64,000 nt of DNA, taken from assembly GCA_003116975.1 (NCBI GenBank), contig BGKB01000117.1:62001-126000 (forward strand). Direction: 5' to 3'. The stretch's first letter is position 1, and the number at the start of each line of letters is the position of its first letter. The position numbers were made by a program, and so were the translations under genes. The notes beneath the pieces are model-generated. The model did no database searches. It was not told where the DNA came from and saw nothing but the letters and a program-made list of their open reading frames with translations. Positions 1-64,000 of this stretch are shown piece by piece. The DNA comes from Aurantiochytrium sp. KH105. Its lineage: Eukaryota; Sar; Bigyra; Thraustochytrida; Thraustochytriidae.

Positions 1-1564
1 GCTGCAGATGCACGTGTGTGCGCCTTGTGTTTTCTTCTCGCCGCCGATGCGCGCACAAAACGATCGCCGTCTCGTTGGCTAGATGCCTGGAGTGACTGAC
101 TATTATTGGATGGATGGGTGGTTGGATGGCTGAGTGCTCTTTGGTCGGTGACAACTAAAGACTGGGTTTCTCAAACTGGTGCCGAGATTCGCTGCCAACT
201 CGAAACACGGCCGTTGCAACCGAATCTGCAAGAAAACGATTTGGGCGGGTTGTTGGAGCAACGGGGCGCTTCTCTTGTTGCCGATAACGTATCGCAACGA
301 GATAAGTGGCGCTGGCGCTGACTGCCAAAAAGAGCGAATTTACTGCTGCTCGCAGGCTTTCAGGCTTGCTAGCTGGTTGGTTCGCTGGCTGGCTGGCCGA
401 AACTGCTGGTTGATTGGTTGGCTACTTGGTTGAACGAGTGAGTCCTTTGGGGCTTTGTAGTTGCAGTTCTGCTGCCCGCTAGTCTTTAAGCGTTCCAGAT
501 GCGGTTCTGCTGGTCGCAAGGCCCGAGGCATCGCGAAAACTTTATCATGTGCCCGCGACTCTTTTCTATGTGACCCGAGGAGAGGAGGAGGGGGGAGGGG
601 GGGGGGGGGGGGGGAACTGCCACGTTGACCGGCAGCGGCGACCAACTGACCCTCATAGGAAAAAAAGAGAGGAAAAGAAAGACGACAAATGGCGTCTTTT
701 CCACGCAACCATCTATCCGCCACCAGCCAGCAATGCTATTAGCTTGTGAAATGACCAACAACGTTCGCGCATCGCGCTTCCCGAGCTCGATCGTCCCCTA
801 AACCATGGTGCAAATCATCTCATCTCATCTCATCTCATCTCATCTCATACCATCTCCATCTCCTGTTCTGGCCACACTTTACACGCCAAAGTCCACCAGA
901 CCCCGAGCGCCGCTTTCGCAAGGCAGCATTCAACTCGTCCCAGTCTGGCATTTCCTGATCCCACGAAGCAAGATGTTCTCGAAATTGCGCCAAAGGTGGC
1001 GACTTCATTCGCAAGGGGCATACTGAGGCCGCACGCATCGCTCCAGCAACCTTCTGTCGCTGCACGCACCCGCCAGCCACATGCTGCCATGGTTGTTGAT
1101 GAAACAGCATCAAGAGTGACGCGCCCAGAAAGTACCTTGCACCGCCAAAAGCAGCGTGACGGGTTCTGCGCAAGGTTTCCCCGCGGCCAAACCAGCGTCT
1201 CGCCCCGTCCGCGCATCGCCCGTGCGTAACTCGGGATTGGTCGCAGAACGAGCCGCCTGGACAACCCTTTTTCCAAGACCCTTGGTGAGTCCGTGAGTCC
1301 GTTAAAAAAAATCAAGTGCCCCTGGACTGGGCACTTGGGTCCGCGCCGCGCCGAGATGGACTGGGACTCGGATGGGACTCCCGCGATCCTCGAGCCTGGG
1401 ACGCGCGCATACCTGCACTATACACGCATGCACAAACGCAGGACACGGAGAGAGAAAGAGAGATAGAGCGCGAGAGGTTGGCAAACTCTTTCGTGCGCAG
1501 ACCGCCAGCGGAGGCTCGTGACGTAGTCTCGCAAGCCGGGGAGTGGGGAGGGGGGGGAAAGGAG
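1..1564. other. Gene-free left end, low complexity
   Basis: I see no convincing gene. The open frames are short, overlap each other on both strands and have no recognisable domain. The stretch holds a G-tract at 591-614 (an 18-G run broken once upstream, possibly able to form a G-quadruplex) and a CATCT pentamer array at 816-848. The last few hundred bases are probably promoter and leader of the gene starting at 1565. Confidence 0.6.
816..848. repeat. (CATCT)n microsatellite
   Basis: The pentamer CATCT is repeated six times in tandem and then degenerates. It lies in gene-free DNA. Confidence 0.9.
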
Positions 1565-3520
1565 ATGGCGCCCGTCCACCTTACGCCGCTCGACGTTGTG
1601 GAGGACCTTAAAGACGGAGAGGAACTCAGCAGAAGGCAAGAAGGCGATGGCGTGCCGGAATTGCAAGACCTCGTGGTGCGCTGGGTCCTTGACAGAGCCC
1701 GCAAGGTGGAGGACACGAGGTTTGCTTCGCATGGCACGACACACGCCGCCAAAAAGTACGAGGCGTTTGCAGAGAGGCGCGAGAAATCGGACAAACTCCG
1801 GCCCGAAGATAAACTCTTTAACGCAAAATTTTACTACGACACGCGCTCGTACGAGTGTCGAGACGTGCCCAGCGAGAGACCCGGGACATTACGTCTCATC
1901 TTTGACTACTACGCGAGCCTGTTGACACCAAATGCGGTCAACACCGGGCTCACAGACGCCAACGCCCCACTCACGCTTGCACTCATCGAAGTCGCGAACA
2001 ACACGATATCGCTCACCGAACTCGTCACCTTTGCCAGCAACTATGGCCTCGTGCCGGATATTATCAGCCACGCAGGCTTGCACTTCGCTTGGCAGCGCCA
2101 GCGCCGGACGTGCAGCAACGAGCATCCCACCGAGCTCGACTATGCGGCTTTTGTAGAAGTCTTGGCCCGCTGCGCCCTCATTGCCTTTCAAGGCGACGCC
2201 AAGGCTCGCATCGACCAGCTCATCGACCTGCTTGACCTCCGCAATACACGCAAACATGCTGCCATGCTCGAGGCTCTTGAAAAGACGCGCAATGGCAAAC
2301 ACCGTCCCACCAAAAATATTCGCCATGCCCCCGTCTCGCTTGACGACAAGGCACGGAGCGGTAATCGTCCGTCGACCTCACCTGCGCATGGTCGCAGGGA
2401 AAGCAAAATCAATCCTCACGGCTTTGAGATGGTCTCTACCAAGAGAAAGCGCTGGTCAAGAATTACCGTGGACGCCGATCCGTCCATGCTCTCTCCAGCC
2501 GCAGCGGGCACGAACCGGCGCAACGGCGCTTCCGTGCCTCCTTCGTTCGAGAATGATCCGCAGCGCAAGAACCGCAAATCCTTTTGGCGCGCGGAGGAGC
2601 TCTGGGATCCAACGCTCTTAGAACTCCTGGCGCCGTTTGAGTTTGAGAACCATCGCAAGAGGTGGCTTCCCTTCGAAGGCGAGTACCTAGACATGGGCGT
2701 CTTGGTGTGCGGGTCTACGCACAATTTCCGAATTGTCGTGCAGAACAAGTGCCCGTTCACAACGCATACAGCCATGCATTTTGAGGGCGTTCCTGGCGCC
2801 GACTTGCTTTTGGATCCGCGTGAGATGGCCGTCGGGCTCTCGCGCGAGGCCATTGTGCATATTGCGTGCAGGCGCGCCGGCGAGCATCATGGCTCCCTGC
2901 GTATTCGTCTGTTGGACAGCGAAGATCAGGTGGTCCAGGAGCGCAAAATTCCCGTGTATTGTAATATTGTAGATTCGAGCGCGGACCGCGAAGCACTTCT
3001 CGCGCCTAGGGACTCTGAGAAACGCGCGCGACCTCGATCATCGGGCTTACTGGAGATTCAGCGCAAGCGGAGTGATGAGGAGGTGTCGCGGCGTCAGGAA
3101 GACCTGCGTGAGCAGCAACGTCGTCTTGCGGTGGCGCGCAGTCCATCTCCTTCCGTGGGTAGTCCACTGCACGCTTCGGGAAAGAATCGAAATTCACCCT
3201 TTGTTGGCGCTCTCCTGCTACCGTCTCCGAGCCGAAGGATTCTTGGCGATCACGAAACTGATCATTTCGAGCGCAAACCGCTGCCTGTATCTCTCACGAG
3301 CTCGCCATCGTCACGATCTATTGCGCTCCATCAGGGATCACCGACTTCGAATTTGGCATCGCGTCGCGCCAATCTTCACCGCGCACAAGCTATCGCGGCT
3401 GCGAATTCCGGACCACCGGTCCACAAATGCACGTCGTCTTCGTTCTCAACACGCTCCTCGCAGCCACTCGTGCTCTCAGGCTCAACGTCAAGAAAATCAT
3501 TTAGCGCGACGGGCGCCTAA
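1565..3520 (+). CDS. Putative ciliary-type protein with ASH/MSP-like domain
   Basis: A 651-residue protein is predicted from the ATG at 1565. The frame is open further upstream to 1316, but that extension is low-complexity Arg/Glu-rich sequence, so I prefer the internal Met. Residues about 100-200 are a helical block resembling the EF-hand-like segments of flagellar proteins (a phrase such as LDYAAFVEVLARCALIAF). Residues about 365-460 look like an ASH/MSP immunoglobulin-like beta fold: a GVLVCGSTHNFRIVVQN entry strand, a GVPGADLLLDP turn, then EHHGSLRIRL. The C-terminal 180 residues are Ser/Arg-rich and disordered. ASH domains are common in centrosomal and ciliary proteins, so a cilium or basal-body role is my inference. 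No exact family was recognised. Confidence 0.6.
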   Translation: MAPVHLTPLDVVEDLKDGEELSRRQEGDGVPELQDLVVRWVLDRARKVEDTRFASHGTTHAAKKYEAFAERREKSDKLRPEDKLFNAKFYYDTRSYECRDVPSERPGTLRLIFDYYASLLTPNAVNTGLTDANAPLTLALIEVANNTISLTELVTFASNYGLVPDIISHAGLHFAWQRQRRTCSNEHPTELDYAAFVEVLARCALIAFQGDAKARIDQLIDLLDLRNTRKHAAMLEALEKTRNGKHRPTKNIRHAPVSLDDKARSGNRPSTSPAHGRRESKINPHGFEMVSTKRKRWSRITVDADPSMLSPAAAGTNRRNGASVPPSFENDPQRKNRKSFWRAEELWDPTLLELLAPFEFENHRKRWLPFEGEYLDMGVLVCGSTHNFRIVVQNKCPFTTHTAMHFEGVPGADLLLDPREMAVGLSREAIVHIACRRAGEHHGSLRIRLLDSEDQVVQERKIPVYCNIVDSSADREALLAPRDSEKRARPRSSGLLEIQRKRSDEEVSRRQEDLREQQRRLAVARSPSPSVGSPLHASGKNRNSPFVGALLLPSPSRRILGDHETDHFERKPLPVSLTSSPSSRSIALHQGSPTSNLASRRANLHRAQAIAAANSGPPVHKCTSSSFSTRSSQPLVLSGSTSRKSFSATGA

Positions 3521-3597
3521 TGACGGAAAACTTGTTTTTATGGTCATCAATGACATTGTATGATTCTCTTTTGCTCCAGAGGAAAAGGTAAAATTGA

Positions 3598-3984
3598 AGA
3601 AGAGCTTGCTCTGCTCCCTGTTGCGACGGGTGCTTTGAGAGTCAGTATAATCTGGCAGAGGACGCCATGCGTCGCGGAATTCGCCCGTCAAAGTGCTACC
3701 TTCTTTTCCTCTCCAAGACAGTCTTCGAGGGCGCGGTGCGCATGGAGCTCGAGACAGCACTTCAGGAGGAGAAGCCGATCTTGCTCGTGCACGAGAGCGA
3801 CCCGAATCGAGTCGGTTTTGATATCTTTTCCAGCTACATTAAGTCGGCTTTGGATGCTGCCAAGCATCTTTTTCGCGAGACGGAGTCTATGCCATTTCAG
3901 CGTCGTCTATGCTTGGCCAAAGCCTTGCACGAGGACCTCATCGCACGGATAGACGCCATTCGATTCCAAATACCCCCCTTCTGA
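3598..3984 (+). pseudogene. Partial TIR-like domain, fragment or last exon
   Basis: The frame is open from 3598 with a Met at 3667 giving 105 residues. The encoded segment has the look of TIR-like domains found in algal and stramenopile proteins: GIRPSKCYLLFLSK, then RMELETALQEEKPILLVHE, then GFDIFSSYI. Only the C-terminal two thirds of such a domain is present. In the same frame, stops at 3589 and 3595 cut it off from anything upstream. It could be a decayed copy, or the last exon of a gene whose first exon lies before 3598; no upstream exon could be assigned. It begins about 80 bp after the preceding gene on the same strand. Confidence 0.4.
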
Positions 3985-4781
3985 GAAAGATATCTATTTT
4001 CATGACCTTCTTGTTCTACACTTCTTGACGTCTTTCGATTTTCAACTTTTAAACCGAACAGTGCACGCGTGAAAAGTCTTCCTTTAATGTCACATGGTTT
4101 GCTTGATGCTTCTTTTCCTGTCGCCTCTCGCTGTTTCTTTTTTTCCAATGGCCAAAGCACGCTTTCCCTACAAGGTGTGTCGCTTTCTGATCTCGGAGAT
4201 CTCGGGCGAATCGAAGAGCGGACACCTGTCGTCCCTTGCCTTTTCGACGAATACCGCATCCATCTTTGGAGAGTCCAACCAGGAAAGAGAGAAAGAGAGA
4301 CGGTTGTCGTCCGTCCCTATAACCGCCAAGGTGCCCGACAACCGACGTCAAAGGCGTTACGAAACGCCCGTTCGCTCCCGTTCTTCCATACCGCCGAGCG
4401 GGCGCGGAGCAGAATCGGGCAGCGGGCCCCGGCGGACGCTGCGTACACCACCATCGTCCACGCGGGCGGCCGTCCGCGCGGCGCCGGCAGACGCCCGAGG
4501 CCAGGGCGCCATCGCGGCCGTCGTCACCTCGCTCGGGCCCTTGCGCGTCGTCGTGCCGCGCGCGCCTGCCTTCGTTGTCGCCGTGCCGGACGTCGCGCGG
4601 CGCGGGCTGCAGCAGCAGGCTGCTCGCGACGGACCTGCTCGCTTTCCGGCTGCGGCGAGCAGACTCCGCGCGACGTGCCGTGTGACCCAGCAGGCCCGGG
4701 GCCCGCGGCTGGTGCGCTGCACTGCCTCGCCGACGAAACGCAGGAGGAGACGATTGGTTCGAGAGACATTGGGTTCGCAAG
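3985..4781. other. Intergenic region and leader of the antiporter gene
   Basis: No gene is supported here. Several overlapping open frames run on both strands, but all are Arg/Ala/Pro-rich GC artefacts. The 4340-4760 part is strongly GC-rich and is probably the promoter and 5' leader of the gene at 4782. Confidence 0.55.
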
Positions 4782-7376
4782 ATGGGCGGCTCCAGGATAT
4801 GGGCAGCTCTGCTCGTGGCCGTCCTGGCGATCACTGTCAACCCGTGGATCTGCGGCGTGCAAATGATCGCGGCGAGCTCGACAACGCATAGCAAGTCAAG
4901 CACCGGCAGCAGCAGCAGCGGCAGCCATCATCATGCATCGTCCTCGAGCGGCGATGCAAGTTCTTCAGACCACACACACTCGACACATGGAACGCACTCC
5001 TCGCATAGCTCGACGCATAGCACCTCGCATAGCTCAACACACAGCTCTACACATAGCTCGGGACACCACTCTGCGCATCATCTGTCTTCCTCTTCCGCCT
5101 CTGGTCCTGCCGCAGATGACAGCGGCAGTGCGACTGGGTCCTCGGTCTCGGGCAGCAGCAGCAGCAGCAGCAGCGGAAGCAGCACGTCGAGCAAAACGCG
5201 AACGTATGTGAAGAGAAAGCGCAAGTCGTCGCCCCCGGGTCTCGCGGCGCTCACGGCCATTTTTGACAATATCCGTGACGCCATGCAACGCAACGCTGTC
5301 GAAGAGACCAACAGCGGGATGCGCAAGCTGGAAGGCCTGATGAAGTATTGCGACTATCATATCGAGGAGCTCGAGGACGATCTCATCACGGACCAGGGCA
5401 CGGACGACGTGGCTGCACAGCTGGCTGCTGTGCTTGGTTTAGACCCCGAGAGCGGCGACAAGCTGGCAGACTTGGAACTCGTCGATACTGCGGCGGAGGA
5501 CGGCCTTGGCGCCGGGGGTTCCAGTGGTGGTCTCGGCGGCAATGCAGGGTCCTTTTTGGGGGCTTCCTCTGCGACATCATCAGCAGCAGCAGCGACGAGC
5601 AAGAAACGGCGAAAATCGTCAAAGTCATCGACCTCGGACAAGCAAGAAATTGCGCGTCTGAAGCGACTCGTGAAAAAGCTCAAAGATCATCAAGCAGCTG
5701 AGGTACAAAAGCTGATGATGGTCAAGCAAGGTGTGGAGGACCTTGTATCCTCGCTGAGCGGGACCAAACAGAATCTCAAGGACGCAAAGAAGGAGAGTCT
5801 CGACATGACCAAGGAGCTCGAGAGCATCCATCAACAGGCTGTGGCGGCCGCTCGCTTGCAAAAGGAGATTGCAGAGATCCAGGAGCACGCGCGAATCAAC
5901 TACGAGACGGGCCAAGTGGAGCTGGCCTTGGATACGGGCGAGACCTCGCAGCTCACGCTGGACGAGGTGGCGAAAAAGTTTGAGTTGGCCAAGCTCGAAA
6001 AGTCCAAGGCCCATCAGCTGTACAATAGTGAGGATGGACGCGAGAAAGCGGGACCCGGAGGGAAAGCGTACGATAAAAAGGACGAAATCTTGTCCAAGTT
6101 GGCTGATCCGGCCGTGTTGCATGCGGACTTGCGACTGCTGCTGGACATTGTGCTTCTCCTCGGGTCGGCGACAATCGGTGGAATGCTTGCGGCCGTGGGC
6201 TACATGCCGCCGCTTATTGGCTACATTGCCGGCGGCGTCATTGTCGGGCCCTCGGGCCTTGATCTAGTGTACACTGTCGTGGAAGTGGACACGTTGGCCC
6301 AATTCGGCTCGGTGTTTTTCCTGTTTGCGCACGGGTTGGAGTATTCGTTCTCGGAGCAGCGCCAGTTCCAGACGGTGGCGGTAGGTGGGTGCTTTCTTTC
6401 GACTGCGATTTGCGCGGTGTGCATTCAGCTTTACGCGCTTGGGTCGGGTATCGTGCAGAGCCCGCTCGAGGGCGGTCTATTGGGCCTCTCGTCCTCGCTG
6501 TCGTCGTTGTCATTGGTGCTCGATTACCTGCACGATCAACAGCTGCTGCACACGGTGCACGGCAAGGTCATGGTGGGTTTCCTCACATTTCAGGGTTTTC
6601 TCATGGGTCTCTTGTTTTCGCTGCCGCCGGCAATTTCGGGAGGCGTTGTTTCAGTGGGCGGCGTGGGCCTGGCGCTTTTTCGTTCGCTCAGTGGTATTCT
6701 CTTTGTGGCTGCCTTTGCATACTTGTTTTCGCGCTACGCGTTGCCGACCTTGCTCGAGTTCTTGTCCAAGAACAGGAGCAACTATGACGAGCTGTATCTG
6801 TTGGGCGTCGTCTCGCTGGCCATGGTCATGGCGCTGCTCACTGAGTTTCTCGGTCTCTCTCTGGATCTCGGGGCATTTTTCGCGGGTCTCATGCTCGCCG
6901 GCACGCCTTACATGAAGCGTACGATGGCCGCCATCCAGCCTCTGGCAAGCGTCTTTGCGGCGTTGCTGTTTGCGTCGATCGGGATGATCATCAACCCGAG
7001 TTTCTTCTGGACCAACCTCGGGGTGATTTCGATTGTCGTGATTCAGATTGTGGTCATCAAGGTCATTGTCGGGACCACAGTCGTGCGGCTTTTTAGTTAC
7101 TCGTGGAAGGTCTCTGTCTTTACGGGCATTGGGTTGGCGCACGTGGGTGAGTTTTCGCTGCTCTTTTCGAGCAAGCTGCAGGCCCACCTTTTGCTGTCAA
7201 GGCGTGCGTATTTGATTTTCCTCGCTGCCACCGTGACAACCATTGTGCTCGCGCCGCTTGTGCTGCGCATGATGCACTTTGTCTTGCCTCGCATCTTGCG
7301 CATCCTCAATGTCCCGGAGGACGAAGAGGAGGACTATTTGGCACATCAGCGCCACCGGCCGCGCCTCAATACGTAG
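4782..7376 (+). CDS. TMCO3/KEA-like monovalent cation:proton antiporter
   Basis: An 864-residue membrane protein of the CPA2 (Kef/Na_H_Exchanger) family. It starts with a signal peptide (about 1-25), followed by a Ser/His-rich low-complexity region (30-140), a basic stretch, and a coiled coil (about 280-420, Leu/Lys/Glu heptads). A pore domain of about 11-12 membrane segments starts near residue 448. Family marks are GYIAGGVIVGPSGL, QFGSVFFLFAHGLEYSF and the late HVGEFSLLFSSK segment. This order (signal peptide, coiled coil, exchanger) matches TMCO3 and plant KEA4-6 proteins, which exchange K+ or Na+ for H+ in endomembranes. The signal peptide puts the long N-terminal part in the lumen or outside. 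The gene is single-exon. The exact ion and organelle cannot be read from sequence. Confidence 0.88.
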   Translation: MGGSRIWAALLVAVLAITVNPWICGVQMIAASSTTHSKSSTGSSSSGSHHHASSSSGDASSSDHTHSTHGTHSSHSSTHSTSHSSTHSSTHSSGHHSAHHLSSSSASGPAADDSGSATGSSVSGSSSSSSSGSSTSSKTRTYVKRKRKSSPPGLAALTAIFDNIRDAMQRNAVEETNSGMRKLEGLMKYCDYHIEELEDDLITDQGTDDVAAQLAAVLGLDPESGDKLADLELVDTAAEDGLGAGGSSGGLGGNAGSFLGASSATSSAAAATSKKRRKSSKSSTSDKQEIARLKRLVKKLKDHQAAEVQKLMMVKQGVEDLVSSLSGTKQNLKDAKKESLDMTKELESIHQQAVAAARLQKEIAEIQEHARINYETGQVELALDTGETSQLTLDEVAKKFELAKLEKSKAHQLYNSEDGREKAGPGGKAYDKKDEILSKLADPAVLHADLRLLLDIVLLLGSATIGGMLAAVGYMPPLIGYIAGGVIVGPSGLDLVYTVVEVDTLAQFGSVFFLFAHGLEYSFSEQRQFQTVAVGGCFLSTAICAVCIQLYALGSGIVQSPLEGGLLGLSSSLSSLSLVLDYLHDQQLLHTVHGKVMVGFLTFQGFLMGLLFSLPPAISGGVVSVGGVGLALFRSLSGILFVAAFAYLFSRYALPTLLEFLSKNRSNYDELYLLGVVSLAMVMALLTEFLGLSLDLGAFFAGLMLAGTPYMKRTMAAIQPLASVFAALLFASIGMIINPSFFWTNLGVISIVVIQIVVIKVIVGTTVVRLFSYSWKVSVFTGIGLAHVGEFSLLFSSKLQAHLLLSRRAYLIFLAATVTTIVLAPLVLRMMHFVLPRILRILNVPEDEEEDYLAHQRHRPRLNT

Positions 7377-9008
7377 AAAAGTAGATGAACTCGGATATGG
7401 TCAACGGTTGCTTACTTGCTTGCTTGATAATTGGATGGCTCGAGGGAGGGAGGCGGAGAAGGGATCGCACAGCATCGTAACAAGCATTAACTTGCTTGGA
7501 CGATTCGCAGCGACAGGCTACTTGCTAATGTCTGGCTGGTCGGATGAGTCCAGCGAGGCATTGCTGGACATTTCGACAAATGGCAGGCAAGCAATCATCT
7601 ACAGTTTCTGTCTCATTATACATTTCCGGCGAAGCGCGCAACGACCAGCTCATCGTACAATTTCAGCGACGAAGCTCGCAATCCCCTGTAATCTCTCTCT
7701 CTTCTCCTTCTCTCCTTTTGCCATGGTTGGACAAACCTTACAGTTAAACCCGCGAACGAGCGCTGGAACCATCTTCACCGTACACACGCATTTTCCACAC
7801 ACGCGCGCTGTCGTCAGCATCTGTCAGATGCCGCAAGCAAGTGATAAGCAAAAGAAAAGCAAGCAAGCAAGCAAGCGAGCAGGCCTCCTCCTACTCTTTG
7901 CTTCATCCATGGCTAATCCTTCTCCGGCACGACCGACCACCACGACCAGCAGCCAGCCACCCAGTGGCAGCACGACCGAGAGGTCCAGGTCGTAGCCTGT
8001 TGCTAGGGTTGTCTTGTTGTCGTAAGCTTGCCTCGCTCCCTCCCTGTCTCCTCTCCCTCCACCCGTCTCCCTCGGCCACGGCCTTGCTTTCCCGCTCAAC
8101 CTCGAGGCCAAGCCAAAACGCAGCTGCAGCTCGTCCCGGAAGAAGAAACCGTCCGTCCGTCGGGCTCATTCGTAAGTTTCGGACAGCAGTTTATCAAACC
8201 AGAAATAATTCGCGGCTTTCGCGGTCACCGGTCGGTAGTCGCTGTCGCTGGCCGGGCGGCCGTTCTTGGGCTCGCAGCCTCCGGCCCTCCGTCCATCCGT
8301 CGGGAGAGGGAGAGGCTCTGTTCGAGGCGGGCGCAGCAACTTGATGGCCTCGCGCTAAGCTCGGACCGTGCCCGGGCTTCTCGCGGTAGGACGTGCGGTG
8401 CAGGCCGCAGTCGGGTGGACTTTGTCCTCTTTCAAGAATGCAGAGCACGCACGCCTTACCAGCGCAGCACCTCGAGCTGCTGCAGCTGCCGCGTGCGATG
8501 CGTCCTGCCGCTGCCTGCGTCCCAGCGCTTCCTGGGCGCGGCGACTTCTGGGCCGCCCTCGCTTCCCGCGAACTCGACCATTGGCGGTGCAACTTCAACT
8601 TGCCTCGGCCGGGATGAAGTTGGACTTGGGCTTGCTGTTGTAGAGTCGTGGCGAATTCTTGGGTTGCGTTGTTTTGCTTGGAGGCTGCCCCTGGTACGGT
8701 ATCATGGAGGTGCGGCTGCAGATGGCGGCCGCACCGGGTGCACGAGGAGCTGGAGCTGCCACTCACCAGGATGAGATGCCTGCGCGCATGGAGGCCCGAC
8801 CAGGGCTCGGCCGGGACAGCGAGCAAGGGCTGAGCAAAGAGCAAGGACCGGGCTAGGTCAGCGGCCGCCTAATGCCGGCGTCCAGTTGCATGTTGGCCAG
8901 AAGAGCGAGCGCGATGACGCCTCGGCAGTGCACACGTCACAAGTGACAAGGAGGGGAAAGTGGATCAGGCGGAGGACAAGAGTGGCGATGTGCAAGGATT
9001 AGCATTAG

Positions 9009-9128
9009 ATTGCATTGCATTGCATTGCATTGCATTGCATTGCATTGCATTGCATTGCATTGCATTGCATTGCATTGCATTGCATTGCATTGCATTGCAT
9101 TGCATTGCATTGCATTGCATTGCATTGC
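9009..9128. repeat. (ATTGC)24 pentanucleotide array
   Basis: There are 24 uninterrupted copies of ATTGC over 120 bases. The array is open in several frames only because the repeat contains no stop codon. It is not coding. Confidence 0.97.
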
Positions 9129-9253
9129 GTCGCGCCGCGTCGAAGGGTACGTACTGCACGATCGTGCACTGTGATCGACGCGGGCATGGGCATCGACGCC
9201 GGAGTGGAAGCACAAGGCTGGCCGCAAGCTCGGCGATGGCCATTACATTTCAT

Positions 9254-9280
9254 CGCGTCGCGTCGCGTCGCGTCGCGTCG
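9254..9280. repeat. (GCGTC)n pentanucleotide array
   Basis: About five copies of GCGTC lie 125 bases after the ATTGC array. The same GCGTCGCG sequence also borders the end of that array, suggesting one pentamer drifted into the other. Confidence 0.85.
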
Positions 9281-10523
9281 TGTACGGCCTGGCCAATGAC
9301 GCGACGCGATGCGCGACAACGGAAAGAAGGATGACCCGCCGAGCGAGAGACAGACAGACGCCACGCTCGCTCGCCATCGCCCGGTCTCCACGCACGGGTG
9401 GCTGGTTGGTGTGGTGGATGGAGTACATACCACCGGCCCTACTCCACGTCAACGCGACGCAACGTACGCCGCTCTGCCTGCCATCCGCCGAGCCCTGCTT
9501 GCACGCACGCACGTACGCCGCCCACCGCGCAAGCTAGCCCGAGCAGGCCCTGCACGCCCGCGCAAGCAAAGCAAGCGATCCAAAAGGTCGGCCGCCGCGT
9601 CGGCCGAGGCCGCAGTTGCGTCGACATCGCCCATCTTCGTGACGATGCTCGATCCTCGCGCCCGATCCCCCGATCGATCGATCCCTCGATCGACGAATGC
9701 GACCGACGCGGCACGGGGAGTCGTCCATTCATCATCACATCTCGCGGTTGCTGTTCGCGGCGGGCGCCACGTGCAGTGCTCGCTGCCCGCCCTGCCGCGC
9801 GCTGCCGCACACGCCGCACGGGCCCTCCGCCGCCGCGTCCTCGGCAAAAGCGAGAGCAAGAGCAAGAGCAGCACCAGCACCAGCACCAGCACCAGCGAGA
9901 GCGCCGCGTACGCGCCGCGGCGCAACGCTTGCGGGAAGCGCGGCGATTGCGTCGCCGGCGCTGTCGCCGCTGTCTGAGGCTGCGTCTGCCTGAGCCTGCT
10001 GCGTCTGCTCGCGTGTGCGTGCGTGCGTGTGTGCGTGCGTGCGTGTGTGTGTCTGTCTGTCTGTCTGTGTGTCTGGCTGGCTGCGCGTCCCAGAGCGCAG
10101 GGATGTGCTGCCTGGATTTGCATTATTTCCCGGGCCCGCCGAGGCCGCCGGTCTGCGGCTCGGCCGCGGCTGGAAGCAGCCGTGCACGCCGCGGCGGGAA
10201 GCGCGAGCGGCGCGAGGCGCCGAACTTGCGGCGCCAGCCGCGGCGGAGAAGGCAAAGCCGCATCGCAGCGCAGCAGGCGCAGCAGGCGCAGCGAGCGCAG
10301 CGCAGCGGGCGGGCGAGCGCCGAGGAGCGCGAGGGAGGGCAGGTCGGGCCGCGAGGCGAGCAGAGGCGAGGAGGGCGAGGAGGCGCGGGAGGTACGGGCG
10401 GGACGAGGCGCGGGGCGAAGAGGCGGACGTGGGGCCTGGCTGGCGCAGGAGCCCGGGGACCTCGGGCGCGGGGAGCAGCAGCAGCAGCAGCGGCAGCGGC
10501 AGCGGCGGCAGCGGCAGCTGCGT

Positions 10524-10620
10524 CAATCAATTGATCGATCGATCGATCGATCGATCTATCAAGCGATCAATCGATCTATCGATCACTCGGTCGATCGATC
10601 GATCGCCTGATCGATCAGGC
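10524..10620. repeat. (GATC)n/(TCGA)n palindromic tetramer region
   Basis: Runs of GATC, with a few GATCTATC and GATCAATC variants, fill about 100 bases in the leader of the ALG14 gene. Because GATC is self-complementary, the whole tract could fold on itself. Confidence 0.85.
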
Positions 10621-10758
10621 CAGCAGAACGGAAGAGCGAGCGGACCTGAACCGAGCCCGCGCGAGCCAGCCGCGAAGGGCGAAGCGCGTCCGGCAGGCGG
10701 CCGCGGCGGAGAGCAGTCGCGCAAGGGAGAGCAGACGCGGGAGGGAGGAGCGAGGCGG

Positions 10759-11481
10759 ATGACGATGGCGCTGCCGGGCGCGATGGCGGCGAGGCCCGTG
10801 CAGGAGCTCGCGCAGCAGGCGGCGACGTGGGCGCGGCAGGCCGCGGGCGCGGAGCTCGCGCTGCTGGCGGCCGTGCTCGCGGTCGCGGCGGCGGCCGCGA
10901 GGCTGTGGCTGTGCCTGCGGCCCAGGTCGCGCAGGACCGTCAAGCTCAAGTCGAGCGAGACGTGCAGCACGCTCATGGTTCTCGGGTCCGGCGGACACAC
11001 GACGGAGATGCTGGCGCTCGTGCAGAACATGTCCGAGCGCTACGCGCCGCTCAACGTCGTTCTCGCGGACACGGACAAGACCAGCTTGCCCAAGTTCGAA
11101 GCGAGTAGTCCGCTCCTGGCATCGCGCGCCACAACCCACCCCATCCGAAGGAGCCGCGAAGTCGGGCAGAGTTACATTTCGTCTGCGTGGACAACGGCCG
11201 CCGCCACGATCGACAGCATCGCTGTCGTCATGCGCACCAAGCCAAGGCTTGTGCTCTGCAATGGCCCCGGGACATGCGTACCTGTTTGCATCGGCGCCCT
11301 TTTGCTGCGCTTCCTCGGGCTCGGCGATCCCTGCATCATCTTTGTCGAAAGCTTTTGCCGCGTAGAGACGCTATCTCTCACCGGAAAGATCCTCTATGGC
11401 ATCGCGGACCGCTTCATTGTGCAGTGGCCAGAGCTCGCTGACCAGTTCCCGCGCGCCGAGTATGTTGGAACGCTCTTTTGA
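10759..11481 (+). CDS. ALG14: UDP-GlcNAc transferase subunit ALG14
   Basis: A 240-residue protein. ALG14 anchors the catalytic partner ALG13 to the cytosolic face of the ER. Together they add the second GlcNAc to dolichol-PP-GlcNAc, the second step of N-glycan assembly. The N-terminus has an Ala/Leu membrane anchor (about residues 33-55). Family motifs follow in order: VLGSGGHTTEML, NGPGTCVPVC, FVESFCRVETLSLTGK, and a C-terminal VQWPEL...YVGTLF ending, which is the conserved tail that contacts ALG13. The frame is open upstream to 10015, but that part is Arg/Ala-rich simple sequence. The Met at 10759 gives the usual family length. The gene is single-exon, and ALG13 is not in the window. Confidence 0.96.
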   Translation: MTMALPGAMAARPVQELAQQAATWARQAAGAELALLAAVLAVAAAAARLWLCLRPRSRRTVKLKSSETCSTLMVLGSGGHTTEMLALVQNMSERYAPLNVVLADTDKTSLPKFEASSPLLASRATTHPIRRSREVGQSYISSAWTTAAATIDSIAVVMRTKPRLVLCNGPGTCVPVCIGALLLRFLGLGDPCIIFVESFCRVETLSLTGKILYGIADRFIVQWPELADQFPRAEYVGTLF

Positions 11482-12320
11482 GCCCGGCCCTTTTTGTTCT
11501 TTTTGCTATCTTTTCTCCAACATTCTCTCTCGTTCACGAAATAACCCAAATGCGAGAGAGCCAACAAACGACAAATTCGCACCCCCATCTGGAAGACCTT
11601 CTCTACCGGTCTTTTCCACGTCTGTCATGCGAGGGCATTTCCCGTGCCTTCGCTCCTATTTTCACCCCTTCTTTTATTTACCAAGCCAGCAGACTCTGTC
11701 CTGTCAACTCCCCAAGAGGCAAGCAAACCGACATATCTATCAAGGCGAACGAACGGCAGCTAGCTGGTGGCATGAGCATCTCTGACGATTTTTGGCGTAG
11801 TTTCTAGTGTCACACAGGCGCACGCATACAAGTCTAGTCCAGGTCAGCTGATGCAGGGTGTCCGCCAGGCAAGGTGAACGAGACGCGCGCACTGAGAAAG
11901 GAAACATTCGATACGGACTCAAAAACACACACACAGATGTCCCTGTCTTGTTTTTTTTTTGTTCCAGTCTCACACGCAGTCCAACACGCAGTCCAACAAT
12001 GGCCCAGGGCCATCATCTCTGTTCTTCTGCCCTATTTCTTTTCCCTTCTTTTTTGTTCAAAGAAACGAGCGTACAGTACCATACCTCAAGTACAACTCGT
12101 TTCATTTATTGACAAATCGCTATCTTCAATCAATTTTTATCACAACATTGCTCTTCTTTTTACCCTCTCATCTTTGCCGCAGCACACAAGCACATTTCCC
12201 AAGCAAAAATCACATCGTCCATCAGTTATTTGGCCTTTCCATCAATTCAAATCAAATCAAAGCATACGATACCATGCCATGCCATGCCATGCCATACCAT
12301 ACGACCCGCAGGAACCTCGC
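11482..12320. other. Convergent intergenic region
   Basis: This lies between the 3' ends of ALG14 (+) and the NAA40-like gene (-). It is T/C-rich with no coding signal. A short CCATG pentamer array sits at about 12271-12300. Confidence 0.6.
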
Positions 12321-14628
12321 TCACGACGAGACGCCGACCTGGCGACGACGCTTGGGTCTTTGCTCCTCGCTGTAATGGAGCGCCATCGCGAACATAAAGT
12401 CCGGATCCTTCTTCTTGCGCTCGGCAACAGCAGGTAACAACATATTCGGGTCAATACACGCGGCGTCAGGACCCGAAACGCAGCGTAATAAGGCATCCGG
12501 CGTCCTCGGAACCTGAACCACAAATTCGCTCCGACGCACCGAGCACGTCTTGGGCGGATCGCCATCCAAACGCACCGTATACGTCTTCCCACTCGTCTTG
12601 ATGACCATCCCCGTCTGTCCGCTCGAAGAAAGGGTCACGCGCTGGCATAAAAGATCAGCAGCACGCGCGATACGTCGCGCACCAACGGGGCCACCGCCTT
12701 CAGATCCTCCTTGGCCCCCGCCCCCAAGAGTATCCTCCTGCATCTTGGACGGCAGCCCAAAGCCAGTGCCCGCTTCGCTCGCGGTCGCCGAGCTGCCCGC
12801 GCTTTCGTCATGCTGCGCAATATGGCGACGAAGCTGCTCGCGCTTGACCGTGCCAAGCCCACACTGCGGGTGCCGACAACGATGCGGCCACGGCTCTCCG
12901 TGCATTTTGCAATTGTGAATCGTCAGGCTTTCCGGGTACCTAAACCCAACGTCTCTACATGAAATGCAGGAATGCCGCAGGATACTCTTGTCCAAGACCT
13001 TGCTCATGATTCGATACGAAACCTTCTCGCTCTGGTAGCAAACGCTGGGGCACGCCTCGTCCACAGTGAATCCTCCCTTTTCGTAAAATCGACGTGCCCC
13101 TACATTCACGTCTTGCACCGTGAGCATGAGGAACATGGACCGGTATTTGCGAGCGACCTCCTCCACGTTTTCCATCAAATACGCGCCAACTCCACGCCCG
13201 CGCACCTCAGGCACAAGCTGCAGTTCGTGAATATACAACAAAGACCATCGCGCAGCCTCGTAGTACGTCTTGAACGCGACAAATCCGATAATCTGGTCCG
13301 GTCGAAGCGGCGGCGACCCCGCGGACTCGGCAGTCGCTCCACACTTGGCCGATGACGATCCCGCCGCTCCGTCCGAGCTCGATACAGCACCTTGTGTGCG
13401 CTGTGGCCCTTCTTGCGTTTGTTCAGAGGCAGCAACTGCGTGATCGCTCACAATGCGGTCCACGATGCGCGTGAGGACATCCGCACAAACAGATAGCGGG
13501 TTCGTTTCGTCCGTACCTTGGGGCGCAATGCTGATCTTGTCGCTGTATACGACGAGAAAAAGCATGTGCTGTTGGCAAAAGAGCTCCTGCTGCTTTTTGG
13601 AATCGTCCCATGCGCTCGGGCCCTCTTCGACCGACTCGTAGAGAGGTTTCATGTTCGCGCGTGTCATTCGAAAGAGCACGTCCGCGACGCGATTCGGAAG
13701 CGTATCCGTCGTAAAATATCGTACACCCGATATAGGCAGAGCATCTACCGGGGCTTGGGCCTTCGATCCCGAACAATCCAGAGACGATGCGCCACCCTGA
13801 CGCCACCCTTTCCAAGACTGTTCGACGTCGGCGCACGCCTTTGTAAGCTCGCTGGGTCTTGGCACGCGTACACGCAAGCTCTCACGTCTTGCTGCCCGCG
13901 CGGATCTACCTTTGTTTTGAGAAGTCGCGCTGGATGGACCTGCTGCAGCGGTCCTCGTCAGCGGGACGCGCTGGACAGGCAACGTCCGCAGCAGCGTCGC
14001 GGTCTTCTTTTCCACACTACGTTTTTTCGCTGTGCCCACGACGGTGCATGCGCATCTGTTTTCCCAAAACAGCGAACCATCTTTATCGAATCGGATGAGA
14101 GCAAACGCGCCCCGTACCTGAATGACCTCACCCGTGCACGTCCCTGCGCAGGGCGACGAAATGTTCACATTTTTGCCGGTTCTTACTTGCATCGCTGTCT
14201 TCTTGACTCGTTTTCGCGTTGACGCCGTTGGTCGTTTGCTCTTTACAGCCCTTGCTCGCGGACGTGTCTGTTTTTCAGGGGTGCCTGCTTCCTCTTGGTG
14301 CGCGCACGATGTTGGTGGTAATGCTGGCGCTAACCCCTCGCCAACTTCGTTCTTGCATTCGTCCCCTTGTTTGCTCGAGCTATCGCGAATAGGTTTTTCG
14401 TGCGTCCACGCCGCACTCCGCGCACCCACATCCCTGAAGTTTCCCTCCTCCTCCGTGGTGCCGCCGGTTGCGTCCCGCTTCTCGACATCCTCGTCCTTCA
14501 CCTCCACCTTGTGCTCCTCACAGTTTGCGCTGTTGTTAGCGTTGGAAAGCTTGCCGCTGGCCGCTGCGTCGGCGTCTCGTGTCCAAGCTCGCCGCCACCG
14601 CTGCTGCTGCTGCTGCTGCTGCTGCCGC

Positions 14629-14662
<34 letters not shown>

Positions 14663-14743
14663 GCTCGCAGCCGCGGGCCCGCGGCGAGCCCGGCTGCGCC
14701 CGCGCAGGGCGCGGCGCCGCGGTGGCGGCGGCCCCGACGCGAG

Positions 14744-14781
<38 letters not shown>

Positions 14782-15062
14782 GTCCATTCGGCGCCATCTG
14801 CGGAGCCGACGGCGGCGCGCCAGGCGCCCGCGCCCGCGCCCGCGCCGCCCGCGCCCGCGCCGCCGGCGCCCGCGCCCGCGCACGCCGCGACGGCCACCGC
14901 GATGCGCATCGCGTGCCGCCTCGAGTTCCTGAGCTGCCGCGAGTTGTTTTTGGCTTCTCCCTCGCGCCCTGCCGCGCCTTCGCTCTCGCGCCGCCGCGCA
15001 AGTCGCGCAAACGCGCCGCGCAAGTGCCCGCGCCGCGAATACCGCACTTGCGCGCGCCGCAT
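12321..15062 (-). CDS. NAA40/NatD-like N-alpha-acetyltransferase with zinc finger and SH3-like domains
   Basis: A 913-residue open frame. Residues about 470-690 match NAA40 (NatD), which acetylates the N-terminal Ser of histones H4 and H2A: MKPLYESVEEG, then LLYIHELQLVPEVRGRGVG, then MLTVQDVNVGARRFYEK and DEACPSVC. RGRGVG is the acetyl-CoA loop (R/QxxGxG). Unlike ordinary NAA40 (about 240 residues), it carries a small beta-barrel (SH3/KOW-like) near 300-345, a C2H2-like zinc-finger pair after the catalytic domain (about 690-750; CISC...HNCKMH, then CRHPQCG...HIAQH), and a second barrel near 805-845. The N-terminal 200 residues are poly-Gln and Ala-rich and are encoded by CAG repeats, so the true start may lie downstream of 15062. 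A role in histone acetylation is likely by family. Confidence 0.8.
14601..14661. repeat. CTG/CAG trinucleotide tract (poly-Gln in NAA40-like gene)
   Basis: A CTG run with two CCG interruptions on the + strand reads as poly-Gln in the minus-strand gene. A second CTG run lies at 14744-14781. Both are likely length-variable. Confidence 0.9.
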
Positions 15063-15777
15063 ACTTCACTTGCGCCGCCGGCCCGGTCCGGCCTCCGGAA
15101 CTGGAGACCGTGACGACCGAGGATGCGGTCCAGCAAGCAAGCGACCAACGTGGTGGCCGGCGGGGATCTCGGCGAGAGGCAAGGCCATGCGAGCGCAAGG
15201 CTTGTGGGCGAGACAGATGGGGAGGAATTTCTTCGAAGCGCTAGGTCCGGAAGGGAGAAGGGAACGTGGCAGATTCGGAGCCTGGTACTACGATTGTAGT
15301 ACCAAATCCAGAGAGTCAGCGCATGTATATTGGCTCTGGCAAGGTCAAGTTCGAGTGAACATGCAAGCATGGCAGGCATCGCTATTTTCTCCAAAGGAGG
15401 CCACAACGTTGCTGTGAGAGGGGAGTTAGTCGTTCGTTCAGACAATGCTGAAGTGAGTGACTGCTTTCAAAAAAAATAAAATAAACAAACAAACAAACGA
15501 TGCAGATGTGCAAGTAAAAAGTAGGGGAGAAAAGTCGCTCAAACGATGCTGACGCGGAAAAAAGGAATTGTCGAGAACGTACCAATGCCACCCACTATCT
15601 GCAATTTGACCCGGTCAAGCCAGAAAGTGGCAAGGCAAGAACCAAATCAAAAAGAAGAGAAAAGAAACAAGCAAGCGACAAGGTTCTCACATAAAACGAA
15701 GCACACGAGATTTATGAGTTATTGAGAGGGGCACATGGATAATGACGACGAGGCTAGCAAGCTTTTACAGAATGTCT
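15063..15777. other. Intergenic region with perfect hairpin
   Basis: No gene is seen. It contains a 9-bp-arm inverted repeat with a GATT loop at 15283-15304. The right part (15460-15720) is A-rich and is probably the 3' side of the small gene at 15778. Confidence 0.55.
15283..15304. repeat. Perfect inverted repeat, 9-bp arms
   Basis: TGGTACTAC, loop GATT, then GTAGTACCA. It lies between two minus-strand genes. It is not followed by a T-run, and its role is unknown. Confidence 0.8.
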
Positions 15778-15969
15778 TTAAAAGCAGCAGCCACCACCGC
15801 TCGAGGGCGCCTGGTGGTACGGGTTCTCCTTGGACGGGTTGACAAGCATGTCAGTGTCCTGGGCCTTGGTGACATGCTGGACAATCGACTCGCACGCCTC
15901 CTTGGTCGTGATGGCCTTCTTCTGTGCCTCGACCTCCATCTCGAGGGCCTTGATCTCCGAGTCGCTCAT
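15778..15969 (-). CDS. Small G-protein gamma-like protein with CC-F C-terminus
   Basis: A 63-residue protein. Its size and plan fit a heterotrimeric G-protein gamma subunit: an N-terminal helix with heptads (EIKALEMEVEAQKKAITTKEA), a DTDML segment, an NPSKENPY motif resembling the NP(W/F) end of the gamma fold, and a short tail with cysteines. Gamma subunits bind beta subunits and are prenylated. Here the tail is GGGCCF, so Cys is at -3 and -2 rather than the -4 of a CaaX box. The family call rests on the pattern only. A different small coiled-coil lipid-anchored protein is possible. Confidence 0.55.
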   Translation of the reverse strand: MSDSEIKALEMEVEAQKKAITTKEACESIVQHVTKAQDTDMLVNPSKENPYHQAPSSGGGCCF

Positions 15970-17313
15970 TTTGCTTGGCGATTGATTTGAAGTTCTTCTC
16001 CTGTTATGTACAGATGCAAATGATATTCGAGAAATGCTTCCGTTCGTCAGTCACTCTTTCCATCCTACTCTATGTTATTGCTTGTTGGCCTTATTCACTC
16101 TTTTATAATTTCCCATCTAATGTCACAACAAGTTCTTCCTTCGCACTACACCAGCTTGCACTTTGCTACCCCTTGCGCATGCTCAACTTTTCCGTCCTGT
16201 GCTCTGCCTGCTTTGCTTGCTTGCTTGCTTCTTGCATGCATCATCTTTAACCACCCACCACAGCGTTCCGGGACATTCTCCACGTCCACGTCTCCCGAGC
16301 CTTCGACGATGTATGTGCGAAGGCGCTCGCCACTTCAGCTGTCCGTCAATCGTTCCACCCGCCTATCGACCGACCGACCGACCCTGACCGACCGCCTCCG
16401 ATCGCGCAAGCCAGCACCCATTTTCGCGCACGCACGTATGCAAGCACACACACGCGTGCATGCATGTATGTATGTATGTACGAATATATGTATGCGCGGA
16501 CGCAAGCAATACAGCGCGGCGTGGCTCCGTTTCGTGTTCCTCCTCGCGCCTGTCTTCTCACAAGCCCGTGCGCTTCGACGCCCGCCCGCCCGCCCGCCGA
16601 CCGCGACACCTGCGCAGGCTCTGTCGCCACGTACCTGTCGTCCCCGCGACCGTGCGACGCTCGCTCGCTCGCTCTCGCGTGCAAACCCTCTTGCAAACCG
16701 GTGTTGAGCGCGGAGTTGCAGTTCTGGAGACCTCTTGTTTCTCCTTTCTCCTCCTTCTTAGGCCGCCTGCCCTGTTTGCTCTTCTCAACCCCCGTTTCTT
16801 CCTCTCGCCATAGTACTGCGAGAACAGAAATCCACCGCCGGCCAAAGCCAAAGCCGAAGCAAAGCAGAAAATGGCAGACCAGGGCGCACTCGCGATGGCC
16901 CGCCCCCGCGCCGTGGTAGGGCCGTTTCGCCGCGGGAGAGTCAAGTCTCAGGTTGCACCACCCGCTCGCCCGCCGCCCGTTGTCCGTTCAACGGATACAT
17001 TTCCCATACTACTACTACGACGACGAGGACGACGGCGACATGACCGCATAGCGAGCGACCTAGCGAGGCGTGCTGTCTCACTGTCAGTCAGACAAGGTGG
17101 CTTCCTTCAACGCAGGAGCGCACACCGGGGCGCACGCGAGTCTTGGGGCGGGAACGTAGCACGCGCATCGTCCAAACGGCACCTTGCCATCCCTCCTTGC
17201 TTGCTTCATTCGGCGCCCAGCAGAGCTGGCCTTGTTGGCTCAATAAAGTTGGCTCGCTGCGTGGCGTGGCCCAAAACAAACCAGGCCGCCAGCCTGCGAC
17301 TTGCGAAGCGAAG
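15970..17313. other. Divergent promoter region between two genes
   Basis: This lies between the gamma-like gene (-) and the MORN gene (+). No gene is supported. There are simple tracts around 16220 (GCTT), 16373 (GACC), 16460-16500 (ATGT) and 16570-16600 (CGCC). Open frames here are Arg/Pro-rich artefacts. Confidence 0.55.
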
Positions 17314-18798
17314 ATGGACACGCGCATCGAACGCCAAGAAGGCAAAGGCCCGCAGAGCGCGTCCGATGAAAGCGCGCTTTCCGCCAAGGAGAAGGCAGGG
17401 TTCCGAAGAGGGCAAATCAAATACCCAAACGGGGACATTTACGAGGGAGAGCTCGTACGAAATAAGCGTCATGGCAAGGGCGCGTACCAGCTCGCCAATG
17501 GCGACAAGTATGTGGGCTCTTTCAAGCTTGGCTTGCGACATGGATTTGGAATCTTCATGCACAAGAAGCCCGAAGACAAAAAGTCAGAGCGATACGAGGG
17601 GATGTGGAAAGATGGTAAGCGCCACGGACGCGGGCTACTTGTTCTTGGCAATGGAGACTCATACGACGGGGACTTTGAGCACGACCACTTTCACGGCACG
17701 GGACTCTACTTGTATGTAAATGGCAAGCGGTACCAGGGATCGTTTCGACGCGGACTCCGGCATGGCGCTGGCCGCTTGGAAAAAGCAAATGGCGATGTCT
17801 ACGAAGGATCTTTCAACAATGGCCATATGCATGGCCAAGGCATCTACACATACGCCAACGATGGCGGCTCGTACTCGGGAGAGTTTCGCAACAATGTTCC
17901 ACACGGCTCAGGTCTGCGCGTGTACTCGTCGGGAAGTCGCTACGATGGTAACTTTCGTCATGGAAAAATGCATGGTGAAGGCGTCTACTCCACTTTCAAC
18001 GGTGACGTTTATGTGGGCAATATGGAAGACAATCGCTACCATGGTCAGGGTGTCATGATGTACGCACATGGCGACAAGTACGAGGGGCAGTTCAACTATG
18101 GTGTCTTTTATGGACGAGGCAAGTACACGTTTGCTGACGGAGGCTATTACGAGGGCGAGTATCTCGCAACGAGGAGCGATTATCGGCATGGAAAAATGCT
18201 TCCTGCGCCAAATAATCTGCGTCATGGCTTTGGTGTGCGCGTCTGGAGCAATGGAAATCGCTTTGAAGGATTCTGGGACAATGACAATATGCAAGGCCAC
18301 GGCGTCATGGAATACGCCGATGGAAGCAAGTACGAAGGTCACTGGGAAATGAGTCTGCGTCATGGCAATGGGAAAATGGTCTATGGCAATGATAAAGATC
18401 TGCCGTACGAAGCCCCGCTGCAGCTTTTCACTGGAAGCGGCAAAATCATTCGCTCTGGCCGGTGTGTTTACGTCGGTGCATGGTGTCGCGACGTTTGGCA
18501 TGGCACAGGAACCTACACTTGCGCCGATGGCACCTATTACGAGGGCGAGTTTTACAACGGCAAACGCCATGGGACGGGCCGTCAATCGCTCATTCCAGCA
18601 GCCCAGGACAAGGGCGCAGGAAACCTCTACCGCGCTGAGCACTATCACGGCGCATTTCACGAGGGCCTCTTTCACGGTCAAGGCACGCTCACCTACGAGG
18701 GCGGCGATCGCAAGGTGACTGGTACCTTTCGGCACGGCCACCTCGTCAAAGTCTCACACAATGTCACTCGAAATGCGTCGCCGAAGCGAAAGAGGTGA
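17314..18798 (+). CDS. MORN-repeat protein
   Basis: A 494-residue protein from the ATG at 17314; the frame is open upstream but without MORN character. From residue about 33 to the end it is almost entirely 16-17 MORN repeats of about 23 residues. Typical units are YPNGDIYEGELVRNKRHGKG, YVNGKRYQGSFRRGLRHGAG and CADGTYYEGEFYNGKRHGTG. The C-terminus is a short basic tail ending PKRKR, a possible nuclear or electrostatic membrane signal. MORN arrays form an elongated beta sheet and occur in radial-spoke, cell-division and phosphoinositide-linked proteins. With no catalytic domain attached, a scaffold role (cilium or cytoskeleton) is inferred. The gene is single-exon. Confidence 0.92.
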   Translation: MDTRIERQEGKGPQSASDESALSAKEKAGFRRGQIKYPNGDIYEGELVRNKRHGKGAYQLANGDKYVGSFKLGLRHGFGIFMHKKPEDKKSERYEGMWKDGKRHGRGLLVLGNGDSYDGDFEHDHFHGTGLYLYVNGKRYQGSFRRGLRHGAGRLEKANGDVYEGSFNNGHMHGQGIYTYANDGGSYSGEFRNNVPHGSGLRVYSSGSRYDGNFRHGKMHGEGVYSTFNGDVYVGNMEDNRYHGQGVMMYAHGDKYEGQFNYGVFYGRGKYTFADGGYYEGEYLATRSDYRHGKMLPAPNNLRHGFGVRVWSNGNRFEGFWDNDNMQGHGVMEYADGSKYEGHWEMSLRHGNGKMVYGNDKDLPYEAPLQLFTGSGKIIRSGRCVYVGAWCRDVWHGTGTYTCADGTYYEGEFYNGKRHGTGRQSLIPAAQDKGAGNLYRAEHYHGAFHEGLFHGQGTLTYEGGDRKVTGTFRHGHLVKVSHNVTRNASPKRKR

Positions 18799-18921
18799 TG
18801 ACTCGGGGGGCACGACGCATCGTGTAGGTATCAAGACTCGGATGTGCATCGGTCGTTAGAGATCCACGGACATCCCCGTGCCCATGCCCATGCTCATGTT
18901 CACGCGGGCGTCGGCTCTTCA

Positions 18922-20721
18922 TCAATAATTTAAATCCACTCGTGCTGCCATGCCGGTGTCATGGTGAGCAACGGTGTGGCAATGCAACAGCGAACGGCCC
19001 GTAAAGTCGCGAGCCACCCAGCGAATCGTCACATTGCCCGGTGCTGGTACCGCAATTGTATCGCGCCAATCCCCTACCGCAAAGTCTGGGCTGTAGTCGC
19101 CCGTATTGGGCGAAGAGACATTGACGATCTGAAAGTGGTTGGTATGAAGATGGAAAGGATGACTCTCAAGGGCTGGCGATCCATCCAGGCAATTCTCATT
19201 GCGGATCGTCCACTCCACGACTTGATCGAGTTTGACAGTCAAAGTCGCGATTTCCGGGCTGTAAGGCTGACCGTTGATTCCATAAAAAGTGTATTTATTC
19301 CCTTCTCTCTCGATCTTGGGCGTCGACGGTCCGCCTTGCGTGTATTCGACCACCTTTCGCACCGCTGGTTCGTGCTCGCGAAGATCTTTGAGAGGCTCGG
19401 CGGTGTTTCCACTCTCGCTGCCAAGGTTCACACCCGAACGCGCGCTTTCAAGCTTTGAAGAGCCATTACTTGTCTTTCCATGTACATTGATCCGAAGAAC
19501 TTCACCGGCCGCGATATTCGTCCCGTTGCCAAGATAGCGCAGTATCTTCTCATCCACGCCTCCACGGTCTGCGTCGAGCACCGAGCGCACCATGGTGTCC
19601 TCGATGCACCGAATGAGCAGATCCCGACGGGACCCTGGAGCGATGAGCACACCATGCTTTGAGGACACTTGGCGCGGGGCCTCATAAGTGATGCCGTCCG
19701 CTGCGATCTCTGCCACAGAACACGCTTGATCGTCCTCGATCACGATTCGCAAGACGCCGTCAACAACGGCGTTGACGATCCGCCAGCGGTGCAACTCACC
19801 AACACGCATTGTAAGCGTCGAATTGGGACGACCATTCACGGCCAAAAAGCCGCCATTCGAGGCGTATCCCTTGGGCTTGAGACTTACGTCCATGGCGCTG
19901 CCTGAAAGCCTTTCGTCCTCCAAAATATCCGTTCGCTTTCCGGACCCAACATCTACCCAACCCACAAGCATCACGTGATCCTCGTCCACCTCGACATCGC
20001 TTGCAGTCTTGCTGGATGAAGGCTCTTCATCTTCAACGAGAAGAGCAGCAAAAGCGCCATAAGCGCTCTGCAGTGTTGTCGATCCATGATAATGCGGATG
20101 CAGCCAAAATGTGCCGATTGGGTGATTTTTCGGAATGGGGTAAATGAAATGAGCGTGCATTCCAGGTTCGATCGATCGGTAAATGTTGTCTGAATCGACG
20201 GGGGACACGTGCAGACCATGTGTGTGTAGGACTGTAGTGTTGGGCCGACGGAAAGCATTCATTGCCTGGCCAGCGTTGGCATCAGACTCGAGCTTGTTCC
20301 AGAGCATCACTCGGAGTGTCTGGCCCCGCCTCACCACGATCGTTGGTGCTGGGAAATCGTGATTGAAGCTCCGCATGTGCATGCTGACGTCTCCAACTTG
20401 GATTCTCGACACGCCCAGCTCGAGATGCACGTCGACATATTCTGCGGAAGCATCTGCGATGACTCGAGGTGGCTCTAAAAACGCGTCCTTCCCCTCGTCC
20501 TCGGCCATGTTTTCGATGCTTGTCCGCATCGCCGGGCTTGCCGTCCTCGATGTCGGGAGATGCACGAAACTTAGAACACACGCAACCACAAGCGCGCCGG
20601 CCAGCCCGATGACCGCCGCGGCGCGTCTCCCGCGGCGCATCGCCTCTTCGCGCCGCAGCGACTCAACCTCATCTTCGACCGCCGGGTCGGGGTTCGTGGG
20701 GACGGCGCCATAGCTCGCCAT
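18922..20721 (-). CDS. Membrane-anchored multicopper oxidase
   Basis: A 599-residue protein from the Met at 20721; the frame continues upstream to 20964 without similarity. The N-terminus is cytosolic and acidic, followed by one membrane segment (about 34-53), so it is a type II anchor with the enzyme outside or in the lumen. Three cupredoxin domains are implied. Copper ligands are visible: HTHGLH near residue 166, LHPHYHG near 215, HPFHLHTNHF near 521, and HCHTVAHHDTGM at 581-592. The last has the Cys of the T1 copper and an axial Met, as in moderate-potential bacterial and fungal oxidases. Substrate (phenol, Fe2+, Mn2+, Cu+) cannot be told. An intact T1/T2/T3 set suggests an active enzyme. 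Confidence 0.92.
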   Translation of the reverse strand: MASYGAVPTNPDPAVEDEVESLRREEAMRRGRRAAAVIGLAGALVVACVLSFVHLPTSRTASPAMRTSIENMAEDEGKDAFLEPPRVIADASAEYVDVHLELGVSRIQVGDVSMHMRSFNHDFPAPTIVVRRGQTLRVMLWNKLESDANAGQAMNAFRRPNTTVLHTHGLHVSPVDSDNIYRSIEPGMHAHFIYPIPKNHPIGTFWLHPHYHGSTTLQSAYGAFAALLVEDEEPSSSKTASDVEVDEDHVMLVGWVDVGSGKRTDILEDERLSGSAMDVSLKPKGYASNGGFLAVNGRPNSTLTMRVGELHRWRIVNAVVDGVLRIVIEDDQACSVAEIAADGITYEAPRQVSSKHGVLIAPGSRRDLLIRCIEDTMVRSVLDADRGGVDEKILRYLGNGTNIAAGEVLRINVHGKTSNGSSKLESARSGVNLGSESGNTAEPLKDLREHEPAVRKVVEYTQGGPSTPKIEREGNKYTFYGINGQPYSPEIATLTVKLDQVVEWTIRNENCLDGSPALESHPFHLHTNHFQIVNVSSPNTGDYSPDFAVGDWRDTIAVPAPGNVTIRWVARDFTGRSLLHCHTVAHHDTGMAARVDLNY

Positions 20722-21122
20722 GATGCTCTTTCTCTCTTTCTCTCGCTCGCTCCCTCGCTCGCAAACGCAGGGGCTTCTCCCCGTGCGGCGTGGGCCTTTG
20801 CGTCGCGGCCGCGCACCGCGGCCTTGTCCTGGCTTGCCGTCTTGTCTTGTCTTGTCTCGCGCCAGGTATACTTGATCTGCAAAGCACAGCACGTCGCCAA
20901 GAAAAAAAAAGTGAGATTGCAAGGTGGTGAGGTGAGGACACAAAGATGATACACACCGTGACAATGCGGAGATTCTCGTTCATCCAAGGCTTCTCGTTCG
21001 CAAAAGAGTGGTAAGACAGTCACAAAATAAATTGAAGAATGAAGTGAGATTGTGCGGGTCAGGCTTGCGTGCGTAATACATCGTTCTTTCTTTTCTACTT
21101 TCTTTCTTTCTTTCGGTATCTC
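20722..21122. other. Upstream region of the oxidase gene
   Basis: About 400 bases between the oxidase start and the FYR gene stop, both on the minus strand. Short simple tracts (CTCG near 20745, TCTTG near 20850, TTTC near 21095) and no gene. Confidence 0.6.
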
Positions 21123-24100
21123 TTACAGGTTTTGGGCCTGACCTTCGTCGAGACGGGCCAGCAAGTCTTGCTCGAACGCTTCAAGCGCTCTGCGGTACTT
21201 GCGAATGGCCCGAATGCGATCCTGAATCTCGGATGGAGCCGCTGAAAAGGGCACAGGACGCAAAAGCGCATCCTTGTTGGCTGCACGCGCCTTTTTCGCG
21301 ACACTGTCCTCGTGAACATCGACACCAGCTTGGAGCGCCTCGGCGGCCGTCAGGGCGGGAAGGTCTCCAATCTTTGGCAGCTCCAAGGCCTCCTCGTGGA
21401 ACTTGAGCACCGAGAGCCGCAGACTCGTGTCTGTGACCCATGATCCACTTTGGTGACTGAAAACAAAATTTTGCTGCGGAGACTCGCTCTGCGATGAAGA
21501 CATCGAGGCGGAAATATTGGCTGACCGAAAGGTTGACTCGTCGAGCTGTCCATAGAGATGTGCATCGTCGAGACCCATCGATCGAGAGCTCTGGATCATC
21601 CATACCGAGCGGCAGAGACTGAGCTTGAGCACGTACTTGCCAATGAGCCGCTGCGCGGGCGCAAAATTGCCTCCTGGGCCAATAAACACAAATGTCTCGG
21701 AACCGTCGGGAGCGGCGCGCTCGGGCGCAAAAAAGGGAGCCATTTCGCGCCGGTCCTTGTACGCGAGCGAAGCCAGCTTGCCAAGCCGCACGTAAAAGCC
21801 CATCAAAGGGTACAGCTGGCCCTTGTGGCCCGAAATACAAATCACCGACGAGAGCTCCTCCCACGCCCGTTCCAGCGCGGAGGCGGCGCGTTGGACTGGA
21901 AAAATGGTGGTTGCGAGCTCGCGCGAGCTTGAAAGCTCCGCCCAGCTTGTGCGCCCGAAGCGACGCGCCGCAGCACACAGAGATGCGAGCTCGCTAGGAA
22001 TGAGCATTGGTCCCCGCGCCGAGGCTTCCGCGGCACGATCCTGCTGCAGCTTCTTGCGAACCGTCCGCTTGTGCTTTTGCTCCGCTTTGAACTCGCGATG
22101 GCCCTTCTCCACGTCGCGCACAAGCTTTTTCAGGATACGCTCGATCGTGTGCGCATGTTCAACATGCTCGAACTCGGCCTTTTCTTGGATGACGCGCTTC
22201 TGGATGCACCTAAGGTGCAAGCTCGTCTCCGTAAAGTGCGAGTCGCGAAGGATCTTGGCGTCCTTCGAGTCGGAGGCCTTGACGAGGGCGTCGAGATCTG
22301 GACCGCGCAACATGATCGAACGGTACAGCGCTTCCTTTTGCTGCTTGTTCCACGATCCAAGTTCCACAAAACCGACCATGACATCGAGCACCAGGCCCAC
22401 CTGGTCCTCGATAGTTGAGGCGTCAAAGTCAGGATTTGCGCTTCTTTTGTGTGGCGCCTCCATCGTCTCGTACACGGGTTCGAGTGAAAAGGGCAGCGAA
22501 GGGTGCAACTGCTTGTGCAGCGCCGAAGGGTGCAGCTGAAAGACCCTTGCGACCGAGTCACGCGCCGACTCATCAACATTCGGGGCACCAGACTTGGCAA
22601 AAACGATGGGTGGAATCAGGTCGTGCACGAGCTTTTGCCACTTGAGACGCTTCGCATTGTCCACGGCATCCTTGCGCGTGGACGGTCGTTGCGAGACAGG
22701 ATCCTCGATCTTGAGATGCTGCTGGTTCGCCTTGGCCACGTCCCGCTGCAGCTTAATGTAATAGCGAGTCTTGGGATTTGTCACAGAACGAACGAGCTTG
22801 GTAATATCCGTTTCGAAGCCCGCAATAAATTTGAGATCCACCTTTTTACGCCCGCGCGGGATCTGTTCGGGTAGGCAAAAGTCTCCCGTCGTGGCGTGCC
22901 ACAGAGCCTCGGGCATGGCCGCGCAGACCGTTTGGAATTGCCACGTTGCATCCACGAGGCCGCAAAGGGCCGCAGCGGCCAAGTTCGCCTGGTGACGGGC
23001 GTCTTCATCTGCTTCCCGCGCCGCGTGCGGGTCACACAAGAGCAACTTGTAGAGAACCTGCGCCTTTTGATCGTTGCCCTGCGGTGTCAGCAGCTGCGAA
23101 CCACTCAAAGGTAGGGCCCGCCGCAGCAAAACTCGCGTGTCGCTCAAATGTTGCGCAACATCGGCAACCTCACTGGGACGCCGCCACTTTATGATACCAA
23201 CACTCCAAAAGCCTTCAATGGTATCCCCGATGCGCGCAAGGTTAGCACCACTCCCGATGCTACCCCCATTGAATCCTACAATAACCCATGAAGTGCCTTC
23301 TTGGTTCGACGCAGGTCTACGATGGACAACCAGGCCGGACTTGCCTTCCAGCGCTACCTCAACGATGCCCTCATTTTGCCCGCAAGGTCTCGTGTGAGCA
23401 TGCTTCTGCAAAAAAGATGCAACCTCGTTGGCATCTGACTGGTCGAGAAGCTGGCGCGTGCCCGCCGCATTTGCTGCGCTCGCACCTACGCGGACCGAGG
23501 ACCCGGCAACAGGACTCACCGAGATTGTCGAGCCCGCACCTTTGGCGGCATTGGCGGCGTCGGTGGCGGCTTCGACAGCAGCAAGATGTCGTTTGAAGGA
23601 GAGGTCCACCGCATCCACCCACTTGCGGATAATCGGTTGCCATAGCTCGAGCGGGCTCTTTGCCTGATGAATGACCCGGCGCTTGGAAGATCTTGACTTG
23701 CTCATATGCCAATGAAGCTTGAATTGGACCGGCGAATTGGCAGACCCGTGGACAGTGACCGAATAGAGACAGGGCGACCAATGTGGCTCAGGGAAGCCAC
23801 CATCCAGACGAACAAAGTGACGGTGCGCTTCGAAACCAGCCGGGAAAAGAATGCCGTCCTGGCAGGCACTTTTGTGACGCGTCAAAAATCCAAGCTGCGT
23901 CACTTGAACTGCATCATTTTGCTTTGACTCCTTCTTTATGCCGAATCCCAAGGGGCCTGTGATCCTGAAGATGTTACGTATCCGCGAAGCGCGTTGACAC
24001 TTCATCTTCTCGGGGTCTTCAAAGTCCGCGGCATCCTCATCCTCGTCGTCATTGACCTCATCATCGCCACCGACGCCGTTGACGCCGACGCCGTTGACAC

Positions 24101-25796
24101 CGACGCCGCTAGCACCAACAGCGCTGCTAGCAAAAGGAAAAATTCCATTGGAGCCTTGGAGATTGACGCCATTCGCTTGTGACGAGGTTCCTGGAAAGGG
24201 ATGTTGCGCCGATGGAGTGATCGCGGCATTTTTCTCGACTTGCAAGATCCACGATGCTCGTGGCGACTCCAAGCTGCCCGGGTTGCCCGAGAGGTGTTTT
24301 TTAAGCGCAGCTGCCTGGTCGCGCAATATTTCGGTGCCAGCATCCGCCAGCGCCTGATTTCCAAGCGCCTTGGAGGCCGCACTCACCGCCTGTTGATACG
24401 CCACGTCCGTGCGAACACGCCCGAGACCGATGGAGATGATCTTTGCACTGTTCTTGTATACATAACCAGCCTCATCCGTGAATGTGCGCGAGACACCATT
24501 CTCGCCAGCTACAAGTCGTACGCGCCATTTGCGATTTAGACTGTCGGGCTTGAGCCCCATGCGGACAAGCTCATTCTCGACCTTTTCCATGTCAGCTACT
24601 TTGCGGTAGGAATTTGGAACACTGCCCCAAAGACCGTCCCAAATCACCGACGCGTTTGCAGATGCCAATGCCTCATTCTTGAGCTGCTTAGGGGGAGACT
24701 CAGCTGTCTGCGCGTCCCGAACAGGTGTTCCTGCTCTTGACTGCTGGTCGTAGCTGTTGAACATGGCCAGCTCACGATTTTGACTATTGCTTTCATTCGA
24801 CAGCACGTCATTTGACGCTTCGTTTTCCGAGCTGGACTCGGCGTCATCGTTGTCTTCGAGACTCGAGGACTCGGAGTCTTCATCGCTCTGTTCCTCAGAA
24901 GGCAAGCCATTTTTTCGCGGGGGAAGATTCGCACGGTTTCCAACCCACAGTTTGCCACCATTCGGACGATTTTGCATCATGTTTGCACGTGGGTGGTGCA
25001 TGCCACCTAAATTGAGCTTGGCGTGAGGTGGCGGAATTTTTGTTGCGCCTGGTGACTCGTATCCTCCACCTATCGAACCAACGTTATCATCGTCGTCATC
25101 GTCGTCGTCGTCTTCGCTACTTGTGACGAGACTGTGCACTTTGTCATCCTTTTCCGCTTTTACAGGCGAAAGACGATATTGCAGGCCCGCCTTCGATCGT
25201 CCAATTGCATTTGGAGGTTGCCACTCCACTGCCGCCGTCCCCTTAGCGTCGTCGTCGTCATCATCGTCGTCGTCGTCGTCGTCCTCGTCCTCGTCATCCT
25301 CGTCCTCGTCGTCCTCGTCGTCCTCATCATCGTCGTCGTCATCATCATCATTGTCGCCGAGTAAATTAAGTGCCGTTTCATAATCCGATGGCGAGTGAAA
25401 TTCCGTTTTCCTTAAACTCCGTGACGATTTGAATCGATCCTTGAGCGGGGCAAGGTCCTTCACATCGACACGGGCCTCTTCCGATCCGTTCAGAAAGAAT
25501 CCTCGCACAAATAGCGCTTGGCAACGAGCACCACGGGTGCTCCCGCTTGGAGCAGGTGCAAAAGGCTTAAAAAGTCTGTACTTGTGTCCGTGGGATTTGT
25601 GCAGACAATACGAATCCCACTCGAGGCCCGGGCGAAGCAGATATTGGTCCCTGCTCGCGAAAAGCTTTTCATTCTCGGGCTTGACGCGCGACGCGCCGCT
25701 GGACCGCCTTTGCACCTCGTGCTGCTGGCGCGCTTGCGGCTTTTGCGCCGCCTGGCGTTGCGCTTGCGAGGACGTTCGAGTCACGCGCCGCGACAT
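21123..25796 (-). CDS. Large FY-rich (FYRN/FYRC) domain nuclear protein
   Basis: A 1557-residue protein from the Met at 25796 (MSRRVTRTSSQ...). The frame stays open to 26489, but that part is simple sequence. An N-terminal module (about 50-150) contains a strand-rich block (YLLRPGLEWDSYCLHKSHG, CQALFVRGFFLNGSEE) that I do not recognise. An acidic Asp/Glu tract follows near 150-190. The central region near 620-720 has FYRN/FYRC character: DGILFPAGFEAHRHFVRLDG, PCLYSVTVHG and SPLELWQPII, as in trithorax/MLL proteins and TBRG1. The C-terminal 800 residues are helical and unrecognised, with a Lys/Arg-rich segment near 1230-1260. FYR domains bind chromatin complexes, so a nuclear role is likely. 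No SET domain is present. Confidence 0.7.
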   Translation of the reverse strand: MSRRVTRTSSQAQRQAAQKPQARQQHEVQRRSSGASRVKPENEKLFASRDQYLLRPGLEWDSYCLHKSHGHKYRLFKPFAPAPSGSTRGARCQALFVRGFFLNGSEEARVDVKDLAPLKDRFKSSRSLRKTEFHSPSDYETALNLLGDNDDDDDDDDEDDEDDEDEDDEDEDDDDDDDDDDDDAKGTAAVEWQPPNAIGRSKAGLQYRLSPVKAEKDDKVHSLVTSSEDDDDDDDDDNVGSIGGGYESPGATKIPPPHAKLNLGGMHHPRANMMQNRPNGGKLWVGNRANLPPRKNGLPSEEQSDEDSESSSLEDNDDAESSSENEASNDVLSNESNSQNRELAMFNSYDQQSRAGTPVRDAQTAESPPKQLKNEALASANASVIWDGLWGSVPNSYRKVADMEKVENELVRMGLKPDSLNRKWRVRLVAGENGVSRTFTDEAGYVYKNSAKIISIGLGRVRTDVAYQQAVSAASKALGNQALADAGTEILRDQAAALKKHLSGNPGSLESPRASWILQVEKNAAITPSAQHPFPGTSSQANGVNLQGSNGIFPFASSAVGASGVGVNGVGVNGVGGDDEVNDDEDEDAADFEDPEKMKCQRASRIRNIFRITGPLGFGIKKESKQNDAVQVTQLGFLTRHKSACQDGILFPAGFEAHRHFVRLDGGFPEPHWSPCLYSVTVHGSANSPVQFKLHWHMSKSRSSKRRVIHQAKSPLELWQPIIRKWVDAVDLSFKRHLAAVEAATDAANAAKGAGSTISVSPVAGSSVRVGASAANAAGTRQLLDQSDANEVASFLQKHAHTRPCGQNEGIVEVALEGKSGLVVHRRPASNQEGTSWVIVGFNGGSIGSGANLARIGDTIEGFWSVGIIKWRRPSEVADVAQHLSDTRVLLRRALPLSGSQLLTPQGNDQKAQVLYKLLLCDPHAAREADEDARHQANLAAAALCGLVDATWQFQTVCAAMPEALWHATTGDFCLPEQIPRGRKKVDLKFIAGFETDITKLVRSVTNPKTRYYIKLQRDVAKANQQHLKIEDPVSQRPSTRKDAVDNAKRLKWQKLVHDLIPPIVFAKSGAPNVDESARDSVARVFQLHPSALHKQLHPSLPFSLEPVYETMEAPHKRSANPDFDASTIEDQVGLVLDVMVGFVELGSWNKQQKEALYRSIMLRGPDLDALVKASDSKDAKILRDSHFTETSLHLRCIQKRVIQEKAEFEHVEHAHTIERILKKLVRDVEKGHREFKAEQKHKRTVRKKLQQDRAAEASARGPMLIPSELASLCAAARRFGRTSWAELSSSRELATTIFPVQRAASALERAWEELSSVICISGHKGQLYPLMGFYVRLGKLASLAYKDRREMAPFFAPERAAPDGSETFVFIGPGGNFAPAQRLIGKYVLKLSLCRSVWMIQSSRSMGLDDAHLYGQLDESTFRSANISASMSSSQSESPQQNFVFSHQSGSWVTDTSLRLSVLKFHEEALELPKIGDLPALTAAEALQAGVDVHEDSVAKKARAANKDALLRPVPFSAAPSEIQDRIRAIRKYRRALEAFEQDLLARLDEGQAQNL
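25249..25353. repeat. GTC/CTC triplet tract coding for poly-Asp/Glu
   Basis: An imperfect array of GTC, GTCCTC and ATC triplets reads as a poly-Asp/Glu tract in the FYR gene. A second, shorter acidic tract lies at 25087-25116. Confidence 0.85.
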
Positions 25797-26728
25797 GGTG
25801 CCCTGCGCTGCCAGCAGCGGCGGCGTCGCGAGCGTCGCGCGCGCCGCGAGCGTCGCGCGCGCCGCGAGCGTCCAGCGCGCCGCAGGAGCGCCGCCGCCGC
25901 CGGAGGGATGGATGGATGGATGGATGGATGAATGGATGGATCCAAAGCCCGGCGCCAAAATGGTCTCCGCCCCGCGCCGCGCACGCCGCTTCTGCGCGCT
26001 GCGCTGCGGGCCTTCCGCGTCTCCTGCCGCAGCCGCGGGCAGCAGCGGTGGCGGCGGCCGCGAGCAGCAGCAGCAGCGCGAGGGCCCGCCGCGAGCCGCC
26101 CGCAAGACTCCGCGGTCGAGGAGGTCTGCCACCGTGAGAGTGCGGCGGCATCTTCCCCGCGCGGAACGGAACGCCTTGGAACGGCCGCGGCCTTCGCGTG
26201 CAGTGCGAACAGAAAGCTCGTTTACTGCCTTAGCTCTGTCGTTCCTTCGAGGTCTTTCTTTGCGATTCATGTCAGGTATACTACAGCAGCAGCAGCAGCA
26301 GCAGAAGCAGCAGCAGAAGCAGAATGAGATGAAAAGAAGGGCATGTCGCAGCATGAGGTTGTTTGAGCGCGCGGCGATTGTGGACGGATTGTGGATACAT
26401 TTCAATGTCAAGGCCCGACCGGGGTGATTTGGAGGCGACAAAAGCAATGGCATCGAAGGAAGGAAGAACACGCTTGCATGCATCTGCAAGGTTATGCGTG
26501 AAAAGTATACCAGGTTTCAACGCTTGCAACAAGATCGTAAGCGATCTCAGCAAAGAATGCGATGAGCTGCCTCGCGCGACAGAAGAAGGAAAAACATTTT
26601 TTCTTGGGGAAGAAGTGTCTATCACAAAATAATGGCAACATACATACATGCATGCACGCACGCACGACGTCTTTATCTTTTGAATTGACAAAAGATCAAG
26701 GGCCCCAAACGTGATGAATGCGCAGGTT
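25797..26728. other. Upstream region of the FYR gene
   Basis: No separate gene is supported. It holds a GGAT tetramer tract (25905-25940), GC-rich Arg/Ala-coding sequence, and a CAG tract at 26283-26320. The leader of the FYR gene probably lies in it. Confidence 0.55.
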
Positions 26729-28192
26729 CTAATCCTCACATTTCCGCATGAACTCCCGGTGCACCTCGAGCGAAGTAAGAGCATGCTTGGCATTTTGCGC
26801 ATCGACTTCCGCTTTCGAACGAAGCTTTCGCTCGAGCTCGAGCTGCGAACGAGCTCGAGAAAGCTCTGCAACGATAGAATTCAACTCACTTTGCTGACGG
26901 GCGAGGGAGGCGCGCAGCTCAGATTCCCTTGCCTGACTCTCCTTGTGCGCCGACTGCAGCGCAGCCTGAGCCGTGGCAAGCGCCTTATCGCTCCCAAGGA
27001 GCTTCGCTGCATCGTCCTCTGCACGTGCCTCGAGTTGGGCGACCTTGTGACGTAAGCGTGAGAGTTCGCGACTCACCGCGGCAACTTTGGTTTCAGCATA
27101 ACGGCCTTTTCCGGTTGACAATGCAGGTGCTGCACTTGCGGGACGAGATCGTTGTACTTGCGGTTGCGCTTTTACTTTTTGTTTGGTTTGATCTCCTCGT
27201 AAGGATAAAGCAATAGTTCCTGGAGACTTGGATTCTTGCTCGGCACGATGACTGACACGCCTGTGAACAGAACTTTGCTTCGATTCAAGGCGTTCATCGC
27301 GAGGCGGTGAGTCCCAAGCCACAGATGAGACATGAAGAAGAATAAGTTCCCTATGCATGGCACCGCGAATAAAGCTCACAGAGAGTGCGTGCACAGAAAT
27401 TTCATAGGTTTCTTCAAGGTACTCGACAATGTCGTTGACGTAGTTTCGGAGCGCTGTCTCTGTACTCGAATCAACTGCTGGAAAAAGATCATCGTCGTCG
27501 GCAAGCTCCAAGATGTCTGCATTAGTCCTTCGCTTCTCTGAATCACTAAAGCTGCTGGCGTTGCTCTTTCCTTCGTGGGCTTTTGCAATCGACATGGCTG
27601 CAATTCGTCTGCAAGCGCGATATGATACATGTGGCTCGTTCGAGCGCGCTTTGCGCCTGAACTCAACGTCGTATTGATTGCCATCGTCACTCAGCACAAA
27701 GGCCTGAGCAAAAAAGGGTCCTGTGATGTATCCTTGTTGCAAAGGATCGTATGTGTCAGCCCGAACCTCTGCCTCTTGCCATGCGCGGCGTCTGATCCAT
27801 TGACGAAATGACTCACTGTCAAGACAAACAGGTCGGTCTTGCGTGGCCTCGATACAGACTCTGTCTTCGAGAAGATCGTCTCGCTTGGCGCGTGCTTCCC
27901 AGCTGGCCAATAGACTCAAGAGATTAGTCGCCTCGCGCCGCTTTCGCACAATCCTACACGAGGTGCTTGCGAACTTTTCTCTTCTTGCTCGCGTAAAGCT
28001 CGTCTCGATACACTTTACGAGGATGCCATCTGCGTCAAAGAGCGCTGTCGGCGCTATACGGAAAGGCGCACCCTCGCGAAGTTTGTCAAAGACTGCGCAT
28101 GTAGCTTCGCGCGCATTCCTGCTCGTGAACATGGCATCAACTACGCGCGCCTGGCCATCTCCACCGCCACTCCGCTCTATTATTATCCACAA
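26729..28192 (-). CDS. Coiled-coil protein of unknown function
   Basis: A 487-residue protein. The start is uncertain: the Met at 28192 is followed by a second plausible Met (MFTSRNAREATC) 20 residues on. The N-terminal half is globular and acidic-basic mixed, without a recognised family. Then comes a low-complexity basic stretch with a QRSRPASAAPA motif. The last 130 residues are a long coiled coil (SRELSRLRHKVAQLEARAED, then LERKLRSKAEVDAQNAKHAL). RPxSA motifs next to coiled coils are frequent in ciliary and centrosomal proteins, so such a location is possible but unproven. Confidence 0.65.
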   Translation of the reverse strand: MWIIIERSGGGDGQARVVDAMFTSRNAREATCAVFDKLREGAPFRIAPTALFDADGILVKCIETSFTRARREKFASTSCRIVRKRREATNLLSLLASWEARAKRDDLLEDRVCIEATQDRPVCLDSESFRQWIRRRAWQEAEVRADTYDPLQQGYITGPFFAQAFVLSDDGNQYDVEFRRKARSNEPHVSYRACRRIAAMSIAKAHEGKSNASSFSDSEKRRTNADILELADDDDLFPAVDSSTETALRNYVNDIVEYLEETYEISVHALSVSFIRGAMHRELILLHVSSVAWDSPPRDERLESKQSSVHRRVSHRAEQESKSPGTIALSLRGDQTKQKVKAQPQVQRSRPASAAPALSTGKGRYAETKVAAVSRELSRLRHKVAQLEARAEDDAAKLLGSDKALATAQAALQSAHKESQARESELRASLARQQSELNSIVAELSRARSQLELERKLRSKAEVDAQNAKHALTSLEVHREFMRKCED

Positions 28193-29014
28193 GCCCTATT
28201 CACGCGTAGTCGCTCTTCGGGAGCGCGTGGTGGCGATCCAGGCGTGGCTTGATTTTCCGCCCGCCTTAGATGGCACGGCAAGAGGGTCAGAGGATACGTG
28301 GGTCGATGGGTGACAATGCTTGTGCCGCTGAGCCAGTGACACTGCGTTCCCGCAACGGATCGTTCGCGATCACCTCCACACAAAACTCAGCGGGATCGAA
28401 TGCACGTCACCATCCATAGAGCGCGACCAAGGGAAGAAGATCTCGACGCAGCGTCATTGCGGCAACAACGCGCTGGAACGCACGCTTGCTGTTGCATGCA
28501 CCCACACCATAATGCCAGCGCCAGCTGCAGTGCGCGCGCGCGTGCCGGAAATTAGCTAGCTCCTTGAAGGTATTTGCGTGCATGGCAAGTGTGGCCACAA
28601 GTCCACTATGGCCACAGGTCTAGTCTAGTATTCTAAATAATGCCGTGCAGGGGCTGGCGGCAGCAGCAGCGAAGTTCAGGGCCCATGGTCGCGCGCGATA
28701 CTACAGAAGCCGGAAAGGCCGGCCAACGTCAGCGCGCGAGCGAGCCTTGACAACCCGCGTTGGGGAGGCCTAGGCACTAGATAGGTATACAGAAGTAAGA
28801 TGTAGTGGGTCCAGTTGAGTCGAGATTTGGGATTGACATAAGCATTCTCGACCGGGGCAAAACCCCTTCGATCGATCTTCTGACGTAAGGCGTATACTCA
28901 CGCGCTCGCTAAGACGCTCGCCAAGACGCACGCACGCACGCACGCACGCACGCAAAGAAACAGGCAAACAGGTCAGCAAGCAGGTCAGCAAGCCTTCGAG
29001 CAGAGATCGCAAAC
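28193..29014. other. Divergent promoter region upstream of nitrile hydratase
   Basis: This lies between the coiled-coil gene (-) and the nitrile hydratase gene (+). No gene is seen. It contains an AGGCCTAGG palindromic motif at 28766-28774, related to the TAGGCCTA element found elsewhere in the window, and a GCAC tetramer tract at 28926-28952. Confidence 0.6.
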
Positions 29015-30409
29015 ATGTCCCGCGAGGTTGGCGCGCTTGGACAGCATGACGTGGGCGGCAACAAGGTGCTGTTCGAGCAGGTAGCCAAGGACGGAGAGGC
29101 AGTCGACACGCCGTCGGCACTCTGGGAACGCCGCGTGCACGCGACGCTGGGGATTCTCGCGCAGCGTAACCTCATCACCACGGATGAGATGCGCCGCGGC
29201 GTCGAAAATCTGCCCGAGCAGGTGTACAGCGGGTGCTCATACTATGGTCGATGGGCGAGATCTATGCTTGCCATTCTGCTCGAGCGTGGCATCCTCACGG
29301 ACGACGACGTTCGCGAGTTCTTCCTGCCGGACCCGCCTACGGTCCAGGAGAAGAACACCTTTAAAGACGGCGACTACGTCAAGGTGCGCAGTGAGGACTT
29401 TCGTACGCGCTTCGTACGTCCTCATTTGCGCACGCCCGGATACATTTTCGGCGTCATCGGTCAGATCGAACGCTATGTGGGCGCTTACAAAGCTCCCGAA
29501 CTCTTGGCGTTTCGGCGCGAAGCCCCTGAGCAGGACCTGTATCGTGTCCGCTTCAACCAGCGCGATCTGTGGACCAACTTTGTGGGCAGCGACAAGGACA
29601 CTCTGGACGTAGACATTTACGAGCCGTGGCTGATGCCGTCAAGCGAGGAGGAGTTCAATAAGCAAGTCCAGATGCGGCCCGGCGCGCACAAGCGCAAGGC
29701 CGAAGACCAAGGTCACGGGCACAGCCATGGTGGTCACGGACACAGTCACGGCGATGACCATGACCACGTGCACGAAGAGCGACCCATCGTGGAGCAGACG
29801 GCGCTTGAACGAGAAGGAGCTGCTGACGCCGACGAACAATTTGGCATTGGTCTCGTCAAGGCTCTGGTGGCAAAGGGCGTGTACACCATGGATGACGTGA
29901 ACAAGGCTGTCGAAGGCGGAGAGACCAAGGGCTGCCTGATGAACGGCGCAAAGGTGGTCCTCAAGGCGTGGCAGGACAACGATTTCCGCGAGCGTCTGCT
30001 AAAGGACGGCAATGCTGCTGTTGCGGAGCTCGGGTTTGAAGGTGGAAACCCCAACGCTCCGACAAAACTTATTGTTGTGGCCAACGAGGACAGCAAGCAC
30101 AACCTCATTGTTTGCACACTCTGCAGCTGCTATCCGGGCGGCCTTCTCGGTCCTTCACCATCGTGGTACAAGTCTCGATCGTACCGCGCACGCGCTGTGC
30201 GCGAGCCACGGCAGCTGCTTGAAGAGTTCGGAACCAGGATTCCGGACGATGTTCAGCTCTGCGTGCACGACTCCACCGCAGATGTGCGGTACATGGTTCT
30301 GCCACAAAAGCCTAAGGACTTCGTGAGCCCGACATCGGAGGAAGATGAAGCCAAGCTCCTCGCCAAGATTGAGCGCGGACATCTCATTGGTACCAAGATT
30401 GAAATCTAA
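29015..30409 (+). CDS. Nitrile hydratase, beta-alpha fusion, cobalt type
   Basis: A 464-residue fused enzyme that converts nitriles to amides. Residues about 1-230 are the beta subunit (ALWERRVHATLGILAQRNL, YYGRWARSML, then the SH3-like half with GDYVKVR...RTRFVRPHLRTPGYIFG and DLWTNFVGSDKDTLDVDIYEPWL). A His/Gly-rich linker follows at 233-252. From about 265 to 464 is the alpha subunit with the metal claw VCTLCSC (Cys367, Cys370, Cys372). Thr at position 368 is the signature of cobalt enzymes; iron enzymes have Ser. Bacteria keep the two subunits on separate genes. Eukaryotic fusions with a His-rich linker are known from Monosiga and some other protists. The linker may bind or deliver metal (inference). 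No activator gene is nearby. Single exon. Confidence 0.96.
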   Translation: MSREVGALGQHDVGGNKVLFEQVAKDGEAVDTPSALWERRVHATLGILAQRNLITTDEMRRGVENLPEQVYSGCSYYGRWARSMLAILLERGILTDDDVREFFLPDPPTVQEKNTFKDGDYVKVRSEDFRTRFVRPHLRTPGYIFGVIGQIERYVGAYKAPELLAFRREAPEQDLYRVRFNQRDLWTNFVGSDKDTLDVDIYEPWLMPSSEEEFNKQVQMRPGAHKRKAEDQGHGHSHGGHGHSHGDDHDHVHEERPIVEQTALEREGAADADEQFGIGLVKALVAKGVYTMDDVNKAVEGGETKGCLMNGAKVVLKAWQDNDFRERLLKDGNAAVAELGFEGGNPNAPTKLIVVANEDSKHNLIVCTLCSCYPGGLLGPSPSWYKSRSYRARAVREPRQLLEEFGTRIPDDVQLCVHDSTADVRYMVLPQKPKDFVSPTSEEDEAKLLAKIERGHLIGTKIEI

Positions 30410-30862
30410 CCCGCGAGGAAATGCGATGGACAATATGATCTTATGCATTTGAGCTTGATCTTGTGATCTTGTGGAACATGTCCACAGAAGAATGTCTGTG
30501 TCGCCACGAGCTGACCTTCTTTTTTCGATGGGCTGGAGGAAGATCCAGAGGGAACACCGAACGCCAGTTTGAGATCTAGGCATTGACACGTTGAGCAGCA
30601 AAATGCAGCCGGTTGTCTCCTGATGCTCACTGCTCATCAGAGAAACGCTGCGCATCAGGGAAACGCCTCTCATAGACCGGCCTTATGATATCTTGTTCCT
30701 GCGCAAATATGTGTGTCGTGAGACCATTTTGAATATTCTCAGAATAAAAGTGACGATATTCATGCACTCACATAGATTTCCTTGTAGCATTCCGTGTACT
30801 CATCCGAGCACTGGCATCTCTTGCTATTCAGATATACAGTTGTAGTTATTTGCGTCCGTTAG

Positions 30863-30893
<31 letters not shown>

Positions 30894-30927
30894 GAGATTG
30901 CTCCCATCGCACTGTACACCGTGCCAC
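30410..30927. other. Convergent intergenic region
   Basis: AT-richer than the neighbours, with an ATC trinucleotide tract at 30867-30892. It separates the 3' ends of the nitrile hydratase gene and the secreted-protein gene. No coding signal. Confidence 0.65.
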
Positions 30928-31873
30928 TTACTCGTCCCTTCGTTGATAAATGCTGTACTTGGGAATAATTGGTTCGTTGATCGGAGCGCACTCCGCTTCC
31001 GTCGCCGCTTTGGTCATTTGGCACCCCATTCCTCTTTTCTTGAGGCAACGATCGCCCGGGCCCTTGCAATAGGTGCACTGAAACACGCTGGTGCTCAGGT
31101 TGGCACATTTGTCGATTGTCGAGCCTTTTCAAAATAAGAGTACAAAGCGAGAAGCGTATTAGAAAATGTCAGTAAAGTAAAGGAAATCTCCTCGATTGTT
31201 CGGATTGAATGTCTTGCAAGAAACGTACCTTCTCCGGGAAGATTGCAAGGGTTACGATAGCATCCATGGCCTGGAATCTTGCGAGGCTCAATATCGGGAT
31301 GTTCGTCGTAATACTTGTTCACTTCCTTGACCATCTCCTTGGTGTACCAAAAGCATTGTCCTTGAGTCTCCTGAACGGTGCAGGTGCCAAGCTGTGCAGT
31401 GTGTAAAGTTCGATCGATGTGTTGGTTAGAGGTTTCTTGCAAAAGTCGCTGATTCGGTATAAACTTACGTTATACTGATTGCAAGGGTTTCCAATGCAGC
31501 GTTTGCTTTTCGCACCAACCATGGTGCAAGGTGTGCGCAATTCTTCCTCATTGTCTTTGATGCTATCGTATAACGTTGTTCCAATGACGTCACGAGTGCG
31601 TGCCCTCGCGTTGTTGCAAGCGTCAGGATAATCGGTGAATTGGGAACATGTGTTATCCATCTCGTTCAGCTCATCCCCGACTTTCAGAGCCTCGCGGTCG
31701 GACCACCAAGCATCCAGAATTTCGTAGCAAACAATGTCGCTCTTTTGCTCGCAACGGGGCTTTTCTTGCATTGTCTGCTCCAGAGTTAGCTGAAGAGTGT
31801 CGCGAAGAGACCCTCCAAGCGCGGAGACAGTGGCCGTCGCGAGGAGGAGCAGAGCGAGGGAGTATCGCATCAT
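30928..31873 (-). CDS. Secreted Cys-rich protein, three exons
   Basis: Exons join as 31873-31469, 31391-31229 and 31124-30928, giving 254 residues. Introns are 77 and 104 nt. Donors are GTAAGT and GTACGT, both acceptors end in AG, and phases (0, then 1) agree. The start MMRYSLALLLLATATVSALG is a clear signal peptide. The open frame upstream of this Met is only a translated CTTG repeat. The mature protein has about 18 cysteines in modules that follow the exon edges: CTMVGAKSKRCIGNPCNQ, CTVQETQGQCFWYTKEM with CYRNPCNLPG, and CTYCKGPGDRC. The repeated (G/R)NPCN signature closes modules 1 and 2. Likely disulfide-bonded and extracellular or lumenal. I do not recognise the family. Confidence 0.8.
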
Positions 31874-31899
31874 CCTCGTTGCGACCCTCGCCAGTTCAC

Positions 31900-32047
<148 letters not shown>

Positions 32048-32275
32048 CTGCTTTACTCTACAGCCAATCTGCCTTTGGGCTCTCTCCCTGGCGCGTGCGT
32101 TGGAATTTTGGTCGCACTGACAGCCGCGAAGGTAGCAAAATTCGCTTACATCCGCTCCTCGTCTGTCCTGCTTACAGCTGACAAAAGATCGCAAGTTCTC
32201 CCCCTTATTGGATCCGAGCCAGAAGCAATCGCCTGGTTATGGCTGCAGGTGCCGCGCGCGCGCTCGTAAACTTCT

Positions 32276-32291
32276 AGTATAGTACTATACT
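32276..32291. repeat. 16-bp perfect palindrome
   Basis: AGTATAGTACTATACT equals its reverse complement. It lies about 400 bases upstream of the secreted-protein start. Confidence 0.85.
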
Positions 32292-33141
32292 TTACTACAG
32301 TAATGCACACGCGAATGAGCCCTCAAAAGGCAAGGTTGGTGTGCAGGAAAAAAAAAAGAAAAAGAAAGAAAGAGAAAAGCTTTCAAGCCACCATGGCCAA
32401 AACAAGCCAAGACCAAGCCACGCCAGCCTACCTAGGCCTAGTTTAGTTTGTCACTGCGTAAGGAGTGGGTCGTGATGCTGCTGCTTGCAGAATCTCAACC
32501 GGCCAGCAGCAGCCCGATCAGTATCAATATAAAGTATCTATCTCTTGCACTTGACGCGGACGACCGCTGTGGAGCGCGTTGATGACCCCGGCCCGTCCCT
32601 AGGTCAGATGCAATGTTACTACGCGCTGCTCCTCTTCGGTTTTGCGGGAAAGATCTGCGGCGGTAGAGCGGGCAAACGCATGATCGTGCAGAATCGCTGC
32701 GGCCAGACCGTCTCGGGTACTCATTAGTAGTATAGTAGCAGTACTCCAGTAGCAGTACTCCGACCAGGCCCAGACCGACCCGGAAAGGTGGAGGAGCGGA
32801 AATTGGCTGACAGAGATGTCCGAAAAACTTTGCGGTGGGCGCCCAACGCCCTCACGTAAGAATAAAACCAGCCATCATGTTCATGGGCATCGCCTACAAG
32901 TACCGCAGACCGTGGCGGACCGCAGTCACAGCCAGCAGACTGCGTTTTTTTCTTTGGAAATTCAAACGAAACAAGCAGCCCAGGCGATTTGAGGGGTTAT
33001 TGAGAGAAATACATAAATGATGAAAGTAGGCCTAAATGGGGGCAGGAGAGCATGGACAGACGCACTGCTAGGGGGTAGTTTGATAAAAGAAATGAATAGG
33101 GGCGCGCACGAAAAAGGGGAAAGCAAAGAACTCCAAAGAAC

Positions 33142-34218
33142 TCAGCGGCGAGCCGCCAGGCGCCGAAGCAGTAAGATCAAGACTGCAGCTATTGCAAGTC
33201 GACGGAACCATGGGCTGTCGCGCCATCCCGTAGTTTGCGGCGGTGATGCCGTTGAAAACTCTTTTCGGGCGGTGACTGACCGTGAAGATCCAGAAGCTCC
33301 TTGAGCTTCCTTCTCCGTCGGCGCTACCTCTTTTGCGTCATCGTCCGATGAAGGATTCAAACTCAGGTACGAAGGATCGTCAACAGCAGGGACTTGTGTT
33401 TGCTGACGAGCAACCGGGGATCCAAGACGTCGATGATCAACGAGCGTAGTATCGTCAGTGACCTCTGTAAAGGAAAGTCGCGGAGACGTCTGCGATGAGG
33501 ATGTCATTGACTGCGAAGACTGCGATGACGACGACGATATCCACAGACTTGCGAGCGTGGAACCCAGATGCGGGTTTTTGATGAAGGCACGACCAGCACT
33601 CGTATCCAAAGCCCCCCTCTTTGCTTTGGCTCGCAGAGTCCGACCGAGCTCGTGAAGACCTGATGAGGCAGATGCTGACCTAGCGCTCGAGCGGGATGCT
33701 TTCAACTGGCTCTGGGAAGATGAAGACGGAACGTTTGTCCAGCCTCGAGTCTGCCGCACAGCGCCCTCGTCGCCCGCGTCGGCAAGTGCTTTCATGCACG
33801 AAATACATACTCGAACCGTTTCGTTGGGAAATGCTGCAAGATGGGCGCGGAATGGCGAGCAGGTGGCGCAAAAGATGCGCAGACACCTCCTGCAATGATG
33901 TCTTCTCTTGAATACAGAAAAGGGCGCCTTACAGGCCAGACACACCTCTGTGGCATCGTCGGGCATCCATCGAGATAAACCTGGGGGGTCTGCTTTCTTT
34001 GACGGCAGCTTCCCTGACGAGGACCTGCTCCTTGCGCGTCTCTCATCGGGAGATTGCTGAGCTCCTGTTCCTCCTGCTGCTGTTGCTCCCCCTGCTGCTT
34101 CAGCTGCTTGCTCCGCTTGCGGATCTTTTCGCGTGGATTTGGCAGAATCTGCAGACATTTCGTCTCGGTTCGCAGGATTCCTCTCGCCGCCGCGCGACGG
34201 ATTCTTCACGTCGTCCAT
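33142..34218 (-). CDS. FYVE zinc-finger protein with C-terminal membrane anchor
   Basis: A 358-residue protein. The FYVE domain is at residues 84-145 with all three signatures: WMPDD, RRHHCR and RVC. Eight zinc ligands are visible (CLAC, CRRC, CATC, CISC). FYVE domains bind PI3P on endosomes or autophagic membranes. The rest is Ser-rich and disordered. The last 25 residues hold a short hydrophobic core (LAIAAVLILLL) flanked by Arg on both sides, ending RRLAARR, which looks like a tail anchor. Such short, very basic tail anchors favour mitochondria or peroxisomes over the ER in known cases. If so, the protein could tether a PI3P membrane to another organelle (inference). Confidence 0.88.
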   Translation of the reverse strand: MDDVKNPSRGGERNPANRDEMSADSAKSTRKDPQAEQAAEAAGGATAAGGTGAQQSPDERRARSRSSSGKLPSKKADPPGLSRWMPDDATEVCLACKAPFSVFKRRHHCRRCLRIFCATCSPFRAHLAAFPNETVRVCISCMKALADAGDEGAVRQTRGWTNVPSSSSQSQLKASRSSARSASASSGLHELGRTLRAKAKRGALDTSAGRAFIKNPHLGSTLASLWISSSSSQSSQSMTSSSQTSPRLSFTEVTDDTTLVDHRRLGSPVARQQTQVPAVDDPSYLSLNPSSDDDAKEVAPTEKEAQGASGSSRSVTARKEFSTASPPQTTGWRDSPWFRRLAIAAVLILLLRRLAARR

Positions 34219-35250
34219 GCCCTCGACGCCGCGGGCCGCGGGCGTGCTCGTCGGCCCGGCCGCCGCGGTCTGCGCGCGGGGCAGACGTTGCCGCGGCGCG
34301 CGAGGCTCGCGGGCTGCGACGGTCCTACAGGGGCTCGCGCTCCAACCGCCCGAGTTCCGTCGCCCGGATGCCGAGCCCTCTCCCGCTGCGCGGCTCGCCA
34401 GGCAGACGCCCGGCGGCCGCGAGCAGGTGCGCGGGCGAGCAGCTCCCTGCGCGGGCCCGGGCCTGCGCGCGAGTCGTGCACAGCGCGCGCCCGGCGGCAG
34501 ACGACGCGGGTTTGGCTTGGCTTTGCCAGCTTGAAGAAACGAGGCCTCGAAGGGACGGACTTTGAGGGGTCCCGGACCTCTTCACGATCCCCTGTGTGGA
34601 GGACGAGTACGAGCAGGCGTGGGCCTGGAGGCAGAAGAAGTCCGTCTTCGTGGTCGGTAGGCTCGGGCTTGGGCTCGGGCTTGGATCTTGATCTTGTTCT
34701 GGATATGGATTTTGGTTGTGCCTGCCTGGGCTGGTTCATCTTTGGCTTGAGCTTGGAATCGGCGCTTGGCTTCCCTGGACCCATGCGCTGGAGATCGGTC
34801 AGATGTGCCAGAAAGTTGGGGAGGGACCAGAGGGAAGAAATGTGCCAAGACAGCTTCGACGGTGGCCGAAAACACGTAGGGAAGAGAGAGAGGGCAAGGC
34901 GGAGAAAGAAAACATGATGTGTCCAATGGTCGAAAGCTGTCAGTTATTGTAAAGGAGATAAGATTCGCGCCAAAGGAAAAGAGAAATGATTGCGGCGCGT
35001 TGGCTTGTAAAGTCGTTCGTTGCTCATCTTGTGTGTGATAAAGGTCACGCTCTTTATGGGTGCTGAATTCTAATTCGCTAGAGAGGAGGGGGCAAACAAA
35101 GCAAAAGAGCAAACAAACGGGGGCGCTTGGTCGAGATGAGAGAACCACAAGCTAGCTTGTGCTTGTCTGAGGGCAATCCAAGAGCAGTGTTGCGCGCGCA
35201 TCTATCTTTGTTTTGTCATGAAAGAAGCGGGAAAAAGATGTCATGATCTT
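34219..35250. other. Intergenic region
   Basis: This lies between two minus-strand genes. It holds the promoter and leader of the FYVE gene and the 3' region of the APS kinase. Strongly GC-rich at 34220-34510, then AT-richer. Overlapping open frames on both strands are low complexity. No gene is supported. Confidence 0.55.
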
Positions 35251-36344
35251 TTACGCCTTGATGATGCCCTTCTCCTTGAGGAAGGCAATGGTCTTCTCGC
35301 AAGACTCCTCAACGCTGAGCTGGTGGGTGGGGAGAACGAGCTCCGGGGCGTCGGGGGCCTCGTAGGGGTCGTCGATGCCGGTGAAGTTCTTGATCTCACC
35401 AGCGCGGGCCTTCTTGTAGAGACCCTTGGGGTCGCGGGACTCGGCGACCTCGAGGGGGACGTCCGCGAAGACCTCGAAGAAGGGCACGCCCATGCGCTCG
35501 TGAATCTCGCGAGCCTTCTCGCGGCTGCGCTTGTAGGGGCTGATGAAGGAGGTGATGGCAATCACGCCACTGTCGGCGAAGAGAGCGGCGACCTCGCCAA
35601 TGCGGCGGAGGTTCTCCTCGCGGTCCTCGGCGCTGAAGCCGAGGCCGGCGTTAAGGCCGAAGCGGATGTTGTCCTGCGTAGAGGCGTTAACAAGACACAA
35701 AAGAACGAAGAGGATCACAGAAGCGAGTCGTCATACCGTCATCGGGAAGAGTCAGTCAGTCAGTCAGTCGATCGATTGATTTGTTGAAACAAGAGGGTTT
35801 TTGAACACGCGAGAACGAGACGATGCGGAAAAGACTTACACCGCTGTGAAGAGCCACGTGATCGCACAAACAATGGGATGAAAGAAGTACAGGAAATGAT
35901 AGATGCAAGCACATCGAGGGGACGCAAAGAGGCAAAAGGTTAGCGAACGTGCGGCAAGAAAAAGATGGTGTCGCTCAATTGCAGCGGGAAAAGGGGGGAA
36001 ACTTACTCGAGACGGTAGGCCTGGACGCCAGCCTCGAGGAGCTTGTGCTCGAGGGCGGCGCCGACAGTGGACTTGCCACTGCCAGAGAGGCCGGTCACCC
36101 AGAGGGTAGCACCAACGTGCTTGGACTTGAGGTAGTTCTGGCGCTCCTCGCGGGTGAGGAGGGCATCCGACCAGATGACGTTCTCGTTGTGCGAGGACTT
36201 GATGTTGGTGGTCACATCCTTGTGGCCGCTCTGGGTCTCGTCCTTGACGCCAGTGGACATGCTCATGGCGCCAACGCGGCGGCCGAGGATGTTCTCGGCG
36301 CGGGCAGCGACAGAGCCGCTCTTGGTGGCAACGGTCTTGAACAT
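35251..36344 (-). CDS. Adenylylsulfate (APS) kinase, three exons
   Basis: APS kinase phosphorylates adenylylsulfate to PAPS, the sulfate donor, using ATP. Exons 36344-36007, 35843-35840 and 35673-35251 join to 254 residues. The P-loop GLSGSGKST is at 85-93. The conserved [13 protein letters not shown] follows at 110-122, then [15 protein letters not shown] and [38 protein letters not shown] is restored only if a 4-nt exon (CGGT) is included. Introns are 163 and 166 nt, both GTAAGT...CAG. The N-terminal 50 residues ([20 protein letters not shown]...) are basic and hydroxylated, a possible organelle targeting peptide. There is no fused ATP sulfurylase domain. Confidence 0.95.
35840..35843 (-). 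other. 4-nt microexon of APS kinase
   Basis: Reverse-strand sequence reads ...TTCACAG, CGGT, GTAAGTC.... The four bases finish codon 113 (Asp, split GA/C) and supply codon 114 (Gly), giving the invariant LDGDN motif. Direct joining of the outer exons would shift the frame (phase 2 onto phase 0), so an exon of 4 nt (or 4 plus a multiple of 3) is required. This is the site with perfect flanking splice signals. Confidence 0.9.
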
Positions 36345-38490
36345 GATCTGTGCTTTCGTAATTCTCTCCTGCGATTCCGTCCAGCGTCAGCCTCTCGCTC
36401 CCTTTCTCCCTCGCGCGGTGCTTTGCTCAGCTTCCCGCGCCTCTCCTCGCCGCGTCGCCTCTTCTCGTCGCCGTGTCCAAGACGGCCGGCCGGCCGGCCA
36501 TGCCTCCTGCGCAGCCGCACGATCGCCCTCCTCCATCCATCTCGGCCTCTTTCTCGCAAGAAGACGCGGCGCTCGCTGCCTCGCAAGGCGAGCTCGCGAG
36601 CGCGCCTCCGGCTTCTCCCTCCCTCCCTCCCTCCCTGCCTCCCGCGCGTCGCGCGCACGCACCTGTTGTCTGGCTCGGGCTGGCTGGCGTCTCTCGGGTT
36701 TGGCCGCCTGCGCGGCGTTGATTGATCGATCGATCGATCGATCGATTCGATCTCGATCGCCCTCACATTGGCCGCTGCCATTGCGTTGAGAGCATCATGC
36801 TGGCCGGGTAATACTAGGCCTAGCACCTCGGCAAGCACAAGCAGGCTGGAAAAAAGGAAAAGAAAGCATCGCATTCATTCCCGCCGTCTTTCCAGGAAAG
36901 AACGCGATGACGGTCACACGAGAGCGCATGGTGGAGAAGGAGCAGGAGGAAGGAAAGCACAACCACGTTTGTCGTCTTCAGGATGTTTGTGGATGGAGGA
37001 GGAGGAGGAGGAGGAGGAGGAGGAGTATACTTTCTACATGTGCGACTAGGTCGATGCTGAGAGCGAGGCGGAATCGATGATGGGTGGATGCGAAGGCAAG
37101 GATTTTTAGGAAAATGGCGAGGCGAGGTCTTGCGGAGCTGTCACGTCGTCTGCGACGGCTGCACCAGCGCGAAGGGGCGCGCATGGGTTGGTCTCAGTCA
37201 GCAGCCACAGAAGAAGAAGAAGAAGAAGAAGACTTGGGCGTCCGCGAGAGAGCAGCTGCAGCTGCAGCTGCAGCAGCTCAAAATCCTCGATCCTCGGCTG
37301 CGACGCTTTTGATGATCATCATAAATGATCGATGGTCAAAGGCAGCCACTCCATGCCAGCATCAGCAGCAGCAGCAGCTGCAGCTGCAGCAGCCAACCGA
37401 GAGAAGATCGGATCGCGGACGGACACGCAGCTGCAGCTGCAGCTGCAGTCAGCTAGGCCTAATGTAAAAAGGGCGGAGCGGAGCGGCCCCGCCGAGCATT
37501 GCTGCCGCAGCAGCCAGGCAGGCGAAACGTCATCGCCGGCTGGAAGATAAGAGAAGTGACCGCCGCAGGGTGGAGCCGTAGCCTTGTGGCCCTGCGCCCA
37601 TCTGTTTGGCGAGCCTGCCTGCTCTGCGTCCACTCCATTCCATTCCATTCCATTCCATTTCCACTCCACTTCAATCCGAGTCCTCTCCGGGCATTGAATA
37701 GTGTTAGTGGACTGACTCAGACTCGGACTCGGACTCGAACTCGGACTGTGAGATACAGATTGTTCTTGAGAGCGTTTAGTGAAGGAGCCTTCTCAGCTTG
37801 TCTTGATGACCAACCAAGAACTGTCAACGAGAGCGCTAGGAAAGAAACTCCAAGACCTTCGCGACCGCGGCGTCGAATCCTTCACGTGCCACCAGACCCG
37901 ACAGCATTCCAATTCTTTATAGAGTCAAATGTCTCCTGGTCGCACGGAGTTTCCGCGAACTCTCGCACTGTCATGCATTTCTTACAAGACTACAAAACAT
38001 TAATTGTATCATGTATCTGTTCGTAAACCTAGTCCCATGAGCGAAAATGACCGCCACAAGACACAGATTAAAACAATTTCGATAGTAGTGAGAAATGCTA
38101 CGGGGTCCGGTGCGCGGGTTTTCAGAGGCCGGGGTTGGTGGCCTGGGATAAAGGGAGAAAGAAGGAGTGGGCAGACGCGCATCCAACCACACGATCGATT
38201 GATTGATTCTCAGTCGCCGCCGCCACCGCGCCGCCAGCCGCCGATCGCCGCCGCGAGGCCGTAGCTCGGCAGCCCCGTCCGCGCGGTACCGCTCCGTGTT
38301 CGCGGGCTTGTCCGCCCGCCCGCCCGCGTCACTTTCCAGGCAAGGCGTCGCGAGAGAGCGACCGACCTTGCGAAGCACAAGGCGCTCGTGCTGCAGCACC
38401 AGCACCAGCACCAGCACCAGCACCAACCTCAGCAAGAAGAGAGAGCCCTCGCAGCAGCAGCAGCAGCAGCAGCAGAGAAAGAAGAAGATA
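36345..38490. other. 2.1 kb divergent intergenic region, microsatellite-rich
   Basis: This lies between APS kinase (-) and the anchored protein (+). No gene is supported. It contains GATC repeats (36720-36745), CTAGGCCTAG at 36814-36823, GGA repeats (36993-37024), GAA repeats (37208-37231), GCTGCA hexamers (37253-37276 and 37370-37450), TAGGCCTA at 37454-37461, CATTC repeats (37636-37660) and ACTCGG hexamers (37720-37748). ATG-poor leader sequence with CAG and CACCAG tracts precedes the gene at 38491. Confidence 0.6.
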
Positions 38491-40057
38491 ATGTCTTCGT
38501 CCAGCAAGGCCGTGGCCGTGGGCATGGCGGCCGGCGTGGCCGTCCTGACCGCCGGACTCCTGTATCTTTTGACGCGCCCCGTGGGCAGCAAGAAGAGCGC
38601 CGCAAGCGAGGGCGCCGCCGGCGCCGAGGGTGAAGGCGCTGGCAACAAGCCCAAGCTGGGCAAGGAGGCCATGATCCGCATCTTTGAGCGCATCACCGGC
38701 ATGATGCAAATGGTTGTCATGAACCTGGCAGAGCACGAGCAAAAGGTGCGCATGTCCGTGGAGAGCCGCGGCAAGCAGATCTCGCACGAGGAGATGGAGC
38801 AGTACCTGATGACCCAGTTCCGTCAGGCCATGGCCGAGGTCGAGCAGACCGTGTACAAGGAAAACAACACCACCGAGGAAGAGGTTCGCCAGGCGACCAA
38901 GTACTACGAGGACGACGAGGACTTCAACAAGACGCTCCTCAAGCTCAAGCGCCTGTTTAAGGCCGTCACCGGCCAGCAGCAAACCCAGCTCCCCGAGGTC
39001 CCAAAAGAGGTCACCATGGAAAAGGTGCTCCAGATCATGTCCGAGACCATGGATGGCGTCAACATTGTCCTCGAGAGCATCCACAAGGAGCTCGCCGACT
39101 CGGGCCTGTCCCCGGAGTCGACCGAGTTCAAGGCTGAGCTCCAGCAGCGCTACCTCGATCGCGTCGGACGCGTGCGCGCCGAGGTTCACAGCAAGCACAA
39201 CATTAGCGAGGTACGTGAGAGTTGCAGAGGCAAGAGAGAGAGAAAGTGGGAGAGGCGTGGAAGAGGCTTTTCTTTGTCATGTCAGGGCGGGACTGTACAT
39301 CCCAACACCCCTCAAGCAAGGAGTGAGATGATGATGGGGATGAAGAGAACACAATCACACACGTTACATCCCGACGCCAGGCCCATCAGCCTGGCACCGA
39401 TGACGACTTGATTAATTCTGCAATCCGGACCCTGGTATCTTCTTCTGTTGTAAAGACCGTGACGAGATGAGAGAGAGAAAGAGTGAAAGAGAGAGGGGGA
39501 GAGCATTTGTGGAGTGAGGCATCGCTTCGTCGGATCGGAAAAGTATTCATTCCGTCACGTCACGCAACACCACGCCTTGCCACGAATGAATACAATGCAA
39601 CGCAACTACAACTACGCCAGTTTGAGTATGGTCGACGCGCTTCTCACGTGTTGTCCATAATTACTGAGCGTTAGATTGAAGGTCCTACTAGTGAACCTGC
39701 ACAGTGACTCCTCCACTGTTTGGGTATGATCACGGGTCCACAATCAGTCGGGTCGCTTCTCGTAGACAAGACTTTACAGACTGGATGAGCTCAAGACGAG
39801 GAGAGGGCGGGCTTGGAGAAGGGTAGAGCGCAGTGGAGAAGAGGGGGTCTCGGCAACTGCATTCACCCATGTGAGCAGGAAGAGAAAGGAGGAAAACTGA
39901 CTTTTTCGATCTTGTTTATTCTTTACAACGCGCACAGGAGTTGTTACACGCGGCCGTGATCAAGTACCAGCAGGTGCCTTCGTTCCAGCAAGAGCTCATG
40001 AAGATCTCCAACACGCACCGCGCGCGCCTGGAGAAACTTGGCTTCCAGGATAGCTAA
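38491..40057 (+). CDS. N-terminally membrane-anchored helical protein, two exons
   Basis: Exons 38491-39210 and 39938-40057 join to 279 residues, across a 727-nt phase-0 intron (GTACGT...CACAG). Without splicing the frame runs into low-complexity sequence, whereas the second exon continues a helical protein and stops cleanly (ELLHAAVIKYQQVPSFQQEL). Residues about 8-27 form one membrane segment (AVGMAAGVAVLTAGLLYLLT). A short Ala/Gly/Glu linker follows, then an all-helical charged domain with FERITGMMQMVVMNLAEHEQ, EEMEQYLMTQFRQAMAEVEQ and EVTMEKVLQIMSETMDGV. I do not recognise the family. The topology suggests a cytosolic helical domain held on a membrane. Upstream frame extension to 38203 is repeat-derived. 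Confidence 0.8.
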
Positions 40058-40308
40058 ATTCGTTACAACAATGACCGTGCCCCTCCCCCCATCCTTCCTT
40101 CTTTCCTTCAAGTCCTTCGTTTACCTATTCTTTTTTCTTTCGTGCTGCCCAACGTTGAATTGACTCGTCACCTCCGGACGCTGACTCTCGGACCGGTCTG
40201 CCCACGCGTCTGCCAATCCCTTAATAGAGCCGAGCTGAGCCGCGGCGCGCAGTGCTGTCCCATCAAACAATGGGCAGTCACTTGCTCGCTCACTCGTTGG
40301 ATGGGTGT

Positions 40309-41085
40309 TCACGGAATGTATTTCTTCAAGAAGGCCCTATGAAAGTCGTTGCGTAGCGTATCGTTGATAAATCTCTTCTTGGGCGCTTGCTCCCCGCGGG
40401 CCTGGTTTTGAAACACCACGTCGGCGTCCCATCGTCGCTTGAGGGTCGTTGAAGCAGTTGCACCCGAAGCGATAGATGCTGAGTCTGAAAGCATGGCCTC
40501 TTGTCTTCGTGCTTTTGCCGAGATTTCCTCCTCTTCGGCCTGCTTGCGCGCGGCCTCCTCTTGTCGTTCTTTCTTGATGCGCTCCAGCTCACGGGCGAGC
40601 TCTTCTTCGTCGTCCGAGTCTGAGTCCGAGTCATCATCATCATCGTCGTTGTCGTCCGCGCCGTTCTCGTCTTCGGAGGCGCTCGAGACCTCGTCGTCCT
40701 TGTCGTCGAATTGCGCGAGATCATCATCCTCATCTCCTTCTTCTTCCTCCTCTTTGCGTTTTTCTTTGGCGCCACCACCGCCATCCTTGCCCTCACTTAT
40801 TATCCTTTTCTCCCTCACGCCCGCGCCCGTGTCCTTGTCCTTTTCGGCATCGGCAACGCGAAGGACGTCACTTTTGACGGCAGCAAGCTCTCGTCGCTCG
40901 AGGTCCTCGAGCGAAGCGTCCGTCTCGAGCTGTTCTGCCTGGCGCAGCTTGAGCTTGGTGTACCCGGTCGCGTCCTTGCGGCTGCGCTGCGCGCTGCCGA
41001 CGCCTCCCGTGCGGAAGTTGCCCTTGTCGAAGGTGTCGCCCGTCGCCTGCGCCGCTTTCCACGTCGGCAAGTGCGAGTGCGCCAT
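40309..41085 (-). CDS. CWC15: Spliceosome-associated protein CWC15
   Basis: A 258-residue protein. CWC15 (Cwf15/AD002) is a component of the Prp19-related complex in the active spliceosome. The N-terminus ([13 protein letters not shown]) matches the family start, rich in small residues. The middle is an acidic Asp/Glu/Ser tract (about 115-165), followed by a basic coiled coil ([20 protein letters not shown]). The C-terminus has the diagnostic end: [37 protein letters not shown]. Single exon. It is head-to-head with SF1, another splicing factor, 481 bases away. Confidence 0.95.
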
Positions 41086-41566
41086 CCTCCCGAGCGCGGG
41101 TCCACCTGCTCAGACGGAGTCCGCGCCTGGCTGCCTGGCTGCCTGCGCGTCGCGCACGAGCGCCGCCGGCGAGGTGTCGGAGTTGGGCTGTCTGCCAGCC
41201 TTGTGCTCTTCTGGTTTTGGTTTTGGCTTTGCTTTTGCTTCTACTATCTCGCCTGCCACGAGTCGCTCGCCGGCGCCGGCAGACCGCTTTCGGGCGCGCG
41301 CGCGAGACCTCGGTGCGCGGCGGCCCCGCGCGAGTCCGGCGCACCCGACGTGGCGCGCCGCGCGTCCGCTGTCGCGCTCGCGCCTCGAGAAACGAGAGCT
41401 CCGCGCCCGCGAGAACGAGTGGCGCGGCGCGGCGCCGCAGCAGCTCGCGCTCGCGCTCGTGCTCGTGCTCGTGCTCGTGGGGCTGCTGCAGCTGCTGCTC
41501 GGAGTAGCGAGAGGATCTGCTGCATCGTACGGGGGCACGCACGCCTTTCGAGCTGGCTGTGCGAGG
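41086..41566. promoter_or_regulatory. Shared divergent promoter of CWC15 and SF1
   Basis: A 481-base region between two splicing-factor start codons that point away from each other. It is GC-rich and open in several frames, but the translations are Arg/Ala-rich. No TATA box is seen. Co-regulation of the pair is inferred from arrangement only. Confidence 0.5.
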
Positions 41567-43405
41567 ATGGACGAGCAAAGCAAACGCGAAGAGGCTGCCG
41601 AGCGCGAGGCGTTGGCGAAGCAGATCTTCGTGCCGCTCAAGACGTGGTACAATGGCCTCGCCGAGGACGATGTGGATGGCCTGCGTCGCGAGTGCCAGGA
41701 TTTTCCCATCATATCCAGAGAACTCGCGTCCTGGCCGCACTTTGACAAAGTTCGCAAGGCGTACCAGCGCTCGGAGAATCGCCATGCGACGGAGATCGGC
41801 CAGCCGCAAGACGCCGAGCCTCGCAAGCGGCCTCGCTGGGGCTCCGATGACGATGCCGATGAGCAGGCCCAAAACACCAACGCCGTAGATGCCTCCGGCG
41901 ATGGAACGACGCGTAAACGCCGGACGCGCTGGGGCCCACCCAAAGAGACCCCAAAGGATGTTCTCCGGGAAGAGAACCTCATGATTCTCAAGTTGCGGAT
42001 GGCGTCAGTTGATCGCAAACTCCGCAACGTGCGCGACGACGCAAGGCGCGAAGAGTCGAACCCAAACCGCAGTCCGTCTCCCGAGCCGCAATATGATCGC
42101 AACGGAAAGCGCACCAACACTCGAGAGGTGAGAATGCGCGCTCGCCTAGAGGGAGAGCGCGCCAAGCTTCAGGGGGAGCTCATCGCGCTAAACCCTTCGT
42201 CTGCACGGTTTTCCGGTGGCCGCGGGCAGATGATCAAACGCAAAGTCTACGTTCCCGTCAAGGACTTTCCAAATTACAACTTTATCGGTCTCATTCTTGG
42301 CCCCCGTGGAAACACACAAAAGCGTCTCGAGGCCGAGTCCGGGGCCAAGGTCGCCATTCGTGGCAGGGGCAGTGTCAAGGAGGGCCGCGGGCGTCGCGAC
42401 CGTCGCGACCAGGATGACCTTGACGACGATCTTCATGTTCTCATTCAAAGCTTTGATCCCGCCAAGGTTGAAAAGGCCGTCGAGATGGTCGAGGAGCTTT
42501 TGCGTCCGCTCGATGACAGTATTAACAAACACAAACAAGACCAACTGCGTGAGCTTGCCATGATCAACGGCACTCTTCGCGAGTCGCATCACTGCAGCAA
42601 TTGTGGCATGCCGGGTCATCGTCACTGGGAGTGTCCCAAGGCGGAGGCGGACCGCAACTTTCAACGATCCAATGTGCGCTGTGCCATTTGTGGTGACGGT
42701 TCTCATCCTACGAGTGATTGTCCTCGTCGCAACATGCGCGGCGACAATACTCCCGGTGGTGCAGGAGGTGAGGATGGTCACGACAAGGATCGCGAGCAGG
42801 CGCGTCTTGATGAAGGATTCTCCGAATTCATGGAGGATCTTGGCGTAAAAGTTGACAAGCCGCGGGGGGGCGCGGCGCCGCCCCCGTCGCGGCCTCAGCC
42901 TCCAGTGGCCCCAACTCCCGCAACTGCGCAGACCGATGCTGCGACCTCTGGAGGGCCGTCATCGAATGGGCACACGAATACGCAGTCGCACTCGCAGTCG
43001 CAGTCGCAGTCGCAGCAGTCGCCAACACCAATTGCATCCTCACCTGCTGGGCCGGCCCGGCCATCCACGCAGGCTCCGAACATGCCTGCGGGCATGCCTC
43101 CGCCCATGGGCATGCCGCCTCCCATGGGCATGCCTCCCCCGATGGGCATGCCTCCGCACCAGCAGCAGCAACATCAGCAACAACATCAGCAGCATCCGCA
43201 TCAGATGCAACATCAGCATCAACCGTATCCGGGCATGATGATGCAGCCCGGCATGATGATGCAGCCTGGCATGCACATGGGCCAGACTTGGCAGCAAGGC
43301 GGGCCAAGTGCTCCTTTCAGACCGCCAATGCCCCCATGCGCGCCGCCTCCGCCTCCGCCGCGACCGCCTCCGCCGCCGCCGCCGCCCAAGCGCAAGACCA
43401 AATAG
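41567..43405 (+). CDS. SF1: Branchpoint-binding protein SF1/BBP
   Basis: A 612-residue protein that recognises the intron branchpoint in the early spliceosome. Two RWG motifs with basic upstream residues (RKRPRWGSDDD and KRRTRWGP) resemble U2AF ligand motifs. A helix-hairpin region contains the SPSPEP motif, known in human SF1 as a kinase site that tightens U2AF65 binding. The KH-QUA2 domain is at about 222-335 (KRKVYVPVKDFPNYNFIGLILGPRGNTQ split by the GPRG loop). Two CCHC zinc knuckles start at residues 343 and 372. The C-terminal half is Pro/Gln/Met-rich (PPMGMPPPMGM repeats). Start chosen at 41567; the long upstream extension of the frame overlaps CWC15 antisense. Confidence 0.97.
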   Translation: MDEQSKREEAAEREALAKQIFVPLKTWYNGLAEDDVDGLRRECQDFPIISRELASWPHFDKVRKAYQRSENRHATEIGQPQDAEPRKRPRWGSDDDADEQAQNTNAVDASGDGTTRKRRTRWGPPKETPKDVLREENLMILKLRMASVDRKLRNVRDDARREESNPNRSPSPEPQYDRNGKRTNTREVRMRARLEGERAKLQGELIALNPSSARFSGGRGQMIKRKVYVPVKDFPNYNFIGLILGPRGNTQKRLEAESGAKVAIRGRGSVKEGRGRRDRRDQDDLDDDLHVLIQSFDPAKVEKAVEMVEELLRPLDDSINKHKQDQLRELAMINGTLRESHHCSNCGMPGHRHWECPKAEADRNFQRSNVRCAICGDGSHPTSDCPRRNMRGDNTPGGAGGEDGHDKDREQARLDEGFSEFMEDLGVKVDKPRGGAAPPPSRPQPPVAPTPATAQTDAATSGGPSSNGHTNTQSHSQSQSQSQQSPTPIASSPAGPARPSTQAPNMPAGMPPPMGMPPPMGMPPPMGMPPHQQQQHQQQHQQHPHQMQHQHQPYPGMMMQPGMMMQPGMHMGQTWQQGGPSAPFRPPMPPCAPPPPPPRPPPPPPPPKRKTK

Positions 43406-44116
43406 ATCATCTCCATCTACAAGTTCGTGAGCCACAACCAGTGGTCGCTCTTGTTGATTTTTACTACCATCCCGCCACTTTTCTAGCCCTGAATCTATTC
43501 GAAACAGCCAACCAACTTTCCAACCCTCAGGCTCTCATCCTTCTTTGCGTGCGCGTTATGCTCTTGCCGAGCATCTCGGCGCTTCTCCGCGCGCTGCAGC
43601 GGGTTCGACTTGGGACTCGCAAAAGAAATTCGTTCGCATCGCCCGCGTCTCTTCCCCTCCGCTGCCAACGCCTGCAGCGCAAATGACAGACAGGCTTGCT
43701 GCCAGCAGCCAGCGCCTTTCCTCGAAATCCAAAGACCTCGCGAGGTCTCTCGACGTGGAGACGGTCGCGGTGTGGAGACGGTCGCGGCGGCGTGCCACGG
43801 AGCAGATCCGGCCGACCGTGCCGCGCACGTGCCGTGCCCGAGCGGCGATATTGCGTTCTGCAGTCTTTCGCGCGAAGACTTGCTTCCTTGCTTCCTTCCT
43901 TCGCTCGCTCGCTCGCTCGCTCGCTTTGCAGAGCAAGGCAAACCCGCATCCTTCTCGGAGCAGCACACGCACGCGAGCGCGCAAGCACGCAAGCACGCAA
44001 GTACGCAAACGGTGGATCGATTGATTGATCGGTCTCGCCGGCGGTCGGTCTACAGAGAAGAAGAAGTTGGACGTGCACAAGGACGACGTGCACAAGCACG
44101 ACGGTATCTCGGCACC
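43406..44116. other. Intergenic region and leader of the RCC1/BTB gene
   Basis: No gene is supported. It contains CTCG repeats (43907-43926) and a GCAA/CACG stretch (43970-44000). Long open frames on both strands continue from the RCC1 gene but are low complexity here. The start at 44117 has a strong CACCATGG context. Confidence 0.6.
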
Positions 44117-46936
44117 ATGGCGACGCGCGACGATAGCAAGGAGACGAGCGACGTGGAGAATGGGGCGATCAAGGGCGGGAAGGAGGTGGAGGAAGCAGAG
44201 GTGAGCGTAAAGGTCGCGGTCGATCAAGAAGACGAGATCTCCGCCGCGATGCAGGCGATCGCGATCGAAAGTATCCAAGGTGCGGAAGCCGGGACGTTGA
44301 TGGGGTGGGGCCGAAACAGAGACCGTGAACTCGGATTCAAGAGCCATGGCGCGCTCGTAGAGGAAAGAGATCCTAGGATCATCGACCCTTTTGAGGCCCA
44401 GGGCGTCGTTCAAGTCTCGGCAGGAGAAAAGTTTTCCATGATCTTGGACGAATTCGGAAACTTGCACAGTTGTGGCGTCAACAATCAGGGCCAGCTCGGC
44501 CGCAAAGCCACCGCCGATTATGCTCCAGGACTCGTTGGCGGCCCTCTCGTCTCCCGCCGCGTAGTAAGCGTGGCGTCGGGACATACTGCCTCGGCGGCCA
44601 TCACCGAGGACGGCGAGCTCTATGAATGGGGACTCGTGCACTTTTGCCCACCCGCCGACGACGCAGAGGCTGCTTCGATCGAGGTGCATGGTCTGCAGCC
44701 AAACCGGTACTACTCGGATCGTGTCAAGCGTCTCGTGCGTGAGTCTACCATTCGCTACCTCAGCTCGCGCTCGGGCATCCGACCCGACGAAGACGGCGGC
44801 GCGGCCACGAGTGGCGCGACCGGAGCGTCTGCTGCTCGCGCAGACACGGATGAATTTCTCGACGAGGAAAGCCGCGCCTTTCATGCCAAGAATTTCGAAG
44901 ACATGACTGAAGAAGAGCGCGAAATTGAAGCGAAGCATCGTGCGCGGGAAAAGGAACTCGCCCCCGCCCAGCAAATGGCGCAACGCAATGGTGTGGTCAA
45001 TCTGCGCTCGCGGCGCAAGGTCGTGCAGTCACCGTTGCGCGCCGCGAGTCTGGGTCTGCGCAAGGCTGCCAAAGTCAGTCTCGGCGCAGCTCACGTGGTG
45101 GTTCTCACCACGCAAGGCGAGATCCTGACCAAGGGATACAATGATCGCGGGCAGCTCGGTACCGGCCATCGCTTCAGTCGCGCAGAATTTGGCCCTGTTG
45201 TTGGCGTTCTTGCGAGCATCGCAGTATCTGATGTCGTGTGCGGCAGCTCGCATACTCTGGCGCTTACCGATGCGGGCGAGATTTGGGCCTTTGGCGTCAA
45301 CACCTTTGGTCAGCTCGGCATTGGCGCCACCACGGTGGAGCGTCTCGTACCCAACCGTATCGACAAGCTCGCAAATGCTGGTATCAAAGTGACGCAAATT
45401 GCGGCGGGCGAATATCATTCGCTGTGCTTGACGGACACCAATGAGGTGTTCTCCTGGGGACACGCAGAGTACGGTCAACATGGCGCCGGAGGCAAGGAAG
45501 GCCGCGATTTACAATATGCACATTTGCTGCGGCACTTTTACGAGCCTCGACCTGTCCGGCCCTTTTGCAGTGCGGCTACCGTCACTCGTGATGCAAATCA
45601 AGACAGCGAAGCAGCAGATGCCCAGGCGGGTAGTGCAGAAAATGCCACGGCGCCCGATACCACCGTGCAAGTTCCGGTTCGCTTTATTGCGAGCGCCGCG
45701 CGATACACCCTTGCCGTCGACAAGGACGGTCGTGTGTGGTCCTGGGGCTGGAATGGGTCCGGAGTGCTGGGTCACGGCCCTGGAGCACGATACACCGAGC
45801 CACAAGTCATTGAGGCCCTTGCCGGCCGGCGCGTTACGCACGTCACTGCGGGACCAAACCACGTTCTTGTGGCTGTCGAACAGCTGGGAAGCCAGTTCGC
45901 CCTCTCGTACGCGCCTCTGCTTTCCGGTGGCGCCGACGCCGGCGGCGAAGTGTCTGGTGCGCCAATCACCGTGGGGATGCAATTGCGCCCGGATCGAGAA
46001 AACAACTTTGACATTCGTATTCGGTCAAAGTTGTCTGCCACCCAGGAGCGCGAATCGGAAGCAGAACGCGAGCGCAAGTACTCTGTGCCATGCCACAAGT
46101 TTGTCCTCTTCGCGCGGTGCCCTAGTTTGCGTGATCATTTGCATGCAGCGGCGTCTTTGGAAGACAAGAGTCTTGACGAGGTTCGCCTTCCCTTCGTTTT
46201 GGCACCTCTTGTGCTCAAAGCGCTCGTGGAGTATTTGTACACGGACCACTTACGCTCCTGTCCTCCGCATAGGTTGATCGATCTGCAGCAGGTTGCAGAA
46301 CGTCTGGGCCTGGTCCATCTCGAAGGTCTCTGCAAGCTCGCGCGTCACCAGCGCACGTTGCGAATGAGTCTCGGCAGCGGTAGTTTTGTCGCAGATCAGA
46401 GTGCAGGCGAAGCGCCGGCACTCCCGCCTTCGACCTTTGCTCGCGACATGCGACGCGCAGTTGAGGACACTTCGGACCATAACATCTTTCTTGGTGCTAC
46501 AGATCCCGATGAGGATGTTGGCGACGGAGATGTTGCTGACGTTGGTACTGCTCCCCTGTCCATTGCAAGCAGCGCAAACATGGATATTCTCTGCAGATAT
46601 CCATTTTTCGAAAAGCTGCTTACAGGTTCATTCAAGGAGAGCGTCGACGCGCAGGACAAAGACGCGCGCATCATGTTGCACAATTTGACGCCACGCGGGC
46701 TTTCTACCCTACTTTACTGGGTCTACTGTGGCGATCGCGCCATTTGCCAGCCAGAGACGGTAATGTCCGTGTTGGCAAGTGCACGTTGCTTTGGTGTCGA
46801 CGATCTTGCGCGTGTTTGCGAAGCTCTAATTATCGATCACATTGACGCCGCCTCTGTGGACTACATTGAAGAGTTCGCGCAGGATACGAATTCGCAGCGT
46901 CTCTTGCACGACTGCCGGCGCTTTCGTGACCTTTGA
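44117..46936 (+). CDS. RCC1-repeat protein with two BTB domains
   Basis: A 939-residue protein. The N-terminal two thirds is a split RCC1 propeller: LMGWGRNRDRELGF, LHSCGVNNQGQLGRKA, ILTKGYNDRGQLGTGH, IWAFGVNTFGQLGIG, VFSWGHAEYGQHGAGG and VWSWGWNGSGVLGHG. A charged insert (about 200-300) interrupts it. Two BTB domains follow: the first near 635-735 (YSVPCHKFVLFARCPSLRDH, VLKALVEYLYTDHL) and the second near 800-930 (YPFFEKLLTGSFKES, LSTLLYWVYCGD). RCC1 plus BTB proteins (RCBTB, IBTK) act as CUL3 substrate adaptors or scaffolds. The two BTBs in tandem at the end resemble IBTK or LZTR1-like layouts. A ubiquitin adaptor role is an inference. Confidence 0.9.
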   Translation: MATRDDSKETSDVENGAIKGGKEVEEAEVSVKVAVDQEDEISAAMQAIAIESIQGAEAGTLMGWGRNRDRELGFKSHGALVEERDPRIIDPFEAQGVVQVSAGEKFSMILDEFGNLHSCGVNNQGQLGRKATADYAPGLVGGPLVSRRVVSVASGHTASAAITEDGELYEWGLVHFCPPADDAEAASIEVHGLQPNRYYSDRVKRLVRESTIRYLSSRSGIRPDEDGGAATSGATGASAARADTDEFLDEESRAFHAKNFEDMTEEEREIEAKHRAREKELAPAQQMAQRNGVVNLRSRRKVVQSPLRAASLGLRKAAKVSLGAAHVVVLTTQGEILTKGYNDRGQLGTGHRFSRAEFGPVVGVLASIAVSDVVCGSSHTLALTDAGEIWAFGVNTFGQLGIGATTVERLVPNRIDKLANAGIKVTQIAAGEYHSLCLTDTNEVFSWGHAEYGQHGAGGKEGRDLQYAHLLRHFYEPRPVRPFCSAATVTRDANQDSEAADAQAGSAENATAPDTTVQVPVRFIASAARYTLAVDKDGRVWSWGWNGSGVLGHGPGARYTEPQVIEALAGRRVTHVTAGPNHVLVAVEQLGSQFALSYAPLLSGGADAGGEVSGAPITVGMQLRPDRENNFDIRIRSKLSATQERESEAERERKYSVPCHKFVLFARCPSLRDHLHAAASLEDKSLDEVRLPFVLAPLVLKALVEYLYTDHLRSCPPHRLIDLQQVAERLGLVHLEGLCKLARHQRTLRMSLGSGSFVADQSAGEAPALPPSTFARDMRRAVEDTSDHNIFLGATDPDEDVGDGDVADVGTAPLSIASSANMDILCRYPFFEKLLTGSFKESVDAQDKDARIMLHNLTPRGLSTLLYWVYCGDRAICQPETVMSVLASARCFGVDDLARVCEALIIDHIDAASVDYIEEFAQDTNSQRLLHDCRRFRDL

Positions 46937-47091
46937 AGAGTAAATGATGAAGTAGTTTCAACGAATCAGTTGGACATTACGAGCAATGAAAAGAGATGTC
47001 TTCACTATGAAATGGATGGTAAATAATAATTGTGCAGAATAATGAGAGAGAGAGTGGGCGTTTTTGTGCGCGTGAGAGATAGAGAGTTAAA

Positions 47092-49539
47092 TCATGGCAA
47101 GCCAAGCAGCGCGTGCTCTGGTTGCGGCAACTTAGCGGGTCGCTTCAAAAAGAGACCGAACAAAGGAATAGCCGTAACAAGTTGGTCCACTTGTGCCTGA
47201 AGGTCTACCAGAAGAGCTTGTAGACGTAAAAGCTCTCGCTCTTTGGGCTCGCGAGTTACGTTGCTCGAACTCAAGTTTCTGTGAGTCGGAGGTCGAAGTC
47301 TTTTGCGTCCAAGAGGCAAGCCGTAACGCATGCACAGTCTGCGAGCAAATTCAAGCTCCGCCACAAGAGTCTTTGCGTGACCAATCTCGTGCCCGAGACG
47401 CTTCAATTCATTGTTTAGCGCAAGCTGGGGCATCCGTTGCGTATCTGAAGGATGGACATGGCTGTTTTTGTTTTTTTTTTGCAATCGTCAGATGCGCGTC
47501 TTGATCAAGATTGAGGTGGAAGACGCTAAAGTGAACTTACTGGCAATGCGAGAGCGTTTGGTTTGTCCGTAGCGCTTCTGATAAGACACGCTTACCTCCC
47601 TCACCAAATTCATTGCGCACAATGCTGTGAAGTCGCGAGTTTGTCAGCTTCGTGGTCAAGCTGCAATTTCGACAAAAGCCTGCGAGAAGGTCATCATTGC
47701 TTCCGAAATTTTCCTTTCAGGTAACTCACGAGAAACGATCGAGCTTGCGCGTGTTGCGCAACATATCTGCGATAGCAAAGGCGCCGGCGTCCCCAATCCG
47801 GTTTGCCTCAATGCTGGAACAGGTGTCAGTCCAGTTCTATAAAGCAATGTAAACAAACGAATTCTGCGTGCACACGTACCTGCATCGTTCGAGCGTTTGG
47901 TTCTGCAGGATGCCTCGCGCGATTGCTTTTGCCCCTTCGTCTCCAATCTCGTTCGAGCGAAGGCTATCACCGCAACCATCCACCCACCCATCCACCGAGA
48001 CCCCCCAAAAATAATCACGGGAAACCTCACGTGTCAGAATTCAGAATTGGCTTGGGTAAAGTCGCTTGGAGCAAGCCATGCGTCTGGAAAACGTACTTAA
48101 GAGCAATGAGCCGGCGGTTGACTTCAAGCATGCGAGCAATTGCTTTGGCTCCAGAAACGCCCACATTATTACCCTCAATACTGCGTGCGTATGCGTGCAT
48201 TAGGCCCGGAAGCGGAAGAGCTTTTCATGTAAGTTCAAGCGAATTGGCAAGCTCGTCCATGCGACGCAAGCAACTTACTTGATGAGCAGCACGGACTGAT
48301 TCTCTTCCAATGCACTTGCGAGCGTGCAGGCCCCAGTGTCCCCCAGGACGTTCATTCCAAGTCTGTGCTCACGCAGTTGTCACGTCACGCACAGTCAGTC
48401 ATGTGAGAACCCAGAGTCAAGATTGAAGTGCGTGCGCTCGTGACGTACTCGACTTTTTGGAGGCGCACGCACGCGTTGATTGACGCTGCAAGCGCAATGG
48501 CGCCGCGTGGGCCAATTTGGTTGTCTTCAAGACTGAGATGTCGACCCAAGCAAGAAGAAGTCTGTTAGTTGATTCAGTGAAAGCAAAACAGGTAAATCTA
48601 TCTGCGCTGCGGAAACGTACTCGAGAATATATAGTCCTGGTAAGCATTCAAGAGCAGGCGCAAGGGCCTCGATTGCAGTGTCGCTTACGTTACAAGCACT
48701 CAAACTACAAGACAGCGCGATAGCGAAGGTCAGCCGACTGGAGAGGTCTGGAAAAGCAACGTTGGAGAAAACAAAAATGACCGAAACGTACATGAGACGT
48801 CGAAGCGTTGGTGCAAGCCGTGGTGCCAGGGAGCATACTCCACGCGTGCCAAGGTTGACGCCATAGATACTGAAAGCGGCAATTGTGAGTGAACACGCAA
48901 CGGAAAGAGCAGCAAGTCAGGGGTGAGGGACTTACTTGAGCGTGACGAGCCGCTTTGTGAGCGCGATTCCCGTCCAGAGTGCCTCAAAGGTTTCCAGATC
49001 AAGGAGTTCTTTGTCTGCATCGGGGCTCTGCGAGGCGCGAATGCTACATGATCACGATAAACCCAAACGTCAGCGTGGTGAACGAGAGACAAAACAAGAT
49101 GTATGTAATGGGAAAAGCGAACGCACCGTAGCACTTGCAGACTGGGATGAAGTCCCACGATGGAGGCAATGGCGGCAGCTCGAAGTGTCGTCATGCCCTT
49201 GGCATTAAGTCTGCGTACATTTTTCAGTCGTGAGAAGAGTCCAGAGGTAGCGTCATCTATGCAAGGGGAAACGAGGGCACGGTCCACGCTTCGGTAACGT
49301 ACGTTAGTTCCTCAAGAACGACATTGCAGCGCAGCAACACCTCGAGCTCCTGCATTCTGTTCTCGTCGATATCGTATCCGTCAAGACTATTCAGTTGCTG
49401 CCGTCAGTGATCTTCCTCTCTCGTTTACTGTGCGCTTTCCGGGGCGTCGCGAGGCGACGTACTCTATGATCCTGGCAAAGGGAGCGATCTTGCAAAAGTC
49501 CTCGAGCGCGCTGGCGCTTGGGATCTGGTCCTGCGCCAT
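47092..49539 (-). CDS. Leucine-rich-repeat (RNI-type) protein, 13 exons
   Basis: Exons: 49539-49463, 49386-49303, 49210-49127, 49043-48936, 48869-48792, 48704-48621, 48532-48449, 48362-48279, 48180-48097, 47963-47880, 47813-47730, 47624-47541, 47461-47092. The product has 462 residues. All 12 introns (66-133 nt) are phase 2 and GT-AG. Exons 2, 3, 6-12 are exactly 84 nt; exon 4 is 108 and exon 5 is 78. Each encodes one 28-residue LRR such as LNAKGMTTLRAAAIASIVGL, IEGNNVGVSGAKAIARMLEV, LRSNEIGDEGAKAIARGILQ and IEANRIGDAGAFAIADMLRN. This matches ribonuclease-inhibitor-type repeats (xxNxIGxxGAxAIAxxL). The last exon adds a coiled coil (LALNNELKRLGHEIGHAKT, then LLRLQALLVDLQAQVDQL). No NB-ARC/NACHT domain is attached. 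A protein-binding scaffold is likely; partner unknown. Confidence 0.9.
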
Positions 49540-51927
49540 GACGCTCTTGCGTTTTTCGACGCAGCTTTGGCGCCCGCGGCGGCGGCAGCGATAGCGACAG
49601 GGCCGCGAAGCGAAGCGGGGCGAGGCCTGGCCCGCGCAGTGGCTGCTGTCCTTCAGCTCGTCCGCCGGCCGGGCCGCGAGCCCGCGTGCCGCGTGACATT
49701 GGTTGGGGCTCTGGCCTCCTGCGGCCAGCGGCGACCGCGCGGCGAACGAAGCAAATCGAGTGATTAGCACGCAGGTAGCAGTAGCGTATCCCCTCGCTAG
49801 GCATTGTGCTCGGCAAAGAACCGCGGCACCGACCAGCAGGTTCTGGGGATCTTGCTCGAGCACGAAGGTCGTTGAAGGGACTTTGGTTGCGATGAGGCGG
49901 GGGAGATAGACAGAGATGTCGAGAAAGACTGAGCACCTGCGCGGTGATTGTTGGGCAAAAGTTAGAGTAGAGTTTCGCAGGATGCGAGAATCAAGCATCA
50001 GAAAGGTCGACAACGAGTTTTCGATCGAGGCTAGGCCTAGCTGCAGTGGATCGAGACGTATAAAAAGCTATGGGCCACTGCAAGCAAAGTCCCAAAGAAC
50101 CGCATAAGCTGTCCTCTCCCGCCCTTGCTTCTCGAGCACCACGGTCGCTCAGAACAGAACCAACCCTTCGCCGCCTTCCCCAACTTCTCGTTCTTTCGTC
50201 GACCGGCAGCACTCCGCTCCATTGGTCCACCACACGTACATTCATCCGTTTGCTGTCCGTGAAGTGCAGTGCAGTGCAGTGCTGCTGCTCCTGGCTGGCC
50301 ACAGAGCTCGTCTCGATCTCCGTGCAGCGCGCGCAGTCACTACTGACTCACGCGCGCGCACACCACCTGCCTGCCTGCCGTCCAGTGGAACTCCGACGCC
50401 AGCCACCACTGCCTCCACTGCAACTGGCGCTGGCGATGACGACGCACACACAATCCACGAGTGAGCCCACTACCTGCGTCCTTCTTCCTGAGCCGCAGGG
50501 CTTGCACGCGTGACGCCACGCCACGCCACGCCACGCCACGCGATGCGATGCGATGCGGTGCGATGCGGTGCGATGCGATGGGATGCGGTAGCGGTGCGAT
50601 GCGATGCGATGCGATGCGATGCGATGGGATGCGATACGAAGTGCCGTGATATCGCGCGCTCGCGGCAGCTGCTCGCGGTCGCACCCTGCACGCTCTGTGG
50701 GCTGCGGCCGACGTTGCTCGGACGACAGGCTCCTCTTACAGCGCACCCTTTTGGCAGCTAGCTAGCTAGCTTTCTCCGCCCTGCGCTGCTGCCGCGAGCG
50801 AGCGTGTCTCCATCCGCCACTGCGCAGGGTTTGACACTGCCGCTCCTGCACGTGCTTGCGTGCGTGCTCGCGCGCCTGCGTGTGCAAGGCGACGGGGTGC
50901 CGAGCAAGACTTGACCTGGGCTGGGCTCGGCTCGGCCTGGGCCTGGGCTGGGCGGAGTGTATGTAAGATCCCTCGTCGCCTAGCTAGCTAGCTAGCAAAA
51001 GCAGCGAAGCAGCGCAGAGGCCGCGCGGCGCACACCTCCCTCCTCCCCTCCTCGCCTCTCCTCTCTCCGCCCCCGCACCGCCCTCGCCGGCCGGCCGGCC
51101 GGCCGCCCTTCGCGCCGCGCTGCGCCCGAGCGTGCGACACGCAGCGCAGGCGCGCTCGCAGCGCAGGCGGCGGCGGCGCGAGGCAGCCGGCAGTGGCCGC
51201 GCGGCGCGTGCACAAGGCGCCTCCCGGCCGGCGGCGCGTAGCCGGCGCCTAGCGGGTGCTAGGCGCCGCGACGCGCGTGTTTTCCGCTGTGCAAGCAGCG
51301 CAGAGCAGAGCAGAGCAGAGCGGGCAGCTCGGTCCCTGAGCAGGGCGAGTTAGCAAGCGCGAAAGCGGAAGAAAGAAGGCGGGAAACAGAGGAATTCCAA
51401 TCCGCATTCGCGAGCACGCCGCGGCGCTTCGGGCGGCGACCTCGCGCGAGCGTGCGTTGCGAGCGTTGCGAGCGAGCGAGCGCGCGTGCGTTGCGAGCGA
51501 GCGCGCGCGCGTGCGTGCGTGCGCGGCCGCGCAAAGCGGCGACGCGGACGTCGGCTGGCGGGGCGGCATCGCGCCGGAGGGAGCGGTCGATCAGATCAGC
51601 GCGTGCGCCAAGGACTGCGAGAGCGGCAACGCGGCGCGCGGCGCGGGCCCCGGGGCCGCCGGCGAGAGCGGCGAGCGCAGGGAGAGGGCCGCGCGGAGGG
51701 GCGGCCGAGCGAGGCGTCGAGCGAGCGGTCTTCGTCGAGCGCGCGAGCGAGAGGAAAAGGGCCGGCGAGCAGCGGGGACGTGACGGGGCGTCACGCCGCC
51801 CGGGGCGACGCGCGGAGACGTGACCGCCGGCCGACGCGCTGCAGCGGAGCCGACAGTGAGCAGGGCAGAGCAGAGTAGAGCAGAGCAGAGCCTTGGGGGG
51901 AAACAGGGCCGAGGAGAAGGAAAGAAG
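49540..51927. other. 2.4 kb divergent intergenic region
   Basis: This lies between the LRR gene (-) and the NIPA gene (+). No gene is supported. It holds CTAGGCCTAG followed by a TATA box at 50031-50066, CCACG pentamers (50515-50540), GATGC pentamers (50540-50632), GCTAGCTAGC runs (50757-50770 and 50982-50996) and CCGG repeats (51089-51105). Open frames after 51100 are Arg/Ala-rich artefacts on both strands. Confidence 0.55.
50031..50066 (+). promoter_or_regulatory. CTAGGCCTAG palindrome 18 bp upstream of a TATA box
   Basis: The 10-bp palindrome CTAGGCCTAG (50031-50040) is followed at 50059 by TATAAAAA. This is the clearest core-promoter-like arrangement in the window. No convincing open frame follows closely on the + strand, so the transcript could be non-coding, or a long leader of the gene at 51928. 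Confidence 0.4.
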
Positions 51928-53265
51928 ATGTCGGACTTTTTCTCGCTGAGCTGCAACTCGACCGAGACCACGGACGACGGAGATGAAACGACGGTCTTCG
52001 GAGACCTGCCGTGGCTCTGGCTTCTCGGCATGGCCTGCAGCGTGGTGTCCTCCTTTGCAACGGCGCTTGGCACCATCCTGCAAAAGAAGGCGCACATGGA
52101 ACAGGAAGCACTCCCCGACGAGGAAAAGAGCTACGAGTTCATCGGCATCATCTTCAACAAGCACTGGCTCTTTGCATTATGCGTCATGGGCCTGATCCCG
52201 CTCCCCTTTGACTTTACAGCTTTCGCTCTCGCTCCGCAAAGCCTGGTGGTGACCATGACCGGCCTGACGATCGTCTTGAACCAGCTCTTCGCGCCCTATC
52301 TGCTCCAAGAGAAGCTGACTCGAGTTGAGATCATCGGCACCATCATCATTGTCACGGGAGTGATCATCACATCCGTCACGGCTGGCGGCAACCCCTCAGA
52401 CTTTGACGTGTGCGAGCTCGTCTCCCGTTACAGCGACACCGACGTGCTTGCCATGGCCTTTTCTATCATTTCGCTCATGTGTCTCTGCCTCTTCTTGATT
52501 CACTCGAACAAACACCCAGACTCGATCGAGCCGCTGCGACCCGAGTTCTATGCCTTTGTGGCAGGAGGCTTCGCCGGTCTCATGCAGATCGCATTCAAGG
52601 CAACCGGGGAGCTCGTCAAAGGCATCTTTGGCACGGCAGACTCGGATGTCAACCCGTGGAAGACAATCTGGCCATATGTGCACATTATCGCCGTCTTTTT
52701 CCTTGCCGTGGGTATGATCAGTTACATCAATCGCGGCCTGCAAGCCTACGATGCGGTTCTCTTCACGCCTTTGTACTTTACAAACCTCATCGTGCTGAGC
52801 TCCTCCTTGGGTCTGGTGTACTACAAAGAGTACGAGAACTTTGAAGTCTGGCAAATGATCGTGTATCCTTTCGGCGTTGCAATCGTTTGCGGCGGTATCC
52901 TCTTCATGACGATCAAGGGCGTCGACATCCCAACGGTACGCGCCCGCATTGCGCGTCTCAACAAATCCCGAGAAAATATGAAGTCAATGCGTTTCGAGCG
53001 CCAGCAGCTTGACGCTGCTCGCAGCTCCCGCTCGCTCGCAGCTCTAACGCATTCGGTCCGGCTCAACAGACCGCTCTCGGCCCAGGTGCCTGGTCGCTCG
53101 ACCCTCATGAAGTTCCCATCAGTACCTGCAGGCCTGACATCGTGGCGAGGAGCGACCACAGCAGGACCTTCTCACCTCGACGAGCAATCCGTCGAGGTTT
53201 CTCCGGCCGACCCGTCTCCCTCGGAGGACTCAGATCCTGAGAGCGCAGACGAAGGTCGGAGGTGA
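51928..53265 (+). CDS. NIPA-type magnesium transporter
   Basis: A 445-residue protein. NIPA proteins carry Mg2+ across plasma or endosomal membranes and belong to the drug/metabolite transporter clan. After a short acidic N-terminus there are about nine membrane segments from residue 30 to 335. Family signs are GTILQKKAH, WWxG-like spacing replaced by KHWLFALCVMGLIPLPFDF, LAPQSLVVTMTGLTIVLNQL, VTGVIITSV and the late AVLFTPLYFTNLIVLSSSLG...YKEYENFEVWQ. The last 110 residues are a Ser-rich cytosolic tail. The start at 51928 is chosen because the upstream frame is repeat-like. Single exon. Confidence 0.9.
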   Translation: MSDFFSLSCNSTETTDDGDETTVFGDLPWLWLLGMACSVVSSFATALGTILQKKAHMEQEALPDEEKSYEFIGIIFNKHWLFALCVMGLIPLPFDFTAFALAPQSLVVTMTGLTIVLNQLFAPYLLQEKLTRVEIIGTIIIVTGVIITSVTAGGNPSDFDVCELVSRYSDTDVLAMAFSIISLMCLCLFLIHSNKHPDSIEPLRPEFYAFVAGGFAGLMQIAFKATGELVKGIFGTADSDVNPWKTIWPYVHIIAVFFLAVGMISYINRGLQAYDAVLFTPLYFTNLIVLSSSLGLVYYKEYENFEVWQMIVYPFGVAIVCGGILFMTIKGVDIPTVRARIARLNKSRENMKSMRFERQQLDAARSSRSLAALTHSVRLNRPLSAQVPGRSTLMKFPSVPAGLTSWRGATTAGPSHLDEQSVEVSPADPSPSEDSDPESADEGRR

Positions 53266-53978
53266 TCGATTTACGTGGCGCGCTGGTTGCTGCGCTACGC
53301 TGCGACGAGCGTGCGCCAAATTATTAACTTGTTGTTCTTTTCCTCCTTTTGGATGGCCTCCTGTCGCGTCCCTCCTTCTCATCACCGTGTGCGCACACAA
53401 AGGTGTCAGCTTTCGCTGTTCCTGACTGTGAAGACGAGCCTACCCTGTCTTTGTTTCGACCTGTGTACCATCCTCGCAAGCATTCTCGTCCTCGATCATC
53501 ATTGTGTGTGTAATGAATCATGCTTTTATCTCATTTAAAGAGCCTGCCATGCCGGGTTGTTGTTGTTGTTGTTGTTGTTGTTGTTCTTTTTTTCTTTTCT
53601 TTTTTAAGCCTAAAAAGAAGCAACAAGGATCGGTACATTGTCGAATCAATACATTGTCGAATCAATGCATTGTCGAATCAATACATTGTCGAATCAATAC
53701 ATTGTCGAATCAATGCATTGTCGAATCAATACATTGTCGAATCAATACATTGTCGAATCAATGCATTGTCGAATCAATACATTGTCGAATCAATTTGTTG
53801 ATGCCTGCGTTGTTGTTGTTGCAAAATCGCGAGCCAATTAAGGTCGTTCGTGTGCTGCTGTCTTCTTTTTGAAGCGCAAGAATCAATGTTATGATCTCAA
53901 ATTAAATTCATTCCTTTAGCTTCGTCTTTCTCGACAGAGATGCTCTGCTCTTATTTACTAATTTTACTTGAAACTTGA
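53266..53978. other. Convergent intergenic region with higher-order repeat
   Basis: This lies between NIPA (+) and the polytopic protein (-). It holds a TTG tract (53560-53586) and the 16-bp tandem repeat at 53634-53793. AT-rich relative to the rest. No gene. Confidence 0.65.
53634..53793. repeat. 16-bp tandem repeat, 10 copies, 48-bp higher-order pattern
   Basis: Ten perfect-length units of T(A/G)CATTGTCGAATCAA. Position 2 follows the series A,A,G three times and then A, so the array is built from a 48-bp trimer. Each unit has ATTG and CAAT as inverted ends around a TCGA centre. The open frame across it is a by-product. Confidence 0.95.
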
Positions 53979-54824
53979 TCATGTCTGGAAATGAATCAAG
54001 AGAGCGCCGCAGACACATTCTCCCGCGAACATCATCAAGCCAATGAAGGTGGTGTTGTTGCACACAGGAATAAAACGAAGGTTAGGCGCGACCAGAAATC
54101 CCACCACACAGCACGCGGAAACCAGGGAATGGGCCATGATGATTCTGCTTCTCGTATTGTACGCGAGTGTGAGGCTCATTGCGAATGACAGACAGACCAA
54201 AGAAAAAGACGCACTCGTGCAGGTGTAGCCGGTGACGTTCTCATCTTCCATGTCATCGATGCCCCCCCTGATACTAACGAGACTTGAACAGCAAATGAAA
54301 GTTCCTGCCACGCAGAGATATGAACAAGCGTCATACATCGTAAAAGTGGTGGCCTCGGAGATCATTTTGAACCTCGAAAGAACGGGACATACCAAGAGAA
54401 CGACCGCGATAGTAGCGCGATATCCTGGCTCAGGGCATGACCCTTCCACATCTTTCATGAATTGAAGAGTCAAAGCGCAGATGACGCCCATCTCACCGAG
54501 GGCCGAGGTCTGCGCCCGCTTACGGTTCATGGCCTGACGACACATCGAAAGAATGGCCAAGCTCAAGAACACCATCGCACAGACTGCGACAACTCGATTA
54601 CAAGTGTGCTGGGACACATCATTGGCGTCGTCGAAAGCCAAATCCAAGCACGACATGAAATTGGCCACAGTCCCCAAACTCAACACACTCGTCAGAGCAG
54701 TTGAGACGCTTTCACTCCATCGCCCCTTGCAGTCCTGTGCAGCAGCGTCCAGCGGGATCTCGATCTCCATGGCCTCATAAGGAATATTCGGTTCCCCTTC
54801 CGCCGGGTTCTCTCCGTAGAGCAT
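53979..54824 (-). CDS. Polytopic membrane protein of unknown function
   Basis: A 281-residue protein with about eight hydrophobic segments: near residues 38-62, 79-97, 109-123, 138-153, 165-185, 203-223, 230-248 and 258-277. The N-terminus is acidic (GENPAEGEPNIPYEAMEIE). It has many cysteines in or beside the membrane segments (about 20). There are no charged catalytic motifs that I recognise, and no N-terminal signal peptide. The spacing of segments in pairs with short loops could suit a small receptor or a DRAM/TMEM150-like protein, but I cannot assign it. Divergent from the OST-alpha gene. Confidence 0.65.
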   Translation of the reverse strand: MLYGENPAEGEPNIPYEAMEIEIPLDAAAQDCKGRWSESVSTALTSVLSLGTVANFMSCLDLAFDDANDVSQHTCNRVVAVCAMVFLSLAILSMCRQAMNRKRAQTSALGEMGVICALTLQFMKDVEGSCPEPGYRATIAVVLLVCPVLSRFKMISEATTFTMYDACSYLCVAGTFICCSSLVSIRGGIDDMEDENVTGYTCTSASFSLVCLSFAMSLTLAYNTRSRIIMAHSLVSACCVVGFLVAPNLRFIPVCNNTTFIGLMMFAGECVCGALLIHFQT

Positions 54825-55869
54825 TGTCTTGATGTGACGTCAAGACGGCTAGCACGCGACCCACCCGAGCGACGGCTTCCCGATCGCTGGTTTAGAACTA
54901 AGCAGGCCCCTCTCGCCAAGCGTGCGGCCGCGGGACGACAAGCAGCCCAGCGAACGAGGCTTCCTCGTATGATCTCAATCGATCGACCTCGACCTCGACC
55001 TCGACCTCGACCTCGCCCAGGCTCGAGCTCTTGCGTTTCGGGTTTGCTGGCGAGGCAACGACGGCCAGAGGGACAACTCCGGCAAAGAACTTGAAGCGAA
55101 AGCGATCTTCTGTCAGGTTCTCGGCCGGGGCGGCCGGCTCGAAGCCCAGGTTCTCCGGCGTTGCCAGCGGGAGAATCTGGGAGGACCGGCGAGGACCCCC
55201 TCCCCTGGATACTGTCATTCATTCGCAAATCAATCGACGGCGACGTGCGAACAGACTCGAGCAACGACGGAGACCGCTCGGCCCAGCCGCGGATGAGCGC
55301 TGCGTGCAGCGCAGTGGTGACGACATTGAGCGGGCTTCCTTCGTTGACGAGGAGATGATCATCATGGCTTGAGGATCAGTGAAGGCGGGGTGGAAACTAC
55401 TTGTGATTGATTCACTGTCATTGACCACTGGAGTCGAGACGATGCCAACGCAAACGATGATGGCAAGATAACGCTCGAGCGGAAAAGCGACAGAGACCTC
55501 GACGGACGAAAGACGGAAATAAGGCCGGGGCCTTCAACCAGGCGCGATCGAGCGATGCAGCGCCGCCAGCCAGGTCTTGCTTGCGTGGCACGGCAGCTGC
55601 AAGAGCAACAGGGCCAAGAACAACAAGGAGAAAACAAGAAGAACCGACTCTCTCCGGAGCAAGCGAACCTTGGTCGCTGAGCCAGACTCCTGACGCAGCC
55701 TGCGCTGCGCTGCGCGTCGAGTGGAGGCGAGGCGGCGACCGGGGCCGCGCGGGAGAGGCAGCGCCGCGCGCGTCCAGTTCCCCCCTCCCCGCCTTCTCCG
55801 CCCGCAGGCGCCGCTCAGAGGAACGAGCGAGCGAGCGAGCGCGAACGAACGAACGAACGAACGACCAAG
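54825..55869. other. Divergent intergenic region
   Basis: This lies between the polytopic protein (-) and the OST-alpha-like gene (+). No gene is supported. It holds CGACCT hexamers (54984-55016) and GCGA/ACGA tetramer tracts (55827-55865) immediately before the start codon. Confidence 0.6.
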
Positions 55870-57666
55870 ATGGCGTCCGGAGTGCCGACGGCGGTGCCGA
55901 CGGCGGCCACGACGTTGGCGCCGACCGGGACGCCGACGCTGCAACCAACGGGGGCGCCGACGCTGACCGCCGTTGCGCAGAACATGGGCGACTTTGTGGA
56001 CGGCGACGCCGCGCTCTTCATTGCGCTGGCGAGCGCGCTACTGGCCATCTGGATTTCGCTGTACAATATTTTCCGGCATCTGGTCAACTACAACGAGCCC
56101 TTGCTGCAAAAGAACATCATCCGCATCCTCTTCATGGTCACGTTTTACGCAGCGTTTTCCTTGCTCTCGTTGCTGTTTCCAAACGCCCAAATCTACCTCG
56201 ACTCGATCCGCGACGTGTATGAAGCCTTTGTGGTCTATTGTTTTCTCAACCTCATGCTCATTTACTGCGGAGGCGAGAACGCCTGTCTGTCAGTCATCAT
56301 GCATGACCCAGGTGCCATCTCGCACGTCTGGCCCATGAACTGGTGTCTGCCCCACATTGCGATGAACGCTCGGTTCTTGCGCATCTGCAAGCAGTGGACC
56401 TTGCAATTTGTCATCATCAAGCCGATCATGGCCATTCTCAATCTCTTCATTATTGGGTCCGACAAGGTCAACAAGCACGCTTGGGATATTACACAAAATA
56501 TCGTGTACAACGTCTCGTATACAGCAGCGCTCTACGCGCTTGTCTTGTTCTACAAGGGCACGCATGGTCACCCGGGTCTCAAGAGTCAATACCCGGTTCT
56601 CAAGTTTGTTTCTGTCAAGTTGGTTGTTTTCGCCACATACTATCAAAGCTTTCTCGTCAGCGTCATCCCTGACATCCCCGAGAAGACGCTCGATTCATTC
56701 AACAGCTTCTTGCTCTGTTGCGAGATGGTTGTTTTCGCTCTGATGCAGTTTTGGGCCTTCCATTATGCCGAGTTCACGCTATCCGCTGCTGGTAAGCGCG
56801 CACACATTGCCTCGCGTCATGACAGCGCATTTGACTCGGTGGGAATCGATATGCCCACTCGCAATGGCGGTGGAGGCAACGCCGGTGGTGGCGAAGCCAA
56901 CGGGGCCGCGGGCGGGTCCATTGGTGCCGGGGCCGACCGCTCTGGCATCTCGGACAAGGACACGGCCTTTAACAATGCACGCAAGGTCATTGACATGCAA
57001 GACGTCGCTTCTGACGCCTACATCAACTTTAGTCACAAGTACGGCGAGCACGTCTTGCTCGACACGACCGGAAACTCAGGAGGCACATCCATGATGGATG
57101 ACACGGACGACGAAGATCATAACGTGGGCGTAACCGGACAATCAAAGGGGTCTAGGTTTGGACTTGGGCGGATTGGAAACACGATGCGCTCGTTGGCCAC
57201 AGGCGGACGTGCCGGCGGAGTCGGGGGCGATGACGATCTCGAGCCCGTGGCCGTGAACCCCTTTGCCGGCGCAGGCGGTGCCGAAACGGGACCCTCTGCC
57301 GGTATGCAGGGTCACGGACACACAGATGCTGAGCAAAGCGCTGTCGACTTCCGCCTTCCCTCTTTCCCAACCTCTCCATCGACGGAGGGAGATACGCAAG
57401 GCAGAGGTCTCGACAATCCGTTCGAGCAAGACCTCAGAGACCCTCTGCGCTCCAAGGGCGGGGACACATCGATGGGTTTTGATGCCGTCGAGGGCTCTGA
57501 CGATCCTTTCTCTTCCGGTGAAGGCGCTGCAAGTCAGGGATGGACAGCGGACTTTTCCGATCCTCGGCCGGCATCTGCAGCGAGCAAGACCAAGAAGAAG
57601 AAGAAGAAGAAGAAGCAGCAAGAGGAAAACACTGATGACGTTTCCGACCAGTTGCAGTTGACATAG
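55870..57666 (+). CDS. OST-alpha/TMEM184 family (DUF300) membrane protein
   Basis: A 598-residue protein. It starts with a Thr/Pro/Ala-rich extracellular stretch (TPTLQPTGAPTL type repeats, residues 3-35), a likely O-glycosylated stalk. Seven membrane segments follow to about residue 310, with the family motifs LLQKNIIRILFMVTFYAAFS, DSIRDVYEAFVVYCFLNLML, YCGGENACLSVIM, LQFVIIKPIMAILNL, LKFVSVKLVVFATYYQSF and FALMQFWAFHYAEFT. The family includes the steroid/bile-acid transporter OST-alpha, TMEM184 proteins and plant LAZ1. The 280-residue C-terminal tail is Gly/Ser/Asp-rich, with repeated acidic NPF/DPF-like motifs (VNPFAGAG, DNPFEQD, DDPFSSG) that could bind clathrin adaptors, and ends in a Lys tract. 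Single exon. Confidence 0.9.
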   Translation: MASGVPTAVPTAATTLAPTGTPTLQPTGAPTLTAVAQNMGDFVDGDAALFIALASALLAIWISLYNIFRHLVNYNEPLLQKNIIRILFMVTFYAAFSLLSLLFPNAQIYLDSIRDVYEAFVVYCFLNLMLIYCGGENACLSVIMHDPGAISHVWPMNWCLPHIAMNARFLRICKQWTLQFVIIKPIMAILNLFIIGSDKVNKHAWDITQNIVYNVSYTAALYALVLFYKGTHGHPGLKSQYPVLKFVSVKLVVFATYYQSFLVSVIPDIPEKTLDSFNSFLLCCEMVVFALMQFWAFHYAEFTLSAAGKRAHIASRHDSAFDSVGIDMPTRNGGGGNAGGGEANGAAGGSIGAGADRSGISDKDTAFNNARKVIDMQDVASDAYINFSHKYGEHVLLDTTGNSGGTSMMDDTDDEDHNVGVTGQSKGSRFGLGRIGNTMRSLATGGRAGGVGGDDDLEPVAVNPFAGAGGAETGPSAGMQGHGHTDAEQSAVDFRLPSFPTSPSTEGDTQGRGLDNPFEQDLRDPLRSKGGDTSMGFDAVEGSDDPFSSGEGAASQGWTADFSDPRPASAASKTKKKKKKKKQQEENTDDVSDQLQLT

Positions 57667-57875
57667 CGGAGATGACGTCACGAAGAAGAAGAAAAATTAA
57701 CCAACCAACCAAAAAAGACAAAGACGGATTCACTCACTCACTTGCGTCGGGCCTTGCTTCTGTGATTCTACTCATACTAACAACTCTAATAACATTGCTT
57801 TGACTGACCACCAAATTCTATGCGCCCTGCTTTTCATTGCGCATCCAATTAATCTGCAAGTCTATATCACGCTCG

Positions 57876-58898
57876 CTAGCTTCGTGTGGCCGATGCAAAG
57901 AGACGTCGAAGCTCCATCACAAATTCCTGATTTGCCTCTTCGCGGACAACAACATCGATCGGACGAGCGCGACGAACGGGAGATGCCGAGGTTGGCCGTG
58001 CATTTCTTCCCACCACTTCTTCGTCAGTGTCCAAAGCATCCATATCATCTCCTTTGTGATTCCAATACATGCGAGCCGATAACTTGCCACCAGCCAGCGC
58101 CTCGAGTTCGCGCCACTGTGCGGAGGCATCAGCACGCCAATTGCGTGCACTTTGTGGGCGGCTGCGGCGTCTCGCGCTTGTGGGTCGCACGCTTGCCTTG
58201 AGTTTGTGCCGCATTTCATCCAGGGTTTTCGATTCGATATCCATAAGTCGGGCTCTTGCACGCGCGCTCGGTTCGCGACGGTGCATGAGTTTGCTTGTTG
58301 CTCGCAGTCCTGCAGGCTCTTTGAGAGCGCTTTCGGCTTGCTCTAAGAATAGGTCGAGTTCCCTCGTATTGTTTTTGGCAATGGATGTACCGCCTCCTCC
58401 CAGCGTAGTGCTAGCTTTCTGCCGTTGACTCTTCATGGATCCATCTTTTGAGAAAGAGGATGACGAGGAAGAGGAAGAGGGGACAGACCTCTTACCCTTG
58501 TCAGAGGAAGCAGTGCCACCTCTTGTCGTCGCTCTTTGAGTCCTTGCTGGACCAGAGGTTGGTCGTGCCCGCTTAAGTGAGACGCCACGGCCTCCATGGC
58601 CAGGGCTACGTCTTGCACATGCTGCAGTCGATGGACGAAGTGGACGACGCTCCTTTGTGATTGTGCGATCTTGCTCATTGTTCGAACGAGATTTTCGTGA
58701 TGTGCATCGCGCCGTCACGGGGCGTTGTTGTTGGCGCGGGGAGAACTTCAAGGACTCAGGTCGCGACTCGGTCGATGCCAATGGCTTCTCCTCTTCGACT
58801 CGAGAAAAGCTAGTACTACTCACGGGTCGTCGCGCGCCTGGCCAAAATGTTCTTCGTAGCTGTGCAAGGTCCGTCTCCAGACGTGACGGCGAGGCCAT
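57876..58898 (-). CDS. Basic, RPxSA-rich protein of unknown function
   Basis: A 340-residue protein, strongly basic and mostly disordered, with Ser and Arg runs. The motif RPxS(A/T/S) recurs: RPVSS, RPSTA, RPTSG, RPTSARR, RPQSAR and RPTSASP. Two short helical segments are visible: RELDLFLEQAESALKE and DANQ-like EANQEFVMELRRLFAS at the very C-terminus. No enzyme motif is seen. Such Arg-Pro-Ser-Ala repeats occur in many cytoskeletal and ciliary proteins, and the coiled-coil gene at 26729-28192 carries one too. A microtubule-linked role is a guess. Confidence 0.65.
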   Translation of the reverse strand: MASPSRLETDLAQLRRTFWPGARRPVSSTSFSRVEEEKPLASTESRPESLKFSPRQQQRPVTARCTSRKSRSNNEQDRTITKERRPLRPSTAACARRSPGHGGRGVSLKRARPTSGPARTQRATTRGGTASSDKGKRSVPSSSSSSSSFSKDGSMKSQRQKASTTLGGGGTSIAKNNTRELDLFLEQAESALKEPAGLRATSKLMHRREPSARARARLMDIESKTLDEMRHKLKASVRPTSARRRSRPQSARNWRADASAQWRELEALAGGKLSARMYWNHKGDDMDALDTDEEVVGRNARPTSASPVRRARPIDVVVREEANQEFVMELRRLFASATRS

Positions 58899-59571
58899 GA
58901 TGCGCGCGCGAGTCGAGCTTTAGGCTCGCCGCTGCGGCGCACGTTCGGTGTCCATACACTTGACGACGATCTACGCCCTTCAGCGGACTGTCTTGCTGCT
59001 AAACGAGACGAGAAGAGGTCTCTGCGTTCTTTACGTCCCTCGCCCTTTGCACGTTATTGCTGCTCCGCTGTTGTTCTTGATCCTACAACAATCAACGTCT
59101 GATATTGAAGAGGTGAGACTACGGCAAAATGCCAGTGCCCTCGCTCACTCTAGGCCTAGCTAGGCCAACACAGACCTTCAAGATTTACCTCGTCAGCTGT
59201 GCTGATGCTTTCGTAGGATGCACCTGCCTCACTGTCAGAACGAAGGACAGCGACCACTCAGTGCGCCAGCACCATAACGCGGACTCAGACCCACTTTTCC
59301 TCAACGGCTATTTTTTTTTTTCCATGATGCTTCCGCGGGATGACCCCGGGGATCTGTTTCAGACTGTGAAGCCGAAGACATAAGCCTGATGGAAGAGGTA
59401 GGCCTAGTTGATGGCTGACAAAAGCAAGGCCGCGAGCCTACTCGTAGATAACATCGAGGATCACATGATATCTATCGTAAAAAGAAAATTAGCTTTCACG
59501 AAAGAAAGACGAAAGGATTTTGTGAATTGCAGAGCAGATAGTCAGATCAAATAGGTCAGCAGGTAAGGAGA
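58899..59571. other. Intergenic region with two TAGGCCTA elements
   Basis: This lies between the start of the RPxSA gene (-) and the stop of IMPACT (-). No gene. CTAGGCCTAG is at 59150-59159, followed at once by a half copy (CTAGGCCA), and TAGGCCTA is at 59399-59406. Confidence 0.6.
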
Positions 59572-60495
59572 TTAATCGCCGGCTCCAGTGATAAAACCTT
59601 CCTGAAGAAGGAGCTCGCGCGCAACATTGTTAATAATCTTGAAGCGAGATGGACCGAGATGGATCCCTCCGTACCAGCGACTGACGACCACGACCACATT
59701 GCGCGCATCAACAATGTCAAGCAAATGCGCCAGCTTGGTCCCCGCTGCATTTTCTCCATCATCGTCATTATCACAAACAAACGAGCCCGGGCGATCGCCG
59801 CGCTCAATGCGATATGCCACCATGTTATGCGTTGCTCGCAGAATTTTTCGATCTTGCTTGAGTGAATTTACCACGCGAATGGCGTCTGCTGCGCTCGTCA
59901 CTTTTGCCACGTGCGCCTGAAAGCTCGACTTTTGCGTGGTAAACGTCTCGCCACTGACCACAGCAATAGCAGGCGGCGGAGGCGACGACGAGAAAGAGGA
60001 CGCAGCGTCGTCAGCATCGTGTGCGTCATCAAAGGTTTCCGTCGTGGACGCTGCGTCGGTGGCTGGCTGCGGCGTATGCGCCGGTGGCTTGGGCTCTGCG
60101 TCGGCAATCTCATTCAGCTTCTCACGCAAAAATTCCACCCAGGAAAAGACGACCATTTCGTTCGGGACGAAAAGCGCGAGCATTTCGGCGTGGAGGCCCT
60201 CGACCTGGTCCCTCTTTGGCCAGTTCTTGAGGCTCGCGACGGGCGGATCCACGCTCGGGTAGGTGTCCGGAAAGTCGACGCGCAGCACTGCCGGCACAAT
60301 GTGCTCCGGCAGCTCCGCAGGGTCCTGCAGCCGCACGCTGGCGGCCGCGGCGGCGCCGCCGTGGCGCTCCATCTCGCCCACGTAGATCTCCGCCAGCACG
60401 GCGAGCTCCTCCTCCCGCGCCGCGGCGTCGGCGGCGGCGTCCGCGGCGGCGCAGCTACCGCCGCCCGCGGCGGCCGCGTCGCGCTCGTGCGCCAT
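59572..60495 (-). CDS. IMPACT: IMPACT homologue (RWD plus UPF0029)
   Basis: A 307-residue protein. IMPACT (Yih1 in yeast) binds GCN1 and so restrains the eIF2-alpha kinase GCN2 in amino-acid stress. The N-terminal RWD domain is at about 27-125 (EEELAVLAEIYVGEM, VDFPDTYPSVDPP). A Ser/Asp-rich linker follows. The C-terminal UPF0029/YigZ domain (about 185-300) has all family marks: KSSFQAHVAKV, RATHNMVAYRIE, DNDDDGENAAGTKL, VVVVSRWYGGIHLGPSRFKI. The start at 60495 (MAHERDAAAAGGG) fits the family length; the frame extends upstream across the assembly gap, but only as an antisense reading of the next gene. Head-to-head with the PHD gene. Confidence 0.95.
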   Translation of the reverse strand: MAHERDAAAAGGGSCAAADAAADAAAREEELAVLAEIYVGEMERHGGAAAAASVRLQDPAELPEHIVPAVLRVDFPDTYPSVDPPVASLKNWPKRDQVEGLHAEMLALFVPNEMVVFSWVEFLREKLNEIADAEPKPPAHTPQPATDAASTTETFDDAHDADDAASSFSSSPPPPAIAVVSGETFTTQKSSFQAHVAKVTSAADAIRVVNSLKQDRKILRATHNMVAYRIERGDRPGSFVCDNDDDGENAAGTKLAHLLDIVDARNVVVVVSRWYGGIHLGPSRFKIINNVARELLLQEGFITGAGD

Positions 60496-60717
60496 GGAGG
60501 TCTCGCGGCGCGGCGGGCATCGACCGGCCGGCCGCCAATCCGGTTTGGGCTTTCTTGCGCAGATGCGCGCATGCCTCGCTCGTTGGTCGCATCGGATCCC
60601 TCGCCGCGATTTCAAATCCGCCAGCGATTTCAAATCCGCGAGGCGCCGCGCGACGGAGCAGCAGCCCGCGGCCGACGAGCAGCAGCGCGGCAGCCGCAGC
60701 GCCGCCGCCGCGCGCGC

Positions 60718-63700
60718 ATGCCCTCCGCCGCCGCGCCGCGCCGCGCGCGCAGGCGCGGCCGCGCGCTCCATCCGGCGGGCGGCGAGGCCGCCATGGAGGT
60801 CGCCGCCATGGAGGGCGCCGCCATGGAGGTCGCCGCCATGGAGGCTGCCATGGGCGCGGAGCCCGCCGCCGCCGACGCCNGCCGCGCGCGCAGGCGCGGC
60901 CGCGCGCTCCATCCGGCGGGCGGCGAGGCCGCCATGGAGGTCGCCGCCATGGAGGTCGCCGCCATGGAGGTCGCCGCCATGGAGGCTGCCATGGGCGCGG
61001 AGCCCGCCGCCGCCGACGCCGCCGACCTCGCCGAGAGCGCAGAGAGCAAGCGCGAGGGGGCTGCGAAGAAGAGACCTGCGGCGAAGCCTGCGCGGGATTC
61101 CGTCGATGCTGCGGCGAAGAAGGCGCGGAAACAGGAGCTTGCGCACGCGAGCGGGGACGAGGGCGCTGGAGAAGAGCACCGTCGTCTCGACGGCGACGAG
61201 AACCCCGCTGCGCAGGATTTCATGAAGAGAAGTGGCGCGAACGTGGTCGGGGACGGGGAAGCGACACTCGCGCGTAACGCAAAGACGACTCACGAGGATA
61301 ATCCGGAAGAGCTGCTGTCTCCATCATCCCCACCACCACCGCCGCCGCCGCCGCCACCACCACCACTGCCATCACAACGCAAGGAAGTGACGGCCAGCGT
61401 TGATGCGAAGGCAGGCATCGCGAAAAACGACACGCAAAATCAAGCGAAGGAAGGCGGTGTAGATGACATGCCTGAAGAAGGATTCGGCACCCAGAACGCA
61501 ACGTTAAATGAGAAACGAAAGAGAGAAAGCAGGCCCAAGTCTGCGAAGGTGATCGCAACACAAAACAACAACGACGACGATGATAATGATGATGATGATG
61601 CTGATGATGCTGGCGAAGACGAGGAAGCAGCGGCGGCGCCCCGCAGGAAGCGGAGAACGGGACCAGCTGGAAAGATTGGTCTGTCTCCTGCTGATCCACC
61701 ATCGGGGCCTATTCGACTCGATCAGTCTGGGCTGATCGCCGCCACGAAAGGACCGACATATCCAGCGTTCCCCATTGTTCCTAATCCGAGCTCCAATGCA
61801 GCGACTGCAGGAAGGTCTTTGGGAAAACCTGTTCCTGTAGTGTCTTTTGACGAGCTCAACGCGCCTCTCATGTCGGTTGGCGGTACCTCCACAAAGCTTG
61901 CCCCAGTGCCTGAGTCGAAGGCAGATTTCAAACAAGCCAGCGCAGAGGAAGAGGTCACTGCCCTTGCCAAGATATTGGTCCAGCAACAAAAAAAAGGAGG
62001 AGACCAAAAGCTAAATCTCACTTCAGTCCCACTTGGCGACAGCCATAGTCAAGCAAACCCCATGGAGCTTTTGGCAAACGTTAGCCAGAGTCCAGTCGGC
62101 AGCGCTGATATTGAGAGCCCGCACGAATCCTCTTCATCCACCACACATGCAGACGACACCACGGAGACAAAAGAAGAATCAGACGCTTTGCTCATGTTGT
62201 CCACCATGGCACTTGAAAATAGCAGCAGTAGCTCCTCTGCGAGGCGGAGTGCATCGCGCTCGCCGCGAGCAGATCCCTCCGCGCTAGAGAGTCCTGCTCC
62301 GGAGACGCCAGCACAGAGCGAGCAAACAGAGCGGGAGGCCACAGCAAATCAGGCGAAGCGACATGCGCTTTATCGCTTTTCACGACGCGAGCTTTGCACG
62401 GCGCTATACTCTCACCTTGCCTTGAATCGCAACCAAGCGCAGGAAGGCGAATTGTTTTCTCGATTCGTCATTGAGCTCTGCACGCGTGAAAACCGCGACA
62501 TTCCCGAGGTGGGAGAGGAAATCGACATCGATCTATCCAGAGTCAGCAAAGACACGCTGATGCATCTCTGCACCCTTTACGGCATCCGTCTCAAACGCGG
62601 TCGCCCCAAGGTCAAGCGTCTTCCCTTTGGCCGACTTCCCTCGCGTCGGAAAAAGGCAGCACCTCAAGTTCAGGAGGATCTCGACGCTGTATCGGTGGCT
62701 TCCTCCTCATCAGCGGACGAGAAAGATTCAGACGATCTCACGTCCGAGAAGCAGAAACCCGAAACAAAAAAGCCCCAGAAGACGAACCGCACCAATAGCG
62801 AGAGTGCAACGACGAAAAGCAGGGTATCCATAGAAGGCGCATCCCAAACGACCAAAGATGCGTCTTCCGCAAACCAGCAGGATCCAGCGCCTGCCAAGAA
62901 CACGAAAAAGAACTCAAAGAAGAAGAAGAACTCAAAGAAGAAGAAGACGCAGCAAGAGCCGCAGAGTCAAATCGAGCAAACAGCCAACGGCAACGGCGAA
63001 ACCAAGAATTCGGAAGTGGAAACTGTCGGCGCTCACGGCACACAGTCGTCATCGGGGGTATCAGCTGAAGCGGCCTCTGCCTCCGCGCCGTCGCAACCGC
63101 CATCAACGAAGAATACGCAACGTGAAGTGAAGAAGAAGGAGGAGATTGAAGCCAAAGAGAGACGCGATCGCGAGGCCTCTTCAGGCACAGACGCTGAGCT
63201 CGCTGCAACGGAGCATGGCACAAGCAGCCAGTCCGCGGTAAGAGCGCCCATCGAGTCGAGCAAACTACCTGAAAAGGACGTCTGTGTTTGCATGGTCAGA
63301 GACGCGCACCCAATGCTCATTCCATGCGCGCAAGGCAAGAATGGGCGGTGTCATGGATTTGTACATCCCGAGTGTGTGGGTTTGGATTCGATTGATGACA
63401 TCGATAATTTGAGCGAGTACATGTGCCCTTTGGACAAGCACGAGTCCGAAGGTCGTCATGTGGACCTCATTCGAGCGGATGGCGAGTTCACAGCTGCAAC
63501 GCAATGTTCCTTTTGCCAGCAGGTCGAGGGCCCCGCGCGTCTTGGAGACGTCGTGGGTCCCTTCATTTCGGGCCAAGAAGACGTTTGGGCCCATCGGGCG
63601 TGCGCTCTTTTGTCTGAGAACGCCGGCTGCTCCGATGATGATGGCCTCTGGTATAACATTGTCCAGGACATTGAAAAAGCCGCGAGCCAAGTTTGCTCAG

Positions 63701-63984
63701 CCTGCAAGTTGCCGGGTGCATCGGTGCTTCACAAAACGAAACTCTGTGATAATCGGCAGTATTTTCACCTCCCATGCCTCCTGAACGCCAGCGCTTCTCT
63801 TTTGTCACCTGATGCAAGGAAAATTGTGCAAAAGCTCGATGCTCTTCCTCGGCCAAGCAACGCCAAGCGTTTTACAGATCGAGTGATCACGCAGCACATG
63901 AAGTTGACAGAGCGCCTCAAAGCTCTTCTTCTCCAGTCTGAGCGAGACGAGGTCACTCCCCTCGCCGCGAAGGACTCAAAGTAG
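60718..63984 (+). CDS. PHD plus extended-PHD (ePHD) chromatin protein
   Basis: About 1088 residues as assembled from the Met at 60718; one codon contains an N. The N-terminal 100 residues are a duplicated Ala/Met-rich segment (MEVAAMEVAAME) probably created by an assembly join, so their real length is unknown. The middle is disordered, with acidic and Lys tracts, a helical block near 545-620 (YRFSRRELCTALYSHLALN, SKDTLMHLCTLYGI), and an AT-hook-like KRGRPKVKR. The end carries a PHD-like finger (CVCMVRDAHPMLIPC, CHGFVHPECVG, YMCPLD), then an ePHD: CSFCQQVEGPARLGD, VWAHRACALLS, CSACKLPG, FHLPCLL. ePHD modules occur in MLL, JADE, BRPF and PHF6 and bind nucleosomes. Stop at 63984. Confidence 0.85.
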   Translation: MPSAAAPRRARRRGRALHPAGGEAAMEVAAMEGAAMEVAAMEAAMGAEPAAADAXRARRRGRALHPAGGEAAMEVAAMEVAAMEVAAMEAAMGAEPAAADAADLAESAESKREGAAKKRPAAKPARDSVDAAAKKARKQELAHASGDEGAGEEHRRLDGDENPAAQDFMKRSGANVVGDGEATLARNAKTTHEDNPEELLSPSSPPPPPPPPPPPPLPSQRKEVTASVDAKAGIAKNDTQNQAKEGGVDDMPEEGFGTQNATLNEKRKRESRPKSAKVIATQNNNDDDDNDDDDADDAGEDEEAAAAPRRKRRTGPAGKIGLSPADPPSGPIRLDQSGLIAATKGPTYPAFPIVPNPSSNAATAGRSLGKPVPVVSFDELNAPLMSVGGTSTKLAPVPESKADFKQASAEEEVTALAKILVQQQKKGGDQKLNLTSVPLGDSHSQANPMELLANVSQSPVGSADIESPHESSSSTTHADDTTETKEESDALLMLSTMALENSSSSSSARRSASRSPRADPSALESPAPETPAQSEQTEREATANQAKRHALYRFSRRELCTALYSHLALNRNQAQEGELFSRFVIELCTRENRDIPEVGEEIDIDLSRVSKDTLMHLCTLYGIRLKRGRPKVKRLPFGRLPSRRKKAAPQVQEDLDAVSVASSSSADEKDSDDLTSEKQKPETKKPQKTNRTNSESATTKSRVSIEGASQTTKDASSANQQDPAPAKNTKKNSKKKKNSKKKKTQQEPQSQIEQTANGNGETKNSEVETVGAHGTQSSSGVSAEAASASAPSQPPSTKNTQREVKKKEEIEAKERRDREASSGTDAELAATEHGTSSQSAVRAPIESSKLPEKDVCVCMVRDAHPMLIPCAQGKNGRCHGFVHPECVGLDSIDDIDNLSEYMCPLDKHESEGRHVDLIRADGEFTAATQCSFCQQVEGPARLGDVVGPFISGQEDVWAHRACALLSENAGCSDDDGLWYNIVQDIEKAASQVCSACKLPGASVLHKTKLCDNRQYFHLPCLLNASASLLSPDARKIVQKLDALPRPSNAKRFTDRVITQHMKLTERLKALLLQSERDEVTPLAAKDSK
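60740..61020. repeat. 140-bp direct duplication around a single N
   Basis: Bases 60740-60879 and 60881-61020 are identical except one position (G at 60815, T at 60956). They are separated by one N at 60880. This is the mark of two contig ends that overlap but were joined with a gap instead of merged. Confidence 0.92.
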
Positions 63985-64000
63985 GCGATGTTCAAGACTT

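Follow-up and report, generated by a model that had tools for sequence, protein, structure and literature searches.

The window, by which we mean the whole 64,000-nt stretch of DNA analysed, is part of contig C117 and carries on its minus strand an APS kinase gene that runs from an ATG at 36344 to the end of a stop codon at 35251. Its two long coding exons flank a pair of introns of similar length, and between these lie four bases, CGGT, which as sequence form an internal coding exon of no more than 15 nt set between an acceptor and a donor (CACAG-CGGT-GTAAGT). When the 338 nt of exon 1, CGGT and the 423 nt of the last exon are joined, the result is a 765-nt CDS for a protein of 254 amino acids with LDGDN at residues 112-116, so placed that the codons of this motif are spread across three exons (Table 1). 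A sequence-only reading of the locus had proposed this arrangement, and our re-derivation reproduced its coordinates, phases and lengths (338 nt in phase 2, 163, 4, 166 and 765 nt) as well as its contention that inserting CGGT yields Asp-Gly-Asp-Asn, the spliced frame of 765 nt reading LDGDN. On the plus strand of the window, one uninterrupted reading frame at positions 28913-30406 combines the beta (N and C) and alpha domains of nitrile hydratase, a beta-alpha fusion. Also on the plus strand, positions 40412-43402 encode SF1-HH and KHDC4/BBP-type KH domains, a candidate branch-point-binding protein whose gene lies some 4 kb away from that of the APS kinase.

Table 1. Features of the APS kinase gene with its predicted microexon, in window positions.
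Feature	Position	Strand	Description
Exon 1 (coding part, ATG to CTC GA)	36007..36344	minus	338 nt, phase 2; APS kinase gene
Intron 1	35844..36006	minus	163 nt, GTAAGTTT...CTTCACAG; AG-free zone of 128 nt before the acceptor
Candidate branch point of intron 1, CTAAC	35939..35943	minus	A at 35940, 96 nt from the 3' splice site; motif match only
Predicted microexon CGGT	35840..35843	minus	C completes the Asp113 codon, GGT = Gly114; CTC GA/C GGT/GAC AAC = LDGDN, residues 112-116
Intron 2	35674..35839	minus	166 nt, GTAAGTCT...CTACGCAG; AG-free zone of 159 nt
Candidate branch points of intron 2, four overlapping CTGAC	35751..35767	minus	78-90 nt from the 3' splice site; motif matches only
Last exon, GAC AAC ... 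TAA stop	35251..35673	minus	423 nt including the stop

The P-loop and LDGDN are defining motifs of the APS kinase family, whose members also go under the names CysC and MET14. In the spliced protein a P-loop (GLSGSGKS) stands upstream of LDGDN, and the protein scores 229.8 bits with Pfam APS_kinase (PF01583; cut-off 21.1), the match beginning in exon 1 at residue 78, and 252.3 bits with NCBIfam apsK (TIGR00455; cut-off 138.7). The CGGT-containing product is thus a predicted full-length APS kinase. As had been claimed, the frame breaks without the four bases: the computed product of skipping CGGT stops after 149 amino acids and reaches only 35.3 bits with the Pfam profile, while retention of intron 1 gives a computed product that ends in RLE-stop. 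The asserted need for a microexon is supported by this difference in score, and by CGGT and its splice sites being kept in both copies of the gene (see below). In the PDB, 24 distinct sequences match the spliced protein at E 0.001, APS kinases and PAPS synthetases among them, and the five best matches, all to PAPS synthetase 1, have LDGDN in the alignment. A scan of genome contigs for relatives gave at least 405 matches, of which the best 80 were kept, the kept ones being bacterial or prokaryotic. Among these best 80 of at least 405, D113, G114, D115 and N116 are invariant (DGDN in 80/80) and residue 112 is leucine, completing LDGDN, in 79. One of the six scan patterns spanned DGDNIRFG, which favours selection of that string, but 36 of the 80 kept relatives lack DGDNIRFG and so were not selected by that pattern. 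A separate scan of viral contigs gave no relatives.

Holding the donor of exon 1 and the acceptor of the last exon constant and requiring each intron to span 30 nt or more, we enumerated six open in-frame insertions, and it is directly observed that CGGT alone among them gives LDGDN, the other five disrupting the motif. For single-intron solutions, donors (GT or GC) were allowed to lie as far as 60 nt inside exon 1 and acceptors as far as 60 nt inside the last exon; none of the 27 open products enumerated has DGD in residues 99-130. In the window TTCACAGCGGTGTAAGTC is found a single time, and the 76-Mb genome as a whole contains just one more instance, which belongs to the other APS kinase copy. 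The strict microexon motif has one occurrence on the two strands of the window. The pattern YAG-4 nt-GTRAG with any four bases is found five times on both window strands and is not rare alone. Among 20,000 mononucleotide shuffles of the inner 273 nt, one produced a rescuing microexon with YAG and GTRAG sites, and among 20,000 dinucleotide shuffles none did; the loose form AG-[CT]GGN-GT turned up in fractions of 0.0109 and 0.0013, respectively. Mononucleotide shuffles of the same 273 nt contained an AG-free gap of 129 nt or more in 8.1% of cases and three or fewer AGs (observed 3, shuffle mean 8.3) in 1.65%, frequencies at which the AG-free zone alone is not strong evidence.

A syntenic second copy of the region is present in the assembly, which comprises 367 contigs: positions 1234-64000 of the window align piecewise to positions 80001-142320 of contig C54 at 86-94% identity. 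Since most other genes looked at are also paired, the contigs appear to represent two haplotypes, or else homeologs that are very close. The APS kinase profile matches the genome at two loci, those on C117 and C54, with four exon matches in total, and the two APS kinase copies are apparently alleles. They agree fully in CGGT and in each of the four splice sites, a preservation seen directly, whereas intron 1 differs at 9 of 163 aligned bases (5.5%) and intron 2 at 11 of 166 (6.6%), each with one indel in addition. The exons differ at 4 of 338 positions (exon 1) and 7 of 423 (last exon); all 11 of these coding differences, including the seven in the last exon, are silent third-position changes, and the proteins are identical. 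Silent differences on both sides of CGGT are what selection on the CGGT-containing frame predicts. About 40 identical bases surround CGGT in both copies, which is weak evidence alone because the copies differ by only a few percent. The candidate branch point of intron 1, CTAAC in the window copy, reads CTGAC in the C54 copy, and intron 2 of the latter holds five CTGAC and one CTAAC at 78-98 nt from the 3' splice site. The genome also contains a strong pair of matches (C30/C87) and a weaker split pair to PF01507, the PAPS reductase family, a profile that is not specific to PAPS reductase.

The PfaA profile scores 930 bits on C72 and C155, short of the family cut-off of 1010.1; matches under that threshold also occur in 11 of 14 control genomes. 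Other contigs (C290/C61) match later parts of the profile. The 930-bit match suggests what we take to be a thraustochytrid PUFA synthase, and the host looks thraustochytrid-like. One of the C61 matches starts at contig base 32, as if the assembly had broken inside the gene. Several results speak against a straightforward assignment. The LABY-A primer site gave no match, and PMC12258536 puts thraustochytrid genomes at 30-60 Mb and one Aurantiochytrium at 45% GC, whereas the present assembly amounts to 76 Mb with paired copies and the window has a GC content of 54-64% in 4-kb bins.

Within conserved domains the genome looks intron-poor, a reading that covers those of chaperonins and proteasome subunits. 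In the chaperonin family 15 of 27 matches cover the profile from position 3 or earlier to 486 or later (of 490) in one open frame, one gene pair (C8/C118) being visibly intron-split, and of 32 proteasome matches, 25 extend from position 7 or earlier to 187 or later (of 189) in a single frame. For comparison with the APS kinase introns we delimited by eye 13 introns at nine loci, with one allele each (chaperonin L119; proteasome L124 and L126; Ras-family L128, L129 and L131-L134), the count excluding at least one more intron in L126/L127 (the PSMA locus) and what may be another where L132 ends; the Ras-type locus L130 has an in-frame insertion and no intron. The anatomy filter, a CTRAC 40-125 nt before a YAG within an AG-free zone, was chosen after these introns had been seen. 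In nine of the 13 other introns a CTRAC stands 42-122 nt ahead of the 3' splice site and within the AG-free zone; the remaining four fail the filter. The two APS kinase introns, with corresponding distances of 96 nt (intron 1) and 78-90 nt (intron 2), are observed to resemble most of the introns examined. With these two included, a CTRAC in a long AG-free zone is present in 11 of 15 introns (L124, L126, L128, L129, L131, L132, L134 and window 35674-36006). On the other alleles, a CTGAC stands at 42 nt in the AG-free zone of the chaperonin intron and at 208 nt in the PSMA intron.

Applied to every YAG in the window, the filter passes 8 of 2,793, and only the CGGT acceptor is followed by GTRAGT within 30 nt; in the C54 stretch it passes 11 of 3,084, and again only the CGGT acceptor is so followed. 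A stricter filter (AG-free zone of at least 70 nt, CTRAC at 70-125 nt) leaves 2 of 2,799 YAGs, the two APS kinase acceptors, though its limits came from a small number of introns, and it was widened once more of them had been collected. The Ras-family genes at L132 and L133 (C23 and C154) have donors GTGAGT, GTACGT and GTAGGT and one acceptor GAGTAG, signals that vary more than those of the APS kinase gene. According to PMC1431707, branch points usually fall in the final 40 nt of human introns, and for some human exons distant ones with AG exclusion zones are on record. In the present genome the CTRAC candidates often stand at 42-122 nt from the 3' splice site, farther out than the usual human range, and distant branch points with AG exclusion zones may here be the rule rather than the exception.

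We infer from the sequence, at a probability of roughly 0.93, that CGGT is a genuine and probably constitutive 4-nt microexon of the only APS kinase gene found, and that its flanking introns are each handled as a unit and removed sequentially. Each intron would be recognized through its own GTAAGT donor, CTRAC branch point and AG, with the putative branch point 78-96 nt ahead of the intron's 3' end; the 3' splice site would be whichever AG comes first once the long AG-free stretch is over. Since four bases offer no room for a pair of splicing complexes at the same time, removal of the introns would have to be stepwise, and either order would be workable because CGGT/GTAAGTC keeps the donor and CACAG/CGGTGAC keeps the acceptor. 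The mRNA that includes CGGT would restore LDGDN, and omission of CGGT or retention of intron 1 would give a truncated kinase. Inclusion is probably constitutive, since there is one APS kinase locus per copy and PF01507 genes are present. Intron definition had been put forward earlier for this site; that the introns are short with strong signals of their own holds, and on that ground the mode itself is plausible. We would go one step further only tentatively, at less than even odds: distant branch points (approximately 40-120 nt) may be normal in this genome, and the AG-free zone may let scanning find the first AG while the exon is ignored. Splicing that ignores the exon would need no exon-bridging factors, and a 4-nt exon in a catalytic motif could then be spliced constitutively; if this is true, the scanning-to-first-AG mode would have a natural minimal substrate in the APS kinase microexon.

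How the arrangement arose is a question apart from inclusion. The two introns are near-equal in length (163 and 166 nt) and 4 nt apart, and conserved domains in the genome are mostly uninterrupted, which would fit a later intron, such as an introner or a duplicated intron, having been inserted 4 nt away from an existing one. In a genome search at E 0.01, which skips simple repeats, the two introns matched nothing beyond the two gene copies, nor each other, and accordingly no introner or repeat family was seen; an origin by insertion seems unlikely. As to inclusion itself, CGGT might be used alternatively, as an on/off switch for sulfate assimilation in which inclusion gives an active kinase and skipping or retention leads to truncation or mRNA decay. 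Both the 149-aa frame left by skipping and the RLE-stop of intron 1 retention would make a clean off state, and the relevant part of PMC11121469 describes a glucose-dependent microexon switch in Trichoderma, but GTAAGT opens both donors and long AG-free tracts precede both acceptors, so the site looks constitutive and we consider a switch quite improbable. That CGGT is a coincidence, in a single 333-nt intron of a frameshifted pseudogene or a gene rescued by some other site, could appeal to the five occurrences of YAG-4 nt-GTRAG in the window and to the C54 copy, which shows only that the layout is common to both copies, but is made very improbable by the silence of all 11 coding differences, including the seven downstream of the supposed frameshift, by the failure of all 27 enumerated single-intron products to restore DGD, and by the near absence of rescuing strong-site microexons from the shuffles.

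A constitutive 4-nt microexon in this gene would place an ultra-short exon in the catalytic motif of an enzyme of primary metabolism in a protist-like lineage. It would also offer a compact test case for the removal of introns 4 nt apart without exon definition, and it carries the warning that annotation of such genomes may lose or truncate the APS kinase gene. Among the papers listed in searches of open-access text we found no report of an APS kinase gene with a microexon or with LDGDN split over three exons, none of microexons in thraustochytrids or their relatives, and none that combines microexons, protists and intron-poor genomes. Ultra-short exons as such are already known elsewhere; they are rare and easily missed by standard annotation. 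The description of CGGT as among the smallest possible exons has to be toned down, the portions of PMC8831610 concerned reporting an RT-PCR-validated 4-nt exon in rice (LOC_Os02g54020) and 1-nt exons in plants.

The rice exon is the closest in size, being likewise internal and 4 nt long; it was missed by annotation, and its omission truncates the protein. It belongs to a plant and was validated by RT-PCR, whereas the APS kinase CGGT is in another gene, in a protist-like host, and is known from the genome alone. In Arabidopsis APC11, according to the part of PMC4674806 that treats it, a constitutive 1-nt exon led the authors to propose combined intron definition with removal of the introns one after another, and our reasoning on sequential removal matches that in the pertinent parts of this paper and of PMC8831610. 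Both exons are ultra-short, with intron definition and sequential removal proposed for each, and APC11 is constitutive as CGGT probably is, but the APC11 exon is 1 nt long, experimentally verified in a plant and outside any kinase catalytic motif, whereas CGGT has 4 nt and lies within one. Xlr2 of Trichoderma virens, as the corresponding part of PMC11121469 has it, provides a microexon in a microbial eukaryote that is similarly needed for an intact conserved domain; unlike CGGT, which is not known to be regulated, it responds to glucose and belongs to a fungal transcription factor. Set beside the APS kinases themselves (PF01583), the predicted protein is typical in its full domain match, its P-loop and, once CGGT is included, its LDGDN, and the unusual point is that the codons of this motif are split over three exons.
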